From the NCBI RefSeq assembly GCF_030297015.1, contig NZ_AP028056.1, forward strand, positions 2,490,939 through 2,554,938: a stretch of 64,000 bases of DNA. The letters run 5' to 3'. Positions 1 through 64,000 of this stretch are shown one piece after another. Position 1 is the first letter of the stretch. The number at the start of each line of letters is the position of its first letter. The notes below the pieces were generated by a model. It did not search any database and was not told the DNA's origin. It saw only the letters and a program-made list of their open reading frames with translations. Both the position numbers and the translations under genes were made by a program. The stretch comes from Brooklawnia propionicigenes (GTDB lineage Bacteria; Actinomycetota; Actinomycetes; Propionibacteriales; Propionibacteriaceae).

Positions 1-1098
1 GAGGCGGATGATCGCTTCCCGGTTGGGGAAGATCCCGACCGCGTCGGTGCGGCGGCGGATCTCACGGTTCAGGCGTTCGGCGGGGTTGTTCGACCAGATC
101 TGGGTCCACACGTCCTTGGGGAAGCCGGTGAACGCGAGCACGTCTGCCCGGGCGGCTTCGAGGTGCTCTGCAACCTCGGGTAGCTTCTCGGCGGTGTAGT
201 CGAGCAGACGGTCGAACTGCGCCTGGACCGACTTTTTGTCGGGTTGGTCATAGACCGAATGGAGCATCGCTTTGACCGCGGGCCACATGCTCTTCGGGGT
301 CACGGACATCAGGTTCGCGGCGTAGTGGGTTCGGCAGCGCTGCCAGGACGCGCCAGGCAGGTTCGCCGCGATCGCCTCCACCAGCCCGGCGTGGGCATCG
401 CTGGTGACCAGTCGGACCCCCGCAAGGCCGCGGGCCACCAGATCGGCGAAGAACGTGTTCCACGCCGGTTTGGTCTCGGAGGTGACGACCTGCAGGCCCA
501 GGACCTCGCGGTGTCCGTCGCCGTTGACGCCGGTGGCGACGAGGACCACGGCGTTGATCACGCGTCCGCCTTCGCGGACCTTCATCGTCAACGCGTCAGC
601 TGCAACAAACGTGAACGGCCCGGCCTCGCCCAGGGGGCGGTGCCGGAACTGCGCTACGTGTTCGTCGAGGTCGGCGGCCATGCGTGAGACCTGTGACTTC
701 GACAGGCCGTCGATGCCCAGGGTCTTGACGAGTTTGTCCATCCGACGAGTACTGACGCCGGCGAGGTAGCAGTCAGCGATCACCGTGATCAGGGCCGCTT
801 CGGCTCGTTTGCGGCGCTCCAGCAGCCACTCGGGAAAGTAGCTGCCGGAGCGCAGCTTCGGGACGGCCACGTCGATGGTGCCGACGCGGGTGTCCAGCGG
901 GCGGTGGCGGTAGCCGTTGCGCTGCGCGACCCGCTCGGTTGAGGGCTGTCCCCATTCGGCGCCGCACACGGCGTCGGCATCGGCCGAGAGGAGGGCGTTG
1001 ATCATGTTCTGCAGCAGCTGGCGCATCATGTCCGGAGAGGCTTCGGTCAGCAGGTTGCCCAGCACGCGGGCGGGGTCGACAATGTGAGGAGCGGTCAT
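1..1098 (-). CDS. IS256-family transposase, 3'-truncated by window edge
   Basis: This encodes the first 366 residues of a Mutator-type DDE transposase, the same protein as the intact 413-residue copy at 2028-3269. The ATG at 1098 follows an AAAGGAAA ribosome binding site. No stop or frameshift is seen up to base 1, so the copy is probably intact outside the window. The last 47 or so codons are not visible. It would catalyse cut-and-paste or copy-paste movement of its own element. Confidence 0.93.
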   Translation of the reverse strand, partial: MTAPHIVDPARVLGNLLTEASPDMMRQLLQNMINALLSADADAVCGAEWGQPSTERVAQRNGYRHRPLDTRVGTIDVAVPKLRSGSYFPEWLLERRKRAEAALITVIADCYLAGVSTRRMDKLVKTLGIDGLSKSQVSRMAADLDEHVAQFRHRPLGEAGPFTFVAADALTMKVREGGRVINAVVLVATGVNGDGHREVLGLQVVTSETKPAWNTFFADLVARGLAGVRLVTSDAHAGLVEAIAANLPGASWQRCRTHYAANLMSVTPKSMWPAVKAMLHSVYDQPDKKSVQAQFDRLLDYTAEKLPEVAEHLEAARADVLAFTGFPKDVWTQIWSNNPAERLNREIRRRTDAVGIFPNREAIIRL

Positions 1099-1194
1099 CG
1101 TGGTTGATTTCCTTTGAGAGAGCTTTGGTAGGTGAACTCGAAGGATCCCACGGTGACCGCCCTGCCGTCATCGACGGCCACGGCCACTGTGGGG

Positions 1195-1220
1195 GCTACA
1201 CCACTCTAGGGGGCTCTACT
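1195..1220 (-). repeat. Terminal inverted repeat of IS copy 1 (transposase-start side)
   Basis: These 26 bp are the exact reverse complement of 1906-1931. The neighbouring fruA bases 1221-1228 read AGCCTCCG. If this copy made an 8-bp duplication, that octamer should recur beyond its far end. Confidence 0.85.
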
Positions 1221-1905
1221 AGCCTCCGAGCCCCCTTCACCGCTCGCGACCACGCGGCGAGCATTCGGGTCCTTGGCTGCCGCGACGGCTTCGTCGAGCA
1301 TCTTGCCGGCTTCCGACATCGGACGCTTGACGCTGGATTCGATCAGCGGCATGCCGGCGAACCGGTCGCGTCCGGTGACGCCGACATCGGCAGCGATGAT
1401 GATGGCGCCGGCTTTGGCGATGTCATCCGGGGTGAAGGGGACGACCCCACCCGAGCCCTGAGTCTCGACGTGCAGCTCGATGCCCTTCTCCTTGGCTGCC
1501 TCCTCCAGCGCCTCCGCCGCCATATAGGTGTGGGCGATGCCGGTCGGGCAGGAGGTGATCGCCAAGATCACCGGCTTGGCGGGTTCCCCGGCCGGAGCGG
1601 GCGCAGTACTGGCGGCCGGGACAGGCGCCGGGGCCGCGGCTGGCTTGGGCTCATCGGGCTGGACGATCGCCGAGATCAGGGCGGCGGCTTCGGCCGGCGT
1701 CTTGGCCGCACGCAACGAGGCCAGGAAATCCTTGCGGACCAGCGCCCTGGAGAGCTTGGCCAACAGCTTCATGTGGGCATCGCCGGTGCCCTCCGGCGCG
1801 GCGATGCCGATGATCAGGTCGGCGGGCCCATCCTTCGACCCGAAGTCGACCGGTTCGGCCAGCCGGATCAGTCCCAGCGAGGCCTGCTTGACGGCCGCCG
1901 CGCGG
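1221..1905 (-). pseudogene. fruA: Fructose PTS enzyme II (EIIA C-terminal half, linker and EIIB), cut at both ends by IS copies
   Basis: The minus strand stays open through the whole 685-bp interval. It begins with the C-terminal half of a fructose-type EIIA domain (PVDFGSKDGPADLIIGIAAP), passes through an Ala/Pro-rich linker, and ends in a fructose EIIB domain with the phosphocysteine motif ITSCPTGIAHT. The family transfers phosphate from HPr through EIIA-His and EIIB-Cys to fructose during uptake by EIIC. The reading frame continues exactly from the N-terminal piece at 3307-3514 once IS copy 2 is removed. At 1221 it runs into copy 1 and stops four codons later. The EIIC part, if it survives, is outside the window. 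The fragment has no start codon of its own that would give a full EIIA. Confidence 0.9.
1898..1905. repeat. 8-bp target site duplication of IS copy 2, left side
   Basis: CCGCGCGG is found here and again at 3307-3314, directly abutting both ends of the element. The octamer is its own reverse complement. Direct duplications of 8-9 bp are typical of the IS256 family. Confidence 0.92.
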
Positions 1906-1931
1906 AGTAGAGCCCCCTAGAGTGGTGTAGC
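1906..1931 (+). repeat. Left terminal inverted repeat of IS copy 2
   Basis: These 26 bp match the reverse complement of 3281-3306 at 19 of 26 positions. The inner block AGTGGTGTAGC is perfect, and the outer half has several mismatches. Confidence 0.85.
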
Positions 1932-2027
1932 CCCCACAGTGGCCGTGGCCGTCGATGACGGCAGGGCGGTCACCGTGGGATCCTTCGAGTTCACCTACCA
2001 AAGCTCTCTCAAAGGAAATCAACCACG

Positions 2028-3269
2028 ATGACCGCTCCTCACATTGTCGACCCCGCCCGCGTGCTGGGCAACCTGCTGACCGAAGCCTCTCCGGACATGA
2101 TGCGCCAGCTGCTGCAGAACATGATCAACGCCCTCCTCTCGGCCGATGCCGACGCCGTGTGCGGCGCCGAATGGGGACAGCCCTCAACCGAGCGGGTCGC
2201 GCAGCGCAACGGCTACCGCCACCGCCCGCTGGACACCCGCGTCGGCACCATCGACGTGGCCGTCCCGAAGCTGCGCTCCGGCAGCTACTTTCCCGAGTGG
2301 CTGCTGGAGCGCCGCAAACGAGCCGAAGCGGCCCTGATCACGGTGATCGCTGACTGCTACCTCGCCGGCGTCAGTACTCGTCGGATGGACAAACTCGTCA
2401 AGACCCTGGGCATCGACGGCCTGTCGAAGTCACAGGTCTCACGCATGGCCGCCGACCTCGACGAACACGTAGCGCAGTTCCGGCACCGCCCCCTGGGCGA
2501 GGCCGGGCCGTTCACGTTTGTTGCAGCTGACGCGTTGACGATGAAGGTCCGCGAAGGCGGACGCGTGATCAACGCCGTGGTCCTCGTCGCCACCGGCGTC
2601 AACGGCGACGGACACCGCGAGGTCCTGGGCCTGCAGGTCGTCACCTCCGAGACCAAACCGGCGTGGAACACGTTCTTCGCCGATCTGGTGGCCCGCGGCC
2701 TTGCGGGGGTCCGACTGGTCACCAGCGATGCCCACGCCGGGCTGGTGGAGGCGATCGCGGCGAACCTGCCTGGCGCGTCCTGGCAGCGCTGCCGAACCCA
2801 CTACGCCGCGAACCTGATGTCCGTGACCCCGAAGAGCATGTGGCCCGCGGTCAAAGCGATGCTCCATTCGGTCTATGACCAACCCGACAAAAAGTCGGTC
2901 CAGGCGCAGTTCGACCGTCTGCTCGACTACACCGCCGAGAAGCTACCCGAGGTTGCAGAGCACCTCGAAGCCGCCCGGGCAGACGTGCTCGCGTTCACCG
3001 GCTTCCCCAAGGACGTGTGGACCCAGATCTGGTCGAACAACCCCGCCGAACGCCTGAACCGTGAGATCCGCCGCCGCACCGACGCGGTCGGGATCTTCCC
3101 CAACCGGGAAGCGATCATCCGCCTCGTCGGCGCTGTCTTGGCCGAGCAGACCGATGAGTGGGCAGAAGGGCGCCGCTACCTCGGCCTCGACGTCCTCGCA
3201 CGATGCCGACTCAGCACCATCACCAACGCCGTTGAGGAGGTGACCGAACCCCTCGCCCTCACCGCCTAG
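2028..3269 (+). CDS. IS256-family (Mutator-type) transposase
   Basis: The 413-residue protein has the DDE layout of this family: Asp168 in VAADAL, Asp234 in TSDAH and Glu341 in NNPAERLNREIRRR, with the CX2H signature RCRTH at 255-258 between the second and third. Length is normal for the family. The ATG at 2028 follows AAAGGAAA with a spacing of about nine bases, and the 122 bp between the inverted repeat and the start should hold the promoter. The stop codon lies 37 bp before the right end of the element. Nothing suggests inactivation, so both copies are probably mobile. Confidence 0.97.
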   Translation: MTAPHIVDPARVLGNLLTEASPDMMRQLLQNMINALLSADADAVCGAEWGQPSTERVAQRNGYRHRPLDTRVGTIDVAVPKLRSGSYFPEWLLERRKRAEAALITVIADCYLAGVSTRRMDKLVKTLGIDGLSKSQVSRMAADLDEHVAQFRHRPLGEAGPFTFVAADALTMKVREGGRVINAVVLVATGVNGDGHREVLGLQVVTSETKPAWNTFFADLVARGLAGVRLVTSDAHAGLVEAIAANLPGASWQRCRTHYAANLMSVTPKSMWPAVKAMLHSVYDQPDKKSVQAQFDRLLDYTAEKLPEVAEHLEAARADVLAFTGFPKDVWTQIWSNNPAERLNREIRRRTDAVGIFPNREAIIRLVGAVLAEQTDEWAEGRRYLGLDVLARCRLSTITNAVEEVTEPLALTA

Positions 3270-3280
3270 ACGAAGGAACC

Positions 3281-3306
3281 GCTACACCACTCCACTGGAC
3301 TTGACC
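3281..3306 (-). repeat. Right terminal inverted repeat of IS copy 2
   Basis: Reverse complement of the left end with seven mismatches in 26. It directly abuts the second CCGCGCGG at 3307-3314. Confidence 0.85.
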
Positions 3307-3514
3307 CCGCGCGGCAGTGCGGAATCGCAATGCCGCCGGGCATGCCGGTGGTGAACTGCGCTTCGCGCTTTTCGAATGCATCCAGCAAACCTGCGCGATC
3401 AGCGCGTCCGCTGGCAGCGATCAACGTCGCCATCTCGGCGATGACTGCATGTTTGTCGCCAGTGACAGTAACCCCGAGTCTGACCAGCTCGGGAGTGATA
3501 AGCGGTTCGGTCAT
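3307..3514 (-). pseudogene. fruA: Fructose PTS EIIA, N-terminal fragment, interrupted by IS copy 2
   Basis: The fragment starts at ATG 3514 after the ribosome binding site GAGAGGAAA and encodes the first 69 residues of a fructose-type EIIA. These include the phosphorylation-site motif GGIAIPHCRA with His66. The frame then enters the IS right end and stops at 3266 after 13 foreign residues. Joining it to 1905 across one copy of the octamer gives an uninterrupted reading (HCRAAAVKQASLGLIRL) typical of EIIA-Fru. The gene lies directly behind the DeoR-type regulator, the usual fru arrangement, but no fruK is seen between them. As it stands the product cannot form a functional EIIA. Confidence 0.92.
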
Positions 3515-3635
3515 CGCGTTTCCTCTCTGATCGCAGGCTCTCGCCGGCGAGATTGTGCTACAAAACAGGCCACGTTCAGTCGAGCGGGCCGACCGTGCTG
3601 TCGGGGGAGGCCGACGGGCAATCTCAGGGCTGCAA

Positions 3636-4397
3636 TCATGCCCGCACAACCTCAATTCCATTGTCTTCGAATAGTTGGGTGTAGGAGTCAGACAGGCCGG
3701 AGTCGGTGACCAGTACGTCGATTTCGCCGAGTTCGGCGAAGGTGACGAGCTGAACCAGACCTGCCTTCGACGAATCGGCGAGCACGATACGCCGGCCCGC
3801 CTGGGTGACCATCGCGGTCTTCGTGGCTGCCTCGTCCACATCGGGGGTGGTGAACCCCGCAGCGCTCATGCCGTTGCAGCCGATGAAGGCCACGTCGGGA
3901 TGCAACCTGGACAGGGCTTGCACGGTGTCGACGCCGACCGCGGCGTGAGTGCTGTGACGCAGCCGCCCGGGAAGCAGGTCGAGCCGGTCGGTGGTGACCA
4001 TCAACGCGGCCTGTGCGATGCCCACGGCGTTGGTGACCACCTGAAGATTCCTGCCGCTCAGATAGCCCACCAGCTCGAGAGTGGTGGAACCCGCATCGAG
4101 CAGGACGGACTTGAGTGGGCCGGAGGGCAGGAACCGGGAGGCGGCTAGTGCGATGCGCTTCTTTGCCGCCGTGTTCGTGCTCAATCTGGTCGGCAGGTCC
4201 GGTTCGGGATCGGCTGTGCGCTTGGCGATGGCCCCGCCGTGCACCCGGGTAAGCAGGCCCGAGGACTCGAGAGTATCGAGGTCGCGCCGGATCGTCTCGG
4301 TGACGACGTCGTAGCGTTCGGCGAGTTCGGCCACGGTCACCCGGCCGTCCCTGTCAAGCGCGTCACAGATCAGCTGTCTGCGTTCCTCGGCATACAT
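3636..4397 (-). CDS. fruR: DeoR-family sugar regulator, probable fructose operon repressor
   Basis: The 253-residue protein starts MYAEERRQLICDAL at ATG 4397. An upstream start at 4481 would add a basic, non-conserved tail. Residues 6-60 form a DeoR winged helix with the recognition segment VTETIRRDLDTLE. Residues about 75-235 are the sugar-phosphate sensing domain with the LLDAGSTTLEL motif. Family members usually sense a phosphorylated sugar and repress the adjacent operon, here fruA, whose start lies 121 bp downstream. The regulator looks intact although its target gene is broken. The specific ligand is inferred from the neighbour. Confidence 0.85.
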   Translation of the reverse strand: MYAEERRQLICDALDRDGRVTVAELAERYDVVTETIRRDLDTLESSGLLTRVHGGAIAKRTADPEPDLPTRLSTNTAAKKRIALAASRFLPSGPLKSVLLDAGSTTLELVGYLSGRNLQVVTNAVGIAQAALMVTTDRLDLLPGRLRHSTHAAVGVDTVQALSRLHPDVAFIGCNGMSAAGFTTPDVDEAATKTAMVTQAGRRIVLADSSKAGLVQLVTFAELGEIDVLVTDSGLSDSYTQLFEDNGIEVVRA

Positions 4398-4467
4398 GTG
4401 GTGGCACAACTCCAAGCTCCCGTTGCTTCGACGCCTGCGATGGCGCGTGTCGATAACGAAGACAATA

Positions 4468-4505
4468 CACACAAATGCCATGCAATACCACTGTTGTTAT
4501 GTGTG
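4468..4505. promoter_or_regulatory. Imperfect inverted repeat in the fruR-nifJ intergenic region, possible operator
   Basis: CACACA at 4468-4473 faces TGTGTG at 4500-4505 across an A+T-richer segment, in a 197-bp divergent intergenic region that is otherwise very G+C-rich. It may be the binding site of the DeoR-type protein or of a redox regulator of the oxidoreductase gene. No clear consensus promoter was identified. Confidence 0.3.
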
Positions 4506-4594
4506 GTTTTTGGCGAATGGTCGCGGCGTGCGCCCGGCGAGGCTTTGGCGGACGGGTGGCCGCGCATTATCGCAGATGTGCCAAGCTGGGGAAC

Positions 4595-7500
4595 GTGGCA
4601 GACACACGAACATGGCAAACGATGGACGGGAACGAGGCCGCCGCGCGCGTGGCGCACGCCCTCAGCGAGGTCATCGCGATCTACCCCATCACGCCCTCGT
4701 CGGCGATGGCCGAGTCGTCGGACGCCTGGAGCGCGGCCGGACGCACGAACATCTGGGGTGAGGTTCCCGAGGTCGTCGAGATGCAGTCCGAGGCCGGGGC
4801 AGCGGGCGCGCTGCACGGCGCGGTCACCAAGGGCACCCTGGGAACGACCTTCACCGCTTCGCAGGGCCTGCTGCTGATGATCCCGAATATGTACAAGATC
4901 GCCGGTGAGCTCACTCCGGCGGTCATTCACGTGGCGGCTCGCACCATTGCCACGCATGCGTTGAGCATCTTCGGTGATCACTCCGATGTGATGGGCTGCC
5001 GGATGACCGGCTGGGCGATGCTGTGTGCCAGCAGCGTGCAGGAAGCCCATGATTTCGCGCTCGCCTCGCACGCCGCCACGCTGCGTACCCGGGTGCCCTT
5101 CCTGCACTTCTTCGATGGCTTCCGCACCAGCCACGAGGAGAACAAGATTCAGGTGCTCAGCCGCGACGACCTGCGGGCGCTGGTGCGCGAAGAAGACGTT
5201 CTGGCCCATCGCGAGCGCGGGCTCACTCCGGACGCGCCGAGCATTCGCGGCACCGCACAGAATCCCGACGTCTTCTTCCAGGCGCGCGAGGCCTCCAATC
5301 TGTTCTACGACGCGGTGCCCAAGGTTGTTGCGGAGGTCTTCGACGAGCTGGCCGAGCGCACCGGACGCCGCTACTCACTGGTCGAGTATCACGGCGCGCC
5401 CGACGCGCAGCGGGTCGTCATCGTCCTCGGTTCTGCCTGGGGTACCACCTGTGAGGCGGTGGACGAACTGGTGGCCCGCGGCGAGAAGGTCGGCGTGGCG
5501 ACGTTACGGCTCTATCGTCCGTTCCCGGCCGCCGAGCTGATCGCCGCACTGCCGGCCACCACCACCTCGATCGCGGTGCTCGACCGCACCAAGGAACCCG
5601 GTGCTGCCGGCGAGCCGCTGTTCACCGATGTGATGGTTGCCGCCGCGGAGAATGCCACCCGCTTCGACGCCGGCATGCCGGCGATCATCGGCGGACGCTA
5701 CGGCCTGTCGAGCAAGGAGTACACCCCTGCGATGGCGGCCGCCGTGTTCGCCGAGCTGGCCGCCGACCAGCCCAAGAGGCGCTTCACGGTCGGCATCAAC
5801 GACGACGTGACGCATCTTTCGCTGCCGGTACCTGCCGATTTCCGCACCTCGACCGACGCGCTCACGGCGGTCTTCTTCGGTCTGGGTTCGGACGGCACCG
5901 TCGGTGCGGCCAAGAACACCGTCAAGATCATCGGATCGGATCCGCAACGCTACGCGCAGGGCTACTTCGTCTACGACTCGCGCAAGTCGGGAGCAACCAC
6001 CGTCAGCCATCTGCGCTTCGGTGAGAAGCCGATCAACTCGGCCTATCTCATCGACCGGGCCGACTTCGTCGCGGTGCACCAGTTCGAGCTGCTATTCCAG
6101 ATGCGCACTCTCGATCTGGCCAAGCCCGGCGCCACCGTGCTGCTCAACTCGCCCTACGGCGACCGCACCTGGGACGAGTTGCCCGCCGAGATCCGCGATC
6201 TGATCGTCCAACGTGAGTTGTCGGTCTGGGTGATCGACGCCGCTGCCGTCGCACACGCTGCCGGCCTGGGTAAACGCATCAACACCGTGATGCAGCCCTG
6301 CTTCTTCTATCTGTCGGGCGTGGTTGCGCGCTCCGATGCGATCTCGCAGATCAAGGCCTCCGTCGAGGCGACCTACGGCCGCCGCGGACGCACGGTGGTG
6401 GAGCGCAACTTCGCGGCCATCGACGGCGCCATCGCCGCGCTGGAGCCGTTGAGGATCACCGAAGCCGGCACCACGACGATTCACCGGATGCCTCCGATGC
6501 CCGACAGCGCGCCGGACTTCGTCAAGCAGGTCACCGCGACGATGCTGCGTGGCGAGGGCGATCTGCTGCCGGTCAGCGCGATGCCGGTCGACGGCACCTG
6601 GCCCAGCGGTACCGCGAAGTTCGAGAAGCGTGGTATCGCCGAGGAGATCCCGATCTGGGATCCGAGCCTGTGCATCGACTGCGGCAAGTGCGCGATCGTC
6701 TGCCCGCATTCGGCGATTCGCATCAAGGTGGCCCCGGCCGACCAGCTGGAAGGCGCGCCGGACACCTTCAAGTCGAAGCCCTACAAGGACCGCAATCTCA
6801 AGGGTCACCAGCTGGTCGTCCAGGTCGCCCCCGACGATTGCACGGGCTGCGGAATCTGCGTCGATGTCTGCCCGGCACGGTCGAAGACCGAAGTCAAACA
6901 CAAGTCGATCAACCTCGAACCGCGACGCGATCACCTGGACGCCGAGCGCGCCAATTACGACTTCTTCCTGGGAATCCCCGACCTCGACCGCACGAAGGTG
7001 CGCCACGATCAGGTCAAGGGCGCCGCCCAGTTGGAGCCGCTGTTCGAGTTCTCGCTGGCCTGCTCGGGTTGTGGTGAGACGCCGTATATCCGCACGCTCA
7101 CCCAGCTGTTCGGTGACCGGCTGATCATGGCGAATGCGACCGGGTGCTCGTCCATCTACGGCGGCAACCTGCCGACCAGCCCGTTCACCACCAATGCGCA
7201 GGGCCGCGGCCCGGCCTGGAGCAACTCGCTGTTCGAGGACAACGCCGAGTTCGGGCTGGGGATTCGGCTGGCCTGGGAGATGCAGAACTCGCAGGCGCGC
7301 CGGCTGCTGGGTGAACTGCGTGGGTCACTGGATGAGGAGCTGGTGGCGGGGATTCTCGGCGCCGATCAGTCCGGTGAAGCCGGAATCATCGCCCAGCGCG
7401 AGCGGGTGGCTGTGCTGAAACAGCAGCTGGCCGGTGTCGGTGATGCCAAGGCGTCGACGCTGTTGACCCTTGCGGACGAACTGGTGACCAAGAGCGTGTG

Positions 7501-8194
7501 GATCGTTGGTGGGGACGGCTGGGCCTACGACATCGGCTCGGGCGGTCTGGACCATGTGCTCGGGTCGGGGCGCAACGTCAACGTGCTGGTGCTCGACACC
7601 GAGGTCTATTCCAACACCGGCGGGCAGGCGTCCAAGGCCACCCCGCGCGGTGCGGCGGCGAAGTTCGCGACCGCCGGCAAGAGCTCGCCGAAGAAGGATC
7701 TGGGCATGATCGCGCAGGCCTACGGCAATGTCTATGTGGCTCAGATCGCGATGGGCGCCAATCAGCAGCAGACGGTGCGCGCGCTGTTGGAGGCCGAGGC
7801 CTGGGACGGCCCGAGCATCGTGATCGCCTACAGCACCTGCATCGCGCACGGCATCGACATGCAGACCTCGATGACTCACCAGGCGAACGCGGTGGCGACC
7901 GGCTATTGGCCGCTCTACCGCTTCCGCCCGACCGAGGAGTCCGAGGGCATCCCGCTGCACCTGGATTCGAAGGCGCCCGTGGGTGCGGTCGCCGACTACA
8001 TGGCCGACGAGGCCCGGTACGCGATGCTGAGACGCTCGAATCCCGAGCGCGCCGCCCAGCTGTTCGCCCTGGCCCAAGCAGACGCGGACGAGCGCTGGCA
8101 CTATTACAGCCAACTCGCCGGCGTCCAGCGGGCGTTGCCCGCCGACCATGGCGCCGCGGCCAGCGAAGCCGAATCGGGTCCGAAGGAGAGCTGA
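4595..8194 (+). CDS. nifJ: Pyruvate:ferredoxin (flavodoxin) oxidoreductase
   Basis: This single-chain enzyme of 1199 residues oxidatively decarboxylates pyruvate to acetyl-CoA and CO2 while reducing ferredoxin or flavodoxin. The N-terminal domain has the family signature TMDGNEAAARVAHA followed by IYPITPSSAMAE. Two ferredoxin-type clusters, CIDCGKCAIVC near residue 693 and CTGCGICVDVC near 749, bind 4Fe-4S centres. The C-terminal thiamine-diphosphate region includes SGCGETPYIR and the stretch around GDGWAYDIGSGGLDHV near 973. The GTG at 4595 is chosen because conserved sequence begins a few residues later; the 40 codons upstream are not conserved in character. The length is normal. It is four bases ahead of a flavoprotein gene and divergent from fruR. 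Such enzymes are oxygen-sensitive and imply at least partly anaerobic metabolism. Confidence 0.97.
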   Translation: MADTRTWQTMDGNEAAARVAHALSEVIAIYPITPSSAMAESSDAWSAAGRTNIWGEVPEVVEMQSEAGAAGALHGAVTKGTLGTTFTASQGLLLMIPNMYKIAGELTPAVIHVAARTIATHALSIFGDHSDVMGCRMTGWAMLCASSVQEAHDFALASHAATLRTRVPFLHFFDGFRTSHEENKIQVLSRDDLRALVREEDVLAHRERGLTPDAPSIRGTAQNPDVFFQAREASNLFYDAVPKVVAEVFDELAERTGRRYSLVEYHGAPDAQRVVIVLGSAWGTTCEAVDELVARGEKVGVATLRLYRPFPAAELIAALPATTTSIAVLDRTKEPGAAGEPLFTDVMVAAAENATRFDAGMPAIIGGRYGLSSKEYTPAMAAAVFAELAADQPKRRFTVGINDDVTHLSLPVPADFRTSTDALTAVFFGLGSDGTVGAAKNTVKIIGSDPQRYAQGYFVYDSRKSGATTVSHLRFGEKPINSAYLIDRADFVAVHQFELLFQMRTLDLAKPGATVLLNSPYGDRTWDELPAEIRDLIVQRELSVWVIDAAAVAHAAGLGKRINTVMQPCFFYLSGVVARSDAISQIKASVEATYGRRGRTVVERNFAAIDGAIAALEPLRITEAGTTTIHRMPPMPDSAPDFVKQVTATMLRGEGDLLPVSAMPVDGTWPSGTAKFEKRGIAEEIPIWDPSLCIDCGKCAIVCPHSAIRIKVAPADQLEGAPDTFKSKPYKDRNLKGHQLVVQVAPDDCTGCGICVDVCPARSKTEVKHKSINLEPRRDHLDAERANYDFFLGIPDLDRTKVRHDQVKGAAQLEPLFEFSLACSGCGETPYIRTLTQLFGDRLIMANATGCSSIYGGNLPTSPFTTNAQGRGPAWSNSLFEDNAEFGLGIRLAWEMQNSQARRLLGELRGSLDEELVAGILGADQSGEAGIIAQRERVAVLKQQLAGVGDAKASTLLTLADELVTKSVWIVGGDGWAYDIGSGGLDHVLGSGRNVNVLVLDTEVYSNTGGQASKATPRGAAAKFATAGKSSPKKDLGMIAQAYGNVYVAQIAMGANQQQTVRALLEAEAWDGPSIVIAYSTCIAHGIDMQTSMTHQANAVATGYWPLYRFRPTEESEGIPLHLDSKAPVGAVADYMADEARYAMLRRSNPERAAQLFALAQADADERWHYYSQLAGVQRALPADHGAAASEAESGPKES

Positions 8195-8197
8195 GTC

Positions 8198-9193
8198 ATG
8201 GCAGATCTGACAACGTCGTATCTGGGTTTGGACCTGCGAGCGCCGATCATCGCGTCGTGCAGCCCGCTGACCGGACACGAGGACTCGTTGCTGCAGCTGG
8301 CCGAAGCCGGTGCGGGAGCCGTCGTGTTGCCGAGTCTGTTCCAGGAAGAGGCCGAAGCCGAAGAGCTCGCGGCGTCCGACTTGATGGATACCGGTGACGA
8401 CTTCGCCGAGTTCGCCTCCGCGCCGCTGCCGGAGATCGAGTTCACGGAGATCGGGCCGGCCCGCCATATCGACCGGCTGCGCCGCGCCAAGGAACTGGTC
8501 GACATTCCGGTGCTGGCCAGCGTAAACGGCTCCCGGGTGGGGGACTGGGCCAGATATGCCCAGATGCTCGCCGAGGCCGGCGCGGACGCGATCGAGTTGA
8601 ACCTGTTCTCGGTGAACACCGACCCCGACGAGTCATCGGCTGATGTCGAGGCCCGGTACCTGCAGATCATCGAGTCGGTTCGTGGACGCATCGCGGTGCC
8701 GTTGGCGGTGAAGCTCTCGCAGCACATCACCGGGTTGAGTTCGTTCGCGCGCCGTATCCAGGAGGCCGGAGCCGATGGGTTGGTGCTGTTCAACCGCTTC
8801 TACGGCGCCGAGGTCGATCTCGACTCCTTGACGTTGGAGAGCCGTCTGGCGCTCTCGTCGCCCGACGAACTGCGTTTTCCGCTGCGGTGGATCGGGATCT
8901 TGCGGGCGCAGCGTCCGGGCCTGTCGCTCGCCGCGACTTCGGGTGTCCACAGTGGTTTGGACGCTGCGAAGGCCCTGCTGGTCGGCGCCGATGTGGCCTG
9001 TACCACCTCTGCGGTGCTGCAGCGCGGACCGGGCTATCTCGCCGTGATGCTGCGCGAGCTGGACGCCTGGTTGGACGAGCATGACTACGAGTCGGTGCGT
9101 CAGCTGCGGGGCTCGATGAGCGCGGCCAACGTTCCCGACCCGGGCCAGTTCGAGCGCGCCCAGTACATGAAGGTCGTCACCTCGTCCCTGTGA
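8198..9193 (+). CDS. Dihydroorotate dehydrogenase-like FMN protein
   Basis: The 331-residue TIM-barrel protein belongs to the PyrD-like flavoprotein family. Supporting motifs are APIIASCSPLTGHEDSL near the N-terminus, ADAIELNLFSVNTD, VPLAVKLSQH, ADGLVLFNRFYG and a phosphate-binding end GVHSGLDAAKALLVGADVA. It starts three bases after the nifJ stop and so is almost certainly co-transcribed. Linked nifJ and pyrD-like genes occur in other anaerobes, which makes it more likely an electron-transfer partner or a paralogue of uncertain substrate than the pyrimidine-pathway enzyme. I cannot assign the substrate. Confidence 0.85.
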   Translation: MADLTTSYLGLDLRAPIIASCSPLTGHEDSLLQLAEAGAGAVVLPSLFQEEAEAEELAASDLMDTGDDFAEFASAPLPEIEFTEIGPARHIDRLRRAKELVDIPVLASVNGSRVGDWARYAQMLAEAGADAIELNLFSVNTDPDESSADVEARYLQIIESVRGRIAVPLAVKLSQHITGLSSFARRIQEAGADGLVLFNRFYGAEVDLDSLTLESRLALSSPDELRFPLRWIGILRAQRPGLSLAATSGVHSGLDAAKALLVGADVACTTSAVLQRGPGYLAVMLRELDAWLDEHDYESVRQLRGSMSAANVPDPGQFERAQYMKVVTSSL

Positions 9194-9204
9194 CCGCAAC
9201 CGGG

Positions 9205-9210
9205 TAGCGT
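9205..9210 (+). promoter_or_regulatory. -10 hexamer TAGCGT of a leaderless promoter
   Basis: The hexamer lies six bases before the ATG at 9217, so transcription should start at or next to the start codon. No ribosome binding site is present. Confidence 0.65.
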
Positions 9211-9216
9211 CGAAGC

Positions 9217-9435
9217 ATGGCTGAGGATCCGGTGCCCCGCTACGAGCCGTTTGCCGACAGGATCGTGCGCGAGGCGATCGAGCGGGGGGAGTTCGACAAT
9301 CTGCCGGGCAAGGGCAAGCCGCTGCACCTCAAACGCGTCGGCGATCCCGATTGGTGGATCAAGGACAAGCTCGAGCGCGAGCAGTTGGATCATGGCGAAC
9401 TGCGCCGGCAGTGGCGAAATCGCCGGGACGGCTGA
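9217..9435 (+). CDS. DUF1992 (DnaJ-homologue C28 conserved domain) small protein
   Basis: The 72-residue protein consists almost entirely of the DUF1992 domain. The typical core is recognisable: ADRIVREAIERGEFDNLPGKGKPL followed by the tryptophan-rich DPDWWIKDKL. (The core is quoted in two pieces, the first covering FADRIVREAIERGEFDNL.) Function of the family is unknown. It follows the flavoprotein gene by 23 bp but has its own -10 element, so it may be transcribed separately. Confidence 0.85.
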   Translation: MAEDPVPRYEPFADRIVREAIERGEFDNLPGKGKPLHLKRVGDPDWWIKDKLEREQLDHGELRRQWRNRRDG

Positions 9436-9543
9436 GAATTCTTGAGTCGGCGCGCGACGGTCGGCGATAGGCCGTAAGATTCCTGCCAGTTGGAGACCGG
9501 CCAATCCGTGTGGTCTCGTAAGCCGATTTGAAGGAGATATGCC

Positions 9544-9801
9544 ATGGCCAAGAAGACCGTCATCGTGGGTTCTTCTGTTGGACTGCACGCCCGCCCCGCA
9601 GCCACCGTCGCCGCCGCAGCGGGTGAGTACGACGACGAGATCACCCTCTCACTGGCCGGTGGCGACCCGATCGACGCGTCCTCGGTGTTGCTCATCATGA
9701 CCTTGGGTGCCGAGCACGGCAGCGAAATCACCGTTGAGTCCGACAACGCCGAGGCCGTCGACAAGATCGCCGCCCTCATCGAGAAGGACCTCGACGCCTG
9801 A
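9544..9801 (+). CDS. ptsH: Phosphocarrier protein HPr
   Basis: At 85 residues it has the normal HPr length. His15 in GLHARPAA is the phosphorylation site used by enzyme I and passed to EIIA domains. Ser46 (DASSVLLIM) is at the regulatory position phosphorylated by HPr kinase in low-G+C Gram-positives; in actinobacteria that regulation is usually absent. A strong ribosome binding site AAGGAGATAT precedes the ATG. It is monocistronic, 6 kb from the broken fructose EII gene, and must serve other PTS transporters if any remain active. Confidence 0.97.
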   Translation: MAKKTVIVGSSVGLHARPAATVAAAAGEYDDEITLSLAGGDPIDASSVLLIMTLGAEHGSEITVESDNAEAVDKIAALIEKDLDA

Positions 9802-9809
9802 TCCGTCAG

Positions 9810-9861
9810 GGCGTCTTGGTGGTCACTGCTTTCGTGCAACCACCCCGGCCACCAAGACGCC
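9810..9861. terminator. Hairpin between convergent ptsH and ligase-family gene
   Basis: A perfect 13-bp stem (GGCGTCTTGGTGG at 9810-9822 with CCACCAAGACGCC at 9849-9861) encloses a 26-base loop. It sits nine bases after the ptsH stop and between convergent genes, so a bidirectional terminator is likely. There is no T-tract. Confidence 0.6.
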
Positions 9862-9881
9862 GCGGTCGCTTCCGACCTTCG

Positions 9882-10370
9882 TCACCCGCCCAGCGGCCAG
9901 CGTCCGATGAGGTGACACTCGTTGCTGCGGTACCAAACCAATTCCAGGGCATTGGCGCGCCCATGTACCGGCAGCAGGCCGTCCAGCAGAGCCTCGGTGG
10001 ACGCCACGCCGACCTGAGCTGATAACCGATCCAGTGTCAGATGCGGCAGGGGATCGTCCCCGCCGTAGGGGCGCACCTGCGGATGCGCCAGCCACGCGCC
10101 GGCCGTCAATTGCTTGAACTCTCCGGTCTTGTCGGTGTGCAGATAGATCGTGCCGTCGGCGAAGGTGTCGACGTGATCCAGCTCGAAATCGAACGGTTTG
10201 CTGGACGCCGCCAAGGCGGCGATCGCTTCGACGTCCCAGCTGGTCAGCGGAGCGAGCACGGTGATGTGCGCATGGTGGAAGCCCGGATCGTCGCTGATGA
10301 AACCCGCGTCGTAGTGCCGGGTGCGCGTGACGATCCAATCCTCCAACTCGATGACCGGGACCTGCAGCAC
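9882..10370 (-). CDS. 2'-5' RNA ligase / phosphodiesterase superfamily protein
   Basis: The protein carries the two H-x-T/H-x-T-like motifs of the 2H phosphoesterase superfamily, HAHITVL and HLTLDRL, separated by about 80 residues. Members cleave or ligate 2'-5' phosphodiester bonds in RNA or cyclic nucleotides. I place the start at GTG 10370 (VLQVPVIELEDW), where family-like sequence begins, giving 162 residues. Upstream ATG codons at 10460 and 10451, or a TTG at 10475 overlapping the carboxylase stop, would add an Arg/Gly-rich stretch of doubtful reality. It lies directly downstream of the carboxylase alpha gene. The substrate is unknown. Confidence 0.8.
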   Translation of the reverse strand: MLQVPVIELEDWIVTRTRHYDAGFISDDPGFHHAHITVLAPLTSWDVEAIAALAASSKPFDFELDHVDTFADGTIYLHTDKTGEFKQLTAGAWLAHPQVRPYGGDDPLPHLTLDRLSAQVGVASTEALLDGLLPVHGRANALELVWYRSNECHLIGRWPLGG

Positions 10371-10471
10371 CGCGTGCCCCGGCCAGCCCACGGATCTGCG
10401 GCCCGGGCGATCCTGCTCGCCCACCCCTACGCGACCCGGCCGGGCAGGCATCGACGCCATCCGCAAGCCGG

Positions 10472-12223
10472 TCAATCCTCGACAATCAGGCAGATGACCT
10501 CGCCCGAGGTCAGCGATGTCCCGGCCTCGACCAGATCGCGCACCACACCGGAGTGGTGCGCGCTGATCGGCTGCTCCATCTTCATGGCCTCCAAGACCAC
10601 GATCAGGTCACCCTCGCTCACCGTGTCGCCGTCGGACACCGCAGTCTTGACGATGGTGCCCTGCATCGGAGAGGTCAGCGCCTCGGACTGATCGGCGGGG
10701 CTGATCGAGCGGGCCCGGCGGGTCGGCTTCTTCGGCTTGACGGGCCCGGCTGCACCACCCAGGTTGGCCGGCACCTTGACCTCCAGGCGACGGCCGTTGA
10801 CCTCCACGACGACGACCTTGGACGGGGTCTGCACGTCGGGCTCGCCGAGCTCGCCCAGGTACGGCTCGATCCTGCCGGTGAATCCCGTCTCGATCCAGTC
10901 GGTGTAGACGCCGAACTGGCCATCGGGCGCAGTGAAGGCTGGATCGCGCAGGAGAGCCTTGTGGAATGGCGCGACCGTCGGCATGCCTTCGATGAGGAAC
11001 TCGTCGAGTGCGCGGCGAGCCCGGGCGAGCGCCTCCTCGCGGCTCGAACCGGTGATGACCAGCTTGCCGAGCAGCGAATCGAAGGCTCCTGGCACGGTCA
11101 TGCCACGGCGGTAGCCTTCGTCCATGCGCACGCCCGGGCCGCACGGCGGACGCCAGCGGGTCAGCGTGCCGGGAGCCGGCATGAAACCACGCCCGGGATC
11201 TTCGGCGTTGATGCGGAATTCGATCGAATGCCCATTGATGACGGGGTCGGCATCGGGCAGATGAGTGCCTTCGGCGATCGCGAACTGCCAGCGGACCAAG
11301 TCCCATCCGGTGACCTGTTCACTGACGGGATGCTCCACCTGAAGGCGAGTGTTGACCTCCAGAAAGCTGATCGTGCCGTCGATGCCGACCAGGAACTCGC
11401 AGGTCCCGGCGCCCACGTAGCCGGCCTCGCGCAAGATGGCCTTGCTCGACTCGTAGAGGCGCTGGGTTTGGGCGTCCGCGAGGAACGGCGCGGGCGCCTC
11501 CTCGACGAGCTTCTGGTGGCGGCGCTGCAATGAGCAGTCCCGGGTCGAGACCACGACCACCTGGCCGTACTGGTCGGCCAGGCATTGGGTCTCCACATGC
11601 CGCGGACGATCGAGATAGCGCTCGACGAAGCACTCGCCGCGTCCGAAGGCGGTCACCGCCTCGCGGGTCGCCGACTCGAACATCTCACGGATCTCGTCGC
11701 GCTGCCGGGCGACCTTTAGGCCGCGTCCGCCGCCACCGTGAGCAGCCTTGATCGCGATCGGCAGGCCGTAGGCGTCGGCGAAGGCGACTACCTCGTCCGC
11801 ATCTGCCACCGGATCGGCGGTGCCGGGCACCAGCGGGGCACCCACCCGCTGCGCGATGTGGCGGGCCTGCACCTTGTCGCCGAGTGCCTCGATGGCTGCC
11901 GGGGGAGGGCCGACCCAGGTCAGGCCGGCGTCGATGACAGCCTGCGCGAATCCGGCGTTCTCCGACAAGAACCCGTAGCCGGGATGAACTGCGTCCGCCC
12001 CGCTGCGTTTCGCGATGTCCAGCAGCTTGTCGATGTTGAGGTAGGTCTCAGCAGGGGTGGCGCCACGAAGTGCGAACGCCTCGTCCGCGAGTTCCACGAA
12101 CAGTGCAGCGGAATCTGAATCGGCGTAGACGGCGACTGAGGTGATGCCCGCGTCCCGTGCGGCCCTGATGACACGAACCGCGATCTCGCCGCGGTTGGCC
12201 ACCACCAGCTTGGTGATCGTCAT
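10472..12223 (-). CDS. Acyl-CoA (acetyl/propionyl-CoA) carboxylase alpha: biotin carboxylase plus biotin carrier
   Basis: The 583-residue protein has an N-terminal biotin carboxylase ([20 protein letters not shown], the glycine-rich ATP loop [11 protein letters not shown], and the active-site segment [12 protein letters not shown]). It ends in a biotinyl domain with EAMKMEQP, where Lys548 should carry biotin. It carboxylates biotin with bicarbonate and ATP, then hands CO2 to a beta subunit such as the one at 16394-17965. Domain order and length match AccA3-type actinobacterial subunits. The ATG at 12223 has no ribosome binding site but has a TAGACT hexamer seven bases upstream. Whether acetyl-CoA or propionyl-CoA is the main substrate cannot be told from this subunit. 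Confidence 0.95.
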
Positions 12224-12230
12224 GATGGGG

Positions 12231-12236
12231 AGTCTA
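12231..12236 (-). promoter_or_regulatory. -10 hexamer TAGACT of a leaderless promoter (carboxylase alpha)
   Basis: Seven bases separate it from the ATG at 12223. It lies back-to-back with the Nudix-gene hexamer at 12244-12249 inside a 32-bp divergent intergenic region. Confidence 0.65.
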
Positions 12237-12243
12237 GAAGTTT

Positions 12244-12249
12244 TAGTCT
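12244..12249 (+). promoter_or_regulatory. -10 hexamer TAGTCT of a leaderless promoter (Nudix gene)
   Basis: Six bases separate it from the ATG at 12256. No ribosome binding site is visible. Confidence 0.65.
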
Positions 12250-12255
12250 GGTTTC

Positions 12256-12747
12256 ATGCCTACTCCAGATTTCATCCTCGCGTTGCGCGCCAAAGTCGGC
12301 AATCATCCGCTGTGGGTGCCTGGGGTCACCGCCGTGGTTCTGCGGCCGTTCGACGAGCCCGAAGAGGTGCTGCTGGTGCGTCGCGCGGACGACCGAACTT
12401 GGACTCCGGTGAAGGGGATCATGGAGCCGGCCGAATCGGTTACGGCGGCAGCCAAGCGCGAATGCCTCGAAGAAACCGGCGTCGTCATTGAGATCGACCG
12501 CCTGGTCAGTGTGGCGGTCAACGGTCCGGTCCGGTACGCGAATGGCGATGTGACCGACTACCTGGATCACACCGTCCGGGCGCGCTGGATCTCCGGAGAA
12601 CCGGTGGTGGGCGATGACGAGTCGGTCGACACCGGTTGGTTCAGGCTGGACGATCTGCCCGCTCCGATTCCGGCTTCCGATCTGGCCCGGATCGAGATCG
12701 CGGTCGCCAATCCCCGTGATGTCGTCTTGGACGGGGTGCCGCGCTAA
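12256..12747 (+). CDS. Nudix hydrolase
   Basis: The 163-residue protein contains a complete Nudix box (GIMEPAESVTAAAKRECLEE continuing into TGV) at about residues 55-77. This motif coordinates the metal ions used to hydrolyse nucleoside diphosphates linked to another group. The rest of the fold is consistent with a stand-alone Nudix protein: VPGVTAVVLRP before the box and a VDTGWFRLDDLP segment after it. The substrate cannot be predicted. It is monocistronic and divergent from the carboxylase alpha gene. Confidence 0.92.
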   Translation: MPTPDFILALRAKVGNHPLWVPGVTAVVLRPFDEPEEVLLVRRADDRTWTPVKGIMEPAESVTAAAKRECLEETGVVIEIDRLVSVAVNGPVRYANGDVTDYLDHTVRARWISGEPVVGDDESVDTGWFRLDDLPAPIPASDLARIEIAVANPRDVVLDGVPR

Positions 12748-12965
12748 GTCAGCGCGTTCGTCCGGGGGAACCCCCGCGGCGGTCCCGGCCATATGTGCCA
12801 AGTCTGCGCTGCGCGGCTGACAACGGTATACGGGCGCTCGCTGGATGGACAACGGCCATTGCGATCATGCCCGCCGCGTAGCGTGCCGTGATCATGACGC
12901 ATCGATTCCTGATGCACCGATCGCGAACGGCTCAACCCCTCCGCCGTCCGCAGAAAGGAGTCTCC
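12748..12965. other. Intergenic region with small hairpins, ansP promoter region
   Basis: The 218 bp hold a short GC-rich hairpin spanning the Nudix stop codon (CGCGCT at 12740-12745 with AGCGCG at 12751-12756) and a tight CGGGGG/CCCCCG repeat at 12763-12776. Either could terminate the Nudix transcript. No convincing promoter consensus is seen, and no small gene was recognised. Confidence 0.4.
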
Positions 12966-14453
12966 ATGGCCACCCCTCATTCGGCCCAGGTAGCCGAGAA
13001 GATCGTGGATAAGGGTGATCAGGGTTACGACAAGGCACTCAAGCGCCGCCATATCCAGATGATCGCCATCGGCGGGTCCATCGGCACCGGCCTGTTCCTG
13101 GGAGCAGGAGGACGCATCGCCGACGGCGGCCCGGCGCTGGCGCTGTCCTACGCCATCTGTGGCGTTTTCGCCTTCATCATGGTGCGCGCGCTCGGGGAGC
13201 TGTCGATCCGGCGCCCCTCGTCGGGTGCCTTCGTGTCCTACGCGCGGGAGTTCATGGGCGAGAAGGGCGCATTCGTCACCGGCTGGTTGTTCTTCCTCGA
13301 CTGGTCGACCACCGTGATGGCCGACATCACCGCCGTCGCGCTCTACCTGCACCATTGGCGGTTCTTCCAGCCGATCCCCCAGTGGTCGCTGGCCATGACC
13401 GCGTTGGCCCTCGTTTTCGTCCTCAACATGCTCAGCGTGAAGTTCTTCGGCGAGGCAGAGTTCTGGTTCGCCGCTATCAAGGTGACGGCCATCGTGACCT
13501 TCATGGTCGTGGCGATCTGGGCGATCCTGACCGGGCACGCCGTGGCCAATGACACCATCCCCGACGCCCAGGCAGGCTTCTCGAACTGGACGAACTACGG
13601 CGGCTTCTTCCCCGCCGGAGTCGGTGCGATGCTGATGCTGACTCTCGGCGTGGTCTTCGCTTTCGGCGGCACCGAGATGGTCGGTGTGGCCGCGGGCGAG
13701 GCGAAGAACGCCAGGGAGATCCTGCCCAAGGCCGTCAACTCGATGATCCTGCGCATCTTCGTCTTCTATGTGGGGTCGGTCATCCTCATGACGCTCGTGC
13801 TGCCCTGGCGGGCCTACTCGAAGAACGAGTCCCCGTTCGTGACGTTCTTCTCCGGGATCGGTGTGCCGCACGCCGGTGACATCATGCAGGTGGTGGTGCT
13901 CACCGCCGCCCTGAGCTCGCTCAATGCGGGCCTGTATGCGACGGGCCGCACCCTGCGCTCCATGGCCATTGCCGGCGAGGCCCCACATTTCGCCGGCCGG
14001 CTCAACCGCCACAAGGTGCCCTACGGCGGCATCATCATCACCGCGGTCCTGGGGCTGTTCGGGGTTGCACTGAACCTGATCGTGCCCGAGAACGCCTTCA
14101 GCATCGTGATGAACCTGGCGGGCATCGGCATCGCCGGCACCTGGATGTCGATCCTGGTGACGCACTGGATCTTCATCCGGCGGGCTGCGCAGGGCTTGGA
14201 CACGCGTCCGGAGTACCGGCTGTTCGGCGCGCCCTATACGAATGCCGCAACGATCATCTTCCTGCTCGTGGTGATCGTTTCCATGGCCTTCGACGTGAAC
14301 AACGGCGGGCCCTGGACGCTCGCCCTGTTCGGGCTCATCTGCCTGGCGATGGTGATCGGCTGGTACAGCGTGCGCGACCGCATCAGGGCCGACAAGCTGG
14401 ACGAGATCGCAATCGAGGAGCCCGCAGAACTGGCTCCGGGTGAGAACTCCTAG
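12966..14453 (+). CDS. ansP: Amino acid permease (APC superfamily, AAT type), probably L-asparagine
   Basis: The 495-residue membrane protein has about 12 hydrophobic segments and the AAT-family signature LKRRHIQMIAIGGSIGTGLF near the N-terminus, followed by FGGTEMVGVAAGEAKN midway. The ATG at 12966 follows AAAGGAG; an earlier in-frame start at 12888 would add an unconserved tail. An asparaginase gene begins nine bases after its stop, so L-asparagine is the likely substrate. AAT members also carry GABA and other amino acids, so this is an inference from context. Confidence 0.88.
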   Translation: MATPHSAQVAEKIVDKGDQGYDKALKRRHIQMIAIGGSIGTGLFLGAGGRIADGGPALALSYAICGVFAFIMVRALGELSIRRPSSGAFVSYAREFMGEKGAFVTGWLFFLDWSTTVMADITAVALYLHHWRFFQPIPQWSLAMTALALVFVLNMLSVKFFGEAEFWFAAIKVTAIVTFMVVAIWAILTGHAVANDTIPDAQAGFSNWTNYGGFFPAGVGAMLMLTLGVVFAFGGTEMVGVAAGEAKNAREILPKAVNSMILRIFVFYVGSVILMTLVLPWRAYSKNESPFVTFFSGIGVPHAGDIMQVVVLTAALSSLNAGLYATGRTLRSMAIAGEAPHFAGRLNRHKVPYGGIIITAVLGLFGVALNLIVPENAFSIVMNLAGIGIAGTWMSILVTHWIFIRRAAQGLDTRPEYRLFGAPYTNAATIIFLLVVIVSMAFDVNNGGPWTLALFGLICLAMVIGWYSVRDRIRADKLDEIAIEEPAELAPGENS

Positions 14454-14462
14454 CGACCGACG

Positions 14463-15455
14463 ATGCGCGTTCACATCCTGTACACCGGCGGCACTCTCGG
14501 CATGATCGACACGCCTGCCGGCCTGGCGCCCGGCGCCGACCTGACCGGCTGGCTCGACCGGCTGCTCACCGGCACCGATCTGGCCGACGAGGTCACGTTG
14601 AGCGCCTTCGATCATCTCATCGACTCGTCGAATGCCACGCCCGCGGACTGGGCTGCGATCACCGCCGACCTGTGGGCTCACCAGCAGGAGGCCGACGGAT
14701 TCGTGGTGCTGCACGGCACCGACACCATGTCCTACACCTCATCGGCGCTGAGCTTCGCGCTGACCGATTTCGGCAAGCCGGTGGTGCTCACCGGCTCCCA
14801 GTATCCGCTGGGCGTGGTCGGCTCGGACGCCACCCCCAACGTGACCGGGGCCCTGCGTGCCGTCACGTCCGGCAAGCTCGATCGGGTGGCGGTCTTCTTC
14901 GGGCACAAGCTGCTGGCCGGTAACCGAGTGATGAAGACCTCATCGTGGGCCTTCCAGGGGTTCGACTGTCCGAGCGTGCCTGCTCTGGCGCTCACCGGAG
15001 CGCCCTGGCAGTGGACGCCCGCCGTGCAGACCGGCTGCGGCTGGCACGACCCGGCCCCGTATCAGCGCCATGACGTACTGGTGCTGGATCTGGCGCCGGG
15101 CATCACCGCAGCCCGGCTGGCGGCGGCTCTGGATCCTCTTCCGGAGGCCGTGGTGCTCCGCGCCTTCGGGGTGGGGAATATGCCCAGCGAGGAGCCGGGC
15201 CTGGCCGCGGTCATCAGCGACACGATTGCGTCCGGAGTGCCGCTGGTGGTCGCCTCCCAGTGCCCTCAGGCCGATGTGCTGTTGGGGCATTACGAGGCCG
15301 GCCACGCGCTGGCCCAGGCCGGCGCGATCAGCGCTCGCGACATGACGATCGAGGCGGTCTACGCGAAGCTCGTCTTCCTGCTCTGCCAGGGTCTGGCGGC
15401 CGAGGAGATCGCCCACTGGATGGTCACCGACATTGCCGGTGAACTGAGCAGCTGA
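14463..15455 (+). CDS. ansA: L-asparaginase, type I (cytoplasmic)
   Basis: The 330-residue enzyme hydrolyses L-asparagine to aspartate and ammonia. The two catalytic threonine motifs are clear: YTGGTLGM with Thr11 and LHGTDTMSYT with Thr86-Asp87. Further family positions (VVLTGSQYPLG and VFFGHKLLAGNR) are present. There is no signal peptide, so it acts inside the cell. It is nine bases downstream of the permease and is presumably co-transcribed, forming an asparagine uptake and deamidation unit. Confidence 0.95.
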   Translation: MRVHILYTGGTLGMIDTPAGLAPGADLTGWLDRLLTGTDLADEVTLSAFDHLIDSSNATPADWAAITADLWAHQQEADGFVVLHGTDTMSYTSSALSFALTDFGKPVVLTGSQYPLGVVGSDATPNVTGALRAVTSGKLDRVAVFFGHKLLAGNRVMKTSSWAFQGFDCPSVPALALTGAPWQWTPAVQTGCGWHDPAPYQRHDVLVLDLAPGITAARLAAALDPLPEAVVLRAFGVGNMPSEEPGLAAVISDTIASGVPLVVASQCPQADVLLGHYEAGHALAQAGAISARDMTIEAVYAKLVFLLCQGLAAEEIAHWMVTDIAGELSS

Positions 15456-15456
15456 T

Positions 15457-15486
15457 TGGCGTCGAGGACTGTGGCGTCGAGGACTG
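15457..15486 (+). repeat. Two tandem copies of a 15-bp unit
   Basis: TGGCGTCGAGGACTG occurs twice without a gap, followed by a broken third start, just after the asparaginase stop and before the convergent maf gene. Its role is unknown; it is probably a replication-slippage product. Confidence 0.7.
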
Positions 15487-15512
15487 TGGCGGTGCGACGA
15501 CAGAGCCCGCCG

Positions 15513-16181
15513 CTACAGCTCTTCGCCGCCTTGGTCGAGTGCCCACAATCCCTGCCAGGCGACACCCAGGTCGAGCAGCATCTGCCGCACCAGCGGTAGC
15601 GAGATACCCACCACATTGTGTGGGTCGCCGCTGATGCGAGTGATGAAGGGCCCACCGAAACCATCGATGGTGAACCCCCCGGCCACCCGCTGGGGTTCCC
15701 CGGTAGCCGCATATGCGGCGATCTCGGCATCGGTCAGGTCGGCGAAGGTCACCCCGGTCTCGGCGACCCGCACCTGGGAACGCACATCATCTGATCCGTG
15801 CACCACGGCGACATAGTGACCGGTGTAGAACAGGCCCTGCCGTGCCCGCATCCGGTACCAGCGGACGATGGCGGCCTCCTGGGTCCCGGGCTTGCCGTAG
15901 ACGCGCCCCTCGATCTCCAGCATGGAGTCGCAGGCCAGCAGCACGAACGGTGCCTCGAGCTCGCCCGACGCCTCGATCTTGCGCAGCACGGACTCGCCCT
16001 TCAGCCGCGCGAGTTCGGCGGTCATCTCGGGGGCGCCCGGACGGTGCACCGTCTGTTCGTCCACATCAGGGACGACGATCAGCGGCTCGATGCCTGCCTG
16101 CTGCAACGTGAGAAGCCGCGCCGGCGAACTCGATCCGAGGACGACCAGTCGGGGCTGCGGTGCGGCTGTGGGTTTGGGCAC
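15513..16181 (-). CDS. maf: Maf-family nucleoside triphosphate pyrophosphatase
   Basis: The 222-residue protein opens with the Maf signature LGSSSPARLLTLQQAGI, then has ACDSMLEIEGRVYGKP (catalytic Asp region) and GGFTIDGFGGPFI. Maf proteins hydrolyse non-canonical or modified nucleotides to monophosphates. The start is GTG 16181, six bases from a TAGGAT hexamer whose first three bases are the TAG stop of the upstream accE gene. It therefore may be transcribed from its own promoter as well as with the carboxylase genes. Confidence 0.92.
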   Translation of the reverse strand: MPKPTAAPQPRLVVLGSSSPARLLTLQQAGIEPLIVVPDVDEQTVHRPGAPEMTAELARLKGESVLRKIEASGELEAPFVLLACDSMLEIEGRVYGKPGTQEAAIVRWYRMRARQGLFYTGHYVAVVHGSDDVRSQVRVAETGVTFADLTDAEIAAYAATGEPQRVAGGFTIDGFGGPFITRISGDPHNVVGISLPLVRQMLLDLGVAWQGLWALDQGGEEL

Positions 16182-16187
16182 GGTCCC

Positions 16188-16193
16188 ATCCTA
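16188..16193 (-). promoter_or_regulatory. -10 hexamer TAGGAT of a leaderless promoter (maf), overlapping the accE stop codon
   Basis: The hexamer begins with the TAG stop codon of the upstream gene (16193-16191) and lies six bases before GTG 16181. Confidence 0.6.
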
Positions 16194-16397
16194 GAGAAGG
16201 CTGCCTCGCCAGGCTTCCGGCCCGGACACAAACGGCTGCCGGACCTTGCGCCAGTACGAGTTCCAGCCGCCGGCGATCGGGCGATCCTTGTTCGGCTGGG
16301 CAGGTCCCGGGCCGGCCAGTTCGGCCGCGAGCACCACGACGACACCGGCGAGTTCCTCATCGTCCGGATTACCGCGCACGACCTCGAACTCGCTCAT
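16191..16397 (-). CDS. Acyl-CoA carboxylase epsilon subunit
   Basis: This 68-residue protein begins [20 protein letters not shown], the conserved core of the actinobacterial AccE/epsilon family, and ends with a tryptophan-containing segment. Epsilon subunits bind and stabilise the alpha-beta carboxylase holoenzyme. Its ATG overlaps the beta-subunit stop by four bases (16394-16397), so translation is coupled. The length and neighbourhood fit well. Confidence 0.88.
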
Positions 16398-17965
16398 AGC
16401 GGGATGTTCCCGTGCTTCTTGGGCGGCAGCGCCTCGCGTTTGGTGCGCAGCACCCGCAGGAACCGGATGACCTGTGAGCGGGTCTGATGCGGGTAGATCA
16501 CCTGATCGACGTAGCCGCGCTCGGCCGCCACATATGGATTCGCCAATGTCCGGTTGTACTCGTCGATGAGCTCATTCGCCTTCGTAGCCGGATCGGGTGC
16601 CGCGGCCAGCTCCTTGCGGTAGAGCACTTTGACGGCACCCTCGGCACCCATCACCGCGATCTGCGCGGTCGGCCAGGCCAGGTTGACGTCGGCACCCAGA
16701 TGCTTGGAGCCCATCACGATGTAGGCGCCGCCGTAGGCCTTGCGGGTGATCACGGTCATCAACGGGACGCTCGCCTCGGCGTAGGCGTAGATCAGCTTCG
16801 CGCCGCGGCGGATGATGCCGTCGTGCTCCTGTTCGACACCCGGCAGGAAGCCGGGCACGTCGACGAAGGTCAGCACCGGGATGTTGAATGCGTCGCAGGT
16901 GCGCACGAAACGCGCCGCCTTCTCGGATGCCTTGGTGTCCAGGCAGCCCGCCAGGACCATCGGCTGGTTGGCGACGATGCCGATGCTGCGGCCCTCCACT
17001 CGTCCGAAGCCGCAGATCACGTTCGGCGCGTACAACTCCATGATCTCGAGGAACTCGTCCTCGTCGAGCACCGTGCGGATCACCTCGCGCATGTCGTAGG
17101 CCTGGGCCGCATGGTCGGGAACCAGGGTGTCCAGGGTGCGGTCATGGTCGGTGAAGTCGAGATCGGCGGTCTCGGTGAACTCGTAGATGGGGGCGTCCTC
17201 GAGGTTGTTCTGCGGCAGGTAGGTGACCAACTCGCGGACGTACTCGAGAGCGTCGGCCTCATCGACCGCCAGATAGTGGGCGTTGCCCGACTTGGTGTTG
17301 TGGGTACGGCCACCGCCGAGTTCCTCCATCGAGACGTCCTCGCCGGTCACCGTGCGGATGACCTCGGGGCCGGTGATGAACATCTGACTGGTCTGGTCGA
17401 CCATGACGATGAAGTCGGTGAGTGCCGGCGAATAGACGTGGCCGCCGGCAGCCGCGCCCATGATCACGCTGATCTGCGGGATGACTCCGGAGGCCTGCAC
17501 ATTTCGCAAGAAGATGTCGCCGTAGGCACCCAGCGAAACCACGCCTTCTTGAATGCGGGCACCGCCGCCCTCGTCGATGCCGATCAGCGGGCACCCGGTG
17601 GTGGTGGCGAAGTCGATGATCTTGGCGATCTTCGCGCCGTAGACCTCGCCCAGCGAGCCGCCGAAGATGCCGACGTCCTGACTGAAGACGCAGACCGGGC
17701 GTTCATGGATCTCCCCGAGACCGATGACCACGCCATCGCCGTACGGACGTTTGGCCTCCATCCCGAAAGCGGTGCTGCGATGCCGCGCGAATTCGTCCAT
17801 CTCGGTGAAGCTGCCCTCGTCGACCAGCGCGAGGATGCGCTCGCGTGCGGTCATCTTCCCGCGAGCGTGCTGCTTCTCGACTGCCTGAGCGCCGGACGCA
17901 TGAACGGCATCGTCCATTCGAGTGCCGAGGTCGGCGAGTTTTGCGGCAGTGCTGTTAGCCTCCAT
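16394..17965 (-). CDS. Acyl-CoA carboxylase beta (carboxyltransferase) subunit, propionyl-CoA type
   Basis: The 523-residue protein has both crotonase-like halves of a carboxyltransferase. The oxyanion-hole glycines are in [11 protein letters not shown] in the N-terminal half and in [13 protein letters not shown] in the C-terminal half. It transfers carboxyl from biotin to the acyl-CoA; PccB-like enzymes prefer propionyl-CoA, making methylmalonyl-CoA. I start it at ATG 17965 ([14 protein letters not shown]), six bases from a TATCTT hexamer; an upstream frame extension is not conserved. The alpha subunit lies 4 kb away, epsilon follows directly, and biotin ligase is divergent. Confidence 0.95.
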
Positions 17966-17971
17966 GTGCTC

Positions 17972-17977
17972 AAGATA
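17972..17977 (-). promoter_or_regulatory. -10 hexamer TATCTT of a leaderless promoter (carboxylase beta)
   Basis: Six bases separate it from ATG 17965, and no ribosome binding site is present. Confidence 0.6.
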
Positions 17978-18029
17978 ACCCGATTCGGGCGGCCAGGGTG
18001 GTGGAGAAGATGGCGAATCCACGATCGGG

Positions 18030-18035
18030 GATAAT
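18030..18035 (+). promoter_or_regulatory. -10 hexamer GATAAT of a leaderless promoter (birA)
   Basis: Seven bases separate it from GTG 18043. This supports that start over earlier in-frame ATG or GTG codons at 17998-18012, which would lie upstream of the promoter. Confidence 0.6.
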
Positions 18036-18042
18036 CGAGTTC

Positions 18043-18834
18043 GTGCCTTCAACGCCTGCAGCAAATGCCGAACGGATCACTGACCTCCTGGGGCCGCACA
18101 GCCCATGGCGGGTGACCACGGTCGCCGCCACCGGATCGACCAATGAGGATCTCGCCGAGCTTGCCCGCCACGGGGGGCGTGCGGGCGAGGTACTGATCGC
18201 CGAGCATCAACAGGCCGGACGCGGACGCTTCGCGCGGGTCTGGCAGTCGCCGCCCGGAACCTCGTTGTCGACGTCGGTGCTGTTGCGTCCGCGGCGCGCC
18301 TCGCTGGACTGGGGATGGCTTTCGCTGCTGGTCGGCCTGGCGGTCACCGACGGCCTGCGCAGCCTCGGCGCCGAGGACCGCATCCAGCTCAAATGGCCCA
18401 ATGACGCCCTGATCGACGGCAAGAAGGTCTGCGGAATCCTGTCGGAGCTGGTGGTCACCGATCTCGGCAATGCGGCCATCTGCGGCTGGGGCATCAATGT
18501 CTCGTTCGACGAGTCCGAACTTCCCGTGCCGCAGGCGACCAGCCTGCTGCTCAGCGGCCTGCCGATCGACAAGGATCAGGTGGCGGCAGCGATCCTGGGA
18601 CGGCTGGGCGACCTGTACACACGCTGGGACGCCGGCGCCGAGTTGAGTGCCGAGTACGCCGCGGGCTGCGCCACGGTGGGACGACGGGTCCGGGTTCACC
18701 TGGACGCCCAGTCACCCGATAGCCCCTCGGTCAGCGGGCAGGCCGTGGGCATCGGGCCCAATGGTGAGTTGCTCGTCGACCTCGGCGGCCAGATCGAGTC
18801 GTTCGCCGCCGGAGATGTCGTCCACCTGCGCTGA
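18043..18834 (+). CDS. birA: Biotin-[acetyl-CoA carboxylase] ligase
   Basis: The 263-residue enzyme activates biotin as biotinyl-AMP and attaches it to carrier lysines. It has the substrate motifs [27 protein letters not shown] and [20 protein letters not shown], then a C-terminal SH3-like domain. The N-terminal DNA-binding domain of bifunctional BirA proteins is absent, so it is a class I ligase and not a repressor. It is divergent from the carboxylase beta gene, 77 bp away, and its likely target is the AMKM lysine of the alpha subunit at 10472-12223. Confidence 0.95.
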
Positions 18835-18894
18835 CCGGTAAGGGTCCGACGGCCTGCCGGCCGGCCGCGTTGACCAGGGCGGGACAATGGAGGC

Positions 18895-19437
18895 ATGGCG
18901 CTTGAGCTGTATCCGGGGGAGGAGCTGGTCACCAAGATCCGCCCGCATGCCCGGACACTGTTGTGGCCGGTCATCGGGCTGTTCGCGATATCGGCCCTGG
19001 TCGGCACCGGCATCGCGGTCGTTCCCCGCGACTACCGCCCGATCGGTCAGCAACTGGTGGCCGCCTCGGGAGCGCTGCTCGGTGTCGTGGTCCTCGTGCG
19101 TCCGCTGCTGCGCTGGGCGACCAGCAGCATCACCTTGACGACCCAACGGATCATCGTGCGCAACGGCATCGTCCGCCATGTCGAGCATCAGATACCGCTC
19201 AACCGCATCGTCGACGTCGCCACCAGCCGCGCCGCCGCCGATCTCGGCTTCGGATCGGGCACCCTGCTACTCACCACCGTCGGCGGGCAACAGTTGAGGC
19301 TGGCTCACCTACCGCAGATCAAGGCCATGCGGCAGGCGGTCAGCGAGCTGGCCACCGAAGCCCAGCCCGAGCTGTGGACCGGACCCGATCCCTGGACGCA
19401 GACCCGGGTTCTGGAAGGACCCGATCAGTGGCACTGA
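18895..19437 (+). CDS. Bacterial PH-domain membrane protein
   Basis: The 180-residue protein has two transmembrane segments (about residues 22-43 and 55-72). A cytoplasmic bPH2-type domain follows, in which ITLTTQRIIVRNGIVRHVEH and IPLNRIVDVATSRAAADLGF are characteristic. Function of this YdbT/DUF304-like family is unknown. The ATG at 18895 has GACAAT six bases before it, a weaker variant of the leaderless pattern. A P-loop kinase gene overlaps its end. Confidence 0.85.
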   Translation: MALELYPGEELVTKIRPHARTLLWPVIGLFAISALVGTGIAVVPRDYRPIGQQLVAASGALLGVVVLVRPLLRWATSSITLTTQRIIVRNGIVRHVEHQIPLNRIVDVATSRAAADLGFGSGTLLLTTVGGQQLRLAHLPQIKAMRQAVSELATEAQPELWTGPDPWTQTRVLEGPDQWH

Positions 19438-19946
19438 TCGCCATGGCGGGGCTGCCCGGGGTCGGCAAGTCGACCATCGCCCGCGGGCTCGCCGAGCGTT
19501 TTCCCGGCGTCCTGATCAACGTGGACGATGTCGCGTCCGCCCTGGTGCGCGCAGAGTTCGAACGTTCCTTCGCGACCGGGCTCGCCGGCTACCTGGTGGC
19601 CGAACAGGTGGCGCGCGTCAATCTGGCGCTCGGCAGTCACGTCATCGTCGATGCTGCCAATTCGGCCGGCTATGCCCGCAACATCTGGACTTCGTTGGCT
19701 CGTGAGTTCGGCACCGAGTTGCTGTTCGTCGAGGTGGTCTGCACCGATCTGGCCGCCCACGCCGCGCGGCTGGCCACCCGCCGGCTGCCCGCCGGGCAGC
19801 CGAGGATCAGCTTCGACGATGTGGTGGTGGCCTACGCCGAAGCCGAATCGTGGGCAGCCGAGCCTCGCTGGCTGGTCAACACCACTGAGGATGTCGACCA
19901 CGACCAGGTCTTCGCCGACGTCCAGGCCGCCCTGCGCGGTTACTGA
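19428..19946 (+). CDS. Small P-loop ATP-binding protein / kinase
   Basis: The 172-residue protein begins with a Walker A motif, MAGLPGVGKSTIARGLAE, and has an acidic LINVDDVAS segment and VIVDAANSAGYARN that resemble the Walker B/substrate region of zeta-toxin or gluconate-kinase-like enzymes. The start is GTG 19428, which follows GGAAGGA and overlaps the preceding gene by 10 bases. No toxin partner is adjacent. The substrate is unknown. Confidence 0.82.
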   Translation: MALIAMAGLPGVGKSTIARGLAERFPGVLINVDDVASALVRAEFERSFATGLAGYLVAEQVARVNLALGSHVIVDAANSAGYARNIWTSLAREFGTELLFVEVVCTDLAAHAARLATRRLPAGQPRISFDDVVVAYAEAESWAAEPRWLVNTTEDVDHDQVFADVQAALRGY

Positions 19947-19956
19947 GCCAGGCCCG

Positions 19957-20673
19957 TCACAGCAGCTCAACAGGAAGCTGCTCGATCACCAGACCGCCGG
20001 ACGCAGGCTCCCCGCTGGGCGAGAACCTCGCCACCCTGGCCCCTTCACGCTCGGCGACCGCGCCGCTGAGCTTGGCATCCACCCAGTGCAGCGCGGCACC
20101 GTCGTCGGCCGCGTACCCGGCAGGCAGCAGACCGGCGGCGATCGCATCGGTGAAGATCGGCTGGCGTTTGCTCTCGCCGTCCCAGTGCGGGCAGAAGCTG
20201 CCCTGCAGGATGCCCAGCCCGTCCGGCAGCACCCGCACGTCGCCGAACGAATCGGTGACGCAGCCCTGGTACCAGCAGGCCGCACCGGCCGACAGGCCTC
20301 CGAGCACCAGATCGCGCCCGGGGCCCATCATGTCGACGAGCACCCGGTCGACCCCGTGCGCACGCCACAGCGCGAGCAGATTCACCGTCGATCCGCCGCC
20401 GACGAGCACCAGGTCTGCTTGTGGCAGCCGGTCCAGCGAGGCGGCGGCGTCCTGCCACAGGGTCAGCACCATGGTTCGCACACCGAGTGAGGCGTAGCCG
20501 GTGAGGAACTTGCGCACATAGGTCGGGTCATCGGCCGAGGCGGTGGGTACGAAACAAACCAGGGGAGAACGTCTGCCGGTGAGTTCCACGAGGTACCTGT
20601 CGAGATTCGTCGGTGCGCCCGTGGGAGACATCGAGAATCCGCCGCCACCCATGGTCACGATGTGCGTGGTCAT
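19957..20673 (-). CDS. Peptidase E (S51 family dipeptidase) homologue
   Basis: The 238-residue protein starts MTTHIVTMGGGGFSM at ATG 20673 and has the nucleophile elbow GGLSAGAACW of S51 peptidases plus VLVGGGSTVNLLALW. Peptidase E cleaves Asp-Xaa dipeptides; the wider family also includes cyanophycinase. I favour a cytosolic dipeptidase-like role. A GATGAT hexamer lies six bases upstream, and the gene is divergent from purK with only 34 bp between starts. Confidence 0.85.
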   Translation of the reverse strand: MTTHIVTMGGGGFSMSPTGAPTNLDRYLVELTGRRSPLVCFVPTASADDPTYVRKFLTGYASLGVRTMVLTLWQDAAASLDRLPQADLVLVGGGSTVNLLALWRAHGVDRVLVDMMGPGRDLVLGGLSAGAACWYQGCVTDSFGDVRVLPDGLGILQGSFCPHWDGESKRQPIFTDAIAAGLLPAGYAADDGAALHWVDAKLSGAVAEREGARVARFSPSGEPASGGLVIEQLPVELL

Positions 20674-20695
20674 GGGCTCATCATCCCACGGGCGA

Positions 20696-20701
20696 TAGTC
20701 T
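20696..20701 (+). promoter_or_regulatory. -10 hexamer TAGTCT of a leaderless promoter (purK)
   Basis: Six bases separate it from GTG 20708. It faces the peptidase E hexamer GATGAT at 20680-20685 on the other strand. Confidence 0.62.
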
Positions 20702-20707
20702 GTGCGG

Positions 20708-21874
20708 GTGAGTCGCACCACCATCGGAGTTATCGGCGGCGGCCAGTTGGCCCGCATGATGTATGCCCCAGCCACCAGGCTGGGCATCGGGTTGCGGTTG
20801 CTGGCCGAAGGGCCGGACGTGGGCGCAGCGCGGATTTTCAAGGACGTGACGGTCGGCGACTACACCGACGAGGCGACCGTGCGCGCCTTCGCGGCCGGCT
20901 GCGACGTCATCACGTTCGACCACGAACACGTGCCCACCCGCATCCTGCGCGGCCTGGTGGCCGACGGGAAGCTCGTGCGACCGGGGCCCGACGCGCTGCA
21001 GCATGCCCAGGACAAGCTCCTGATGCGGCAACGTCTCACCGATTCGCTGAATGCGCCCGCGCCGAAGTGGCGGGCCTGTGCCAACGGCGACGAGTTGTGG
21101 GAATTCGGCAAGCAGATCGGTTTCCCCATCATCGCGAAGGCCAGCCGGGGCGGCTACGACGGACACGGCGTCTGGAAGGTCGATCGACCGGACCAGACGG
21201 AGATTCCCTTCGAAGAGGCGCTCGCCGAGTCCGCGGGGGAGAAGGTCGAGATCATCGGCGAGGAGTTCGTCGACTTCGCCCGCGAGCTGTCGGTGATCGT
21301 GGTCCGCGCACCATCGGGCCAGGCCGTGGTCTACCCGGTCAGCGAGACGATTCAGCGGGCAGGTGTCTGCCGCGAAACCATCACGCCGGCTCCCGGACTG
21401 ACCGAGGAGCAGGCCACCCGGATCGCGAAGCTGGGGCTCGACATCGCCGACGAATTGCAGGTCACCGGGGTGCTCGCGGTCGAACTGATGCAGCGCCACG
21501 ACGGCAGCGTGGTGATCAACGAGCTGGCGATGCGTCCCCACAACACCGGCCATTGGACGATCGACGGCGCCCACACCAGCCAGTTCGAGAATCACCTGCG
21601 CGCGGTTCTCGATCTGCCGCTGGGTGATCCGCGAGCCCGTGATCGGTGGAGCGTGATGGTCAATGTGCTGGGCGGGACACGCGACGATCTGCCCAGTGAG
21701 CTGCTGCACTGTTTCGCGCGCGATCCGAAGCTGCGCGTCGAACTGTACGGAAAGGACATGCGTCCCGGACGCAAGGTCGGGCATGTCAACTGTTACGGCG
21801 ACGACCTGGACGAGGTACGAGCGCGGGCCGAGCATGCGGCGCGCTATCTCATGGGTGAGATCGGAGAGGGATGA
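20708..21874 (+). CDS. purK: N5-carboxyaminoimidazole ribonucleotide synthase
   Basis: This 388-residue ATP-grasp enzyme converts aminoimidazole ribonucleotide, bicarbonate and ATP to N5-CAIR in purine synthesis. It shows [12 protein letters not shown] at the N-terminus, the ATP-grasp loop [14 protein letters not shown], and [19 protein letters not shown] near the active site. GTG 20708 is preferred to the in-frame GTG at 20702 because of the hexamer spacing. The stop overlaps the purE start by four bases. Confidence 0.96.
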
Positions 21875-22380
21875 CTATGGCCACGCCACTGGTGGGGATC
21901 GTGATGGGTTCGGATTCGGATTGGCCGACGATGAATCCGGCGGCCGAAGCGCTCGACGAGTTCGGCATCGCCTACGAGGCAGATGTGGTCTCCGCGCATC
22001 GCATGCCCGAGGAGATGGTCCGCTACGGCCGCGAGGCGCACACCCGCGGGTTGCGCTGCATCATCGCGGGTGCCGGCGGCGCGGCTCACCTGCCCGGCAT
22101 GCTCGCCGCGCTCACTCCGCTTCCGGTGATCGGCGTGCCGGTGCCGCTGAAGTACCTGGACGGAATGGACTCGCTGTTGTCCATCGTCCAGATGCCGGCC
22201 GGAGTCCCGGTGGCCACGGTCGCCATCGGGGGGGCGCGGAACGCGGGCCTTCTTGCTGTCCGTATCCTGGGTGCCAGTGATCCCGGCCTCATCGACAAGA
22301 TGGTGAGCTTTCAGCAGAATCTGCGCCAGACGGCGCTGGCCAAGGGGGAGCGAGTCCGGGAACAGACGTCGAAGGGGTAG
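21871..22380 (+). CDS. purE: N5-carboxyaminoimidazole ribonucleotide mutase, class I
   Basis: The 169-residue protein carries the PurE signatures [17 protein letters not shown] and [11 protein letters not shown]. It moves the carboxyl group of N5-CAIR to give CAIR, the step after PurK. The ATG at 21871 overlaps the purK stop, giving translational coupling. The second Met two codons later is an alternative start. Confidence 0.96.
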
Positions 22381-22383
22381 CTC

Positions 22384-22956
22384 ATGAAATCTGCCGGCAG
22401 ATGGATCGTGGCGCTGCTCGTCGGTTTGGTGGTGCTGGCCGGCTGCGGCAGCCCCGCCGGCGGCGACTCGAGCGCAAGCCCGTCGTCCGATCTACTCGAG
22501 CGCTATGGTCTGGCGTCGCTGACGACTGCCGAGATCGTGGAGAAGCTCGATCAATCGCCGGAGACCCGGCCCACGAAACTGGCGGGTTCGGTGCGTCCCG
22601 ATCAACTGCTGCTCAGCGAGGGCGATGAGCAGCTCGCCTTGGACATGCCCGACGACCAGTTCTACCTTTCCGTGGCGCCCTACCTCACGCACACTCATGA
22701 CTGCTTCTACCACAACACCGGCAGTTGCCAAGGCGAGCTGGTCAACTCCCAGGTCCACGTGACCATCACCACCGCCGACGGCATCGTCATCGTCAACAGG
22801 GACGCCACCACGTATGCCAACGGCTTCATCGGCTTCTGGGTGCCGACCGGCAGTTCGGGCACCATTACCGTCAGCCAGGACGGCAAGTCGGGCACCGTGC
22901 CGTTCGCCACCGGTGACCAGGACGCCACCTGCATCACCACACTGAAGCTGGTGTGA
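22384..22956 (+). CDS. CueP-like metal-binding lipoprotein
   Basis: The 190-residue protein has a lipoprotein signal with lipobox VLAGC (Cys21), so it should be anchored to the outer face of the membrane. The mature part resembles the CueP family of copper-binding envelope proteins, including HTHDCFYHNTGSCQGEL and a late cysteine in DQDATCITT. CueP proteins store or hand over copper in the periplasm; a role in copper tolerance here is an inference. It starts three bases after purE, probably in the same transcript. No copper exporter is adjacent. Confidence 0.78.
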   Translation: MKSAGRWIVALLVGLVVLAGCGSPAGGDSSASPSSDLLERYGLASLTTAEIVEKLDQSPETRPTKLAGSVRPDQLLLSEGDEQLALDMPDDQFYLSVAPYLTHTHDCFYHNTGSCQGELVNSQVHVTITTADGIVIVNRDATTYANGFIGFWVPTGSSGTITVSQDGKSGTVPFATGDQDATCITTLKLV

Positions 22957-22964
22957 CGAACCCC

Positions 22965-23016
22965 GCACCGATCGAACCGGAGCACCGATCGAACCGGAAG
23001 CACCGATCGAATCAGG
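22965..23016 (+). repeat. Three tandem 17-18-bp units
   Basis: GCACCGATCGAACCGGA occurs three times in a row (22965, 22982, 23000); the last copy is diverged at its end. Each unit contains the palindrome CGATCG. It lies between the convergent CueP-like and ABC permease genes. Confidence 0.8.
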
Positions 23017-23055
23017 GTGTCTCGGCAGGTCGCCACGATGCTGCCGCGGCAGCGC

Positions 23056-24258
23056 TCACTCGGACAGCTGCAGGCCCTGACGCCAGTTCAGGCGTCCGCT
23101 GGTGCGCAGCAGCGCCCGGCGGTAGATGCGCTCACCCAGCAACACCATCAGCGCCGCGAATACCAGGTTGGACGCCAACGCGGCCAGCGGCTCCCACCAC
23201 GCCGCCGTACCGTCGATCAGCCGGGCCGGCATCAGGACGGCGGACACGATCGGGACGAAGCTGAGGATGTCCCGGGTCGTCCCCGTGGCCACGAAGGCGG
23301 CCACGTAGGTCGCCATGATCACCCACATCAGGGGCGTGGAGGTCTGGTTCAGGTCCTCGCTGCGGGTGCCGAGTGCGCCGGCCGCGGCCCAGATGCACGC
23401 CAGCGCCAGGAATCCGGCGAGGAAGAAGACCAGGAACCAGCCGGCCGCCCCGGCGAACTGCGGCAGGAGATCGCTCAGTGGGGTGAAGGTCAAGCCGATC
23501 AGCCCGGCGCCGAGCAGCAGCATCACCTGCGCGGCAGCGATCAGCGTGTTGGCGATGACCTTGCCGGCCAGCAGCTCCCGGATCGGGATCACCGCCACCA
23601 GGATCTCGACGATGCGTGACTGCTTCTCCTCAATCACCGAGGTGGCGATCTGCATGCCGTAGGTCATCGCCGACATCATGAACAGCACGCCGAACACGAC
23701 CGTCGCGATGAAGGCGATCGGCCCGGCGGTGCCGCCGGCGTTCAGCAGCTCGACGTTCACCGCCATCTGCTGGCTGATCTGTTCAGGGCTCACACCCGCC
23801 TGAGCAGCGAGATCGTTGATCGTCTGGGCGCTGAGCACGTCGGTCAACGAGGTGATGAAGCCATCGTCCGACTCCGATTCCCAGGTGGTGGACCAGCCGG
23901 TGTCGCCGTGATACAGGTAGACATCGGCGTCCCCGGCGGCCACCTGGGCGCGGGCCGCTTCGTCGCTGCTTGCTTCGCTGACGTGCACGCTGCTGCGGGG
24001 ATCGGACTGCTTGGCCACGGCTTCCACGGAGCGGGCCAGCGCGGCCGCATCGGGAGTGGTGACCACGACATCGGTGGTTTGCGCGCGTCCGCTGACCAGG
24101 AAACCGATGGCGAATCCGGCCGCGATCAGGCCGAGCGTGGTCAGGGTTCCGATGATGAAGGCCCGGTCGGTGACCTTGACGACGATCTCGCGGATCGTGA
24201 CGATCAGCCAGGCGGGCCGGCGGGCGGGCGTGCCCTGGGCAGTGCTGGGGCGGCTCAT
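23056..24258 (-). CDS. ABC-2 type transporter permease (NatB-like)
   Basis: The 400-residue membrane protein has an N-terminal transmembrane segment (FIIGTLTTLGLIAAGFAIGF), a long extracytoplasmic region of about 150 residues, and a C-terminal bundle of five to six helices, the NatB/ABC-2 layout. The ATG at 24258 follows GGAGGTGACG and overlaps the ATPase stop by four bases. With the adjacent ATPase it should form an exporter. NatAB pumps sodium in Bacillus, but the substrate here is unknown. Confidence 0.88.
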   Translation of the reverse strand: MSRPSTAQGTPARRPAWLIVTIREIVVKVTDRAFIIGTLTTLGLIAAGFAIGFLVSGRAQTTDVVVTTPDAAALARSVEAVAKQSDPRSSVHVSEASSDEAARAQVAAGDADVYLYHGDTGWSTTWESESDDGFITSLTDVLSAQTINDLAAQAGVSPEQISQQMAVNVELLNAGGTAGPIAFIATVVFGVLFMMSAMTYGMQIATSVIEEKQSRIVEILVAVIPIRELLAGKVIANTLIAAAQVMLLLGAGLIGLTFTPLSDLLPQFAGAAGWFLVFFLAGFLALACIWAAAGALGTRSEDLNQTSTPLMWVIMATYVAAFVATGTTRDILSFVPIVSAVLMPARLIDGTAAWWEPLAALASNLVFAALMVLLGERIYRRALLRTSGRLNWRQGLQLSE

Positions 24259-25136
24259 GCCGTCACCTCCCGATAGATTTCCGACAAGGTCGGACGCACC
24301 GGCGTGAACTCGATGACATGTCCGCGCTGCAGGGCTTGGGCGAGCAGATCGTCGCCTGCGCCGGGAACCAGGATCTCGAACAGTGCGGTGCCACCGTCGA
24401 CTGCGTCCACCCGCAGCCCGGGGACGTCGCGGACCCACCCGGCGTCGGTGTCGGTGACCAGCCGGTGCTTGGTGGCGCCGCGCGACTCGAGGTCGTCCTT
24501 GGTGCCGGCGGCGACCACGCGTCCGTTGGCCAGAATGACCAGCCCGTCGCAGAGCCGGTCGATCAGATCGAGCTGATGGCTGCTGAACAGCACGGGCACC
24601 CCACGGGAGGCCCGCTCGGCGAGTAGCCCGGCCATCTCGTCGACGGCCTTCGGATCCAGGCCGCTGAACGGTTCGTCCAAGATCAGCCCGATCGGGTCGG
24701 CCATCACGGCGGCTGCGATCTGGACGCGCTGCTGGTTGCCCAGGCTCAGCTTCTCCAGCTTGTCCTTGAGCCGGTCACCCAGGCCGAATCGTGCCATCAA
24801 CCCGGACGCCTCGGCCGCTGCCGAGTCCCGGGTCATGCCCTTGAGCTCGGCCAGGTAGATGAGCTGGCTCAGGATCGGCTGCTTGGCATACAGGCCGCGC
24901 TCCTCGGGCATATATCCGAAGCGGGAACGGTCGGATCTGGTGATGGGGCGCCCGTTCAGGTTCACCTGTCCGCTGTCGGGTGCCAGCAGCCCCATGATCA
25001 TGCGCATGGTCGTGGTCTTGCCGGCGCCGTTGCCGCCGACGAAGCCGATCATCTGGCCTGCCGGCACCGTGAACGTGACGTCGTCAACGGCGGTCAGTTG
25101 GCCGAAGGTACGGGTGAGATGTATGACATCGAGCAC
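24255..25136 (-). CDS. ABC transporter ATPase (NatA-like)
   Basis: The 293-residue ATPase has Walker A GGNGAGKTTTMR, the signature LSLGNQQRVQIAAAV, Walker B LILDEPFSGLDP and an H-loop SSHQ. A C-terminal extension of about 80 residues ends in FTPVRPTLSEIYREVTA, common in exporters of this type. GTG 25136 is chosen because AGGAGAA lies just upstream. It follows the LCP gene by 31 bp on the same strand, so the three genes may be one operon. Confidence 0.93.
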   Translation of the reverse strand: MLDVIHLTRTFGQLTAVDDVTFTVPAGQMIGFVGGNGAGKTTTMRMIMGLLAPDSGQVNLNGRPITRSDRSRFGYMPEERGLYAKQPILSQLIYLAELKGMTRDSAAAEASGLMARFGLGDRLKDKLEKLSLGNQQRVQIAAAVMADPIGLILDEPFSGLDPKAVDEMAGLLAERASRGVPVLFSSHQLDLIDRLCDGLVILANGRVVAAGTKDDLESRGATKHRLVTDTDAGWVRDVPGLRVDAVDGGTALFEILVPGAGDDLLAQALQRGHVIEFTPVRPTLSEIYREVTA

Positions 25137-25167
25137 TCGGGGTTCTCCTGTCGGTCGGTTTGCGTGG

Positions 25168-26415
25168 TCAGCTGATGAATCGGTCCAGATCCGAGGTGTC
25201 ACCTCGGGCGATGTTGCCGAACAGTTCCGCGGCGGCCGCGTCGTCCCAGATCACCACGGACTGGCCGTCGTCGGTCCAGCCGTCGGTGCTGGCGATCGGC
25301 ACCACCAGGGACAGTCCGTTGCCGCCCGACACGCTCAGCAAAGCCATGCCGGCGCCCATCAGATCGAGCAGGCCGGTCTGATCACCCTTGTTCAGCATGC
25401 TGGCCACCGCCATGGCGGTGCTCCAGTACTTGATCGGATTGAGGATCGTGGACGGGGTGGCGGCCTTGGCGACCACCTTGCCGATCACTTCACGCTGCCG
25501 CTTGGCGCGCCCGATATCACCCTCGGGGTCGGAGTAGCGCATCCGCACGTAGGCCAGCGCCATGTCGCCCTTGATCAGGCTGCATCCGGCGGGCAGGTCG
25601 AGCCCCGACAGCTCGTCGTTGACGGCTGTGTCGACGCAGACCTCGATGCCGCCGACCGCATTCACCAGATCCGTGAAGCCCTCGAAGCCGATCTCCAGAT
25701 AACCGTCGAGTTGGACGCCGGTCGCTTGTTCGACGGTGTCCTGCAGGAGGGCGGCGCCGCCATAGGAGTACGCGGCGTTGAGTTTGTTCTGCCCGTATCC
25801 GGGGATCGTGACATACGAGTCACGAGGCAGGCTGATCAGTACCGAGCGTCCGGTCGGCGGCCGGTAGAGGATCAGGATGGTATCGGCCCGCGCGCCGTCG
25901 ACTCCCTCCCGGGAGTCGCTGCCGACCAGCAGCACGGCCGTGCCCGGCTGCCGGGCGAGCCGGTAGGCGGAGTTCGATTCTTCGACCGATCCCATTCGTC
26001 CCAAGGCGATGACCGGAACGGCGACCAGCCAGACGACGAATGCGACCAGCAGAATGACGATGATGCGCAGCGGCGAACGGGGTCGCCGTTTACGCGGTGC
26101 CGGCCGGGCGTGCTGAGGTGCCGGTGCGGCGCTCGGGTGCTGCGCCGGACGCTGCGGTGGCCTGGACGCCTGGGCCGGCTGAGGTCTGGACGGGGAGGCC
26201 GAATGCCGCGCCCGTGGCTGCTCAGCGGCCCGAGAGCCGAGGTGTGAGGTGTCGTAGGCGGGCGTCGAAACCCGCGGACGACCGGCAGCCCCGCCCGCGG
26301 CGGCGTCGGGGACGGCTGCACCGCCCGGCGACGGGCGTGGTGGCTCTGGCTGCTCCGCAGCCGGCCGGCCGTAGAGCCAGTCGAGGTCGGCCTGCCGGTC
26401 AGGGTCGTCGGTCAT
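25168..26415 (-). CDS. LytR-CpsA-Psr (LCP) family cell wall glycopolymer ligase
   Basis: The 415-residue protein has a Pro/Ala/Arg-rich cytoplasmic tail of about 115 residues, one transmembrane helix (IIVILLVAFVVWLVAVPVIA) and an extracellular LCP domain. The domain begins TAVLLVGSDSREG and includes ISLPRDSYVTIPG and KLNAAYSYGG. LCP enzymes attach teichoic-acid-like polymers or arabinogalactan to peptidoglycan. ATG 26415 has TACGCT seven bases upstream. In mycobacteria an LCP gene lies next to the same TIGR03089 and manC genes. Confidence 0.92.
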   Translation of the reverse strand: MTDDPDRQADLDWLYGRPAAEQPEPPRPSPGGAAVPDAAAGGAAGRPRVSTPAYDTSHLGSRAAEQPRARHSASPSRPQPAQASRPPQRPAQHPSAAPAPQHARPAPRKRRPRSPLRIIVILLVAFVVWLVAVPVIALGRMGSVEESNSAYRLARQPGTAVLLVGSDSREGVDGARADTILILYRPPTGRSVLISLPRDSYVTIPGYGQNKLNAAYSYGGAALLQDTVEQATGVQLDGYLEIGFEGFTDLVNAVGGIEVCVDTAVNDELSGLDLPAGCSLIKGDMALAYVRMRYSDPEGDIGRAKRQREVIGKVVAKAATPSTILNPIKYWSTAMAVASMLNKGDQTGLLDLMGAGMALLSVSGGNGLSLVVPIASTDGWTDDGQSVVIWDDAAAAELFGNIARGDTSDLDRFIS

Positions 26416-26422
26416 GCCAGCC

Positions 26423-26428
26423 AGCGTA
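26423..26428 (-). promoter_or_regulatory. -10 hexamer TACGCT of a leaderless promoter (LCP gene)
   Basis: Seven bases separate it from ATG 26415. Confidence 0.6.
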
Positions 26429-26524
26429 TTCCTCACGGCGACTGGCAACAGGGTCAAATCGCCTCGAAGCGGCGAGCCGGCAGGCGTTCGGCCGGCTCGA
26501 GCAGCAGCATGCGTGAGTCGGGGC

Positions 26525-27256
26525 TCAGGCGAGGGTCGCGCGCTCCTGGCGGGCCAGGGAATCCCGCTGGTCTGGCGTGCCGCCGACCGCGATCACGGTC
26601 GAACCGCCGCCCAGGATCGGAGCCACCAGGGCGTGGCAGACCATCGTCCACGGGTCGGGGCCGGGACTGAGCAGCAGCCGCTCGCAGGACGGCGAGACAG
26701 CGCCCAGTTCATCCCAGTTGTGCGGTGTCTCGGCGTCGAAGCAGACGGCAGCTTCGGGCGCGACCCGCCAGTGCACGTCCGGCTGGCTGAGCACTTCGGC
26801 GTAGTCGGTGACCCCGTTCGGGCGTTGCATGAATCCCGCCCCGAGCGGGTGCAGCGAGCAGGCGATCGTCTCGACCCCCGGCACCGGATGCGGGTCGTGC
26901 GGACCCACCACCACGGCGTCCAGCAGATCGATCAAGGCCAGTCCCTCGCGTGAGGTGGCCACCACTTGGCCGCCGAGCTGCCAGGTGGCCATTGTCCAGA
27001 CCAACCCGACCCAGTGCCCGGGATCGGTGATCAGCAGCGTGTTGGCCACCCGCGGGAACTCGTCCACATCCATCGAGACCAGCAGATTCGCCGACTTGTC
27101 GACCCAGTTCGCGAACGTTCGCCCCGACAGCTCGGTGCGGAATCCCTTGTCGAGGTCGTACCAGGTGATGAGCGGACCGGAACCTGCCGTGGCAACCCGG
27201 TCTTCGAGCGCGGCCAGCAGATCGCTGACCGGGGGCGTGTTCGCGGGTAGGGCCAT
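26525..27256 (-). CDS. TIGR03089 family protein
   Basis: This 243-residue protein matches the actinobacterial TIGR03089 family, seen in features such as PLITWYDLDKGFRTELSGRT and FANWVDKSANLL. The family resembles the N-terminal part of AMP-binding acyl-CoA synthetases but is too short to hold the full domain, and its function is unknown. It lies between the LCP gene and manC, as in mycobacteria. Its start is 31 bp from that of the divergent manC. Confidence 0.8.
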   Translation of the reverse strand: MALPANTPPVSDLLAALEDRVATAGSGPLITWYDLDKGFRTELSGRTFANWVDKSANLLVSMDVDEFPRVANTLLITDPGHWVGLVWTMATWQLGGQVVATSREGLALIDLLDAVVVGPHDPHPVPGVETIACSLHPLGAGFMQRPNGVTDYAEVLSQPDVHWRVAPEAAVCFDAETPHNWDELGAVSPSCERLLLSPGPDPWTMVCHALVAPILGGGSTVIAVGGTPDQRDSLARQERATLA

Positions 27257-27262
27257 TGACCA

Positions 27263-27268
27263 ATCGTA
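27263..27268 (-). promoter_or_regulatory. -10 hexamer TACGAT of a leaderless promoter (TIGR03089 gene)
   Basis: Six bases separate it from ATG 27256. The opposing manC hexamer is only seven bases away. Confidence 0.65.
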
Positions 27269-27275
27269 TGGCAGC

Positions 27276-27281
27276 TAGATT
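27276..27281 (+). promoter_or_regulatory. -10 hexamer TAGATT of a leaderless promoter (manC)
   Basis: Six bases separate it from GTG 27288. A TTGACC lies 14 bases upstream at 27256-27261, a short spacing for a -35 element. Confidence 0.65.
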
Positions 27282-27287
27282 GATCGT

Positions 27288-28364
27288 GTGCGCTACGTAG
27301 TCATCATGGCCGGCGGATCTGGAAAACGACTGTGGCCGCTGTCGCGGCGAGGCGAGCCCAAGCAACTGTTGCCGCTGTTCGACGGCAAGAGCCTGCTGCA
27401 GCTGGCCTATGAGCGGGTTCGCGGCGTGGTTGCGGCCGAGAACGTGCTGGTCTGCGCGGGCGCCGCCTACTCCGATGTTGTCGCTGCCCAGCTGCCGGAG
27501 GTGCCGGTCGCCAACATTCTCGGGGAGCCGGAGGGACGGGACTCGCTGAATGCGGTGGCCTGGCCGGCGGCGGTGCTTGCCCGGCGCGATCCGGACGCGG
27601 TGGTGGCGGTGGTGACCGCCGATCAGCTGATCACCCCGGTCGACGTCTTCGCCAGGGCGCTGGACGACGGCTTCCGGCTGGCGACCGATGATCCGGGGGC
27701 GCTGGTGGCGTTCGGTGTGGTGCCGACCAGCCCGCACACCGGCTACGGCTATCTGGCGCGGGGCGCCGACATCGCCGGGTACGGCCTGGCCAGCGAGATC
27801 ACCGAGTTCAAGGAGAAGCCCGATCTGGCCACCGCCGAGACCTACCTGGCGTCCGGGCGGTACTGGTGGAACGCCGGCATGTTCGTCTGGCGGGCCGCCA
27901 CCCTGCTCGATCAACTGCGTATCCTGATGCCGCAGACCTACCAGAAGGTCCTCGAACTGGCCGAGCATCCCGAGCGTCTCGCCGAGATCTACCCCCACCT
28001 GGTCAAGATCTCCGTCGACTACGCGGTGATGGAACCGGTCTCGCACGGCCAGACCGGCGCCCACATCGTCGCCGTCGCCCTGGCGATCCAGTGGGCGGAC
28101 GTCGGCAGCTATGCCGCGCTTCAGGAAGTGCTCGACCACGACGAGGGCGGCAACGCACGGGTCGGAACGGTGGTCACCGCCGATGCGTCCGGCTGCCTGC
28201 TGGTCAACGATCAGCCCGGCACGGTGCTGGGAGTGGTCGGCATCCAGGATTTGTTCGTGGTTCGAACCGCCGACGCCACGGTGGTCGGCTCGCTGGCGGC
28301 CAGCCAGCAGGTCAAACAGTTGGCGGATAAGGTCGCTGCAGAGGTTTCTGCCGAACTAGCTTGA
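27288..28364 (+). CDS. manC: Mannose-1-phosphate guanylyltransferase
   Basis: The 358-residue enzyme makes GDP-mannose from mannose-1-phosphate and GTP. The nucleotide-binding signature VVIMAGGSGKRLWPLSRRGE is at the N-terminus, with the FAFG/FKEKP-type motif ITEFKEKPDL further on and a C-terminal beta-helix-like part. It lacks the isomerase domain of bifunctional enzymes. It starts at GTG 27288 without a ribosome binding site. Its substrate would be supplied by the phosphomannomutase at 35514-36293. Confidence 0.93.
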   Translation: MRYVVIMAGGSGKRLWPLSRRGEPKQLLPLFDGKSLLQLAYERVRGVVAAENVLVCAGAAYSDVVAAQLPEVPVANILGEPEGRDSLNAVAWPAAVLARRDPDAVVAVVTADQLITPVDVFARALDDGFRLATDDPGALVAFGVVPTSPHTGYGYLARGADIAGYGLASEITEFKEKPDLATAETYLASGRYWWNAGMFVWRAATLLDQLRILMPQTYQKVLELAEHPERLAEIYPHLVKISVDYAVMEPVSHGQTGAHIVAVALAIQWADVGSYAALQEVLDHDEGGNARVGTVVTADASGCLLVNDQPGTVLGVVGIQDLFVVRTADATVVGSLAASQQVKQLADKVAAEVSAELA

Positions 28365-28375
28365 TGAGGATGCCC

Positions 28376-29182
28376 ATGATCGAATACGCCCGAAAGCTTC
28401 GCGGTCCGGCCACGGTCGGCGTGCTCGTCATCATCTGCTTCTATGTGGCGGTCGCGGTCGTCTATTTCGTGGCGCTGCTCGGCAACGGCATCTACATCGC
28501 CACGGCGGCCCGCCAGGCGGGCTCGGACTCGGTCTCGCTGGTGTGGATCTTCGTCACGGTCGCGCTGGTGCTGACGTGCCTGCTGACCAAACCGCCGGTC
28601 GCCAACGTCGGCCGGTTGATCGAGGCGTCCGCCATCGTGGTGAGCGTGGCCACCGGAGCAGCGCTGGTCTTCTGGATCATCGGGCTGTTCGGCGACTTCA
28701 GTCTCGGGGCCTGGCTGGCGGCTCTGGGTGGGCTGGTCGAAACGCTCGTCAAGGCGGCCGCGGCAGTGGTGCTCTGGCGGCTGCGGGGTTGGCCGGTCGA
28801 ATCCAGCTCGGACGAAGCCGAGCAGCAGGCTGTCGCCAGGCCGGAGTCCGGGCAGGCTCCCGGGCGCCCGCCGGTCTGGAATCCGCCGGAAGCCGTCGGG
28901 CTGCAGTGGAACCGGGCCGGAGATGCCGCGGCCGGGGCGGTGCCGCCTTCGCTGACCGGCGAGGCTGCGGTGACCCCGGACAGCCCCGCGGTCCAGCCGC
29001 CGGCTGCACCTCGCCAGCTGTGGTCGCGCGGGGGTATTCCCCCGGAGGCGTTGCCCGCCGCACCCGACCAGACGGCCGCCGAGGCCGAGCCGGCGAAACC
29101 GCCGTCGACCCCCAAGCAGCCGCCCACCGCACCGGGCCAGCGGCCGGCACCGGATTGGTCACCTGCTCCTCGTCCTGAGTAG
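28376..29182 (+). CDS. Membrane protein with proline-rich cytoplasmic tail, unknown function
   Basis: Four hydrophobic segments occupy roughly residues 13-140, followed by a long Pro/Ala/Gln-rich tail with no recognised domain. The start at ATG 28376 is chosen for the GAGGA seven bases upstream; ATG 28364, overlapping the manC stop, is possible. It directly follows manC and is probably co-transcribed. I do not recognise the family. Confidence 0.72.
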   Translation: MIEYARKLRGPATVGVLVIICFYVAVAVVYFVALLGNGIYIATAARQAGSDSVSLVWIFVTVALVLTCLLTKPPVANVGRLIEASAIVVSVATGAALVFWIIGLFGDFSLGAWLAALGGLVETLVKAAAAVVLWRLRGWPVESSSDEAEQQAVARPESGQAPGRPPVWNPPEAVGLQWNRAGDAAAGAVPPSLTGEAAVTPDSPAVQPPAAPRQLWSRGGIPPEALPAAPDQTAAEAEPAKPPSTPKQPPTAPGQRPAPDWSPAPRPE

Positions 29183-29312
29183 CCGAACGGCGCTGACGGC
29201 GCTGAACACAGGCAGCCGGCATGGCCGGCGTCCGGATTCGTCCGACTGAGCGGGCCCATCGCGGCCCGGATTCGCCCGGGGCATAATTCCGTTTCTGCTA
29301 GCATCTTGCATC

Positions 29313-29342
29313 TTGACGTGCGATGAACGACACGGGTGTAAT
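29313..29342 (+). promoter_or_regulatory. Promoter of the WhiB gene: TTGACG, 18-bp spacer, TGTAAT
   Basis: The -35 box TTGACG is at 29313-29318 and the -10 box TGTAAT at 29337-29342. It leaves a leader of about 45 bases with a proper ribosome binding site, unlike the leaderless genes nearby. Confidence 0.6.
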
Positions 29343-29394
29343 TTCAACCATGTAGGTTTACCGTCCCCGCGAGTCAGTCGGAAGGAGTGGGAAA

Positions 29395-29658
29395 ATGCAG
29401 CCCTTGCAGGTGCTCTTCGACAACGAAGAAGACGACGGCGTCCTGGCTTGGCAGGAGCAGGCCCTGTGCGCCCAGACCGACCCCGAGGCGTTCTTCCCGG
29501 AAAAGGGAGGCTCCACGCGCGAAGCCAAACGGGTCTGCCAGAACTGCGAAGTCCGCTCCGAGTGCTTGGACTATGCGCTGGCCAACGATGAGCGTTTCGG
29601 CATCTGGGGCGGATTGTCGGAGCGGGAACGCCGTCAGCTGAAGAAGCACGCCGTCTGA
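29395..29658 (+). CDS. WhiB-family iron-sulfur transcription factor (WhiB2-like)
   Basis: The 87-residue protein has the four cluster cysteines Cys25, Cys48, Cys51 and Cys57 in the C-Xn-CX2CX5C pattern, then the GIWGG turn and a basic tail RERRQLKKHAV. WhiB2/WhmD proteins bind a 4Fe-4S cluster and sigma factor and control septation and division. Its position between manC and the pmm/ahcY genes matches mycobacterial whiB2. A good ribosome binding site GGAAGGAGTGGG precedes the ATG. Confidence 0.93.
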   Translation: MQPLQVLFDNEEDDGVLAWQEQALCAQTDPEAFFPEKGGSTREAKRVCQNCEVRSECLDYALANDERFGIWGGLSERERRQLKKHAV

Positions 29659-29697
29659 TCCGCGGGCGCGTCGATCAGCCTTTTTATGGCGTTCGGC

Positions 29698-29703
29698 TAG
29701 GGT
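29698..29703 (+). promoter_or_regulatory. -10 hexamer TAGGGT of a possible leaderless promoter (glycosyltransferase)
   Basis: Eight bases separate it from ATG 29712, the longest spacing in the set. Confidence 0.5.
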
Positions 29704-29711
29704 TTCAGCTA

Positions 29712-32700
29712 ATGGACCGGCCAGAAGACATGTGGGCCTGGGCTCATCACTCGCCCGACGACCAGCCCACTCCCATCGACGCCAGCGCCGTGCTGGCGGT
29801 GCTTGTCGCGCACAACGCCGAGCAGTGGCTCGGCAGGACCCTGGTCGGGATCGCCAGGATGGATCACCAACCTGGACGCCTGGTCGCCGTGGACGCCGGT
29901 TCGCTGGACGGCTCTCGTGCGTTGCTCGACAAGGGCGTCCATGACGGGCTGATCCACACCGTCATCGACGGAGATCCCGAGCAGGGCTACGGCGCGAATG
30001 TGAATCTGGCCCTGGCGCAGGCCATCGCCGACGGCTTCGAGCCCACCATGATCTGGCTACTGCACGACGACTCCGCGCCGAACCGAAGCGCGCTCGGCGA
30101 ACTGCTGCTGGCCGCCACCGTCACCGACGACCAGGGCCGGCGTCCGGCGATCCTGGTGCCGAAGCTGCTTCGTCCCAAGCGGCGCAATCACCCCGACCAG
30201 ATGAGCGCGGTGGGGGAGTCCATCTCGCCGTCCGGCCAGCGGGTGCCCACCGTCGAACCCGGCGACATCGACCAGCACCAACAAGAGCCCGCCCAGGTGC
30301 TGGGCGCATCTACCGCCGGCCTGCTCGTCACCATGGACGCCTGGCGGCAACTCGGCGGGCTTGACCCGGCGATCCCGCTTTTCCGTGACGGAGTCGACCT
30401 GGGCTGGCGGGCCAACGCGCAAGGACTGCTGGTGCGGACCTGCCCGACGGCCGCCTTGCGCCATGTCGAGGCCGGACGCGTCGGGCTGCGCGAAAGTGTG
30501 CTGGCGCCCGATTCGGTGCAGGCAGACCAGGCAGCCGGAATGGCTGTCGCCGTGATGCACTCCCGCCGGCCGGCGCGCACGATCACCCGGATCAGCGCCC
30601 AGTCGGTGGTCACCGCCTTCGGCTATCTGCTCGGCAAATCACCGAGCCTGGCCGGCAGCCAGCTCCGGGCGGCGGCTCAGCTGCGCCGGCACAAGGACGA
30701 CCTGGTCGCCGCGGCCGCCAGCCGCGAGTCCGAGGCCACCGCGGCCGTGCCCGCCGGGCTGTTGCCGGGCCGCGGGTGGGGGACCAGGCGTTTCTTCGAC
30801 CGCCTCGCCGGCGCGGTCAGCGACTACTACCACGACCTCACCACCGAGGACGACTCCGGCGTGCTCGACGAACTGACCGGCGACGACTTTGCCGGCGGCC
30901 GGCAGCGCGCCCGGCTCTGGTCGCCGGCAGTGATCGGGTTGCTGGTGATGCTCATCGGCTGCGTCATCGCCAGTCGCCAGCTGATGCACTTCGGCCAGCT
31001 GTCGGGTCCGGCGTTATTGCCTGCGCCTGCCGACTTGGCTCAGGCCTGGACGAACTGGACCCGGTCCGACCCCGGGATGGCTGGCTCCAATGCGCCGTGG
31101 CTGGGGTTCATGGCTCTCGGTTCGACGTTGGCCTTCGGCCAGCCCGACTGGTTCGCCACCTTGCTGGTGCTGGGTGGCCCCGCACTCGCGGGCTGGTCGG
31201 CCTTCCATTTCCTGCGCGGCATCGCTGGCCCCGGCTGGTGGACCGCCGTGCTGGCCTGTCTGTGGGGTGCGTTGTTACCGCTGACCGGCGCCACCGGTCA
31301 GGGGTCACTCGACATGTCGGCGCTGGCGATCGCCTTGCCGCTGCTCGGGATGGCCGTCCGCCGCTGGCAGACCGCCGCGGTCACCGGCGCCGACGGGCTG
31401 CGGGCACCGGCCATGGTTGCGGTGCTGATCGCGGTGCTCTGCGCGTCCATGCCGTGGGCGTGGCTGCTCGGTGTGGCGATCGCGGTCCCGATGGGCCGCA
31501 CCCGCAAAGACCTGCGGGGCATGCTCACCGTCGTGCTGGGTCCCCTGGTGCTGATCGCACCCTGGCTGCCGCGGCTCTTCGCCGATCCCGGACGTCTGCT
31601 GACCGGCTCCGATCCTGCCACCCGGTTGGCCGGCAACGCCCCCGACGCCTGGGACGTGCTCGCCGGGACGACCTTCCTGCCGGGTGCGCCGTGGCCTGTG
31701 GGGGCCGTGGCGATCGGCTTGCTCTGGCTCGTCGCGGTGCTCGGTGCGGTACGCGCCCGGCCGGCGGATCGTCCACGCGCGGCGGTCTTGCTCGGCGGCG
31801 CCCTGGTGACGGCGATCCTCGCGGTGCTGCTGCCCCGCGTGGTCATCACGGTGGCCCGCGTCCCGGTGCGCCCGGACCCGACCGGTCTGCTGTTCATCAG
31901 CCTTTTCGCGCTGCTGGCCTTGGCCGCCCTCGGCATCGGTCCTGATCCCGACCGGGGTGTGGCCGATCCGGCGGGCGATCAGTCGGCCAAGCCGGCCACC
32001 GCGCGTATTCGGACGCTGCTCGGCGCAGCGTTGGCCGTCTCACTGTGCCTGGCCTATGCCTGGTGGCTGATCGGGAGCACGTCCACGCTGCACCGTTCCA
32101 GTGGGGTGCTGCCCAGTTACGTGACCGGCGCCCAGGAATCGGTGCGCAATACCCGCGCCCTGATGGTCGACCTGAGCAGCGGGATCGCCGAGTTCAACAT
32201 CACCTCGGCAGCCAACCCGTCGTGGGGACGTGCAGAGTCTCCGCTGCTGGCACTCAACGAGCAGGCCGCCGACGAGATCTTGCAGGTGGCCGAACAGTTC
32301 GCTCAGGGGCAGCCCTCCGACGATCTGGCCACTCGGCTCACCGAACTGGGCATCGGCCACGTCTGGTTGCGCGGCGCCTATCCGGAAGCCGTCGCCGCGC
32401 TCGGCTCGGCGGCACAGCTGAGCAGCGCCGTGCATGACGAACAGACCGTCGTGTTCACCGTCACCACCAATCCCAGCCGCGCCATGCTGCTCGATCCTGC
32501 CGGTGAGAACCTCCGCCCGATGGCCGACGGGATCGTCCAGCAGGCCGACCCGGACACCCTGATCGTGCTCAGTTCGCCGGCCGATTCCGATTGGCACGCC
32601 GAGATCGATGGCCAACCGTTGCCGGATGCCGATTCCGGTGACTGGCGGCAGGCCTGGGCGACGCAGGGACGCACCGGTGAGCTGCGCTACTGGCTGGGCG

Positions 32701-32840
32701 CCGACGTCGTCGCGGTGGGCTGGCAGGCGCTGGCCCTGATCGCGCTGCTGGTGCTGGCCGCTCCGACGATTCAGCGGGCGCACGCCCCCCGCCGCGCACT
32801 GAAGGCCGACCAGGGCAGCTCGGGAGGACAGGGCCGATGA
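29712..32840 (+). CDS. Large membrane glycosyltransferase, family GT2
   Basis: The 1042-residue protein begins with a GT2 catalytic domain (residues about 25-290). The start of the fold is VLAVLVAHNAEQWLGRTLVG, the metal-binding region is WLLHDDSAPNR, and a QLGGLDPAIPLFRDGVDLGW acceptor-side segment follows. After residue 400 it has about ten transmembrane helices and a C-terminal extracytoplasmic part. It probably transfers sugar from a nucleotide or lipid donor onto an envelope polymer. The next gene overlaps its stop by four bases. The exact sugar is unknown. Confidence 0.85.
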   Translation: MDRPEDMWAWAHHSPDDQPTPIDASAVLAVLVAHNAEQWLGRTLVGIARMDHQPGRLVAVDAGSLDGSRALLDKGVHDGLIHTVIDGDPEQGYGANVNLALAQAIADGFEPTMIWLLHDDSAPNRSALGELLLAATVTDDQGRRPAILVPKLLRPKRRNHPDQMSAVGESISPSGQRVPTVEPGDIDQHQQEPAQVLGASTAGLLVTMDAWRQLGGLDPAIPLFRDGVDLGWRANAQGLLVRTCPTAALRHVEAGRVGLRESVLAPDSVQADQAAGMAVAVMHSRRPARTITRISAQSVVTAFGYLLGKSPSLAGSQLRAAAQLRRHKDDLVAAAASRESEATAAVPAGLLPGRGWGTRRFFDRLAGAVSDYYHDLTTEDDSGVLDELTGDDFAGGRQRARLWSPAVIGLLVMLIGCVIASRQLMHFGQLSGPALLPAPADLAQAWTNWTRSDPGMAGSNAPWLGFMALGSTLAFGQPDWFATLLVLGGPALAGWSAFHFLRGIAGPGWWTAVLACLWGALLPLTGATGQGSLDMSALAIALPLLGMAVRRWQTAAVTGADGLRAPAMVAVLIAVLCASMPWAWLLGVAIAVPMGRTRKDLRGMLTVVLGPLVLIAPWLPRLFADPGRLLTGSDPATRLAGNAPDAWDVLAGTTFLPGAPWPVGAVAIGLLWLVAVLGAVRARPADRPRAAVLLGGALVTAILAVLLPRVVITVARVPVRPDPTGLLFISLFALLALAALGIGPDPDRGVADPAGDQSAKPATARIRTLLGAALAVSLCLAYAWWLIGSTSTLHRSSGVLPSYVTGAQESVRNTRALMVDLSSGIAEFNITSAANPSWGRAESPLLALNEQAADEILQVAEQFAQGQPSDDLATRLTELGIGHVWLRGAYPEAVAALGSAAQLSSAVHDEQTVVFTVTTNPSRAMLLDPAGENLRPMADGIVQQADPDTLIVLSSPADSDWHAEIDGQPLPDADSGDWRQAWATQGRTGELRYWLGADVVAVGWQALALIALLVLAAPTIQRAHAPRRALKADQGSSGGQGR

Positions 32841-34468
32841 ATCCACGCCGCGGCATGCCGCCCGAACCGGACGACCCGTTCAGCAACGACGAGACCGATC
32901 TCGAGAAGAGCGCGATCCGGCGCGGACTGTGGCTGGACGAATCCCAGGAAGTCGTCGCCCCCCGCCGGGCATCGCGGGCGCTGCCCGATGACCAGGACGA
33001 CGAGCCCACGCTGTCGTCCATCGATCTGGCGCCCAGCCGGCGCGGGGAGCCAGCCGATGAGGCGGACGAGGAACCCGCAGCCGACCTGCCGCCGGCCGGA
33101 CCCGCCCCGCACAGCCCCGCATCGACCTCACCCGATCAGGCCCCGGAGACTCCGGCCGGCGACGACGACGGATCACGCTGGAGGCTGCGGGTGGTCGCGG
33201 CCACGCTGCTCGGCTTGGGTGCCGCATTCGGATTGGGGGCCATCCCTGCCGAACCTGCGCCGCTGGCGCAGACGATCCCGCTGATCACCGCGATCAGCAG
33301 GATCTGCCCGGCCCCCAATGGCGCCGAAAGCACCCTGCTGGCGGCCAGCCTCGAAGGCGACATCCAGCTGCGCACGATCGGTGAATCCGGCACGTCCGCC
33401 GAGCCCGGGTGGCTGCAGCTGCCCGGACGAACCCAGCCGGTGATCATCAGCCCGGCCGTCCAGGAGTCCGGGGTCACCGGAGGATCTTTGCTGAGCAGCG
33501 ACAGACAGCTGTGGTGGGGCGCCTGCCGGGCCCCACTGGACGACCAGTACGTGCAGGTGCCCGGTGGCGCGAATGCCGACCTGCTGATCATCAACTCGGA
33601 ATCGACCGACGCGCTGGTCGATGTCACGCTGAGCGGACCCGACGGTGAGATCGTCGGCGATGGGCTGCGCGGCATCACCATTCCCGCCGACTCGCAACGG
33701 GTCATCGATCTCGGCTCGTTTGCGGATGACGTGGACGCACTGGGCGCCCGGATACGCACCAGCCTCGGACGGGTCAGCGCCGTCGCCCAGATCGCGCGCG
33801 ACGATGGCGGCGACTTCGCCACCAGCACCGTGCAGTCCACCGGCCTGATCATCGCGGCGGTGCCGGCCGACGCCAGCGGGACCGTCGTGCTGCTGACCAA
33901 CCCGGGAACCAGCCGCGCTGTCGTCCAGATCGAAGCCGTCAGCGAGGCCGGACGCTACGCGCTGCCCGGTTTCGAATCGGTCACCCTGGATGCCCAGCGC
34001 ACCACCGCCGTCGACCTCACCGACGCGATTGGCGGATTGCCGGTCTCTGTGGTGATCTCCGGACGTGACCTGATCGCGGCCTCGGCGGTGGTGACGACCA
34101 ACGGCGATCTGGGGATCGAGCCGGCCCAGGTCGTCGACGAGTCGGTGGCCGCCAATGACCTGGTTGCGGTCGTCCCAGGGCCGGGCCGCCTGCAGCTGGC
34201 CAACCCCGGCGACCAGGAATCGCTCATCGTAATCGACTGGGGAGAAGACCAGGCCGAGGCCACCACAACAGCCTCCGCCGGGACCGTGGTGTCCGTCCCC
34301 ATCCCCGAAGGCGCCGAGACCGTGCGCGTCACCTCGACCGCGCCGCTGTCGGCCGCGCTGCTGCTGAGCGCCCAGGGCCGCTCCGGGTTCGCCATCGCTC
34401 AGCTCGAACCGGCCGCGCGCACCCAGGCGAGCATGCCGGTGGAGATCGATGCGGGCCTGGGCGGGTGA
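32837..34468 (+). CDS. DUF5719 family envelope protein
   Basis: The 543-residue protein has an acidic, proline-rich N-terminal region of about 110 residues, a single transmembrane segment (VVAATLLGLGAAFGLGAIPA) and a large beta-rich extracytoplasmic domain. In actinobacteria such proteins are encoded with the large GT2 protein, as here, where ATG 32837 overlaps the GT2 stop. A partner role in envelope polysaccharide assembly is inferred; no catalytic motif is visible. Confidence 0.75.
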   Translation: MNPRRGMPPEPDDPFSNDETDLEKSAIRRGLWLDESQEVVAPRRASRALPDDQDDEPTLSSIDLAPSRRGEPADEADEEPAADLPPAGPAPHSPASTSPDQAPETPAGDDDGSRWRLRVVAATLLGLGAAFGLGAIPAEPAPLAQTIPLITAISRICPAPNGAESTLLAASLEGDIQLRTIGESGTSAEPGWLQLPGRTQPVIISPAVQESGVTGGSLLSSDRQLWWGACRAPLDDQYVQVPGGANADLLIINSESTDALVDVTLSGPDGEIVGDGLRGITIPADSQRVIDLGSFADDVDALGARIRTSLGRVSAVAQIARDDGGDFATSTVQSTGLIIAAVPADASGTVVLLTNPGTSRAVVQIEAVSEAGRYALPGFESVTLDAQRTTAVDLTDAIGGLPVSVVISGRDLIAASAVVTTNGDLGIEPAQVVDESVAANDLVAVVPGPGRLQLANPGDQESLIVIDWGEDQAEATTTASAGTVVSVPIPEGAETVRVTSTAPLSAALLLSAQGRSGFAIAQLEPAARTQASMPVEIDAGLGG

Positions 34469-34486
34469 GGTCGACGACCGCGCTGG

Positions 34487-34921
34487 TCAGTCGTCGTCGA
34501 TCTCGGGATCCAGATCGTGCATCGAGCGCCCGGTAAGCGCGGACAGCTGCTCCACCAAGGTGATGTGAACCAGATCGCGCAGGTCCGCGCGGTCGGAGGC
34601 GCGGCGTTCCAGGGGACGCCGGAAAATCACGATGCGGGCCGGACGAGTGGTGGTGGCGTCGATGGCAGCCGCCAGCGGCACCCGCTCCAGCAATGCCCAG
34701 TCGAAGGTGGAGCTGGGCACGTCCTCCACCCCGATATCGACTCCGACCAGGGCATCCGGACAGGTCTGCATCAGCCGCTGGACCGAGGCCGTGATCGCCT
34801 GAATGAAGAACTCCGCGGCGCTGACATGGCCCGGCAACCGCATCGGCGCACCGGTCAGGGGGTTGGGCAGCGAGAGCGGTCCCCGCACGCCTCGGCCATG
34901 ACGGTCACGTCTGTCGGTCAT
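34487..34921 (-). CDS. Metallopeptidase-like protein with degenerate zinc motif
   Basis: The 144-residue protein corresponds to the small metallopeptidase-like family encoded beside whiB2 in mycobacteria. It begins with a basic RRDRHGRGVRGPL segment and ends DLDPEIDDD, both typical. At the place where zincins have HExxH it reads HITLV, so the glutamate and second histidine are missing and peptidase activity is unlikely. ATG 34921 has TAGAGT six bases upstream. It is convergent with the DUF5719 gene. Confidence 0.75.
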   Translation of the reverse strand: MTDRRDRHGRGVRGPLSLPNPLTGAPMRLPGHVSAAEFFIQAITASVQRLMQTCPDALVGVDIGVEDVPSSTFDWALLERVPLAAAIDATTTRPARIVIFRRPLERRASDRADLRDLVHITLVEQLSALTGRSMHDLDPEIDDD

Positions 34922-34927
34922 AGCCGC

Positions 34928-34933
34928 ACTCTA
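34928..34933 (-). promoter_or_regulatory. -10 hexamer TAGAGT of a leaderless promoter (metallopeptidase-like gene)
   Basis: Six bases separate it from ATG 34921. Confidence 0.62.
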
Positions 34934-34997
34934 ATGCTCAGGTTGAGAAACACGCGGCTCCAGCTGCCTGGATCTGGCCTGACCGGGTGCCACGGGT

Positions 34998-35003
34998 TAG
35001 CGT
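34998..35003 (+). promoter_or_regulatory. -10 hexamer TAGCGT of a leaderless promoter (DUF3499 gene)
   Basis: Seven bases separate it from GTG 35011, which is immediately followed by ATG 35014. Confidence 0.6.
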
Positions 35004-35010
35004 GGGGGTC

Positions 35011-35388
35011 GTGATGAACAGGCAATGCACCCGCAGCGGCTGCAAGGGCCGGGCCGTGGCCACATTGACTTACGTGTACGCGGACTCCACCGCCGTGCTC
35101 GGCCCCCTCGCGCTGCAGGCGACGCCTGGCTGCTACGACCTGTGCGCCACCCACGCGTCCAAAATGACCGTCCCGCAGGGCTGGGAGGTCATCCGGCTCG
35201 CCGAACCCGACACGCTCGTCCCCGAACCGGACGAGGACGATCTGCTCGCCCTCGCCAATGCCGTCCGCGAGGTCGGCTTCTCGGACAGCCCGAACAGCGG
35301 CCCGCAGCCCGGCAACCCGGATTCGGTGGTCGAACTGGGACGCCGTGGACACCTCAGGGTAATCGCCGACGCGCAACGGCGCATCTGA
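35011..35388 (+). CDS. DUF3499 family protein
   Basis: The 125-residue protein begins with RQCTRSGCKGRAVATLTYVY and contains YDLCATHASK, giving four cysteines and a histidine that could bind zinc. This is the actinobacterial DUF3499 family, encoded next to the phosphomannomutase gene in mycobacteria as well. GTG 35011 fits the leaderless spacing; ATG 35014 is the alternative. Function unknown. Confidence 0.82.
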   Translation: MMNRQCTRSGCKGRAVATLTYVYADSTAVLGPLALQATPGCYDLCATHASKMTVPQGWEVIRLAEPDTLVPEPDEDDLLALANAVREVGFSDSPNSGPQPGNPDSVVELGRRGHLRVIADAQRRI

Positions 35389-35501
35389 TCACGGTCGTTC
35401 GCCAGCACGCATTGCACCACCCGAGCATGCCCGCCGTTTTCCGTCTGCCCTCTCATGCGCTGAGCTCGACGCGCGCATGGCCGCAGCATGGTCGCCTGAA
35501 C

Positions 35502-35507
35502 TACACT
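35502..35507 (+). promoter_or_regulatory. -10 hexamer TACACT of a leaderless promoter (phosphomannomutase)
   Basis: Six bases separate it from GTG 35514. It lies in a 125-bp gap after DUF3499. Confidence 0.62.
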
Positions 35508-35513
35508 GGCCAG

Positions 35514-36293
35514 GTGAATCAGCATGCCCAGATCCGCATGGTCGCGTTCGACCTGGATGACACCCTCGCTGAATCGAAGTCCCCACTTGAGGAATCGATG
35601 GCCCGTACACTCGCCGATCTGCTCGCGGTGTGCCCGGTCTGCATCATTTCGGGTGGCCAGTTCGAGCAGTTCGACACTCAGCTATTGGCCAACCTGCCGC
35701 CCGACACCAACCTCGATGCGCTGCACCTGATGCCGACCTGCGGCACCCGCTACCTGCGCTTCTACGAAGGACTGTGGCACGAGGTCTACGCCCACGACCT
35801 CTCCCACGCGCAGAAGCTGGCGGCCACCGAGGCACTGGAGAACTGTGCGAAGAGACTGGGCCTGTGGGAGCCCGATGATCTGGTGAGCGGGCCTCGCATC
35901 GAGGACCGCGGTTCACAGATCACCTACTCCGCGCTGGGCCAGCAGGCCGCGGTCGACGACAAGAAGGCCTGGGATCCCGACGGCAGCAAGCGGGAGAAGC
36001 TGCGCGCCGCGGTCGCCAAGGAGCTGCCCGATCTGGAGGTCCGCGCCGGAGGCTCGACGTCCATCGACGTCACCCGCCGGGGCATCGACAAGGCCTACGG
36101 CATCACCAGCCTGTCGCGCCAGACCGGCATCGGCCTGGATCAGATGCTGTTCATCGGCGACCGCCTGATGCCCGGGGGCAACGACTACCCGGTCGCCGAG
36201 CTGGGGGTGCCCTGTCATGCGGTGACCGGACCGGCCGACACGCAGACCTATGTACGCGGGCTCATCAACGAGCTGACAGCCGACGGGGAGTGA
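35514..36293 (+). CDS. Phosphomannomutase, eukaryotic-type HAD superfamily
   Basis: The 259-residue protein is a HAD-fold enzyme resembling eukaryotic PMM. The DXDXT motif is FDLDDTLAESKSP (Asp13, Asp15), followed by IISGGQFEQFD, the substrate-side GIDKAYGI lysine, and the acidic loop GDRLMPGGNDYPVAELG, very like PMM2. It would interconvert mannose-6-phosphate and mannose-1-phosphate for manC. In the mycobacterial version of this locus that job is done by a larger, unrelated phosphohexomutase. GTG 35514 is chosen over an open frame reaching back to 35025. Confidence 0.88.
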   Translation: MNQHAQIRMVAFDLDDTLAESKSPLEESMARTLADLLAVCPVCIISGGQFEQFDTQLLANLPPDTNLDALHLMPTCGTRYLRFYEGLWHEVYAHDLSHAQKLAATEALENCAKRLGLWEPDDLVSGPRIEDRGSQITYSALGQQAAVDDKKAWDPDGSKREKLRAAVAKELPDLEVRAGGSTSIDVTRRGIDKAYGITSLSRQTGIGLDQMLFIGDRLMPGGNDYPVAELGVPCHAVTGPADTQTYVRGLINELTADGE

Positions 36294-36295
36294 CG

Positions 36296-36499
36296 ATGAA
36301 TACCGACAATGCCGTGGACGAATTGGGTCTGACCAGGCAGTTCCTCGAGATCGCGGCCTGCCCGGCGTGTCATTCGGCCTTTGCGGTCGACTACGACCGG
36401 GCTGAGCTGATCTGCGTCAACGCCGAATGCGGACTCGCCTACCCGGTGCGTGACGGCATCCCGGTGCTGCTGGTCGATCAGGCACGAAGCACGCGCTGA
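36296..36499 (+). CDS. Trm112-like small zinc protein
   Basis: The 67-residue protein has the Trm112/DUF343 pattern: a CPACHSAF pair near residue 22, then ICVNAECGLAYPVRDGIPVL. Trm112 proteins bind and stabilise methyltransferases in eukaryotes; bacterial versions are less defined. It starts two bases after the phosphomannomutase stop with GGGAG upstream, and is followed by the SIS-domain gene after seven bases. Confidence 0.85.
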   Translation: MNTDNAVDELGLTRQFLEIAACPACHSAFAVDYDRAELICVNAECGLAYPVRDGIPVLLVDQARSTR

Positions 36500-36506
36500 G
36501 GCCGAC

Positions 36507-37544
36507 ATGTTCTCCGAATTCGATGAGGCCCGGCTCGACGATCCGGCCGTCCTTGCTGACTATGACGATCAACTGCGGCGGCTGGCCACCGCTGGTGCCC
36601 GCATTCGTAGTGAGGCGTTGGACGCGCGCATCCCCGCAGACCTGACGATGACACCGCGCGGCGTCATCGTCGCCGGTGCAGAGGCCCGGCTGATCCGTGC
36701 GGTGCTGGAGCCGGTGTGCCCGGTGCCGCTGATCGCCTGGCCGTTGCCCGGGCTGCCGGGCTGGGTCGGAGCGCTCGACCTGGTCGTGGTGCTGGCCAGC
36801 GAAGCCGAGGGCTACCAGAGCCCAGCACTGATGGCCACCGTGGCGGAGGCGACTCGGCGCGGCGCCCAGGTGATGCTGGCCGCTCCGGAGGACTCGCCCA
36901 TCGCGCAGATGATCTCCAGCCAGGCGATCCAGGTGTTCACCCGTTCGGACGACCCGACCGCCGCCGCGGTGGCAGTGCTCGCTCAGCTGCACAATGCCGG
37001 CTTGGGGCCGATCGTCAACACCGAGAACGCGGCGGAGGCGGCCGACATGGTGGCCGAGGAGTCGACCCCGCACCGCGACTTGTCGTCCAACCCCGCCAAA
37101 GACCTGGCGTGCGCACTGGCCGACGCCGACCCGTTGCTGTGGGGCGGATCCGTGCTGGCGGCGCGCGCGAGCCGCCGGTTGGCCGAGGCCATCCGGGCGG
37201 CATCGGGCCGGCATGCGCTGGCCGCCGACGCCGACGAGATCCTCGAGGTCTTGCGGCACGTCAAGCCGCACGATCCGTTCGCCGATCCCTTCACCGATGA
37301 GCAGCAGCGCCGCACGGTGCTGGTGATTCTGGACGACGAGCACTCCGGTGAGGCCGAGCAGCAGTCCGGGCGGTCGCTGCGCGAGACCGCGCAGCGCAGC
37401 GGTGTGCGGATCTGCGAGATCGGTGCGGGGCAGGGCAGCGAGGTCGACCGCTACATCACCTTGCTGATGCAGGGGCTGTACGGCGCCACCTATCTGGCCA
37501 TCGGGCTCGACGGCCAGGAGGGCCGGCTGGGGGCGGACGGCTAG
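36507..37544 (+). CDS. SIS-domain sugar-phosphate isomerase-like protein (TobH-like)
   Basis: The 345-residue protein begins [20 protein letters not shown], as in the SIS/phosphoglucose-phosphomannose isomerase-like proteins found beside manA and ahcY in actinobacteria. Two Rossmann-like SIS halves are suggested by [19 protein letters not shown] and [20 protein letters not shown]. Motifs for a working isomerase are not clear. No separate manA is seen in this window, so a role in mannose-6-phosphate supply is possible but unproven. Its TAG stop overlaps the ahcY promoter. Confidence 0.75.
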
Positions 37545-37547
37545 ACT
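37542..37547 (+). promoter_or_regulatory. -10 hexamer TAGACT of a leaderless promoter (ahcY), overlapping the upstream stop codon
   Basis: The TAG stop of the SIS gene (37542-37544) is the first half of the hexamer, which lies seven bases before ATG 37555. Confidence 0.6.
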
Positions 37548-37554
37548 GCCCGGC

Positions 37555-38943
37555 ATGGATTACCGCGTAGCTGACCTCGATCTGGCCGATTTCGGCCGCC
37601 GTGAAATCACCCTCGCCGAGCATGAGATGCCCGGCCTGATGGCGATCCGGGAACGCTACGTCGCGTCCCAGCCGCTGGCCGGTGCGCGGATCTCGGGATC
37701 GATCCATATGACCGTGCAGACCGCCGTGTTGATCGAGACCCTGGTGGCCCTGGGCGCGCAGGTGCGCTGGGCGTCCTGCAACATCTTCTCCACCCAGGAT
37801 CACGCCGCGGCCGCGATCGCCGCCGCCGGCATCCCGGTCTTCGCCTGGAAGGGCGAGACCCTCGAGGACTACTGGGCGTGCACGACCGAGATCTTCCGCT
37901 GGCCGGACGGGCAACTGCCCACCATGATTCTGGACGACGGTGGCGACGCCACCCTGCTGGTGCACAAGGGCGCCGAATACGGACGCGAGGTTCCCCAGCC
38001 GGGGCCGGAGGACTCGCACGAGTACGGGGTGCTGCTCGATCAACTGCGTGCCACCACCGACATCGACTGGGAGGCCATCGCCGCTACCTTGCTCGGAGTG
38101 ACCGAGGAGACCACGACCGGGGTGCACCGGCTGGTGCAGATGGCTGCCGCCGGGACCCTGCGTTTTCCCGCGATCAACGTCAACGATTCGGTGACGAAGC
38201 AGAAGTTCGACAACATCTACGGCTGCCGCCATTCGCTGATCGACGGCCTCAACCGCGGCACCGACATGCTGATCGGCGGCAAGACGGCGGTGGTCTGCGG
38301 CTACGGCGATGTCGGCAAGGGCTGCGCCCAGTCGCTGCGCGGCCAAGGTGCCCGCGTCCTGATCACCGAGATCGACCCGATCTGTGCGTTGCAGGCGGCC
38401 ATGGACGGCTACCAGGTGGTGCGGCTGGACGATGTGGTCTCGATCGCCGACATCTTCGTGACCGCCACCGGCTGCTGCGATGTGATCAGCGCCGAACAGA
38501 TCAGCCGGATGAAGCATCAGGCCGTGGTGGGCAATATCGGCCATTTCGACAATGAGATCGACATGGCGGGCCTGGAGGCATGGCCGGGCATCGAGCGGGT
38601 GAACATCAAGCCGCAGGTCGATCTGTGGCGTTATCCCGACGGCCACGGCGTGATCGTCTTGTCGGAGGGCCGGCTGCTCAACCTCGGCAATGCCACCGGA
38701 CATCCCAGCTTCGTGATGAGCAACTCGTTCGCCAACCAGGTGCTGGCGCAGATCGAGTTGTTCTGCAACCACGACGCCTACCCGCTGGGGGTCCATGTGC
38801 TGCCCAAGCTGCTGGACGAGGAAGTCGCCCGCCTGCACCTGGATGCTCTCGGCGCACGGTTGAGCACGCTCACCGACAAGCAGGCGGACTACCTCGGCAT
38901 CAGTACTGAGGGCCCGTTCAAGGCCGACAACTACCGCTACTGA
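37555..38943 (+). CDS. ahcY: Adenosylhomocysteinase
   Basis: The 462-residue enzyme hydrolyses S-adenosylhomocysteine to adenosine and homocysteine, keeping methylation reactions running. Clear signatures are [18 protein letters not shown], the NAD-binding loop [18 protein letters not shown] and the terminal KADNYRY. Length is typical of the longer bacterial and eukaryotic type. It closes the conserved mannose-ahcY gene block. Confidence 0.98.
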
Positions 38944-39060
38944 GCAAGAACGCTCGCCGTCCAGCAAGAACGCGGGCGAACTGGGTGGGCGGGGCGGGTG
39001 GGGTGGACGCCCAGACGCCACACCCTCAGCCCGCGTGCTGGATCGGGTCGGCTGACCGGA

Positions 39061-39324
39061 TCAGCGATCCTTGCCCTTGCCCTTGCCCGACTGCAGCGAT
39101 TCCCAGATCTCCTTGCACATGGGGCAGACGGGGAACCGCTCCGGATTGCGGGTGGGCACCCAGACCTTCCCGCACAGGGCGACAACCGGAGTGCCCATCA
39201 CCTGAGCCTCGGTCAGCTTGGCCTTCGGCACATAGTGGCTGAAGCGCTCCTCGTCGCCTTCTTCATAGCGTTCTTCGACGCGTTCCTCGGTAATGCTCTG
39301 CGAACCCGGCGCCAATTGACTCAT
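39061..39324 (-). CDS. DUF3039 family protein
   Basis: The 87-residue protein matches the actinobacterial DUF3039 family, with FSHYVPKAKLTEAQVMGTPV, VALCGKVWVPTRNPERFPVC and a CPMC pair suggestive of metal binding. Function is unknown. ATG 39324 has CACACT six bases upstream, a weaker form of the leaderless pattern. The gene is divergent from an MFS transporter with 44 bp between starts. Confidence 0.88.
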   Translation of the reverse strand: MSQLAPGSQSITEERVEERYEEGDEERFSHYVPKAKLTEAQVMGTPVVALCGKVWVPTRNPERFPVCPMCKEIWESLQSGKGKGKDR

Positions 39325-39368
39325 GCCTCAAGTGTGGCACGCTTGCGCACCCGTGCCACGATGGGTTG

Positions 39369-40742
39369 GTGACTCAGCCGACCTCCACCACCTCCGGCGG
39401 CCCACCGCTCGTCTTCACGATCGCCATGGTCGGTGGTGCCCTGGCGGTGGCGTTCGAGGCCTACGGGACGCTGACCGCCATGCCCGATGCCGCGCAGGAT
39501 CTCGGCAGATTGGATCTGTACGCCTGGGCCTTCACGGCTTTCGTCATCGCTCAGGTCTTCGCGATCGTGCTCGCCGGACGACTGGTCGACCGCATCGGGC
39601 CGGTCCTGCCGCTGGCGGCGGGCGTCCTCATCTTCGCCCTCGGACTGCTCGGCGGTGGCCTGTCGATCAACATGGGGATGCTGCTGGGTTTCCGCGCGCT
39701 CCAGGGCTTCGGCGGCGGCGCACTCAACCTGGCATTCATGGTCGTCGTGGCGCAGGCATACGGCAAGGCCGAGCGGGCCTGGATGATGAGCATCCTGTCG
39801 TTCTGCTGGATGCTGCCGAGCTTCGTCGGCCCGCCGGTTTCTGCGTGGATCACCACCACCTGGAGCTGGCACTGGGTCTTCTTGGGCATCGTCCCGTTGC
39901 TGGTGATCGTGAGCGCGCTCGCCTGGCGTCCGCTGGTGCGGATGCGGCTGCATCACGAGCCGGTCACCGCCATCAATCCGGTGCCGATCTGGGCGGCCGC
40001 TGCCGCGGCCTGCGGGGCGGCGTTGATCCAGTTCGCGGGCCAGCGGCTCGACCTGATTGCCCTCGGCATCGGCCTGGCGGGGCTGGCGGTGCTGCTGATG
40101 GCGTTGCCGCGGTTGATGCCTCCCGGCTTCCTGCGCCTGCACGGGGGACTGCCGTCGGTGATGTGGACGCGCGCGCTCGCAGCAGGCGCCTATTTCGCCG
40201 GCGAGAGTTTCATCCCGGTGATGCTGATGCAGGTCTACGGGTTCACGCTGAAAGGGGCGGGTTTCTTCCTGGCGCTGGGGGCGACGGGGTGGACGCTGGG
40301 TTCGCTCGTCCAGGCCTGGAGCGGACTGAAACTGCGCCGCGACGAGATCGTCCACGCCGGGGCGGCGTGCCTGGTACTCAGCTCGGGATTGATGACGCTG
40401 GCCACCTGGCTGGTCTGGCCCTGGCCGGTCTTCGCGGTGGGCTTCGTCGTCCTCGGGCTCGGGATGGGCCTGGTGGTGTCCAGCACCTCGCTGATCAACA
40501 TGCAGGTGAGCGATCCCCAGCTGATCGGACGCAACACCTCCTCGCTGCAGGTGGGCGAGGGCCTGGGCAACGCCCTGGTCACCGGGCTTGCCGGGACGAT
40601 CTTCGCCGGGCTACTGAACACGGTCTCGGCGGCATTCACCTTCGGACCGATCTACGCATTGTGTACGGCCGCGAGCATTCTCTCGCTGCTGGCCGCGTTG
40701 CGCATCGGCCCGGTCCGCAACGAATCGTCCGGGGTGGGCTGA
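39369..40742 (+). CDS. Major facilitator superfamily transporter
   Basis: The 457-residue protein has 12-14 hydrophobic segments and the MFS loop motif VLAGRLVDRIGPVLPLAAG between helices 2 and 3. A DHA2-like layout is suggested by GFRALQGFGGGALNLAFMVV. Such proteins usually export drugs or metabolites by proton antiport; the substrate is unknown. GTG 39369 lies six bases after CACGAT. No regulator is adjacent apart from the divergent DUF3039 gene. Confidence 0.88.
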   Translation: MTQPTSTTSGGPPLVFTIAMVGGALAVAFEAYGTLTAMPDAAQDLGRLDLYAWAFTAFVIAQVFAIVLAGRLVDRIGPVLPLAAGVLIFALGLLGGGLSINMGMLLGFRALQGFGGGALNLAFMVVVAQAYGKAERAWMMSILSFCWMLPSFVGPPVSAWITTTWSWHWVFLGIVPLLVIVSALAWRPLVRMRLHHEPVTAINPVPIWAAAAAACGAALIQFAGQRLDLIALGIGLAGLAVLLMALPRLMPPGFLRLHGGLPSVMWTRALAAGAYFAGESFIPVMLMQVYGFTLKGAGFFLALGATGWTLGSLVQAWSGLKLRRDEIVHAGAACLVLSSGLMTLATWLVWPWPVFAVGFVVLGLGMGLVVSSTSLINMQVSDPQLIGRNTSSLQVGEGLGNALVTGLAGTIFAGLLNTVSAAFTFGPIYALCTAASILSLLAALRIGPVRNESSGVG

Positions 40743-40775
40743 GAACCGATTGTCACGACGTGGGATGCTGGAGAC

Positions 40776-41588
40776 GTGAGTCAGCAATACGAGCCCGCCC
40801 AACAATTGCCGCCGTCCGGGTGGTATCCCGATCCCGTCGACCAGACGCAAGAACGATTCTGGGACGGGACGAGCTGGACGACCCGGCAGCGTCCGCAGGC
40901 CGTCCAGCCGCAGCCCCTTCCGCAACAGGCGGCCCCGCAACAGCAGTACGGCTATCAGCCCCGGACCGACCTCCAGCAGCAGACCGGGTACCCCCAGCAG
41001 GGTTATCAACCCTCCGGCTATGTCCCGCAGGGCTACTCCCAGTACCAGCCCGCAGGTTACGGCCCGGCCACCGCCGATGGCGTGCCGCTGGCCGGCTGGT
41101 GGCAGCGGGCCTGGGCGACGATCATCGACAGCCTGATTCTGGGGCTCGCGACCGTAGGGGCGGCCCTGCCGTTCATCGATGCGCTGGCCACCGGCATGCA
41201 GGCCTGGGTGGAAGACGTGGTGCGGGCTGCCCAATCCGGTGGGATACCGCCCGAGTACACCGATCCCCAGTACGGGCTCGCCGGGCCGATCATGACCATC
41301 TACCTGGTTTCCCTGATCGTCAGCATCATCTACTCCACCGGAATGCTGATGTGGAAGGGCGGGACCCTGGGCCAGATGGCATTGGGACTCCGGGTGGTAC
41401 CGGTCAACACGGGAGCCCAGCAGCACGGCCTGCGGCTCGGCATGTCACTGATACGCAGTATTGCCTTCTACGGGCTGTCCGCAATCACGATCATCGGCCT
41501 CATCAATGTGCTGGTCCCCCTCGGAAACAGAAAACGCCAGGCGCTGCACGACATGATCGCCAAAACCCAAGTAGTGAAAATCAGGTAA
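40776..41588 (+). CDS. RDD-family membrane protein with N-terminal DUF2510 domain
   Basis: The 270-residue protein begins with a DUF2510 motif (PSGWYPDPVDQTQERFWDG, then TSWT), followed by a Gln/Tyr/Pro-rich low-complexity linker to about residue 95. An RDD domain with three transmembrane helices comes next, containing GWWQRAWATIIDSLILG and GGTLGQMALGLRVV. RDD function is poorly known, with proposed roles in ion exchange or membrane stress. GTG 40776 has GATGCT six bases upstream. Confidence 0.87.
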   Translation: MSQQYEPAQQLPPSGWYPDPVDQTQERFWDGTSWTTRQRPQAVQPQPLPQQAAPQQQYGYQPRTDLQQQTGYPQQGYQPSGYVPQGYSQYQPAGYGPATADGVPLAGWWQRAWATIIDSLILGLATVGAALPFIDALATGMQAWVEDVVRAAQSGGIPPEYTDPQYGLAGPIMTIYLVSLIVSIIYSTGMLMWKGGTLGQMALGLRVVPVNTGAQQHGLRLGMSLIRSIAFYGLSAITIIGLINVLVPLGNRKRQALHDMIAKTQVVKIR

Positions 41589-41645
41589 CAGATCGGTTAG
41601 GGTGTGTATTGGTCAAGTCAGCCCACACCCGAAGGACTAGGCGGA

Positions 41646-43799
41646 ATGAGTTTAGAGTCGTCCCTATATGTGCTCGCCGAGAAACTCGGCGTCACCACCG
41701 ACTTCTGGGACTGGAAGGGACGACACATTCAGGTACCCCAGCACACCATCATCGCGGTGATGGCCGCAATGGGTGTGGACGCCGCCACCGAGACCAGCGC
41801 TGAGGCCGCGATCGCCGAACTCGAACTGAAACCCTGGCGTCGCGGTCTGCCCCCGGTCGTCGTGGTCAGCGAAGGCGACACCACTCACGTCGAGGCCCAC
41901 GTCGTGCACGGCCATCCCGCCCAGATCCGGCTGCGGCTCGAAGACGGCGAGGTCCGCTACCTCGGCCAGCGCCACCACATGGTCGAACCACGCGAGGTCG
42001 ACGGGACGCTGATCGGGGAGGCCAGCTTCGCGGTGCCCTCGGATCTGCCCACTGGCTACCATCGTCTCGAACTGCTGTCCGATGACCGGCAGTCCGACTC
42101 GACCCTCATCGTTACCCCGCGCTTCCTGGGGCTGCCCGAGCGGCTGAACGATTCCCGGCTGTGGGGATACGCCGCGCAGTTGTACAGCGTCCGCTCGTCC
42201 GGATCGTGGGGCATCGGCGATCTGATGGACCTATCGGATCTGGCCGTCTGGTCGGCCACCCAGCAGTTCAGCCAGTACGTGCTGATCAACCCGCTGCACG
42301 CCTCGCAGCCGGTACCCCCGATGGACGTCTCACCCTATCTGCCCAGCTCGCGGCTGTTCCTTAACCCGATGTACTTGCGTCCCGAAGCTGTGCCCGAATA
42401 TGCCCTGCTCGGCCAGCACGATCGGGACACGATCAAAGAGCTGCGCGAGCAGCTCAACGAGGAGCAGGCCGGCGAACAATTGCTCGATCGCGACGCCTCC
42501 TGGACCAACAAACGAGAAGCGCTGCGCATCATCTTCGGCGCGGGTCTTCGTCCGGCTCGGCAGATGGCCTTCGACGACTTCAAGCGTCGCCGTGGCCGCC
42601 GGCTGCGCGACTTCGCATTGTGGTGTGTGCTCTGCGAGCACTACGGCAACGACTGGCGGCAATGGGACGAGGACCTGCAGCGCCCGACCTCACCGCGGGT
42701 GGCGAAACTGCACAACGACTACCTTGACGAGATCACGTTCAACGAGTGGCTGCAGTGGGTCTCCTGGAACCAGCTCAGCGACGCCCAGCAGGCCGCACAG
42801 GACGCGGGCATGCCGGTCGGCATCGTGACCGATCTCGCCGTCGGAGTGAGCGGCGCCTCGGCCGACACCTGGATGATGAGCGACATCTACGCCCAGGACA
42901 TCAGCGTCGGCGCGCCGCCGGACGGCTACAACCAGCTCGGACAGGACTGGGGACAACCGCCGTGGCGGCCCGACCGGCTCGCCGATACCGCTTACGGCCC
43001 GTTCCGCAGCATGCTGCAGACCGCCCTCAGCCATGCGGGCGGCGTGCGGATCGACCACATCCTCGGCATGTTCCGGCTCTGGTGGATCCCCGAGGGCGGC
43101 ACGCCGCGCGAGGGCACCTATGTGCGCTACGACCACGATGCGCTCATCGGCATCATCATGTTGGAGGCTCAGCGCGCCGGGGCATTCGTCATCGGCGAAG
43201 ATCTGGGCACCGTCGAGCCCTGGGTGCGCGGCTATCTCGCCGAACGCGGCATCCTGGGCACCTCGGTGCTGTGGTTCGAGAACGACGCGAACGGCCAGCC
43301 CTCTCCGCCCGAACATTGGCGCGAATACGCGATGGCCTCGGTGATCACCCATGATCTGCCTCCGACCGCGGGCTATCTGGCCAACGAGCACGTCCGGTTG
43401 CGGCACGATCTCGGGCTGCTCACCGAGTCGTACGAGGAAGAAGCGGCCGCCGCTGAACTCGAGCAGGATGCCTGGATGCGCCGTCTCGACGAGCGCGGCC
43501 TGTTCACCGACGACGTGGAGGACGATGTCGAGGCGAAGGTGCTGGCGCTCTACCGCTACCTGACGTACACCGATTCACGGGTGCTCAATGTCGCGCTGGT
43601 GGATGCCGTCGGTGACTACCGCATCCAGAACCAGCCGGGTACCTGGCGGCAATACCCGAACTGGCAGATACCGTTGTCGGGGCCGGACGGCGCACCGCTG
43701 ATGCTGGAGGACCTCTACCAGATGGAGCGCCCGATGCGGCTGGCCGCGGTGATGAACGGGTACTCGTGGGTGCCCGGCCCGAGCAGACCGGCGTCCTGA
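41646..43799 (+). CDS. malQ: 4-alpha-glucanotransferase (amylomaltase, GH77)
   Basis: The 717-residue enzyme disproportionates alpha-1,4-glucans, moving maltosyl or longer units between chains. Residues from about 180 hold the GH77 barrel: RSSGSWGIGDLMDLSDLAVW, the nucleophile region GGVRIDHILGMFRLWWIP, the acid/base segment VIGEDLGTVEPWV, and VITHDLPPTAGYL. The N-terminal 170 residues are the beta-sandwich extension of the longer bacterial MalQ type. ATG 41646 follows AGGCGGA; the in-frame ATG at 41604 lacks support. It is monocistronic. Confidence 0.95.
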   Translation: MSLESSLYVLAEKLGVTTDFWDWKGRHIQVPQHTIIAVMAAMGVDAATETSAEAAIAELELKPWRRGLPPVVVVSEGDTTHVEAHVVHGHPAQIRLRLEDGEVRYLGQRHHMVEPREVDGTLIGEASFAVPSDLPTGYHRLELLSDDRQSDSTLIVTPRFLGLPERLNDSRLWGYAAQLYSVRSSGSWGIGDLMDLSDLAVWSATQQFSQYVLINPLHASQPVPPMDVSPYLPSSRLFLNPMYLRPEAVPEYALLGQHDRDTIKELREQLNEEQAGEQLLDRDASWTNKREALRIIFGAGLRPARQMAFDDFKRRRGRRLRDFALWCVLCEHYGNDWRQWDEDLQRPTSPRVAKLHNDYLDEITFNEWLQWVSWNQLSDAQQAAQDAGMPVGIVTDLAVGVSGASADTWMMSDIYAQDISVGAPPDGYNQLGQDWGQPPWRPDRLADTAYGPFRSMLQTALSHAGGVRIDHILGMFRLWWIPEGGTPREGTYVRYDHDALIGIIMLEAQRAGAFVIGEDLGTVEPWVRGYLAERGILGTSVLWFENDANGQPSPPEHWREYAMASVITHDLPPTAGYLANEHVRLRHDLGLLTESYEEEAAAAELEQDAWMRRLDERGLFTDDVEDDVEAKVLALYRYLTYTDSRVLNVALVDAVGDYRIQNQPGTWRQYPNWQIPLSGPDGAPLMLEDLYQMERPMRLAAVMNGYSWVPGPSRPAS

Positions 43800-43836
43800 G
43801 GCTCGATCGGGGCTGTCCGAGGCCGGCGAGATGCGG

Positions 43837-44421
43837 TCAGCCGGCGACGACGACCCCTGCCTCCTGCAGGCCTGCGACGACCTGGGGCACGCGGTCGGGG
43901 CTGACTGCGGCTGAAAGATCGAGCAGCATCTCGGTGCGGTAGCCATGCTTGGCGGCATCAGCGGCCGTCGCGCGGACGCAGTAGTCAGTGGCCAGGCCGC
44001 AGACCACGACGTGGTCGACATCGTGGGCGTCCAGCCAGGCTCCCAACCCCTCGCCGCCGTCGTCGCCGCCGATCGTCCCCTCGAAACCGGAGTAGGCGGC
44101 CTGGTAGGCGCCTTTGTCGAAGACCGCGTCGAAGGGCAGATCGGCGACTGCCGGATTGAAATCGGCGCCCTGAGTGCCCGCCACGCAGTGCCTGGGCCAA
44201 CTGTCGATGTAATCGGGGGTGGCGTTGAAGTGGGCGCCCGGATCGATATGGCGATCACGGGTGGCGACCAGATAGTCGAAGCTGCGATCGGTGCCTCGCC
44301 CAAGCTCGCCCTCCACGAAGGCTGCGATATCCGCGGCCACCTTGGTGCCGCCGGCGACCGCCAGCGAACCGCCCTCACAGAAGTCGTTCTGAACGTCTAC
44401 GACGATCAATGCAGTAGTCAC
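43837..44421 (-). CDS. pncA: Nicotinamidase
   Basis: The 194-residue isochorismatase-fold enzyme deamidates nicotinamide to nicotinate. The catalytic triad is visible: Asp in VVDVQNDFCEGG, Lys in FDKGAYQAAYSGF, and Cys in CGLATDYCVRATA. Metal ligands are in ATRDRHIDPGAHF. GTG 44421 follows GGGAGGCACA. Its product is the substrate of pncB at 46908-48263, so the two flank the thiamine operon as an NAD salvage pair. Confidence 0.94.
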   Translation of the reverse strand: MTTALIVVDVQNDFCEGGSLAVAGGTKVAADIAAFVEGELGRGTDRSFDYLVATRDRHIDPGAHFNATPDYIDSWPRHCVAGTQGADFNPAVADLPFDAVFDKGAYQAAYSGFEGTIGGDDGGEGLGAWLDAHDVDHVVVCGLATDYCVRATAADAAKHGYRTEMLLDLSAAVSPDRVPQVVAGLQEAGVVVAG

Positions 44422-44566
44422 TGTGCCTCCCGCGCACCGGCATCCGTAGTCCTGTCTCGATGCTAGCGGCGATGGCCCGCTATCCGACCTTCGCCGGTCC
44501 GGGAAGCACGCTCGCAGGCCGGTCGACCATCCGGAATCGCCTCGCCTGCCGGCTGGTGGCCGGTGC

Positions 44567-44572
44567 TAACGT
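44567..44572 (+). promoter_or_regulatory. -10 hexamer TAACGT upstream of the TPP riboswitch
   Basis: It places the transcription start near 44579-44581, exactly where the aptamer begins. Confidence 0.5.
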
Positions 44573-44580
44573 ACATCCAA

Positions 44581-44660
44581 GACGCGGGGTGCCGGGGAAG
44601 GTACCGGCTGAGACCAAACCCGTAGTGACCTGATCTAGGTAGTGCTAGCGAAGGGACGTC
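44581..44660 (+). ncRNA. TPP riboswitch (THI element)
   Basis: The conserved blocks of the thiamine pyrophosphate aptamer are present in order: CGGGGTGCCG, GGCTGAGACC, ACCCGTAGTGACCTGATCTA and GTGCTAGCGAAGGGA. Stem P1 can form from GACG (44581-44584) and CGTC (44657-44660). The AAGGGA at 44651-44656, the apparent ribosome binding site of thiM, is inside the aptamer's 3' strand, so ligand binding should block translation initiation, as in E. coli thiM. The ATG follows four bases after P1. Confidence 0.93.
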
Positions 44661-44663
44661 CAG

Positions 44664-45467
44664 ATGAACGTCGATTTCCATTCCTCTGCTCTGGCCGAGA
44701 GCATCACTGCACTGCGGGAGCGCAACCCGCTGGTGCAGTGCCTCACCAATCATGTGGTGATGAACTTCACCGCGAACGTGCTGTATGCGGTCGGCGCATC
44801 CCCGGCGATGTGTGACAACCCCGAGGAGGCCGCAGGATTCGCCACCCAGGTCGCCTCCGGTGTGCTGGTCAACAACGGCACTCCCTCGTCCGAGCAGATC
44901 CAGGGCATGTACCTGGCCTCAGCCGCTGCAGTCGCCGCCGGCAAACCCTGGGTGCTCGACCCGGTCGCGGCAGGCGGACTGCCGTGGCGCACGGCCGAGG
45001 TCAAGAAGATGATGGACGCCAACCCCGCCACCATCCTGCGCGGCAACGCCTCCGAGATCCTGGGCTTCCTGGGCGGCACCTCCGGACGCGGCGTCGAGGC
45101 GACCGACTCCACCACCGATGCCGTGGACGCGGCCCATGAGTTGGCCCGTCGTTACCACTGCGTCGTCGCGGTCAGCGGCCCGGTTGACATGATCACCGAT
45201 GGCGACGAACTGGTGAAACTGAGCAACGGCAGCGCGATGCTCACCCAGGTCACCGGGGTCGGCTGCGCGCTGGGCGCGGTGATGGCCGGCTATGCGGCGG
45301 TCACCAGCCCGCTGAACGCGGCGATCGCGGCTACCTCGCATATGAACATCGCCGCCGAGAACGCTGCGTCCGTCGCCAGGGGACCGGGCAGCTTCGCCGT
45401 CGAACTCCTGGATGCGCTCGCTCGGCTGAGTGCCGAGCAGGCCGCAGATCGGGTGAAGATCTCATGA
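44664..45467 (+). CDS. thiM: Hydroxyethylthiazole kinase
   Basis: The 267-residue enzyme phosphorylates 4-methyl-5-(2-hydroxyethyl)thiazole, a thiamine salvage step. Typical sequence includes NPLVQCLTNHVVMNFTANVL, WVLDPVAAGGLPWRTAEVKK and the anion-hole segment VTGVGCALGAVMAGYAA. It is controlled by the TPP riboswitch just upstream, and its stop overlaps the thiED start by four bases. Confidence 0.96.
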   Translation: MNVDFHSSALAESITALRERNPLVQCLTNHVVMNFTANVLYAVGASPAMCDNPEEAAGFATQVASGVLVNNGTPSSEQIQGMYLASAAAVAAGKPWVLDPVAAGGLPWRTAEVKKMMDANPATILRGNASEILGFLGGTSGRGVEATDSTTDAVDAAHELARRYHCVVAVSGPVDMITDGDELVKLSNGSAMLTQVTGVGCALGAVMAGYAAVTSPLNAAIAATSHMNIAAENAASVARGPGSFAVELLDALARLSAEQAADRVKIS

Positions 45468-46903
45468 GCAAGGATCTGGATCTTTCGGTCTACCTGGTCA
45501 CCGACACGGTGCAGTGCGGGGCGCTCGGTGTGGCGGAGACGGTCAGGCAGGCCGTGCAGGCAGGCGCCACGCTCGTCCAGGTGCGCGACCCCGATGCCGA
45601 CGATGATGCATTCCTGGCGATGGCCCGCGACGTCGTCGAGACGGTCCGCGGCACGGGCGTGCCGGTGCTGCTGGACGATCGGGTGCACCTGGTCGCCGCC
45701 GCGGGAGCCGACGGCGCCCATGTCGGGCAGTCCGACATGCCCGTGGCACAGGCCCGGGCGATCCTCGGGCCCGACCCGATCCTCGGCCTGTCGGTCGAGA
45801 CCGGGGAGCAGCTGGACTGGGCTGTCGCCCACCTCGGCCGCGGTGACATCGACTACCTCGGCCTGGGCCCGGTGCGCCCGACCGCATCCAAGCCCAATCA
45901 CGCACCGGCCACCGGTCTGCGTTATCTGAGCGGCCTGGCCGCCCGCAGCCCGTGGCCGTGCGTGGCGATCGGGGGAGTGAAGGCGGCCGATACCGCCGCC
46001 GTGCGGCGTTCGGGTTTCGCGGGGGTCTCGGTGATCAGCGCGATCTGCGGACAGCCCGATGTCCGGGCGGCCACCCGCGAGTTGGTGAATGCCTGGGCCA
46101 GCGGCGGGCTGCCTCCCGTCGCGCTGACCATCGCGGGTAGCGACCCCTCCGGCGGCGCAGGCATCCAAGCCGACCTCAAGACCTTCTCCGCGCTGGGTGC
46201 TTTCGGCACCAGCGTGATCACCGCGCTGACCGCGCAGAACACCCAGGGCGTCACCGGGGTACATGTGGTGCCGGTCGACTTCGTCGCTCAGCAGTTCGAG
46301 ACCCTGGTGGCCGATGTGCGCATCGATTCGATCAAGGTCGGCATGCTGGCCACCGCCGAGCTGGCCGACGAGGTCACAGAACTGCTCGGCGAGCTCGATG
46401 CCCCCGTGGTCCTTGATCCGGTGATGGTCGCCACCTCCGGCGATCGCCTATTGGACGACGACGCTGTCCAGGCGGTCCGGCGGCTCATCGCGAAGGCCGA
46501 CATCATCACCCCGAACCTGCCCGAGGCCGCGGTTCTGCTGGGCGAGACGCAGGCCACCGGCCTGGACGAGATGTCGGCCCAGGCAGTCAAACTGCGCGAA
46601 CTCGGGGCGGACTGGGTACTGCTCAAGGGTGGACATCGGCTGGATGCCCGGGCCACTGATGTACTCGCGGGCCCCGATGGCGTCCACGAGCTCGTCAGCC
46701 ACGTCGTACAGACCAAGAACACCCACGGCACCGGCTGCACACTGAGCTCGGCGTTGGCGGCGTTGCGTCCGCGCAACCTCGACTGGCCGTCCACCGCCGC
46801 GGCCGCCAAGGAATGGATCACCGGGGCGCTGGATCACGCCGACGAACTGGGCGTCGGGCACGGGCACGGCCCGGTTCATCACTTCTATCGATTCTGGAGC
46901 TGA
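45464..46903 (+). CDS. Fused thiamine-phosphate synthase / HMP(-phosphate) kinase
   Basis: The 479-residue protein joins two thiamine enzymes. Residues 1 to about 207 are ThiE, with [31 protein letters not shown] and [16 protein letters not shown], which couples HMP-PP to thiazole phosphate. Residues from about 215 are ThiD, with [20 protein letters not shown] and [18 protein letters not shown], which phosphorylates HMP and HMP-P. With thiM it covers salvage of both thiamine halves. De novo genes such as thiC or thiG are absent from the window. Confidence 0.95.
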
Positions 46904-46907
46904 TGGC

Positions 46908-48263
46908 TCACAGATTGGCCGGGGGCTCGCCGATCAGGTAGATGTTCTCGGTCTTCTCGCCTTCATGGGTGACGAAGATGGTCGGGATGGCCTGCTCCGC
47001 CCGGCTGATCTTCTGGCCCGCCAGCGGCAGTTCGGCGCGCGCGCGTGCGTGGCGGTCGCGGGCGTCCTGGAGCGGCTCTTCACCGACGATCTCACCGTTT
47101 CGCACCAGATCGACCATCACCAGCCGGTCGTTGCTGTCGGTGCGCGGTGCCACATCCACGCCGATGACCTCGGCGGTCGCGGTGCCGCTCTGATCGATCT
47201 GGCGCATCACGGTCTTGCGCCCGCCGATGGTGCCCTTGTTCTGCGACTTCTTCACCACCGGATGCTGCACGGCGTCCGGGTCGTCGGAGTCGGCCCGGCT
47301 GACCATCTTGTAGACCATGCCGCAGGTCGGATGTCCCGAACCGGTGACCACCGAGGTGCCGACGCCGAACCCGTCCACGGGGGCGCCACGCAACGCGGCG
47401 ATCTGGTACTCGTCCAGGTCGTTGGTGACGATGATGCGCGTCTTGGTGGCGCCCAGCGAGTCGAGCAGCTTGCGTAGCCGGCGCACCTCGACGCTCAGAT
47501 CGCCCGAATCCAGCCGGATGGCGCCGATGCGCCCCTCGGTGAGTTCGACAGCCTTCCTAATGGCATCGTCCACGTCGTAGGTGTCGACCAGCAGTGTGGT
47601 CTGTTCGCCCATGGCCTCCAGCTGCGCCTTGAAGGCGTCTTCTTCCGAATCGAAGAGCATCGTGAAGGCGTGGGCGGCGGTGCCGCTGACCGGGATGCCC
47701 CAGCTGCGTCCGGCCTCCAGATCGGAGCTGGGCCCGAAACCGGCGATCCACGACGCCCGGGCCGCCGCGACGGCCGCCCACTCGTGGGTGCGCCGGCCAC
47801 CCATCTCGATGATCGGGCGACCCTCAGCGGCCAGCGTCATCCGCGATGCCGCCGAAGCCACCGCGGAGTCATGGTTGAAGATCGACAGTAGCAACGTCTC
47901 CAGCACCACGGCTTCGGCGAAACTGCCCTCGACGACTGCCACCGGCGAGCCGGAGAAGAAGAGTTCGCCTTCCGCATAGCCGCGGATATTCCCGGAGAAT
48001 TTGTAGTCGGCCAGCCACTCGGCGAGCATGTCATCGGCGATACCGCGGTCGCGCAGGAATTCGATCTCCTCGGGGCCGAACCGGAAGTGTTTCAGTGCCT
48101 CCAGGGCACGTCCGGTGCCGGCCACGACGCCGTAGCTGCGGCCGGTAGGGAGCCTGCGCGGGAACAGATCGAAAGTGCAGCGTCGGAATGCCGTGCCGGC
48201 ATGCATGGCCGCCTTGATCATGGTCAGCTCATACATATCGGTGAGCAGTGCGGTGGACGTCAT
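46908..48263 (-). CDS. pncB: Nicotinate phosphoribosyltransferase
   Basis: The 451-residue enzyme makes nicotinate mononucleotide from nicotinate and PRPP. It starts TALLTDMYELTMIKAAMHAG, contains GGRRTHEWAAVAAARAS with the family's active-site histidine, and DSGDLSVEVRRLR in the phosphate-binding region. ATG 48263 is chosen over an earlier in-frame start because TAGGCT lies seven bases upstream. It is convergent with thiED, only four bases apart, and divergent from clpS. Confidence 0.95.
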   Translation of the reverse strand: MTSTALLTDMYELTMIKAAMHAGTAFRRCTFDLFPRRLPTGRSYGVVAGTGRALEALKHFRFGPEEIEFLRDRGIADDMLAEWLADYKFSGNIRGYAEGELFFSGSPVAVVEGSFAEAVVLETLLLSIFNHDSAVASAASRMTLAAEGRPIIEMGGRRTHEWAAVAAARASWIAGFGPSSDLEAGRSWGIPVSGTAAHAFTMLFDSEEDAFKAQLEAMGEQTTLLVDTYDVDDAIRKAVELTEGRIGAIRLDSGDLSVEVRRLRKLLDSLGATKTRIIVTNDLDEYQIAALRGAPVDGFGVGTSVVTGSGHPTCGMVYKMVSRADSDDPDAVQHPVVKKSQNKGTIGGRKTVMRQIDQSGTATAEVIGVDVAPRTDSNDRLVMVDLVRNGEIVGEEPLQDARDRHARARAELPLAGQKISRAEQAIPTIFVTHEGEKTENIYLIGEPPANL

Positions 48264-48270
48264 ATGGTTG

Positions 48271-48276
48271 AGCCTA
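48271..48276 (-). promoter_or_regulatory. -10 hexamer TAGGCT of a leaderless promoter (pncB)
   Basis: Seven bases separate it from ATG 48263. The clpS-side variant AACAAT at 48301-48306 faces the other way. Confidence 0.62.
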
Positions 48277-48312
48277 TGCCCGCGGGTTGTGCAGGTGGGT
48301 AACAATAGGCAC

Positions 48313-48624
48313 ATGGCAAGCGAATCGGCATCCGCAGCAACGGGGGGCGGCACGGCCGTCGAGGAGCTCGCGTCCGAAGAATCTCAGACCACCCAGCCGT
48401 GGGTGACCGTGGTCTGGGACGACCCGGTCAATCTGATGAGTTACGTCACGCACGTCTTCTCGACCTATTTCAGCTACCCCAAGGATCAGGCCGAACGTCT
48501 GATGATGCAGGTCCACATGGAGGGCCGCGCGATCGTCAGCTGTGGTGGCCGCGATTGTATGGAACGCGACGTCCAGGCGATGCACAGTTACGGCCTGTGG
48601 GCGACGCTGGACAAGGCCGAGTGA
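48313..48624 (+). CDS. clpS: ATP-dependent Clp protease adaptor ClpS
   Basis: The 103-residue adaptor has an acidic, Ser/Ala-rich N-terminal arm, then the ClpS core WVTVVWDDPVNLMSYV and MMQVHMEGRAIVSCGGR. ClpS delivers N-degron proteins to a ClpA/ClpC ATPase. ATG 48313 has AACAAT six bases before it and no ribosome binding site. The next gene overlaps its stop codon. Confidence 0.95.
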   Translation: MASESASAATGGGTAVEELASEESQTTQPWVTVVWDDPVNLMSYVTHVFSTYFSYPKDQAERLMMQVHMEGRAIVSCGGRDCMERDVQAMHSYGLWATLDKAE

Positions 48625-49247
48625 TGCTCGCGTTCCGCCGGGTGGACGATCGGGTGGTCTGCCAGTTCGAGCCGGCCGAGCTCAGTCTGCTGAGCGGGCT
48701 GATCAGCCAGCTGATCGAACTGCTCCTGGAGTCGAGCCCCCCGGCGGGCGGCCCGGGCACCGCCTGGCTCAGCGACGACGACCCGGACGAATCCGACGCG
48801 GTCGACGACGAGGACCAGATCTTCGCCCGGCTGGAGCGCGAGATGGTCAGCGAGGACGATTTCGACTACGAGCCGGTCGGTGATCCGGTCCTGCAGCGGC
48901 TGTTCCCGAACCCGTACCCCGATGATCCGGCGGCCGGTCACGATTTCCAGCGGTTCACCCACACCGCGCAGCTCGACGACAAGGTGAACGCGGCGCGCGC
49001 GGTGCTGGCCGACCTCGAAGGCATCCAGGCCCATGGCCGCTGCGAGGTCTGCGGGTCGCACACCACAGGCTGGCTGAAGACCCTGACCAATCTGCGGCTG
49101 GCCCTCGCGGTGCGCCTCGACATCCGCGATGCCGATGATGCCGATCACGTCAGTGAGCTGCCCGAGGACGATCCCCGCAGCTGGACGTTTTCGATCTATG
49201 AATGGCTGGGATGGGTACAGGAATCCCTGTTGAACGCCCAGGAATGA
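48624..49247 (+). CDS. DUF2017 family protein
   Basis: The 207-residue acidic protein matches the actinobacterial DUF2017 family, which is typically encoded directly after clpS. FEPAELSLLSGLISQLIELL near the N-terminus and LTNLRLALAVRLDIRD near the C-terminus are helical conserved parts. The TGATG overlap with clpS implies coupled translation and perhaps a shared task in protein quality control. Function is unproven. Confidence 0.87.
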   Translation: MLAFRRVDDRVVCQFEPAELSLLSGLISQLIELLLESSPPAGGPGTAWLSDDDPDESDAVDDEDQIFARLEREMVSEDDFDYEPVGDPVLQRLFPNPYPDDPAAGHDFQRFTHTAQLDDKVNAARAVLADLEGIQAHGRCEVCGSHTTGWLKTLTNLRLALAVRLDIRDADDADHVSELPEDDPRSWTFSIYEWLGWVQESLLNAQE

Positions 49248-49268
49248 GCCACGCAGCGATCCTTTGGC

Positions 49269-49274
49269 TAAAGT
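49269..49274 (+). promoter_or_regulatory. -10 hexamer TAAAGT of a leaderless promoter (murI)
   Basis: Seven bases separate it from GTG 49282. Confidence 0.65.
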
Positions 49275-49281
49275 TGGCCCG

Positions 49282-50100
49282 GTGAACGAGCTGTCCGCGG
49301 CGCCCATAGGCATCTTCGATTCGGGTTTCGGCGGGTTGACCGTTGCACGCGCAATCGTCGATCTGTTGCCCGGCGAAGACATCATCTACCTGGGCGACAC
49401 CGCCCGCGCCCCCTATGGGCCTCGGTCCTTGGCCGAGGTGCGGGAGTTCACCCTGCAAAGTCTCGACTGGTTGGTAGCCCAGGGCGTGAAGGCGCTGATC
49501 ATCGCGTGCAATACCGGGTCGTCCGCTGCGCTTCGTGACGCCCGCGAGCGCTACCCCCAGCTGCCGATCGTCGAAGTCGTGCTGCCGGCCGCGCGTAAGG
49601 CGGCGTCCATCACCCGCAATGGCAGGGTCGGCGTGATCTGCACTGCCGGCACCGCGACCTCGCGCAGCTACAACGACGCGCTGGCGGCTTCACCGGTGCA
49701 GGTGAGCACGCAGGTCTGCCCGAAGTTCGTGCCCTTCGTCGAAGCAGGGATCACCACCGGCGATTCGCTGATGGCCGTCGCCAGCGGTTATCTCGAGCCT
49801 CTGAAGCACAAGCAGGTCGACACGCTGATCCTCGGCTGCACGCACTATCCGCTGTTGTCGGGTGTGATCAGTTTCATCATGGGCGACGAGGTGGTCCTGG
49901 TCAGCAGCGCGGACGAGTGCGCCCGCTCCACATTCGCCACCCTCAAGCGCAAGGGCCTGCTGCGCAGCGACGGTCACACGGCTGAGCGCAGCTTCAATAC
50001 CACCGGCGATCCGGCGCAGTTCGAGGGGCTGGGCCGGCGCCTGATGGGAGGCTTCGTCCGCGACGTGGAGCAGGTAGACCTGGGACTGAAGGTCTTCTGA
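49282..50100 (+). CDS. murI: Glutamate racemase
   Basis: The 272-residue enzyme makes D-glutamate for peptidoglycan. It has PIGIFDSGFGGLTVARAI, the first catalytic cysteine in IIACNTGSSAAL and the second in LILGCTHYPLL. GTG 49282 fits the leaderless spacing; an in-frame GTG-like start at 49264 would be upstream of the -10 box. The gene order clpS-DUF2017-murI is common in actinobacteria. Confidence 0.96.
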   Translation: MNELSAAPIGIFDSGFGGLTVARAIVDLLPGEDIIYLGDTARAPYGPRSLAEVREFTLQSLDWLVAQGVKALIIACNTGSSAALRDARERYPQLPIVEVVLPAARKAASITRNGRVGVICTAGTATSRSYNDALAASPVQVSTQVCPKFVPFVEAGITTGDSLMAVASGYLEPLKHKQVDTLILGCTHYPLLSGVISFIMGDEVVLVSSADECARSTFATLKRKGLLRSDGHTAERSFNTTGDPAQFEGLGRRLMGGFVRDVEQVDLGLKVF

Positions 50101-50181
50101 TACCCCGGTTGCTCGGAACCGACCTAGGTGCGTGGGACGGAACCCCCTCCTGCGGGTCACTCCACCCGTTCCCGCGCCCGG

Positions 50182-50223
50182 AATCCGAAGCTGCGCCCGG
50201 TATATCGGGCGCAGCTTCGGATT
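50182..50223. terminator. Strong hairpin between convergent murI and dld
   Basis: A perfect 18-bp stem (AATCCGAAGCTGCGCCCG at 50182-50199 with its complement at 50206-50223) has a six-base loop GTATAT, and GC-rich outer flanks extend the pairing. It is placed to stop transcription from both sides. Confidence 0.75.
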
Positions 50224-50267
50224 TGGAGCGCGGGAAGCCCCCAGAGGTACGACAGTGGGGAGCCGGA

Positions 50268-53108
50268 CTATGCGTTGACGGGTGCCGCCCGGGAGGCGAG
50301 CTCCTCAAGCACATGCACGTAGGTCTTGCCGGTCGCCCTGGTCAGGCCGAGCTCGCAGGTCCGGTTGAGGGACATGTACAGGTCGGCGTTGGCAGCCTTG
50401 GCCTCGGCCGCTTCGTCACGGGTCGACGTGGCGGTGAGCTCGGGATGCAGCAGGCCGCGGTCACCGGCGAAGGCGCAGCAGCGCCAGCCGTCCGGCACCA
50501 TGACCTCGTCGGCCACCAGCCCGGCCAGCATGATCAGTGCGTCGTTGACGCCCAGATGGGTGCTGGAGCAGGTCGGATGCAGCACGGCCAGATGCTCGCG
50601 GGGCAGCTGGGGCAGCTTCGGCGCGATCTGCTCGGCGGTGAACTGCACGGCATCGATGATCTTCGCGTCGGTGACGCCCTGGTTCTTCAGCGCCACCTGC
50701 ATGCCTTCGGTGCACGAGACCGCATCGCAGACGATCGGCAGTTCCCAGTTGTTGCTGGCCTTGGCCAGCGAGGCCGCCAGCCGTTCGCCCATGAGCTTGG
50801 CGCCGGACTTCATGCCCTTCGACTTCCACGGGGTGCCGCAGCACAGCGATTGGATGTCGTCCGGAATCTCCATACGGATGCCCACCAGCTCGCACAACCG
50901 CCGGAAGGCGTCCGATGAGCCCTTGCCGCAGGCATGATCGGAGCCGAACATGGTGCCCACGCAGGCGGGCATGAAGACGATCTCCGGCTTTGGCGCGTGA
51001 TGCGGATGCCGGGCAGGGCCACCGCCGGGCAGCTCGGGCGACAGCATCGGGACGACGTCCTCGCCGACGACCTTGCGGGCCACGCCCAGGACGCCGCGCA
51101 CCGGGGCGTTCGGCACATGGTCGACCACGGTCATGCCGACCGACGCCACGTTCACGAACGGACCCCAGATCTTCGCGGCACCCTTCCAGGTGGCGTCCAG
51201 CCAACGCGGAGCGAGTTCGGCGCGCATATCGCGGATCAGCTGACCGGTGTTGATCTGCACCGGGCAGGCGGTCTGGCACATGCCGTCGACCGCGCAGGTA
51301 TCGACCACCGCGTAGCGCTCGTCTTCCTTCAGCTGGGCGACCAGAGCCTCGTCGTGCTCCTCCTCGGCGTGGGCGATGGCCCGCTGGATGACGATCCGCT
51401 GCCGCGGGGTGGTGGTCAGATGCTGGCTGGGACAGACCGGCTCGCAGTAGCCGCATTCCACGCAGTCATCGATGATCGGACGCACCGGCGTGGTCTTCTT
51501 GATGTCGACCAGGTGCAGCTTCGGGTTCTCGGTCAGCACCGAATCGGGGTTGAGGATCCGGGAGGGATCACAGGCCTTCTTGACCTGCCACATGGCGTCG
51601 TAGAGCTCGTCACCGTACTGCCGGTGGACGAACGGGGCCATGATGCGTCCGGTGCCGTGCTCGGCCTTCAGCGTGCCCTGCTTGCCGAGCACCAGGGAGA
51701 CCATGTCCTCGGTGAAGTTCTCGTAGCGCTTCATGGACGCCGGACCGTCGAAATCCTCGGTGACCAGGAAGTGGATGTTGCCGTCCTTGGCATGCCCGAA
51801 GATGACACCGCCTTCGTAGCCATGGCGGTCGAAGAGCATCTGCAGATCGCTGCAGACCGTGCCGAGATCCATGATCGGCACCGCGATGTCCTCGAGCAGC
51901 GCGGCCGTGCCCTTCGGACGATTGCGCGCGACCTTGGTGTACAGGCCCTTGCGCAGCGTCCACATCTGTTCGCGGCGTCCGGCGTCCTGGGTCAGTTCCG
52001 GCGGGGCGTACAGATCGAACGACGCGCACTTTTCCATGCCGGCCCCGGCCCGGGCAGCCAACTCGTCGTCCGAGTCGCCCTGATACTCGACCAGCAGGAT
52101 CGCTTCGCCGCCGACGGTGAAGTTCTTCGGCAGCACCGGAGCAGCCTCGGTGCCCATCGCGAGGATGGACGCCGAGTCGATCAGCTCGGCCACGTCGGCC
52201 CCGCTGTCGACGATCGTGGGCAGCGCTTCGGTGGCTGCGTCGAGGGAGTTGAAGAGCAGGAAACCGGTGGCGGTCTTCGAATGGATCGGGACGGTCTTCA
52301 AGGTCGCCTCGGCAACGAAGCCCAGCGTGCCCTCACTGCCGATCATCAGGTGCTCGAGGATCTTGACCGGATCGTCGAAATCGATGAACGAGTTCAGGCC
52401 GTAGCCCATGGTGTTCTTCATGGAGTAGCGGCGCTGCAGGTCGGTACGCATCTCGGGGCGACCCAGCTGCGTGTGCAGCTTGGTCAGCACCTCGACCAGC
52501 TCCGGCTCCTGGTTGGCGAGCACTTCACCGGCCTTGGGGCTGGCGGTGTCGATGACGGTTCCCGAGGGCAACGCGATCACCATCGAGTCGATCGTGCGGT
52601 AGGTGTTGGCGGTGGTTCCGCAGGTCATGCCGGACGAGTTGTTGGCGATCATGCCGCCGATGGTGCAGGCGATCTCGCTGGCCGGATCGGGGCCGAGCTT
52701 GGTGTGGTACTTGGCCAGCCGGGCATTCACCTGCCGGACCGTCGCTCCGGGCTGGACGCGCACCCGCTGACCGGCGTCCAGAATCTCGATATCGCGGAAA
52801 TGCCGCCTGACGTCGAGCGTCAGTCCGCGCGAGAACGCCTGGCCCGACAGGCTGGTGCCGCCGCTGCGGAATGTCAGAGGCCAACCCGAGCGCACGGCCA
52901 ATGCCATGGCCATGCCCACCTGGTGGGCAGTGCGCGGACGGGCCAGAGCCTGAGGAACCGCGAGATAGTGGGACGCATCGATCGCGATCGCGAAGCGGTC
53001 GAGAGCGCGGGTTGTGACTTCAACATCTTCGCCCAGTGCGGCCGCGAGTTCGCGGACGTATTCTTCGGGCACATCGGCCAGTTGTGTTCGGGAACTGATT
53101 ACTGACAT
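50268..53108 (-). CDS. FAD/Fe-S D-lactate dehydrogenase (fused type)
   Basis: The 946-residue protein joins an FAD-binding domain (TFRSGGTSLSGQA, ACTIGGMIANNSSGMTCG), an FAD-oxidase C-terminal domain, two 4Fe-4S motifs (CVECGYCEPVC near residue 547 and CAVDGMCQTAC near 605) and a CCG-type cysteine-rich domain (HPTCSSTHLG, WRCCAFAGDRG). This architecture fits quinone-linked D-lactate (or 2-hydroxyacid) dehydrogenases. It would oxidise D-lactate to pyruvate at the membrane. ATG 53108 follows AAGGAGT. It is downstream of lldR, with a palindromic operator between them. Confidence 0.9.
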   Translation of the reverse strand: MSVISSRTQLADVPEEYVRELAAALGEDVEVTTRALDRFAIAIDASHYLAVPQALARPRTAHQVGMAMALAVRSGWPLTFRSGGTSLSGQAFSRGLTLDVRRHFRDIEILDAGQRVRVQPGATVRQVNARLAKYHTKLGPDPASEIACTIGGMIANNSSGMTCGTTANTYRTIDSMVIALPSGTVIDTASPKAGEVLANQEPELVEVLTKLHTQLGRPEMRTDLQRRYSMKNTMGYGLNSFIDFDDPVKILEHLMIGSEGTLGFVAEATLKTVPIHSKTATGFLLFNSLDAATEALPTIVDSGADVAELIDSASILAMGTEAAPVLPKNFTVGGEAILLVEYQGDSDDELAARAGAGMEKCASFDLYAPPELTQDAGRREQMWTLRKGLYTKVARNRPKGTAALLEDIAVPIMDLGTVCSDLQMLFDRHGYEGGVIFGHAKDGNIHFLVTEDFDGPASMKRYENFTEDMVSLVLGKQGTLKAEHGTGRIMAPFVHRQYGDELYDAMWQVKKACDPSRILNPDSVLTENPKLHLVDIKKTTPVRPIIDDCVECGYCEPVCPSQHLTTTPRQRIVIQRAIAHAEEEHDEALVAQLKEDERYAVVDTCAVDGMCQTACPVQINTGQLIRDMRAELAPRWLDATWKGAAKIWGPFVNVASVGMTVVDHVPNAPVRGVLGVARKVVGEDVVPMLSPELPGGGPARHPHHAPKPEIVFMPACVGTMFGSDHACGKGSSDAFRRLCELVGIRMEIPDDIQSLCCGTPWKSKGMKSGAKLMGERLAASLAKASNNWELPIVCDAVSCTEGMQVALKNQGVTDAKIIDAVQFTAEQIAPKLPQLPREHLAVLHPTCSSTHLGVNDALIMLAGLVADEVMVPDGWRCCAFAGDRGLLHPELTATSTRDEAAEAKAANADLYMSLNRTCELGLTRATGKTYVHVLEELASRAAPVNA

Positions 53109-53132
53109 GGATATCGGACTCCTTCGTCGCAA

Positions 53133-53147
53133 TATGGTTCGACCATA
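53133..53147. promoter_or_regulatory. LldR-type operator TATGGTTCGACCATA upstream of dld
   Basis: A 15-bp palindrome, perfect around its central base triplet, matching the FadR/LldR consensus TNGTNNNACNA. It lies 24 bases before the dld start, between lldR and dld. Confidence 0.8.
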
Positions 53148-53154
53148 ACGCGAA

Positions 53155-53856
53155 TCAACATTTGCTGCCACCCATGGGCAGGATCGTATACGCCGTCCGG
53201 ATGTGCTCTTCGATGAGGTCTGCAGCTCGCTCGGGGTCACGGCTGGCGATGGCTTCGAAGACTCTGCGGTGCTGCCGGTTCAGGTCACGGCGGAAACCCT
53301 GATAGTCCGTCATTTCTTCGCTGGCCCGTCGGATCGGGATGGCCAGCGCTTGCCTGACGGCAGTGGTCAGCACGGTTACGAACTGGTTCTCGGCCAGTTG
53401 CGCGATGACAATGTGGAAGCGAGTGTCGAGCTCGTTGAACTGGTCGAGCTCCATGTGCTCGGCCTCCATCTCGCCCAGCAGGTCGCCCAGCTTGGCAAGA
53501 TTCTCGGGATTGGCGTTGATCGAAGCCATCGTGGCGCTGAACCGCTCCAGCATCACCCGGGCATCGACCACGTCATCGATTGGGAACTGTGACAAGGCAA
53601 CATGCAACTGAAGCAGCTTGCCCAGGGCAGGCCCGTTCTGGGCAGTGATCCGCGTCCCGGAGTTCGGTCCGGCACCCACCTGCGAGGTGATGAGGCCTTG
53701 GGCGGCCATCATGCGAAGTGCCTCCCTCACAGCCGCGCGGCTGACCCCGAATTCGGTCGCGAGTTCACGTTCGGCGGGCAACAGGGAGCCCACCGTCAAC
53801 TCGCCGGCCAAGATCTGGTCCTCGAGGTGCTTCCGCACGGCCTCATACGCTTTCAC
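53155..53856 (-). CDS. lldR: GntR-family (FadR/FCD) lactate-responsive regulator
   Basis: The 233-residue protein has a GntR winged helix (residues about 5-70: PAERELATEFGVSRAAVREA) and an all-helical FCD ligand domain with the metal-binding histidine pattern FHIVIAQL and NRQHRRVFEAI. FCD regulators of this neighbourhood bind lactate and release operators of TGGTNNNACCA type, two of which flank this gene. I place the start at GTG 53856 (VKAYEAVRKHLE), six bases after GATGAT. A TTG at 53907 would add 17 residues. The ligand is inferred from the neighbours. Confidence 0.87.
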   Translation of the reverse strand: MKAYEAVRKHLEDQILAGELTVGSLLPAERELATEFGVSRAAVREALRMMAAQGLITSQVGAGPNSGTRITAQNGPALGKLLQLHVALSQFPIDDVVDARVMLERFSATMASINANPENLAKLGDLLGEMEAEHMELDQFNELDTRFHIVIAQLAENQFVTVLTTAVRQALAIPIRRASEEMTDYQGFRRDLNRQHRRVFEAIASRDPERAADLIEEHIRTAYTILPMGGSKC

Positions 53857-53925
53857 AGCGTCATCATCGAACCAGCGCAACGAAAGAGGCAAGTAAGTGC
53901 CGCGCAAGTCCAGGAGTCGTACAAG

Positions 53926-53944
53926 GAGGCTTAGCCTAACCTAA
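53926..53944. promoter_or_regulatory. DtxR/IdeR-like iron box
   Basis: The 19 bases match 15 of 19 positions of the palindrome TTAGGTTAGCCTAACCTAA. The right part TTAGCCTAACCTAA is perfect, and the left arm is degraded. It lies in the lldR-permease intergenic region. Confidence 0.5.
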
Positions 53945-53962
53945 GAAGACAAGCCTTGACGA

Positions 53963-53973
53963 TGGTTAGACCA
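53963..53973. promoter_or_regulatory. LldR-type operator TGGTTAGACCA upstream of the lactate permease
   Basis: It matches TGGTNNNACCA exactly and lies next to a TTGACG (53956-53961) that could be a -35 box. A half site in the repeat GACGATGGTT recurs 22 bp downstream at 53980-53989. Confidence 0.75.
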
Positions 53974-54023
53974 CTCCCCGACGATGGTTCTGTTTCCGTC
54001 CGCGACTAACGATGGAGTTACGC

Positions 54024-55715
54024 GTGCCATACCAGCCAGAAATCGCACCGGTCAACGGCAGCCTGACGTTGTCCGCATTGGTAGCCCTGCTGCCCTTGCT
54101 TACTATCTTCATAACGCTTGGCGCGCTGCGCTGGAAGGCCCATTGGGCAGGCCTTTCTGCTGTCGCCGTCGCCATCTTGGTAGCCATCTTCGGCTTCAAC
54201 ATGCCGGTCGGCCTGACGGTCTTTTCGGCCTTGGAAGGCGCGGCCTTCGGTATCTTCCCGATCACCTGGATCGTGCTGTGCGCGATCTGGATGTACGAGT
54301 TGACCGTCGAGTCGGGCCATTTCGAGGATCTGCGCTCGACCTTCCACGTCATCTCCGACGATCCACGCATTCTCGCGATCTTGATCGCGTTCTGCTTCGG
54401 CGGTCTGATGGAAGCCCTCGCCGGCTTCGGTGCGCCGGTGGCGATCACCGGTGTCATGCTGATGTCGATCGGTTACCCGCCGCTGCGGGCCGCCCTGACG
54501 GTTCTGCTCGCCAACACCGCGCCCGTGGCGTTCGGCGCTATCGCCACCCCGATCATCACCGCCGGCACCCTGACCGGAATCCCGTACCAGGAGGTCGGTG
54601 CCACCGTCGGTCATCAGACCCCGGTGCTCGCCTGGTTCGTTCCGCTGCTGTTGGTGTTGATCGTCGACGGCAAGCGCGGCGTCAAGGAAGTTTGGCCGGC
54701 AGCGTTGACCATCGGTCTTTCGTTCGCGGTCGCGCAGTGGGTCAGCGCTACCTGGCTGTCGGTTGAGCTGACCGACGTCATCGCGTCTCTGGTTGGTCTG
54801 GCCGCCGGTGTCGTGCTGCTGCGGTTCTGGAAGCCCAAGGGCACCGCCGAAGCTGCGCAGCGTCTGATCGAAATGAAGACCCACGAGGCCGGTGAAGGCT
54901 TCCACACCACCACCAAGGTTGAGATCAACGAGGTTAAGCCGGTCACCGGACCAAAGGTTGCCATGGCTTTGTTCCCCTACCTGTTGGTCATCGTCATATT
55001 CACCGTCGCCAAGCTGGTCGCGCCGGTGCGGACCGCTCTGGGCATGACCGATATCAAGTTCAGGTGGCCGGGGCTGTGGACCGGTGAGGGAGCACTCATT
55101 TTGACCGGTGCGGGTGCCGACAACTCATCGACCATCTTCAACTTCAACTGGCTGTCGAACCCCGGCACGTTGCTGCTGATCACCGGTATCATCGTGGGCT
55201 TGGTCTACCGGATGAGCCCGGCGTTGATGGCGAAGGTCTTCGGACGCCAGGTCTACAAGCTGCGCTGGACGTTCTTGACCATCGGCTCGGTGCTGGCACT
55301 GGCCTACGTTATGAACCTGTCCGGTCAGACCATCACCGTCGGCACCTGGATCGCCGGCGCCGGCGCGATCTTCGCGTTCTTGTCGCCAATCCTCGGCTGG
55401 ATCGGCACTGCGGTGACCGGCTCCGACACCTCGGCCAACGCCCTGTTCTCGACGCTGCAGCAGACCGCCGCCCAGCATCTGGGGATCGACGAGCACCTGC
55501 TCGTTGCGGCGAACACTTCTGGTGGTGTGGTCGGCAAGATGATCAGCCCGCAGAACCTGGCCATCGCGGCTACCGCAGTCGGTCTGGTGGGCAAGGAATC
55601 GGATATCTTCCGGCGTTCCATCCCATGGAGCCTCGGGCTGCTGGCTGTGCTGTGTTTGCTGGTCGGATTGCAGTCGACACCGGTGCTGTCGTGGATGATG
55701 CCGAACTTCGGCTAG
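54024..55715 (+). CDS. lctP: L-lactate permease (LctP family)
   Basis: The 563-residue membrane protein has about 13-14 transmembrane helices and family segments such as EALAGFGAPVAITGVMLMSI and SDTSANALFSTLQQTAA, with NTSGGVVGKMISPQNLAIA near the end. LctP carriers import lactate (and glycolate) with protons. GTG 54024 is chosen because GGAG lies six bases before it; ATG 54012, four codons earlier, is possible. It leads a permease-lutABC operon and has LldR and iron-box sites upstream. Confidence 0.94.
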   Translation: MPYQPEIAPVNGSLTLSALVALLPLLTIFITLGALRWKAHWAGLSAVAVAILVAIFGFNMPVGLTVFSALEGAAFGIFPITWIVLCAIWMYELTVESGHFEDLRSTFHVISDDPRILAILIAFCFGGLMEALAGFGAPVAITGVMLMSIGYPPLRAALTVLLANTAPVAFGAIATPIITAGTLTGIPYQEVGATVGHQTPVLAWFVPLLLVLIVDGKRGVKEVWPAALTIGLSFAVAQWVSATWLSVELTDVIASLVGLAAGVVLLRFWKPKGTAEAAQRLIEMKTHEAGEGFHTTTKVEINEVKPVTGPKVAMALFPYLLVIVIFTVAKLVAPVRTALGMTDIKFRWPGLWTGEGALILTGAGADNSSTIFNFNWLSNPGTLLLITGIIVGLVYRMSPALMAKVFGRQVYKLRWTFLTIGSVLALAYVMNLSGQTITVGTWIAGAGAIFAFLSPILGWIGTAVTGSDTSANALFSTLQQTAAQHLGIDEHLLVAANTSGGVVGKMISPQNLAIAATAVGLVGKESDIFRRSIPWSLGLLAVLCLLVGLQSTPVLSWMMPNFG

Positions 55716-55743
55716 TGCTTCGACATATCAACTAGGAGGACAT

Positions 55744-56544
55744 ATGACGACGACCACAGCTACAACAGCCACCGTCACAAAGGCGGTTGGTAAACCTGGA
55801 GCAGGCAAGACCGTCGCGCTGTTCGCCACCTGTGCAAACGACGTGATGTTCCCGCAGACCCCGGTTGCGGTGGTGAAACTGCTGGAACGCTTGGGCTGTA
55901 AGGTCGAGTTCCCTGAGGAACAGACCTGTTGCGGCCAGATCTTCACCAACACTGGGTACTACGACGAGGCCGTGGGTTCTGTGAAGAACTTCCTCAAGGC
56001 CTTCGAGCCCTACCGCTACATAGTCGGCCCCTCGGGGTCGTGCGTCGGCTCGGTCCGCCACCAGCACGAGATGCTGGCACGGCGGGCGGCCGGCGATGCG
56101 GTTGCCAATCGGGTCGCGGCGGTGGCTGCACGCACCTACGACATCAGCGAGTTTCTCATCGACGTGCTCGGTGTGACCGATGTCGGTGCCTACTTCCCGC
56201 ACAAGGTGACCTACCATCCCACCTGCCATTCCCAGCGAGTGGCGCACGTGGGGGACCGGCCCTATCAGCTGCTGAAGGCGGTGCGGGGGCTGACCCTGCT
56301 CGACCTGCCGGACGCCAACACGTGCTGTGGTTTCGGTGGCACATTCTCGCTGAAGAACCCGGACGTGTCGGTCACGATGGCCGGAGACAAGGCTCGCAAC
56401 GTGGCCTCAACCGGAGCGGAATACCTGGTCGCGGGCGACAATCTCTGTCTGCTGAATATCGGGGGTGTGCTCCATCGCACCAACGCTGGTATCACACCTA
56501 TTCACATTGCCGAGATCCTCGCCCATACCGAGGGAGATGAGTGA
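55744..56544 (+). CDS. lutA: Lactate utilization protein LutA
   Basis: The 266-residue protein has two CCG (cysteine-rich) domains: EEQTCCGQIFTNTGYY with PSGSCVGSVRH, and THPTCHSQR-like YHPTCHSQRV with ANTCCGFGGTFSLKNP. These bind unusual Fe-S centres. With LutB and LutC it oxidises L-lactate to pyruvate at the cytosolic side of the membrane. A strong site AGGAGGACAT precedes the ATG 28 bases after the permease gene. Confidence 0.94.
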   Translation: MTTTTATTATVTKAVGKPGAGKTVALFATCANDVMFPQTPVAVVKLLERLGCKVEFPEEQTCCGQIFTNTGYYDEAVGSVKNFLKAFEPYRYIVGPSGSCVGSVRHQHEMLARRAAGDAVANRVAAVAARTYDISEFLIDVLGVTDVGAYFPHKVTYHPTCHSQRVAHVGDRPYQLLKAVRGLTLLDLPDANTCCGFGGTFSLKNPDVSVTMAGDKARNVASTGAEYLVAGDNLCLLNIGGVLHRTNAGITPIHIAEILAHTEGDE

Positions 56545-58055
56545 TGACTATCCAAACCGAACATCGCCTAACACCGGCACCGCCTCCTGGGGAGTACATC
56601 GATTCCCCACGGTTCCAGATTGGCGCCAAGAAAGGTCTGGCCAACACTCAGCAGCGCGCCAACCTGAAGCACGCAACCACGACGATTCGCAACAAGCGGG
56701 CCCGGGTGGTCGCCGAACTCGACAACTGGCAGGATCTGCGCACCGCCGGTGAGCAGATCAAGACCAGAGTGGGCCGCCATCTTGATGAGTACCTCGTGCA
56801 GTTCGAGGAGAACTTCACCAAGGCGGGCGGCCATGTGCACTGGGCCCGCGACGCCGACGAGGCCAACCGGATCATCATCGGCCTCATCGCAGCGACCGGC
56901 GAGAGTGAGGTCGTCAAGGTCAAGTCGATGGTCACCCAGGAAATCGACATGAACGAGGCCCTGGAGGAGGCCGGCATCGCCGCCTGGGAGACCGACCTGG
57001 CCGAGCTGATCGTCCAGCTGGGCCATGACCGGCCCAGTCACATCGTGGTTCCGGCGCTGCACCGCAACCGGGCCGAGGTGCGCGAGATCTTCCTCGAGGA
57101 GATGGGACTCTACGGCACCCCGGCACCCGAGGGGCTGGACGATGCGCCGGTCAACCTGGCCGGCGCCGCCCGCACACACCTGCGCGAGAAGTTCATGCGG
57201 GCAAAGGTGTCGACCTCGGGAGCCAACTTCGCGATTGCCGAGACCGGCTCACTGGTCGTCGTGGAATCCGAGGGCAACGGCCGGATGTGCCTGACGCTGC
57301 CGCAGACCCTGATCTCGGTGGTGGGCATCGAGAAGATCCTGCCCACCTTCGACGACTTCGAGGTCTTCATGCAGCTGCTGCCACGCAGCTCGACCGGCGA
57401 GCGGATGAATCCGTACACCAGTGTCTGGACCGGTCCCAGCCCCGAAGGCGACGGTCCGCAGAATGTGCATGTGGTGCTGGTCGACAATGGCCGTACCAAT
57501 GTGCTGTCGGACCCGATCGGACGAGCCGCACTGCGTTGTATCCGCTGCTCGGCCTGCCTGAACATCTGCCCGGTCTACGAACGTGTCGGTGGGCATGCCT
57601 ACGGCTCGGTCTACCCGGGTCCGATCGGCGCGATCCTGAACCCGCAGCTGCGCGGCACCGATTCGGTGATCGACCGCTCGCTGCCCTATGCGTCCAGCCT
57701 GTGCGGGGCCTGCAACGAGGTCTGCCCGGTACGCATTCCGATCTCCGATCTGCTCGTGCATGAGCGGCACAAGGTGGTGGAGGCCAAGAAGGCCGATCCT
57801 CCGCACATCCCGCACACACTCGAGCCGCAGTTGATCGGGGTGGCTGCCTGGGTGATGGACGACTACCGGCATCTGGCACTGGCCGGGCGCGGCAGCGCGT
57901 TGGGTTCGGCTGTTCTCGGCAAGATGCTCGGCGTGCAGGGCTTCGGTGCTATTCCTGGGCCACTCAGCCGTTGGACGAGCGCCCGTGACGTGCCGATGCT
58001 TCCGGAACAGAGCTTCCGGCAGTGGTGGAAGAAGAATCGAGGGGATCAGCAGTGA
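56544..58055 (+). CDS. lutB: Lactate utilization iron-sulfur protein LutB
   Basis: The 503-residue protein has an LUD domain (about residues 70-300: VKVKSMVTQEIDMNEALEEA) and two 4Fe-4S motifs, CIRCSACLNICPVY near 330 and CGACNEVCPVRIP near 386. It links the Lut complex to electron carriers. ATG 56544 overlaps the lutA stop (TGATG). Length agrees with the family. Confidence 0.95.
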   Translation: MTIQTEHRLTPAPPPGEYIDSPRFQIGAKKGLANTQQRANLKHATTTIRNKRARVVAELDNWQDLRTAGEQIKTRVGRHLDEYLVQFEENFTKAGGHVHWARDADEANRIIIGLIAATGESEVVKVKSMVTQEIDMNEALEEAGIAAWETDLAELIVQLGHDRPSHIVVPALHRNRAEVREIFLEEMGLYGTPAPEGLDDAPVNLAGAARTHLREKFMRAKVSTSGANFAIAETGSLVVVESEGNGRMCLTLPQTLISVVGIEKILPTFDDFEVFMQLLPRSSTGERMNPYTSVWTGPSPEGDGPQNVHVVLVDNGRTNVLSDPIGRAALRCIRCSACLNICPVYERVGGHAYGSVYPGPIGAILNPQLRGTDSVIDRSLPYASSLCGACNEVCPVRIPISDLLVHERHKVVEAKKADPPHIPHTLEPQLIGVAAWVMDDYRHLALAGRGSALGSAVLGKMLGVQGFGAIPGPLSRWTSARDVPMLPEQSFRQWWKKNRGDQQ

Positions 58056-58711
58056 CCAGCGCCAAGGAAGAGATTCTGGGCCGGGTGCGCAGCGCGCTGC
58101 GCGACGTCCCGGCGGACGAGACTCCCGCGGATTCGCCCGTTGAGTGGGTTTATCACCGCAGCGTCGAGGTCGGGAACATCATCGACACCTTCGAGCAACG
58201 GGTCGTCGATTACAAGGCTGCGGTGGTTCGCAGTCCGAAGGCGAAGCTCGCTGCGGCGCTGACCACAGCGGCCCGCGATCTGGGTGTGACCTCGGCCGTG
58301 GTGCCAGCGGGTCTCGCCCAGGCGTGGCGAGACGGTCTGGCAGCTGCCGGCGTCGAGGTCGTCGAGGACAATCCGGGTCACCGGTTGAGCCACAGTGAAC
58401 TCAACGACACGGGCGCTGTGGTCACCGCTGCTGCCTGTGGGGTTGCGCTGACCGGCACGATCGTGCTCGACCACAGCGCCGATCAGGGACGCCGTGCACT
58501 CAGTCTGGTGCCCGACGTGCACATCTGCGTAGTGATGGCCGATCAGGTCGTCTCGGGTGTCCCCGAGGCGGTGGAGCGGGTGAAGCCCGCTGTGCTGGCC
58601 GGGCAGCCGCTCACCTGGATCAGCGGAGGTTCCGCGACCAGCGACATCGAGTTGAGCCGTGTCGAGGGCGTGCACGGTCCACGCAGTCTGTACGTGATCA
58701 TCGCGGAGTGA
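58052..58711 (+). CDS. lutC: Lactate utilization protein LutC
   Basis: The 219-residue LUD-domain protein is the third member of the LutABC set. Conserved parts are AKEEILGRVRSALRDVP at the N-terminus, AACGVALTGTIVLDHSADQG, and ISGGSATSDIELSRVEGVHG near the end. GTG 58052 follows GAGGGGATC and overlaps the lutB stop. A strong terminator follows 23 bases after its stop. Confidence 0.94.
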   Translation: MTSAKEEILGRVRSALRDVPADETPADSPVEWVYHRSVEVGNIIDTFEQRVVDYKAAVVRSPKAKLAAALTTAARDLGVTSAVVPAGLAQAWRDGLAAAGVEVVEDNPGHRLSHSELNDTGAVVTAAACGVALTGTIVLDHSADQGRRALSLVPDVHICVVMADQVVSGVPEAVERVKPAVLAGQPLTWISGGSATSDIELSRVEGVHGPRSLYVIIAE

Positions 58712-58733
58712 TACCGGAGTAAGAACACATTCG

Positions 58734-58776
58734 GTGCGGCGGCGCCAGCGGGTCTGACCGGCTGGCGCCGCCGCAC
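58734..58776 (+). terminator. Terminator of the lctP-lutABC operon
   Basis: A perfect 16-bp GC-rich stem (58734-58749 with 58761-58776) encloses an 11-base loop. The flanks AACACA and TGTGTTT extend it partly and give a short T-rich tail. Confidence 0.85.
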
Positions 58777-58855
58777 TGTGTTTCGCCGCCGGACTGTGTT
58801 CGTCCACTCGATGGCGATGCCGACCCGAAGCTTCGTGTCGCTCCTCCATAGACGG

Positions 58856-58861
58856 TAGCTT
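58856..58861 (+). promoter_or_regulatory. -10 hexamer TAGCTT of a leaderless promoter (rph)
   Basis: Eight bases separate it from GTG 58870. The GTG at 58864 is too close to be the start. Confidence 0.55.
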
Positions 58862-58869
58862 TGGTGAAC

Positions 58870-59604
58870 GTGAGCGATCGAATCGATGGGCGCAAGGCGG
58901 CCGAGTTGCGGCCGGTGTCATTCAGCAGGGGCTGGCTCGACCATGCCGAGGGATCGGTGCTGGTGGAGTTCGGCCGAACCAGGGTATTGGTGGCCGCTTC
59001 GGTGACCGAGGGCGTGCCGCGCTGGCGCAGGGGCTCCGGTCTGGGCTGGGTGACCAGCGAGTACGAGATGCTGCCGCGGGCCACCAACACCCGCAACGAT
59101 CGCGAATCCCGTAAGGGACGCATCGGCGGGCGTACCCACGAGATCAGCCGGCTGATCGGGCGTTCGCTGCGCGGAGTCATCGATTACAAGGCGCTCGGGG
59201 AGAACACCATCGTCATCGACTGCGATGTTCTGCAGGCCGACGGGGGCACCCGCACCGCGTCCATCACGGGAGCCTATGTGGCGCTGAGCGACGCGGTGTC
59301 CTGGTTGCGTGCGCGTCACCTGCTGGCCGGCGAGCCGCTGATCGGTTCGGTGTCTGCCATCAGCGTGGGCATCGTCCGCGGTCAGCCGATGCTCGACTTG
59401 TGCTATGAGGAGGATTCGTCGGCGGACGTCGACATGAACATCGTGTGCTCCGGAACCGGTGACTTCATCGAGGTGCAGGGCACCGCCGAGGGAGCGCCGT
59501 TCGATCGTGACCTGCTCAATCAGCTGCTCGATCTCGGGCAGGCCGGCTGCGCGGAACTCACCCGGATGCAGGCCGAAGCTCTCGCCGAACCGGTCCACCG
59601 ATGA
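58870..59604 (+). CDS. rph: Ribonuclease PH
   Basis: The 244-residue phosphorolytic exoribonuclease trims tRNA 3' ends. Signatures are [37 protein letters not shown] and [20 protein letters not shown]. The product overlaps rdgB by four bases, and it leads a run of six genes on this strand. Confidence 0.96.
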
Positions 59605-60239
59605 CCAGCAGAGTGATGCTGGCGACCAACAACGCCAAGAAGCTGGCCGAGCTGCGGCGAATCGTCGCCGAACAGGGGCTGGGCGTCGAGATCGTCGGCC
59701 TGGCCGACGTGGACAGCTACCCGGAGCCCGCCGAGACCGAATGGACCTTCGAGGGCAATGCTCTGATCAAGGCCCGCGCCGGCGTCGAGCACAGTGGCCT
59801 GGTCACCTTGGCCGACGACTCGGGTCTGTGCGTGGATGCCCTGAATCAAATGCCGGGAGTCCGCTCGTCCCGCTGGGCTGGGCCCGACCACGACGATCAG
59901 GCCAATCTCGAGCTGGTGCTGCGCCAGATCGACGACGTGGACGATCCGCTGCGCGGCGCTCGCTTCGTCGCGGCGGTCGCGCTGGTGACCCCGGATGGCC
60001 GGGAGTTCACCACCCGTGGGGAAATGGGCGGCCAGCTGGCCAGGGTCCCTCGGGGTGCGAACGGATTCGGCTACGATCCGATCTTCGTCGCCGACGATCA
60101 GCTGCTGGAGCCCGGAACCGAACCCCTGACCACCGCGCAGATGACTGCCGAGCAGAAGGATGCGATCAGTCACCGCGGCCGTGCCCTGCGCGCGATGGTG
60201 CCGCAGCTGCTGGAGGTTCTCGGACTGGAGACGTCATGA
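59601..60239 (+). CDS. rdgB: Non-canonical purine NTP pyrophosphatase (RdgB/HAM1)
   Basis: The 212-residue enzyme removes ITP, dITP and XTP. It has [15 protein letters not shown], the [12 protein letters not shown] and [12 protein letters not shown] catalytic motifs, and [12 protein letters not shown] with [10 protein letters not shown] at the end. ATG 59601 overlaps the rph stop, and its own stop overlaps the thyA start. Confidence 0.96.
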
Positions 60240-61051
60240 AGCAGTATCTGGATCTCTTGCAGCACGTTCTCGATCACGGCGTTCACAAGCCTGATCGCAC
60301 CGGAACAGGGACACGCAGTGTGTTCGGCTATCAGATGCGCTTCGACCTGCAGGCAGGCTTTCCGCTGCTCACCACGAAGAAGATCTTCACCCGTGGGGTC
60401 TTCGGCGAGCTGCTCTGGTTCCTCAAGGGCTCGACGAATATCGAATGGCTGGTCCAGAACAAGATCCACATCTGGGACGAGTGGGCCTCCCCGGACGGCG
60501 AACTGGGGCCGATCTACGGCTACCAGTGGCGCAGCTGGCCCACCCCCGGCGGGGGCCACATCGATCAGATCGCTCAGGTGATCGATGCGATCAAGACCAA
60601 CCCCGATTCGCGCCGGCACATCGTCTCGGCCTGGAATGTCGGCGAGATCCCGCAGATGGCCCTGCCGCCGTGCCACGCGCTTTTCCAGTTCTATGTGGCG
60701 CCCGCGACCGGCGATGGCGAACGCGGAAAGCTGAGCTGTCAGCTGTACCAGCGCTCGGCGGACCTCTTCTTGGGTGTGCCGTTCAATATCGCGTCCTATG
60801 CCACGCTGACCCACATGGTGGCCCAGGTCTGCGATCTGGAGGTGGGCGACTTCGTCCACACCCTGGGGGATGCGCACATCTACGACAACCACCTCGATCA
60901 GGTACATGAGCAGCTCAGCCGCGAACCGCGCGCGCTGCCGAGACTGTGGTTGAGCCCTCAGGTGCGTGACATCTTCGACTTCACCCTGGATGACATCAAG
61001 GTCACCGACTATGACCCGCATCCGGCCATCAAGGCACCGATCGCGGTCTGA
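60236..61051 (+). CDS. thyA: Thymidylate synthase
   Basis: The 271-residue enzyme methylates dUMP to dTMP using methylene-tetrahydrofolate. It contains [20 protein letters not shown], the catalytic cysteine in [12 protein letters not shown], and the [20 protein letters not shown] substrate loop. It is translationally coupled to rdgB and followed by dihydrofolate reductase, its cofactor partner. Confidence 0.98.
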
Positions 61052-61083
61052 TGAAGTCCCGCCGCAAAGGAGAGGCGCAGCAG

Positions 61084-61578
61084 ATGAAACTCATTGCGAT
61101 TGCCGTGGTGGCCAGCAACGGCGTGATCGGAGATGGCAACGATCAGCCGTTCAAGTTCGCCGAGGACTGGGCACGGTTCAAGAAGATCACCATGGGCCAC
61201 TCGATGATCATGGGACGCAAGACTCATGAGGCCATGGGCCTGCTGCCGGGGCGAACCAGCATCGTCATCACCCACCATCCCGAGAAGCTCAGCTTCCCGG
61301 TGTCCGAGGATGGGCGTCCGCGGGGCATCGCGGTGACCAGCTGGGAGCAGGCAGTGCAGGTGCCCACCGGCGACGCCGACGAGGTCAGGTATGTCATCGG
61401 TGGCGGACAGATCTACCGGCTCGCCTGGCCACATCTGGACGAGTTGGACATCACCGAGGTGCACGCACAAGCTGCGGGCTCGGTGCTTTTTCCGGAGATC
61501 AAACCCGAAGAATGGAAGGAGGTCTCGCGACAGCCGCGCGGCGAATTCGACTTCGTGCGGTACACGCGAGCACAGTAA
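61084..61578 (+). CDS. Dihydrofolate reductase
   Basis: The 164-residue enzyme regenerates tetrahydrofolate after ThyA. It shows LIAIAVVASNGVIGDGNDQP, ITMGHSMIMGRKTHEAMG and YVIGGGQIYRLAW. The ATG at 61084 is chosen because conserved sequence begins there and GAGG lies eight bases upstream; ATG 61051, overlapping thyA, would add 11 basic residues. The next gene overlaps the stop (TAATG). Confidence 0.95.
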   Translation: MKLIAIAVVASNGVIGDGNDQPFKFAEDWARFKKITMGHSMIMGRKTHEAMGLLPGRTSIVITHHPEKLSFPVSEDGRPRGIAVTSWEQAVQVPTGDADEVRYVIGGGQIYRLAWPHLDELDITEVHAQAAGSVLFPEIKPEEWKEVSRQPRGEFDFVRYTRAQ

Positions 61579-62003
61579 TGAAGATCAACCTCGAGGTGGG
61601 CGATGTCGCCCAGTTCACCAAGACTCTGGGCGAGTCGGACGTCTACCTGTTCGCGGGTATCACCGGCGATCTGTCCCCAAACCACATCAACGAGGAGTAC
61701 GGCCGGACCACTCCCTACGGGGGTCGTATCGCGCACGGCATGCTGGTGCTGAGTCTGTCGTCCGCCTGCTCGACGATGATCCAGGCGAGAGCCGGACAGG
61801 CGTGCGTGAGCTACGGATACGACAAGGTGCGGTTCACCGCAGGAGTACTGATCGGCGACACATTGACGGTGACTTACACCATCACCGAGGTCGATCAGGA
61901 GGCAGCGAAGACCTACTCGAGCATCGAGATCCACAACCAGGGTGGCGAGTTGTGTGCGGTGGGCAAGCACATTCTGAAGTTCTTCGACGCACCACTGGCG
62001 TAG
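61578..62003 (+). CDS. MaoC-like hot-dog dehydratase
   Basis: The 141-residue protein has the R-specific enoyl-CoA hydratase pattern FAGITGDLSPNHINEEYGRT followed by GGRIAHGMLVLSL, giving the Asp/His active-site pair. Family members hydrate enoyl-CoA in fatty acid or polyhydroxyalkanoate metabolism. Its substrate is unknown and its place between dihydrofolate reductase and dinB gives no obvious clue. It is translationally coupled to the reductase. Confidence 0.88.
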   Translation: MKINLEVGDVAQFTKTLGESDVYLFAGITGDLSPNHINEEYGRTTPYGGRIAHGMLVLSLSSACSTMIQARAGQACVSYGYDKVRFTAGVLIGDTLTVTYTITEVDQEAAKTYSSIEIHNQGGELCAVGKHILKFFDAPLA

Positions 62004-62015
62004 CAGGGCGGAATA

Positions 62016-63377
62016 GTGCGAGCCTCGGCGTCGATCCTGCACCTGGATCTCGATGCCTTCTTTGCATCGGTCGAGCAGCGCGACAAGCCGTCGCTGCGCG
62101 GCAAACCGGTGATCGTGGGAGGCATCGGCGGACGCGGGGTGGTCGCTACTGCCAGCTACGAGGCCCGCGAGTTCGGAGTCGGGTCGGCGATGTCGACGGC
62201 CGAGGCACGACGGCGCGCTCCGCACGCCGCCTATCTGGGCGGCCGCTTCGACGCCTACCGGCAATCGAGTCGCATCGTGATGGCGCTGCTGCACGAGTTG
62301 AGCCCGGTCGTGGAGCCGCTGAGCATCGACGAGGCCTACGTCGATCTCGCCGCGGGCGGTATCGAGACCAGTTCTGTCGTGGAGCTGGACCGGCTGGTCG
62401 GTGATCTGCGTGCCGAGCTGACCCGCCGGACCGAGGGACTGAGTGCCTCGGTCGGGGTCGGCTCGAGCAAGTTCATCGCAAAGCTCGCCTCGGAGGCGGC
62501 GAAGCCGGATGGATGGCTCGTCGTGGCCCCCGGGCGGGAGCTGGAGATGATCACGCCGATGTCCGTGCGCGCGGTGCCCGGTGTCGGGCCGGCAACGATG
62601 GAGCGGCTGGCCCGGCTCGGCGTGGTGACGGTGGCCGATCTGCAGCGAGCCTCGGCCAAGGAACTGGTGCGTGAGCTCGGCCAGGCTGCGGGATCCGGCC
62701 TGCGTGAACTGGCGTTCGCCAGGGACGATCGCGCGGTGCAGGCGGTCCGCGAAGCGAAGTCCATCTCCGTGGAGGACACGTTCGCGACCGATCTGACCGA
62801 TCCGCACGAGATCGCCGCGGTGATCGACCGGGACGCGGTGCTGGTGGCCGCCCGGATGCGCAAGGCAGGGCTGTTTGCGCGGACGGTGACGATCAAGGTG
62901 CGGCTTGGAGACTTCACCACATGGACGCGATCACGGACGCTGGACGGAGCCACCGACTCCGCCGAGCGAATCCGGGCCGTCGCCCGTGGACTGCTGGGCG
63001 GCCTGGCCACAACCAGCGGGGTGCGCCTGCTGGGGGTCGGGGTGGCGAACTTCACCGCGGCCGCCCAGGAGGAGCTGTTCTGGGCCGACGAGGAACTCGG
63101 TCCGATGACCGAAGAGGTCACCTCGGTGCCGGCGATGAGGCGGCGGCACGGGTCGAGCGGCGCATGGATCCCCGGCATGGATGTCGAGCACGAAGAACAC
63201 GGCCGCGGCTGGGTCTGGGGTGCAGGTCACGGGGTCGTCACCGTGCGTTTCGAGACCCGGTTGACCGGTGTCGGTCCGGTCCGCTCGCTCGCGTCCGACG
63301 ACCCGGGACTTCATCCGGTCGGGCCGCTGCCGATGGCCTTCCAGGTCGATGACAGCGAGGATCCGGCCCCCGGCTAG
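62016..63377 (+). CDS. dinB: DNA polymerase IV (Y family)
   Basis: The 453-residue protein begins ILHLDLDAFFASVEQRDKPS with the first catalytic acidic residues, has PLSIDEAYVDLAAGG with the remaining ones, GVGSSKFIAKLASEAAKPDG, and the little-finger region. It is a translesion polymerase. The C-terminal ~75 residues (HEEHGRGWVWGAGHGVVTVR) are an extension beyond the standard core, seen in actinobacterial DinB proteins. No beta-clamp motif was assigned. The GTG at 62016 has no strong ribosome binding site. Confidence 0.94.
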   Translation: MRASASILHLDLDAFFASVEQRDKPSLRGKPVIVGGIGGRGVVATASYEAREFGVGSAMSTAEARRRAPHAAYLGGRFDAYRQSSRIVMALLHELSPVVEPLSIDEAYVDLAAGGIETSSVVELDRLVGDLRAELTRRTEGLSASVGVGSSKFIAKLASEAAKPDGWLVVAPGRELEMITPMSVRAVPGVGPATMERLARLGVVTVADLQRASAKELVRELGQAAGSGLRELAFARDDRAVQAVREAKSISVEDTFATDLTDPHEIAAVIDRDAVLVAARMRKAGLFARTVTIKVRLGDFTTWTRSRTLDGATDSAERIRAVARGLLGGLATTSGVRLLGVGVANFTAAAQEELFWADEELGPMTEEVTSVPAMRRRHGSSGAWIPGMDVEHEEHGRGWVWGAGHGVVTVRFETRLTGVGPVRSLASDDPGLHPVGPLPMAFQVDDSEDPAPG

Positions 63378-63422
63378 CGATCCGAGGGCCGGACACGGGA
63401 CCCACCTATCCGTGCGGCGACG

Positions 63423-64000
63423 TCAGTTCTTGCGCTGCTGCCTCGCGAACAAGATCAACATCAGCAACAGCACGGCGCCGTAGGCAATCTGCTGGCCGGC
63501 ATCCGACAGGCCGACGACCTGCAAGAAGCTGAGCAGAACCACGATGGTACCGACGCCGGAGAAGGTGCCTCCGTACCCGCCGACGCCGCCGAAGATGCTG
63601 GTGCCGCCGATCACGACTGCCGCGATGGACTTGAGCTGGTACGGTCCGCCCAGGTCGTAGTAGCTCGACCCGATGTAGCCGGTCAGCATGAGGCCGGCCA
63701 AGGCGGACATCACGCCCGAGATGACATAGATGGCGATCACGATGACGGCCACCCGCACGCCGGAGGCCTGCGCGGCCCGGCGACTCAGGCCGACCGCGTA
63801 CAGCTGCATTCCGAAGACCGACTTGCGCAGCACCAGGATGATGCCGATGCCCAGGATTACCCACAGCACCACGCCCCCGGTCAGCACCCCGGCGAACCGG
63901 GCCTGCATGAAGGTCACGATCGCGGGACTGGCATTGCCCTTGTTCACGCCTCCGGTGATCAGGTAGCCGGTACCCAGCAGCATCGTCATGGTTGCCAGTG
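63423..64000 (-). CDS. Sugar ABC transporter permease, C-terminal part (start outside window)
   Basis: The visible 192 or so residues are the C-terminal portion of a ribose/xylose-type permease (BPD_transp_2 family). This is seen in SVFGMQLYAVGLSRRAAQAS, the LAGLMLTGYIGSSYYDLGGP helix and VVIGGTSIFGGVGGYGGTFS. The frame is open to the last base of the window, so the N-terminus lies beyond it. It is convergent with dinB, 45 bp apart. Its ATPase and binding-protein partners must be outside. Confidence 0.88.
   Translation of the reverse strand, partial: LATMTMLLGTGYLITGGVNKGNASPAIVTFMQARFAGVLTGGVVLWVILGIGIILVLRKSVFGMQLYAVGLSRRAAQASGVRVAVIVIAIYVISGVMSALAGLMLTGYIGSSYYDLGGPYQLKSIAAVVIGGTSIFGGVGGYGGTFSGVGTIVVLLSFLQVVGLSDAGQQIAYGAVLLLMLILFARQQRKN

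Follow-up and report, generated by a model that had tools for sequence, protein, structure and literature searches.

A HAD-superfamily mutase of the PgmH type as the proposed replacement of ManB at the ManB operon position in Brooklawnia propionicigenes and other Actinomycetes

The mutase gene and the ManB slot

The window analyzed here, a stretch of 64,000 nucleotides, belongs to the genome of Brooklawnia propionicigenes, which forms one contig of 3,211,969 bases, and the genes surrounding the mutase are shown in Table 1. The 259-residue HAD enzyme proposed by an earlier note on this DNA is present as an open reading frame with the motifs DLDDT and MPGGNDYPV and with matches to PF03332 and TIGR01484. 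Its GTG start is paralleled by a start with VN in five congeners (L007, L008, L012, L014 and L015). A Brooklawnia MAG (L104) stood at the top of the list of named relatives. The mutase follows the DUF3499 gene after 125 bp and its stop lies 2 bp before the Trm112-like gene, after which the SIS and ahcY genes follow, and the end of manC is located 7 kb upstream. The ManC-like protein reached 259.6 bits with TIGR01479, below the cut-off of 373 for the bifunctional form, and is predicted to consume the product of the mutase. The SIS protein more likely begins with the ATG at 36507, because the longer frame overlaps the Trm112-like gene. The gene order given earlier (LCP, TIGR03089, ManC-like, WhiB, Zincin_1, DUF3499, SIS and AhcY) is real by family matches, but it had left out three genes, namely those of the GT2, DUF5719 and Trm112-like proteins. 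The earlier note had likened this order to that of the mycobacterial region, and the comparison made here is with the same slot in the relatives of the window.

Table 1. Genes at the mutase locus, with positions in the window.
Feature	Position	Strand	Evidence
LCP (LytR-CpsA-Psr) transferase	25168..26457	-	PF03816, 143.5 bits
TIGR03089 family protein	26525..27256	-	132.3 bits, cut-off 85
ManC-like mannose-1-phosphate guanylyltransferase	27288..28364	+	PF00483, 120.3 bits; PF22640, 28.7 bits
WhiB-type regulator (whiB2 position)	29395..29658	+	PF02467, 98.2 bits
GT2-type glycosyltransferase, 1042 aa	29712..32840	+	PF00535, 36.2 bits
DUF5719 protein	32837..34468	+	PF18986, 110.5 bits
Zincin-like metallopeptidase (Zincin_1)	34487..34921	-	PF06262, 45.5 bits
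DUF3499, left border of the slot	34987..35388	+	PF12005, 147.5 bits
HAD-superfamily hexose-phosphate mutase, PgmH/PMM family, proposed ManB replacement	35514..36293	+	GTG start, 259 aa
Trm112-like gene of 67 aa, at the right edge of the slot	36296..36499	+	PF03966, 36.5 bits, frame checked
SIS protein (bact-PGI_C)	36450..37544	+	PF10432, 37.4 bits
AhcY, S-adenosylhomocysteine hydrolase	37555..38943	+	Family profile matches

A ManB-type enzyme encoded elsewhere, which the earlier note had raised as the counter-case, was searched for in the window genome with PF02878 and with a ManB profile at E ≤ 1e-75 and was not found. The PF02878 search recovered only three classical phosphohexomutases, which were GlmM (538 bits, NCBIfam cut-off 448), Pgm (863 bits, cut-off 778) and a PGM2-like protein of 607 aa that passed no NCBIfam cut-off; read by eye, the frame adjoining the PGM2-like gene looks like a nucleoside phosphorylase. 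The slot beside DUF3499 contains an intact ManB in 16 relatives that have no intact HAD, and also in L196, while the ManB of a 17th locus (L050) is decayed. All 16 of these slot ManBs reached at least 788 bits with a profile derived from this same set, vs 190 bits for the GlmM of the window genome. One of them, the slot ManB of L044, scored 604 bits with NF007088, its trimmed form falling just below the cut-off of 618, and the enzyme lost from the window genome is of a kind annotated as PMM/PGM. In three relatives (L036, L041 and L044), the interval from SIS to ahcY was also searched for manA, with nothing clear in L044; what stands there in L036 and L041 looks, by eye, like a cation-efflux protein.

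Family identity, fold and active site

The Pfam PMM profile PF03332 matched the mutase with 46.8 bits (cut-off 22.4), covering only residues 127-251 and profile positions 92-219 of 221, and the NCBIfam HAD-IIB profile TIGR01484 matched residues 9-229 with 54.6 bits (cut-off 41.8); NCBIfam labels the protein only as a 'HAD-IIB family hydrolase'. No match to PF02878-PF02880 or PF00408 was found in the protein up to E = 1. Among 14 control genomes, a PF03332 match was observed in Lactococcus lactis only. A search of the PDB with a profile of 42 rows of actinobacterial homologues revealed the alpha-phosphoglucomutase 4bnd as the nearest solved relative, with 225 bits and with positions 1-243 of the 245 in the profile aligned (169-170 bits for the window protein alone), while eukaryotic PMMs ranged from 50 to 80 bits and phosphatases reached at most 25 bits. 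The protein had been called close to human PMM2, a description that these scores contradict. The AlphaFold model (pLDDT 94.5) superposed on 4bnd with a TM of 0.92 at 35% identity, and on PMMs with a TM of 0.60-0.74 at 20-25% identity. Phosphatases of the IMP-specific nucleotidase type gave a TM of about 0.63-0.72 at 15-18% identity, which is within the PMM range, and therefore the fold alone cannot separate a PMM from a phosphatase.

Across 136 actinobacterial homologues, D13, D15, T17, R132, Q143, K150, S183, D185 and D192 are invariant, and in the GGND loop D224 was observed in 135 rows (one being gapped) and N223 in 134. The cap arginines of PMMs have a phosphate-binding role. These arginines of the eukaryotic type, present in 6i5x, were not found in the actinobacterial rows, all 136 of which carry Q143 and K150 instead. 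As judged from these alignments, the predicted active site is a mix of PgmH-like (Q143, K150) and PMM-like (S183, D185) residues, and the putative mutase is better described as PgmH-like than as PMM2-like.

Distribution, stages and history of the exchange

In the family sample of 117 genomes, an intact ManB was detected in 75 and an intact HAD in 40, with none having both and two having neither (Fisher p = 2.6e-29, a value that ignores kinship). The HAD count was reduced from 42 by taking out G061 (28.9 bits over residues 157-218 only) and the broken gene of G030, and the ManB count from 76 by taking out the decayed gene of G020. The two genomes with neither enzyme are G078, whose contig stops just past DUF3499, and G089 (L185), of 1.6 Mb and 93% completeness, which has an empty slot, a divergent ManC (44% identity) and no HAD or ManB match, so that no phosphomannomutase was recognized in it.

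The class sample was scored on the best six HAD and the best four ManB candidates per genome, and its 394 genomes comprised 28 with HAD, 357 with ManB, three with both and 12 with neither; on the same candidates, ManB was found in none of the 25 genomes whose HAD reached at least 350 bits. The three double carriers (G169, G201 and G230) harbor divergent HADs of 281-298 bits that branch apart from the others and carry Gly in place of D16 and Ala in place of R217, and this branch probably has a different function. The corresponding loci (L101, L100 and L102, respectively) read DLDGT and GDA(L/V)FPGGNDYP, with ManB in the same genomes. In family f37, which near-identical named HAD rows suggest to be Microbacteriaceae, 71 of the 150 genomes contained HAD, 79 ManB and six neither, while six contained both vs about 37 expected by chance, leaving 65 of the 150 with HAD and no ManB. 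The double carriers of f37 are spread over the genera g165, g170 (twice), g172, g185 and g223, and double carriers may represent a passing stage. Both kinds of genome occur within eight genera (g12, g18, g20, g30, g92, g93, g96 and g181). Overall, the exclusion between HAD and ManB is strong and not absolute. G605 (C100, 14119-17376), a fragmented assembly of 190 contigs in which ManB is also present, carries the HAD gene twice, with a distance of about 1.8 kb between the copies.

Coordinates of the 40 family HAD genomes place the gene beside DUF3499 in 21 (g1, g8, g13, g26 and g27) and elsewhere in 19 (g4, g12, g14, g18 and g20); G072 was counted as a slot case though its assembly breaks within the gene, and DUF3499 is reversed in G101 and G079. 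In G020, an assembly of one contig, the HAD is located elsewhere and a decayed ManB still occupies the slot (L050, 4702-5889, minus strand). Its frame is open, and TASHNP, GGEHSAHYYF and SNTEP are gone, so that the catalytic serine, sugar and phosphate loops are lost and only the PGM_PMM domains I and II match Pfam. In G003, G011, G013 and G107, the HAD is also elsewhere and the Trm112 match begins 52-87 bp after the DUF3499 match, a spacing that looks like a clean excision which left the slot empty. By eye, no common neighbor was found for the non-slot HADs of G020, G003, G107 and G011. Outside the family, HAD was beside DUF3499 in none of the 26 class HAD genomes, judged on the best six candidates per genome, and in one of these (G268) a DUF3499 match was not found. 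Among 80 named loci, seven have HAD beside DUF3499, five of the Propionibacteriaceae type (L104-L107 and L109), a Marmoricola MAG (L145) with the order DUF3499-HAD-Trm112-SIS-ahcY, and Salinibacterium xinjiangense (L180) with DUF3499-HAD-ahcY, where Trm112 and SIS were looked for beside the HAD and neither was found.

A broken HAD gene alongside an intact slot ManB was observed in G030. The gene (L063, about 5860-6410) is frameshifted with its C-terminal part gone, and retains 75% identity to that of G068 over 127 aa; it may be the relic of a swap that failed or was reversed, or else reflect a faulty assembly.

A tree built from five slot genes, with 43 rows of which ten were less than half filled, united the 11 in-slot genomes in one clade (98/92), which includes the long branch of G089, and required at least four changes between the ManB and HAD states within the family. 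For the HAD phylogeny called for by the earlier note, 164 sequences were reduced to 137 by dropping 27 duplicates, and the broken L063 was left out of the tree. This tree grouped the family slot HADs with the HAD of G020 and a single row from Bifidobacterium, a grouping whose SH-aLRT of 87 is not strong. The Aeromicrobium HADs fell in a clade (98) otherwise consisting of Microbacterium and f37 rows, and the HADs that g12, g18 and g4/g14 carry outside the slot fell among mostly Microbacteriaceae rows. A single origin of the family HADs (32 rows held together against 40 others) was not rejected, with an lnL difference of 5.4 and an AU p of 0.37, and our claim is therefore one of repeated state switches and not of repeated transfers. 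The same value gives no proof that the genes were transferred separately.

The in-place displacement put forward earlier is strongly supported by the shared slot, the missing ManB of the genome, the 0 of 117 genomes with both enzymes intact and the one decayed ManB, though the kind of enzyme is PgmH-like rather than PMM2-like. We give about an even chance to a broader scenario, in which a PgmH-type HAD can stand in directly for the phosphomannomutase and has displaced ManB many times over in the Actinomycetes. In this scenario the HAD would often have settled at a distant locus, followed by decay and clean excision of ManB, and several lineages (Propionibacteriaceae, L145 and L180) would have received it in the DUF3499/Trm112 slot itself. 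The locus offers a gene displacement in stages, with both enzymes, one decaying, the slot emptied and the slot refilled. The enzyme family is already known, and no published account of a HAD recurrently replacing ManB in Actinomycetes was found in open-licence PubMed Central. Many Actinomycetes draw on GDP-mannose for the glycans of their cell envelope, so an annotation that looks for ManB only may call the pathway broken where HAD stands in.

Proposed function, alternatives and known systems

It is likely that a PgmH-type HAD phosphohexomutase has replaced ManB at its own operon position, and the best reading of the samples is that such a HAD took over the Man-6-P/Man-1-P role of ManB in switches that recurred in Actinomycetes. 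This reading is based on homology, the predicted fold, the precise match of the slot, a search for ManB that found none, an almost complete mutual exclusion across the genomes sampled and one decayed ManB, and from these we infer the Man-6-P substrate, the residue roles and the function in vivo. With catalytic roles as in HAD enzymes generally, Asp13 of DLDDT would take the phosphate and Asp15 would act as acid/base, in a reaction that would use Mg2+ and pass through a hexose-1,6-bisphosphate, and the predicted conversion of Man-6-P to Man-1-P would feed ManC and GDP-mannose. Some activity on Glc-6-P/Glc-1-P is likely as well, by analogy with a HAD relative for which it is reported. Of the 40 HAD genomes, 39 gave a ManC match, and in the whole family sample ManC was found in 113 genomes out of 117. 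All 12 HAD genomes examined have a Pgm-sized PF02878 match, and therefore the HAD is not supplying a missing Pgm; the classical mutase matches number 2-5 per genome in these 12 and 3-5 in 16 ManB genomes, with G012, G057 and G067 being HAD genomes that have only two. Both PMM and PGM activity, with PMM dominant, are reported for Plasmodium HAD5 (PMC8808168). The presence of ManC, the kept Pgm, the PMM/PGM annotation of the lost enzyme and the HAD5 precedent support a probable Man-6-P mutase activity. In L177 (Aeromicrobium) and L186 (G220), the HAD lies 1.3-1.7 kb after a manC homologue of 38% identity, and the HAD of G220 groups with that of L177. Against the main reading stand the name of 4bnd as an alpha-phosphoglucomutase, the Q143/K150 pair shared with it, the double carriers, the genomes with neither enzyme, the superposition of the IMP-specific nucleotidases and an extra phosphohexomutase in some HAD genomes.

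An extra phosphohexomutase match with an open frame of about 474 aa occurs in four of the five g4/g14 HAD genomes examined (not in G111), is shortened in G020 and is missing from the window genome; it could act on mannose where it is present. Loci L203, L204, L205 and L207 show this separate protein of about 470 aa, with FGTGGWR near its start, in a single genome each of g4, g14 and g12 and, shortened, in G020.

An unlikely alternative is that the HAD works as an alpha-phosphoglucomutase in the manner of L. lactis PgmH, with Man-1-P coming from Pgm or the PGM2-like protein and ManB lost otherwise. It would fit the rank of 4bnd as nearest solved relative and the co-occurrence of Pgm and the PGM2-like protein in the window genome, but it leaves the HAD sitting in the ManB slot and tracking the absence of ManB rather than that of Pgm, and the invariant D185 is Asp in the PMM 6i5x and Asn in 4bnd. 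A HAD-IIB sugar-phosphate phosphatase is far less probable still. The HAD-IIB subfamily does include phosphatases that share the DxDxT chemistry, and both the TIGR01484 match and the superposition of the IMP-specific nucleotidases, about as good as that of the eukaryotic PMMs, are in its favor; yet the phosphoglycolate, sucrose-phosphate and Cof models scored far under cut-off, the PDB profile search put mutases well over phosphatases, and the exclusion of ManB would be unexplained. That the exclusion stems from common descent and from sampling, and not from functional replacement, is hard to sustain and scarcely probable at all. The genomes are related, so the Fisher p-values overstate the evidence, and the HAD tree is compatible with one origin in the family. 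These points are countered by the eight genera containing both kinds of genome, the changes of state demanded by the slot-gene tree and the decaying ManB kept in G020.

The proposed replacement of ManB by a PgmH-type mutase can be set beside three known systems. The closest is 4bnd, which we take to be the PgmH of Lactococcus lactis, an enzyme for which Neves 2006 and Nogly 2013 are reportedly the references. It shares with the window protein the fold, the length, DxDxT, R132, Q143, K150, W153-D154-P155 and GGNDYPV, and differs in having Thr, Asn and Asn where the actinobacterial proteins have S183, D185 and D192, positions at which the PMM 6i5x resembles the latter. PgmH is also named a phosphoglucomutase, whereas the window protein occupies a phosphomannomutase slot. 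The eukaryotic PMM1/PMM2 (PF03332) and Plasmodium HAD5 have the HAD family and fold in common with it, but PMM1/PMM2 are more distant than 4bnd in the PDB search and have arginines in place of Q143 and K150. The actinobacterial ManB (NF007088/PRK09542) occupies the same slot, flanked by DUF3499 and the Trm112-like gene, and its reaction is proposed to be identical, but it is non-homologous, a member of the alpha-D-phosphohexomutase superfamily of about 450 aa with four PGM_PMM domains and the TASHNP motif, which carries its serine nucleophile.
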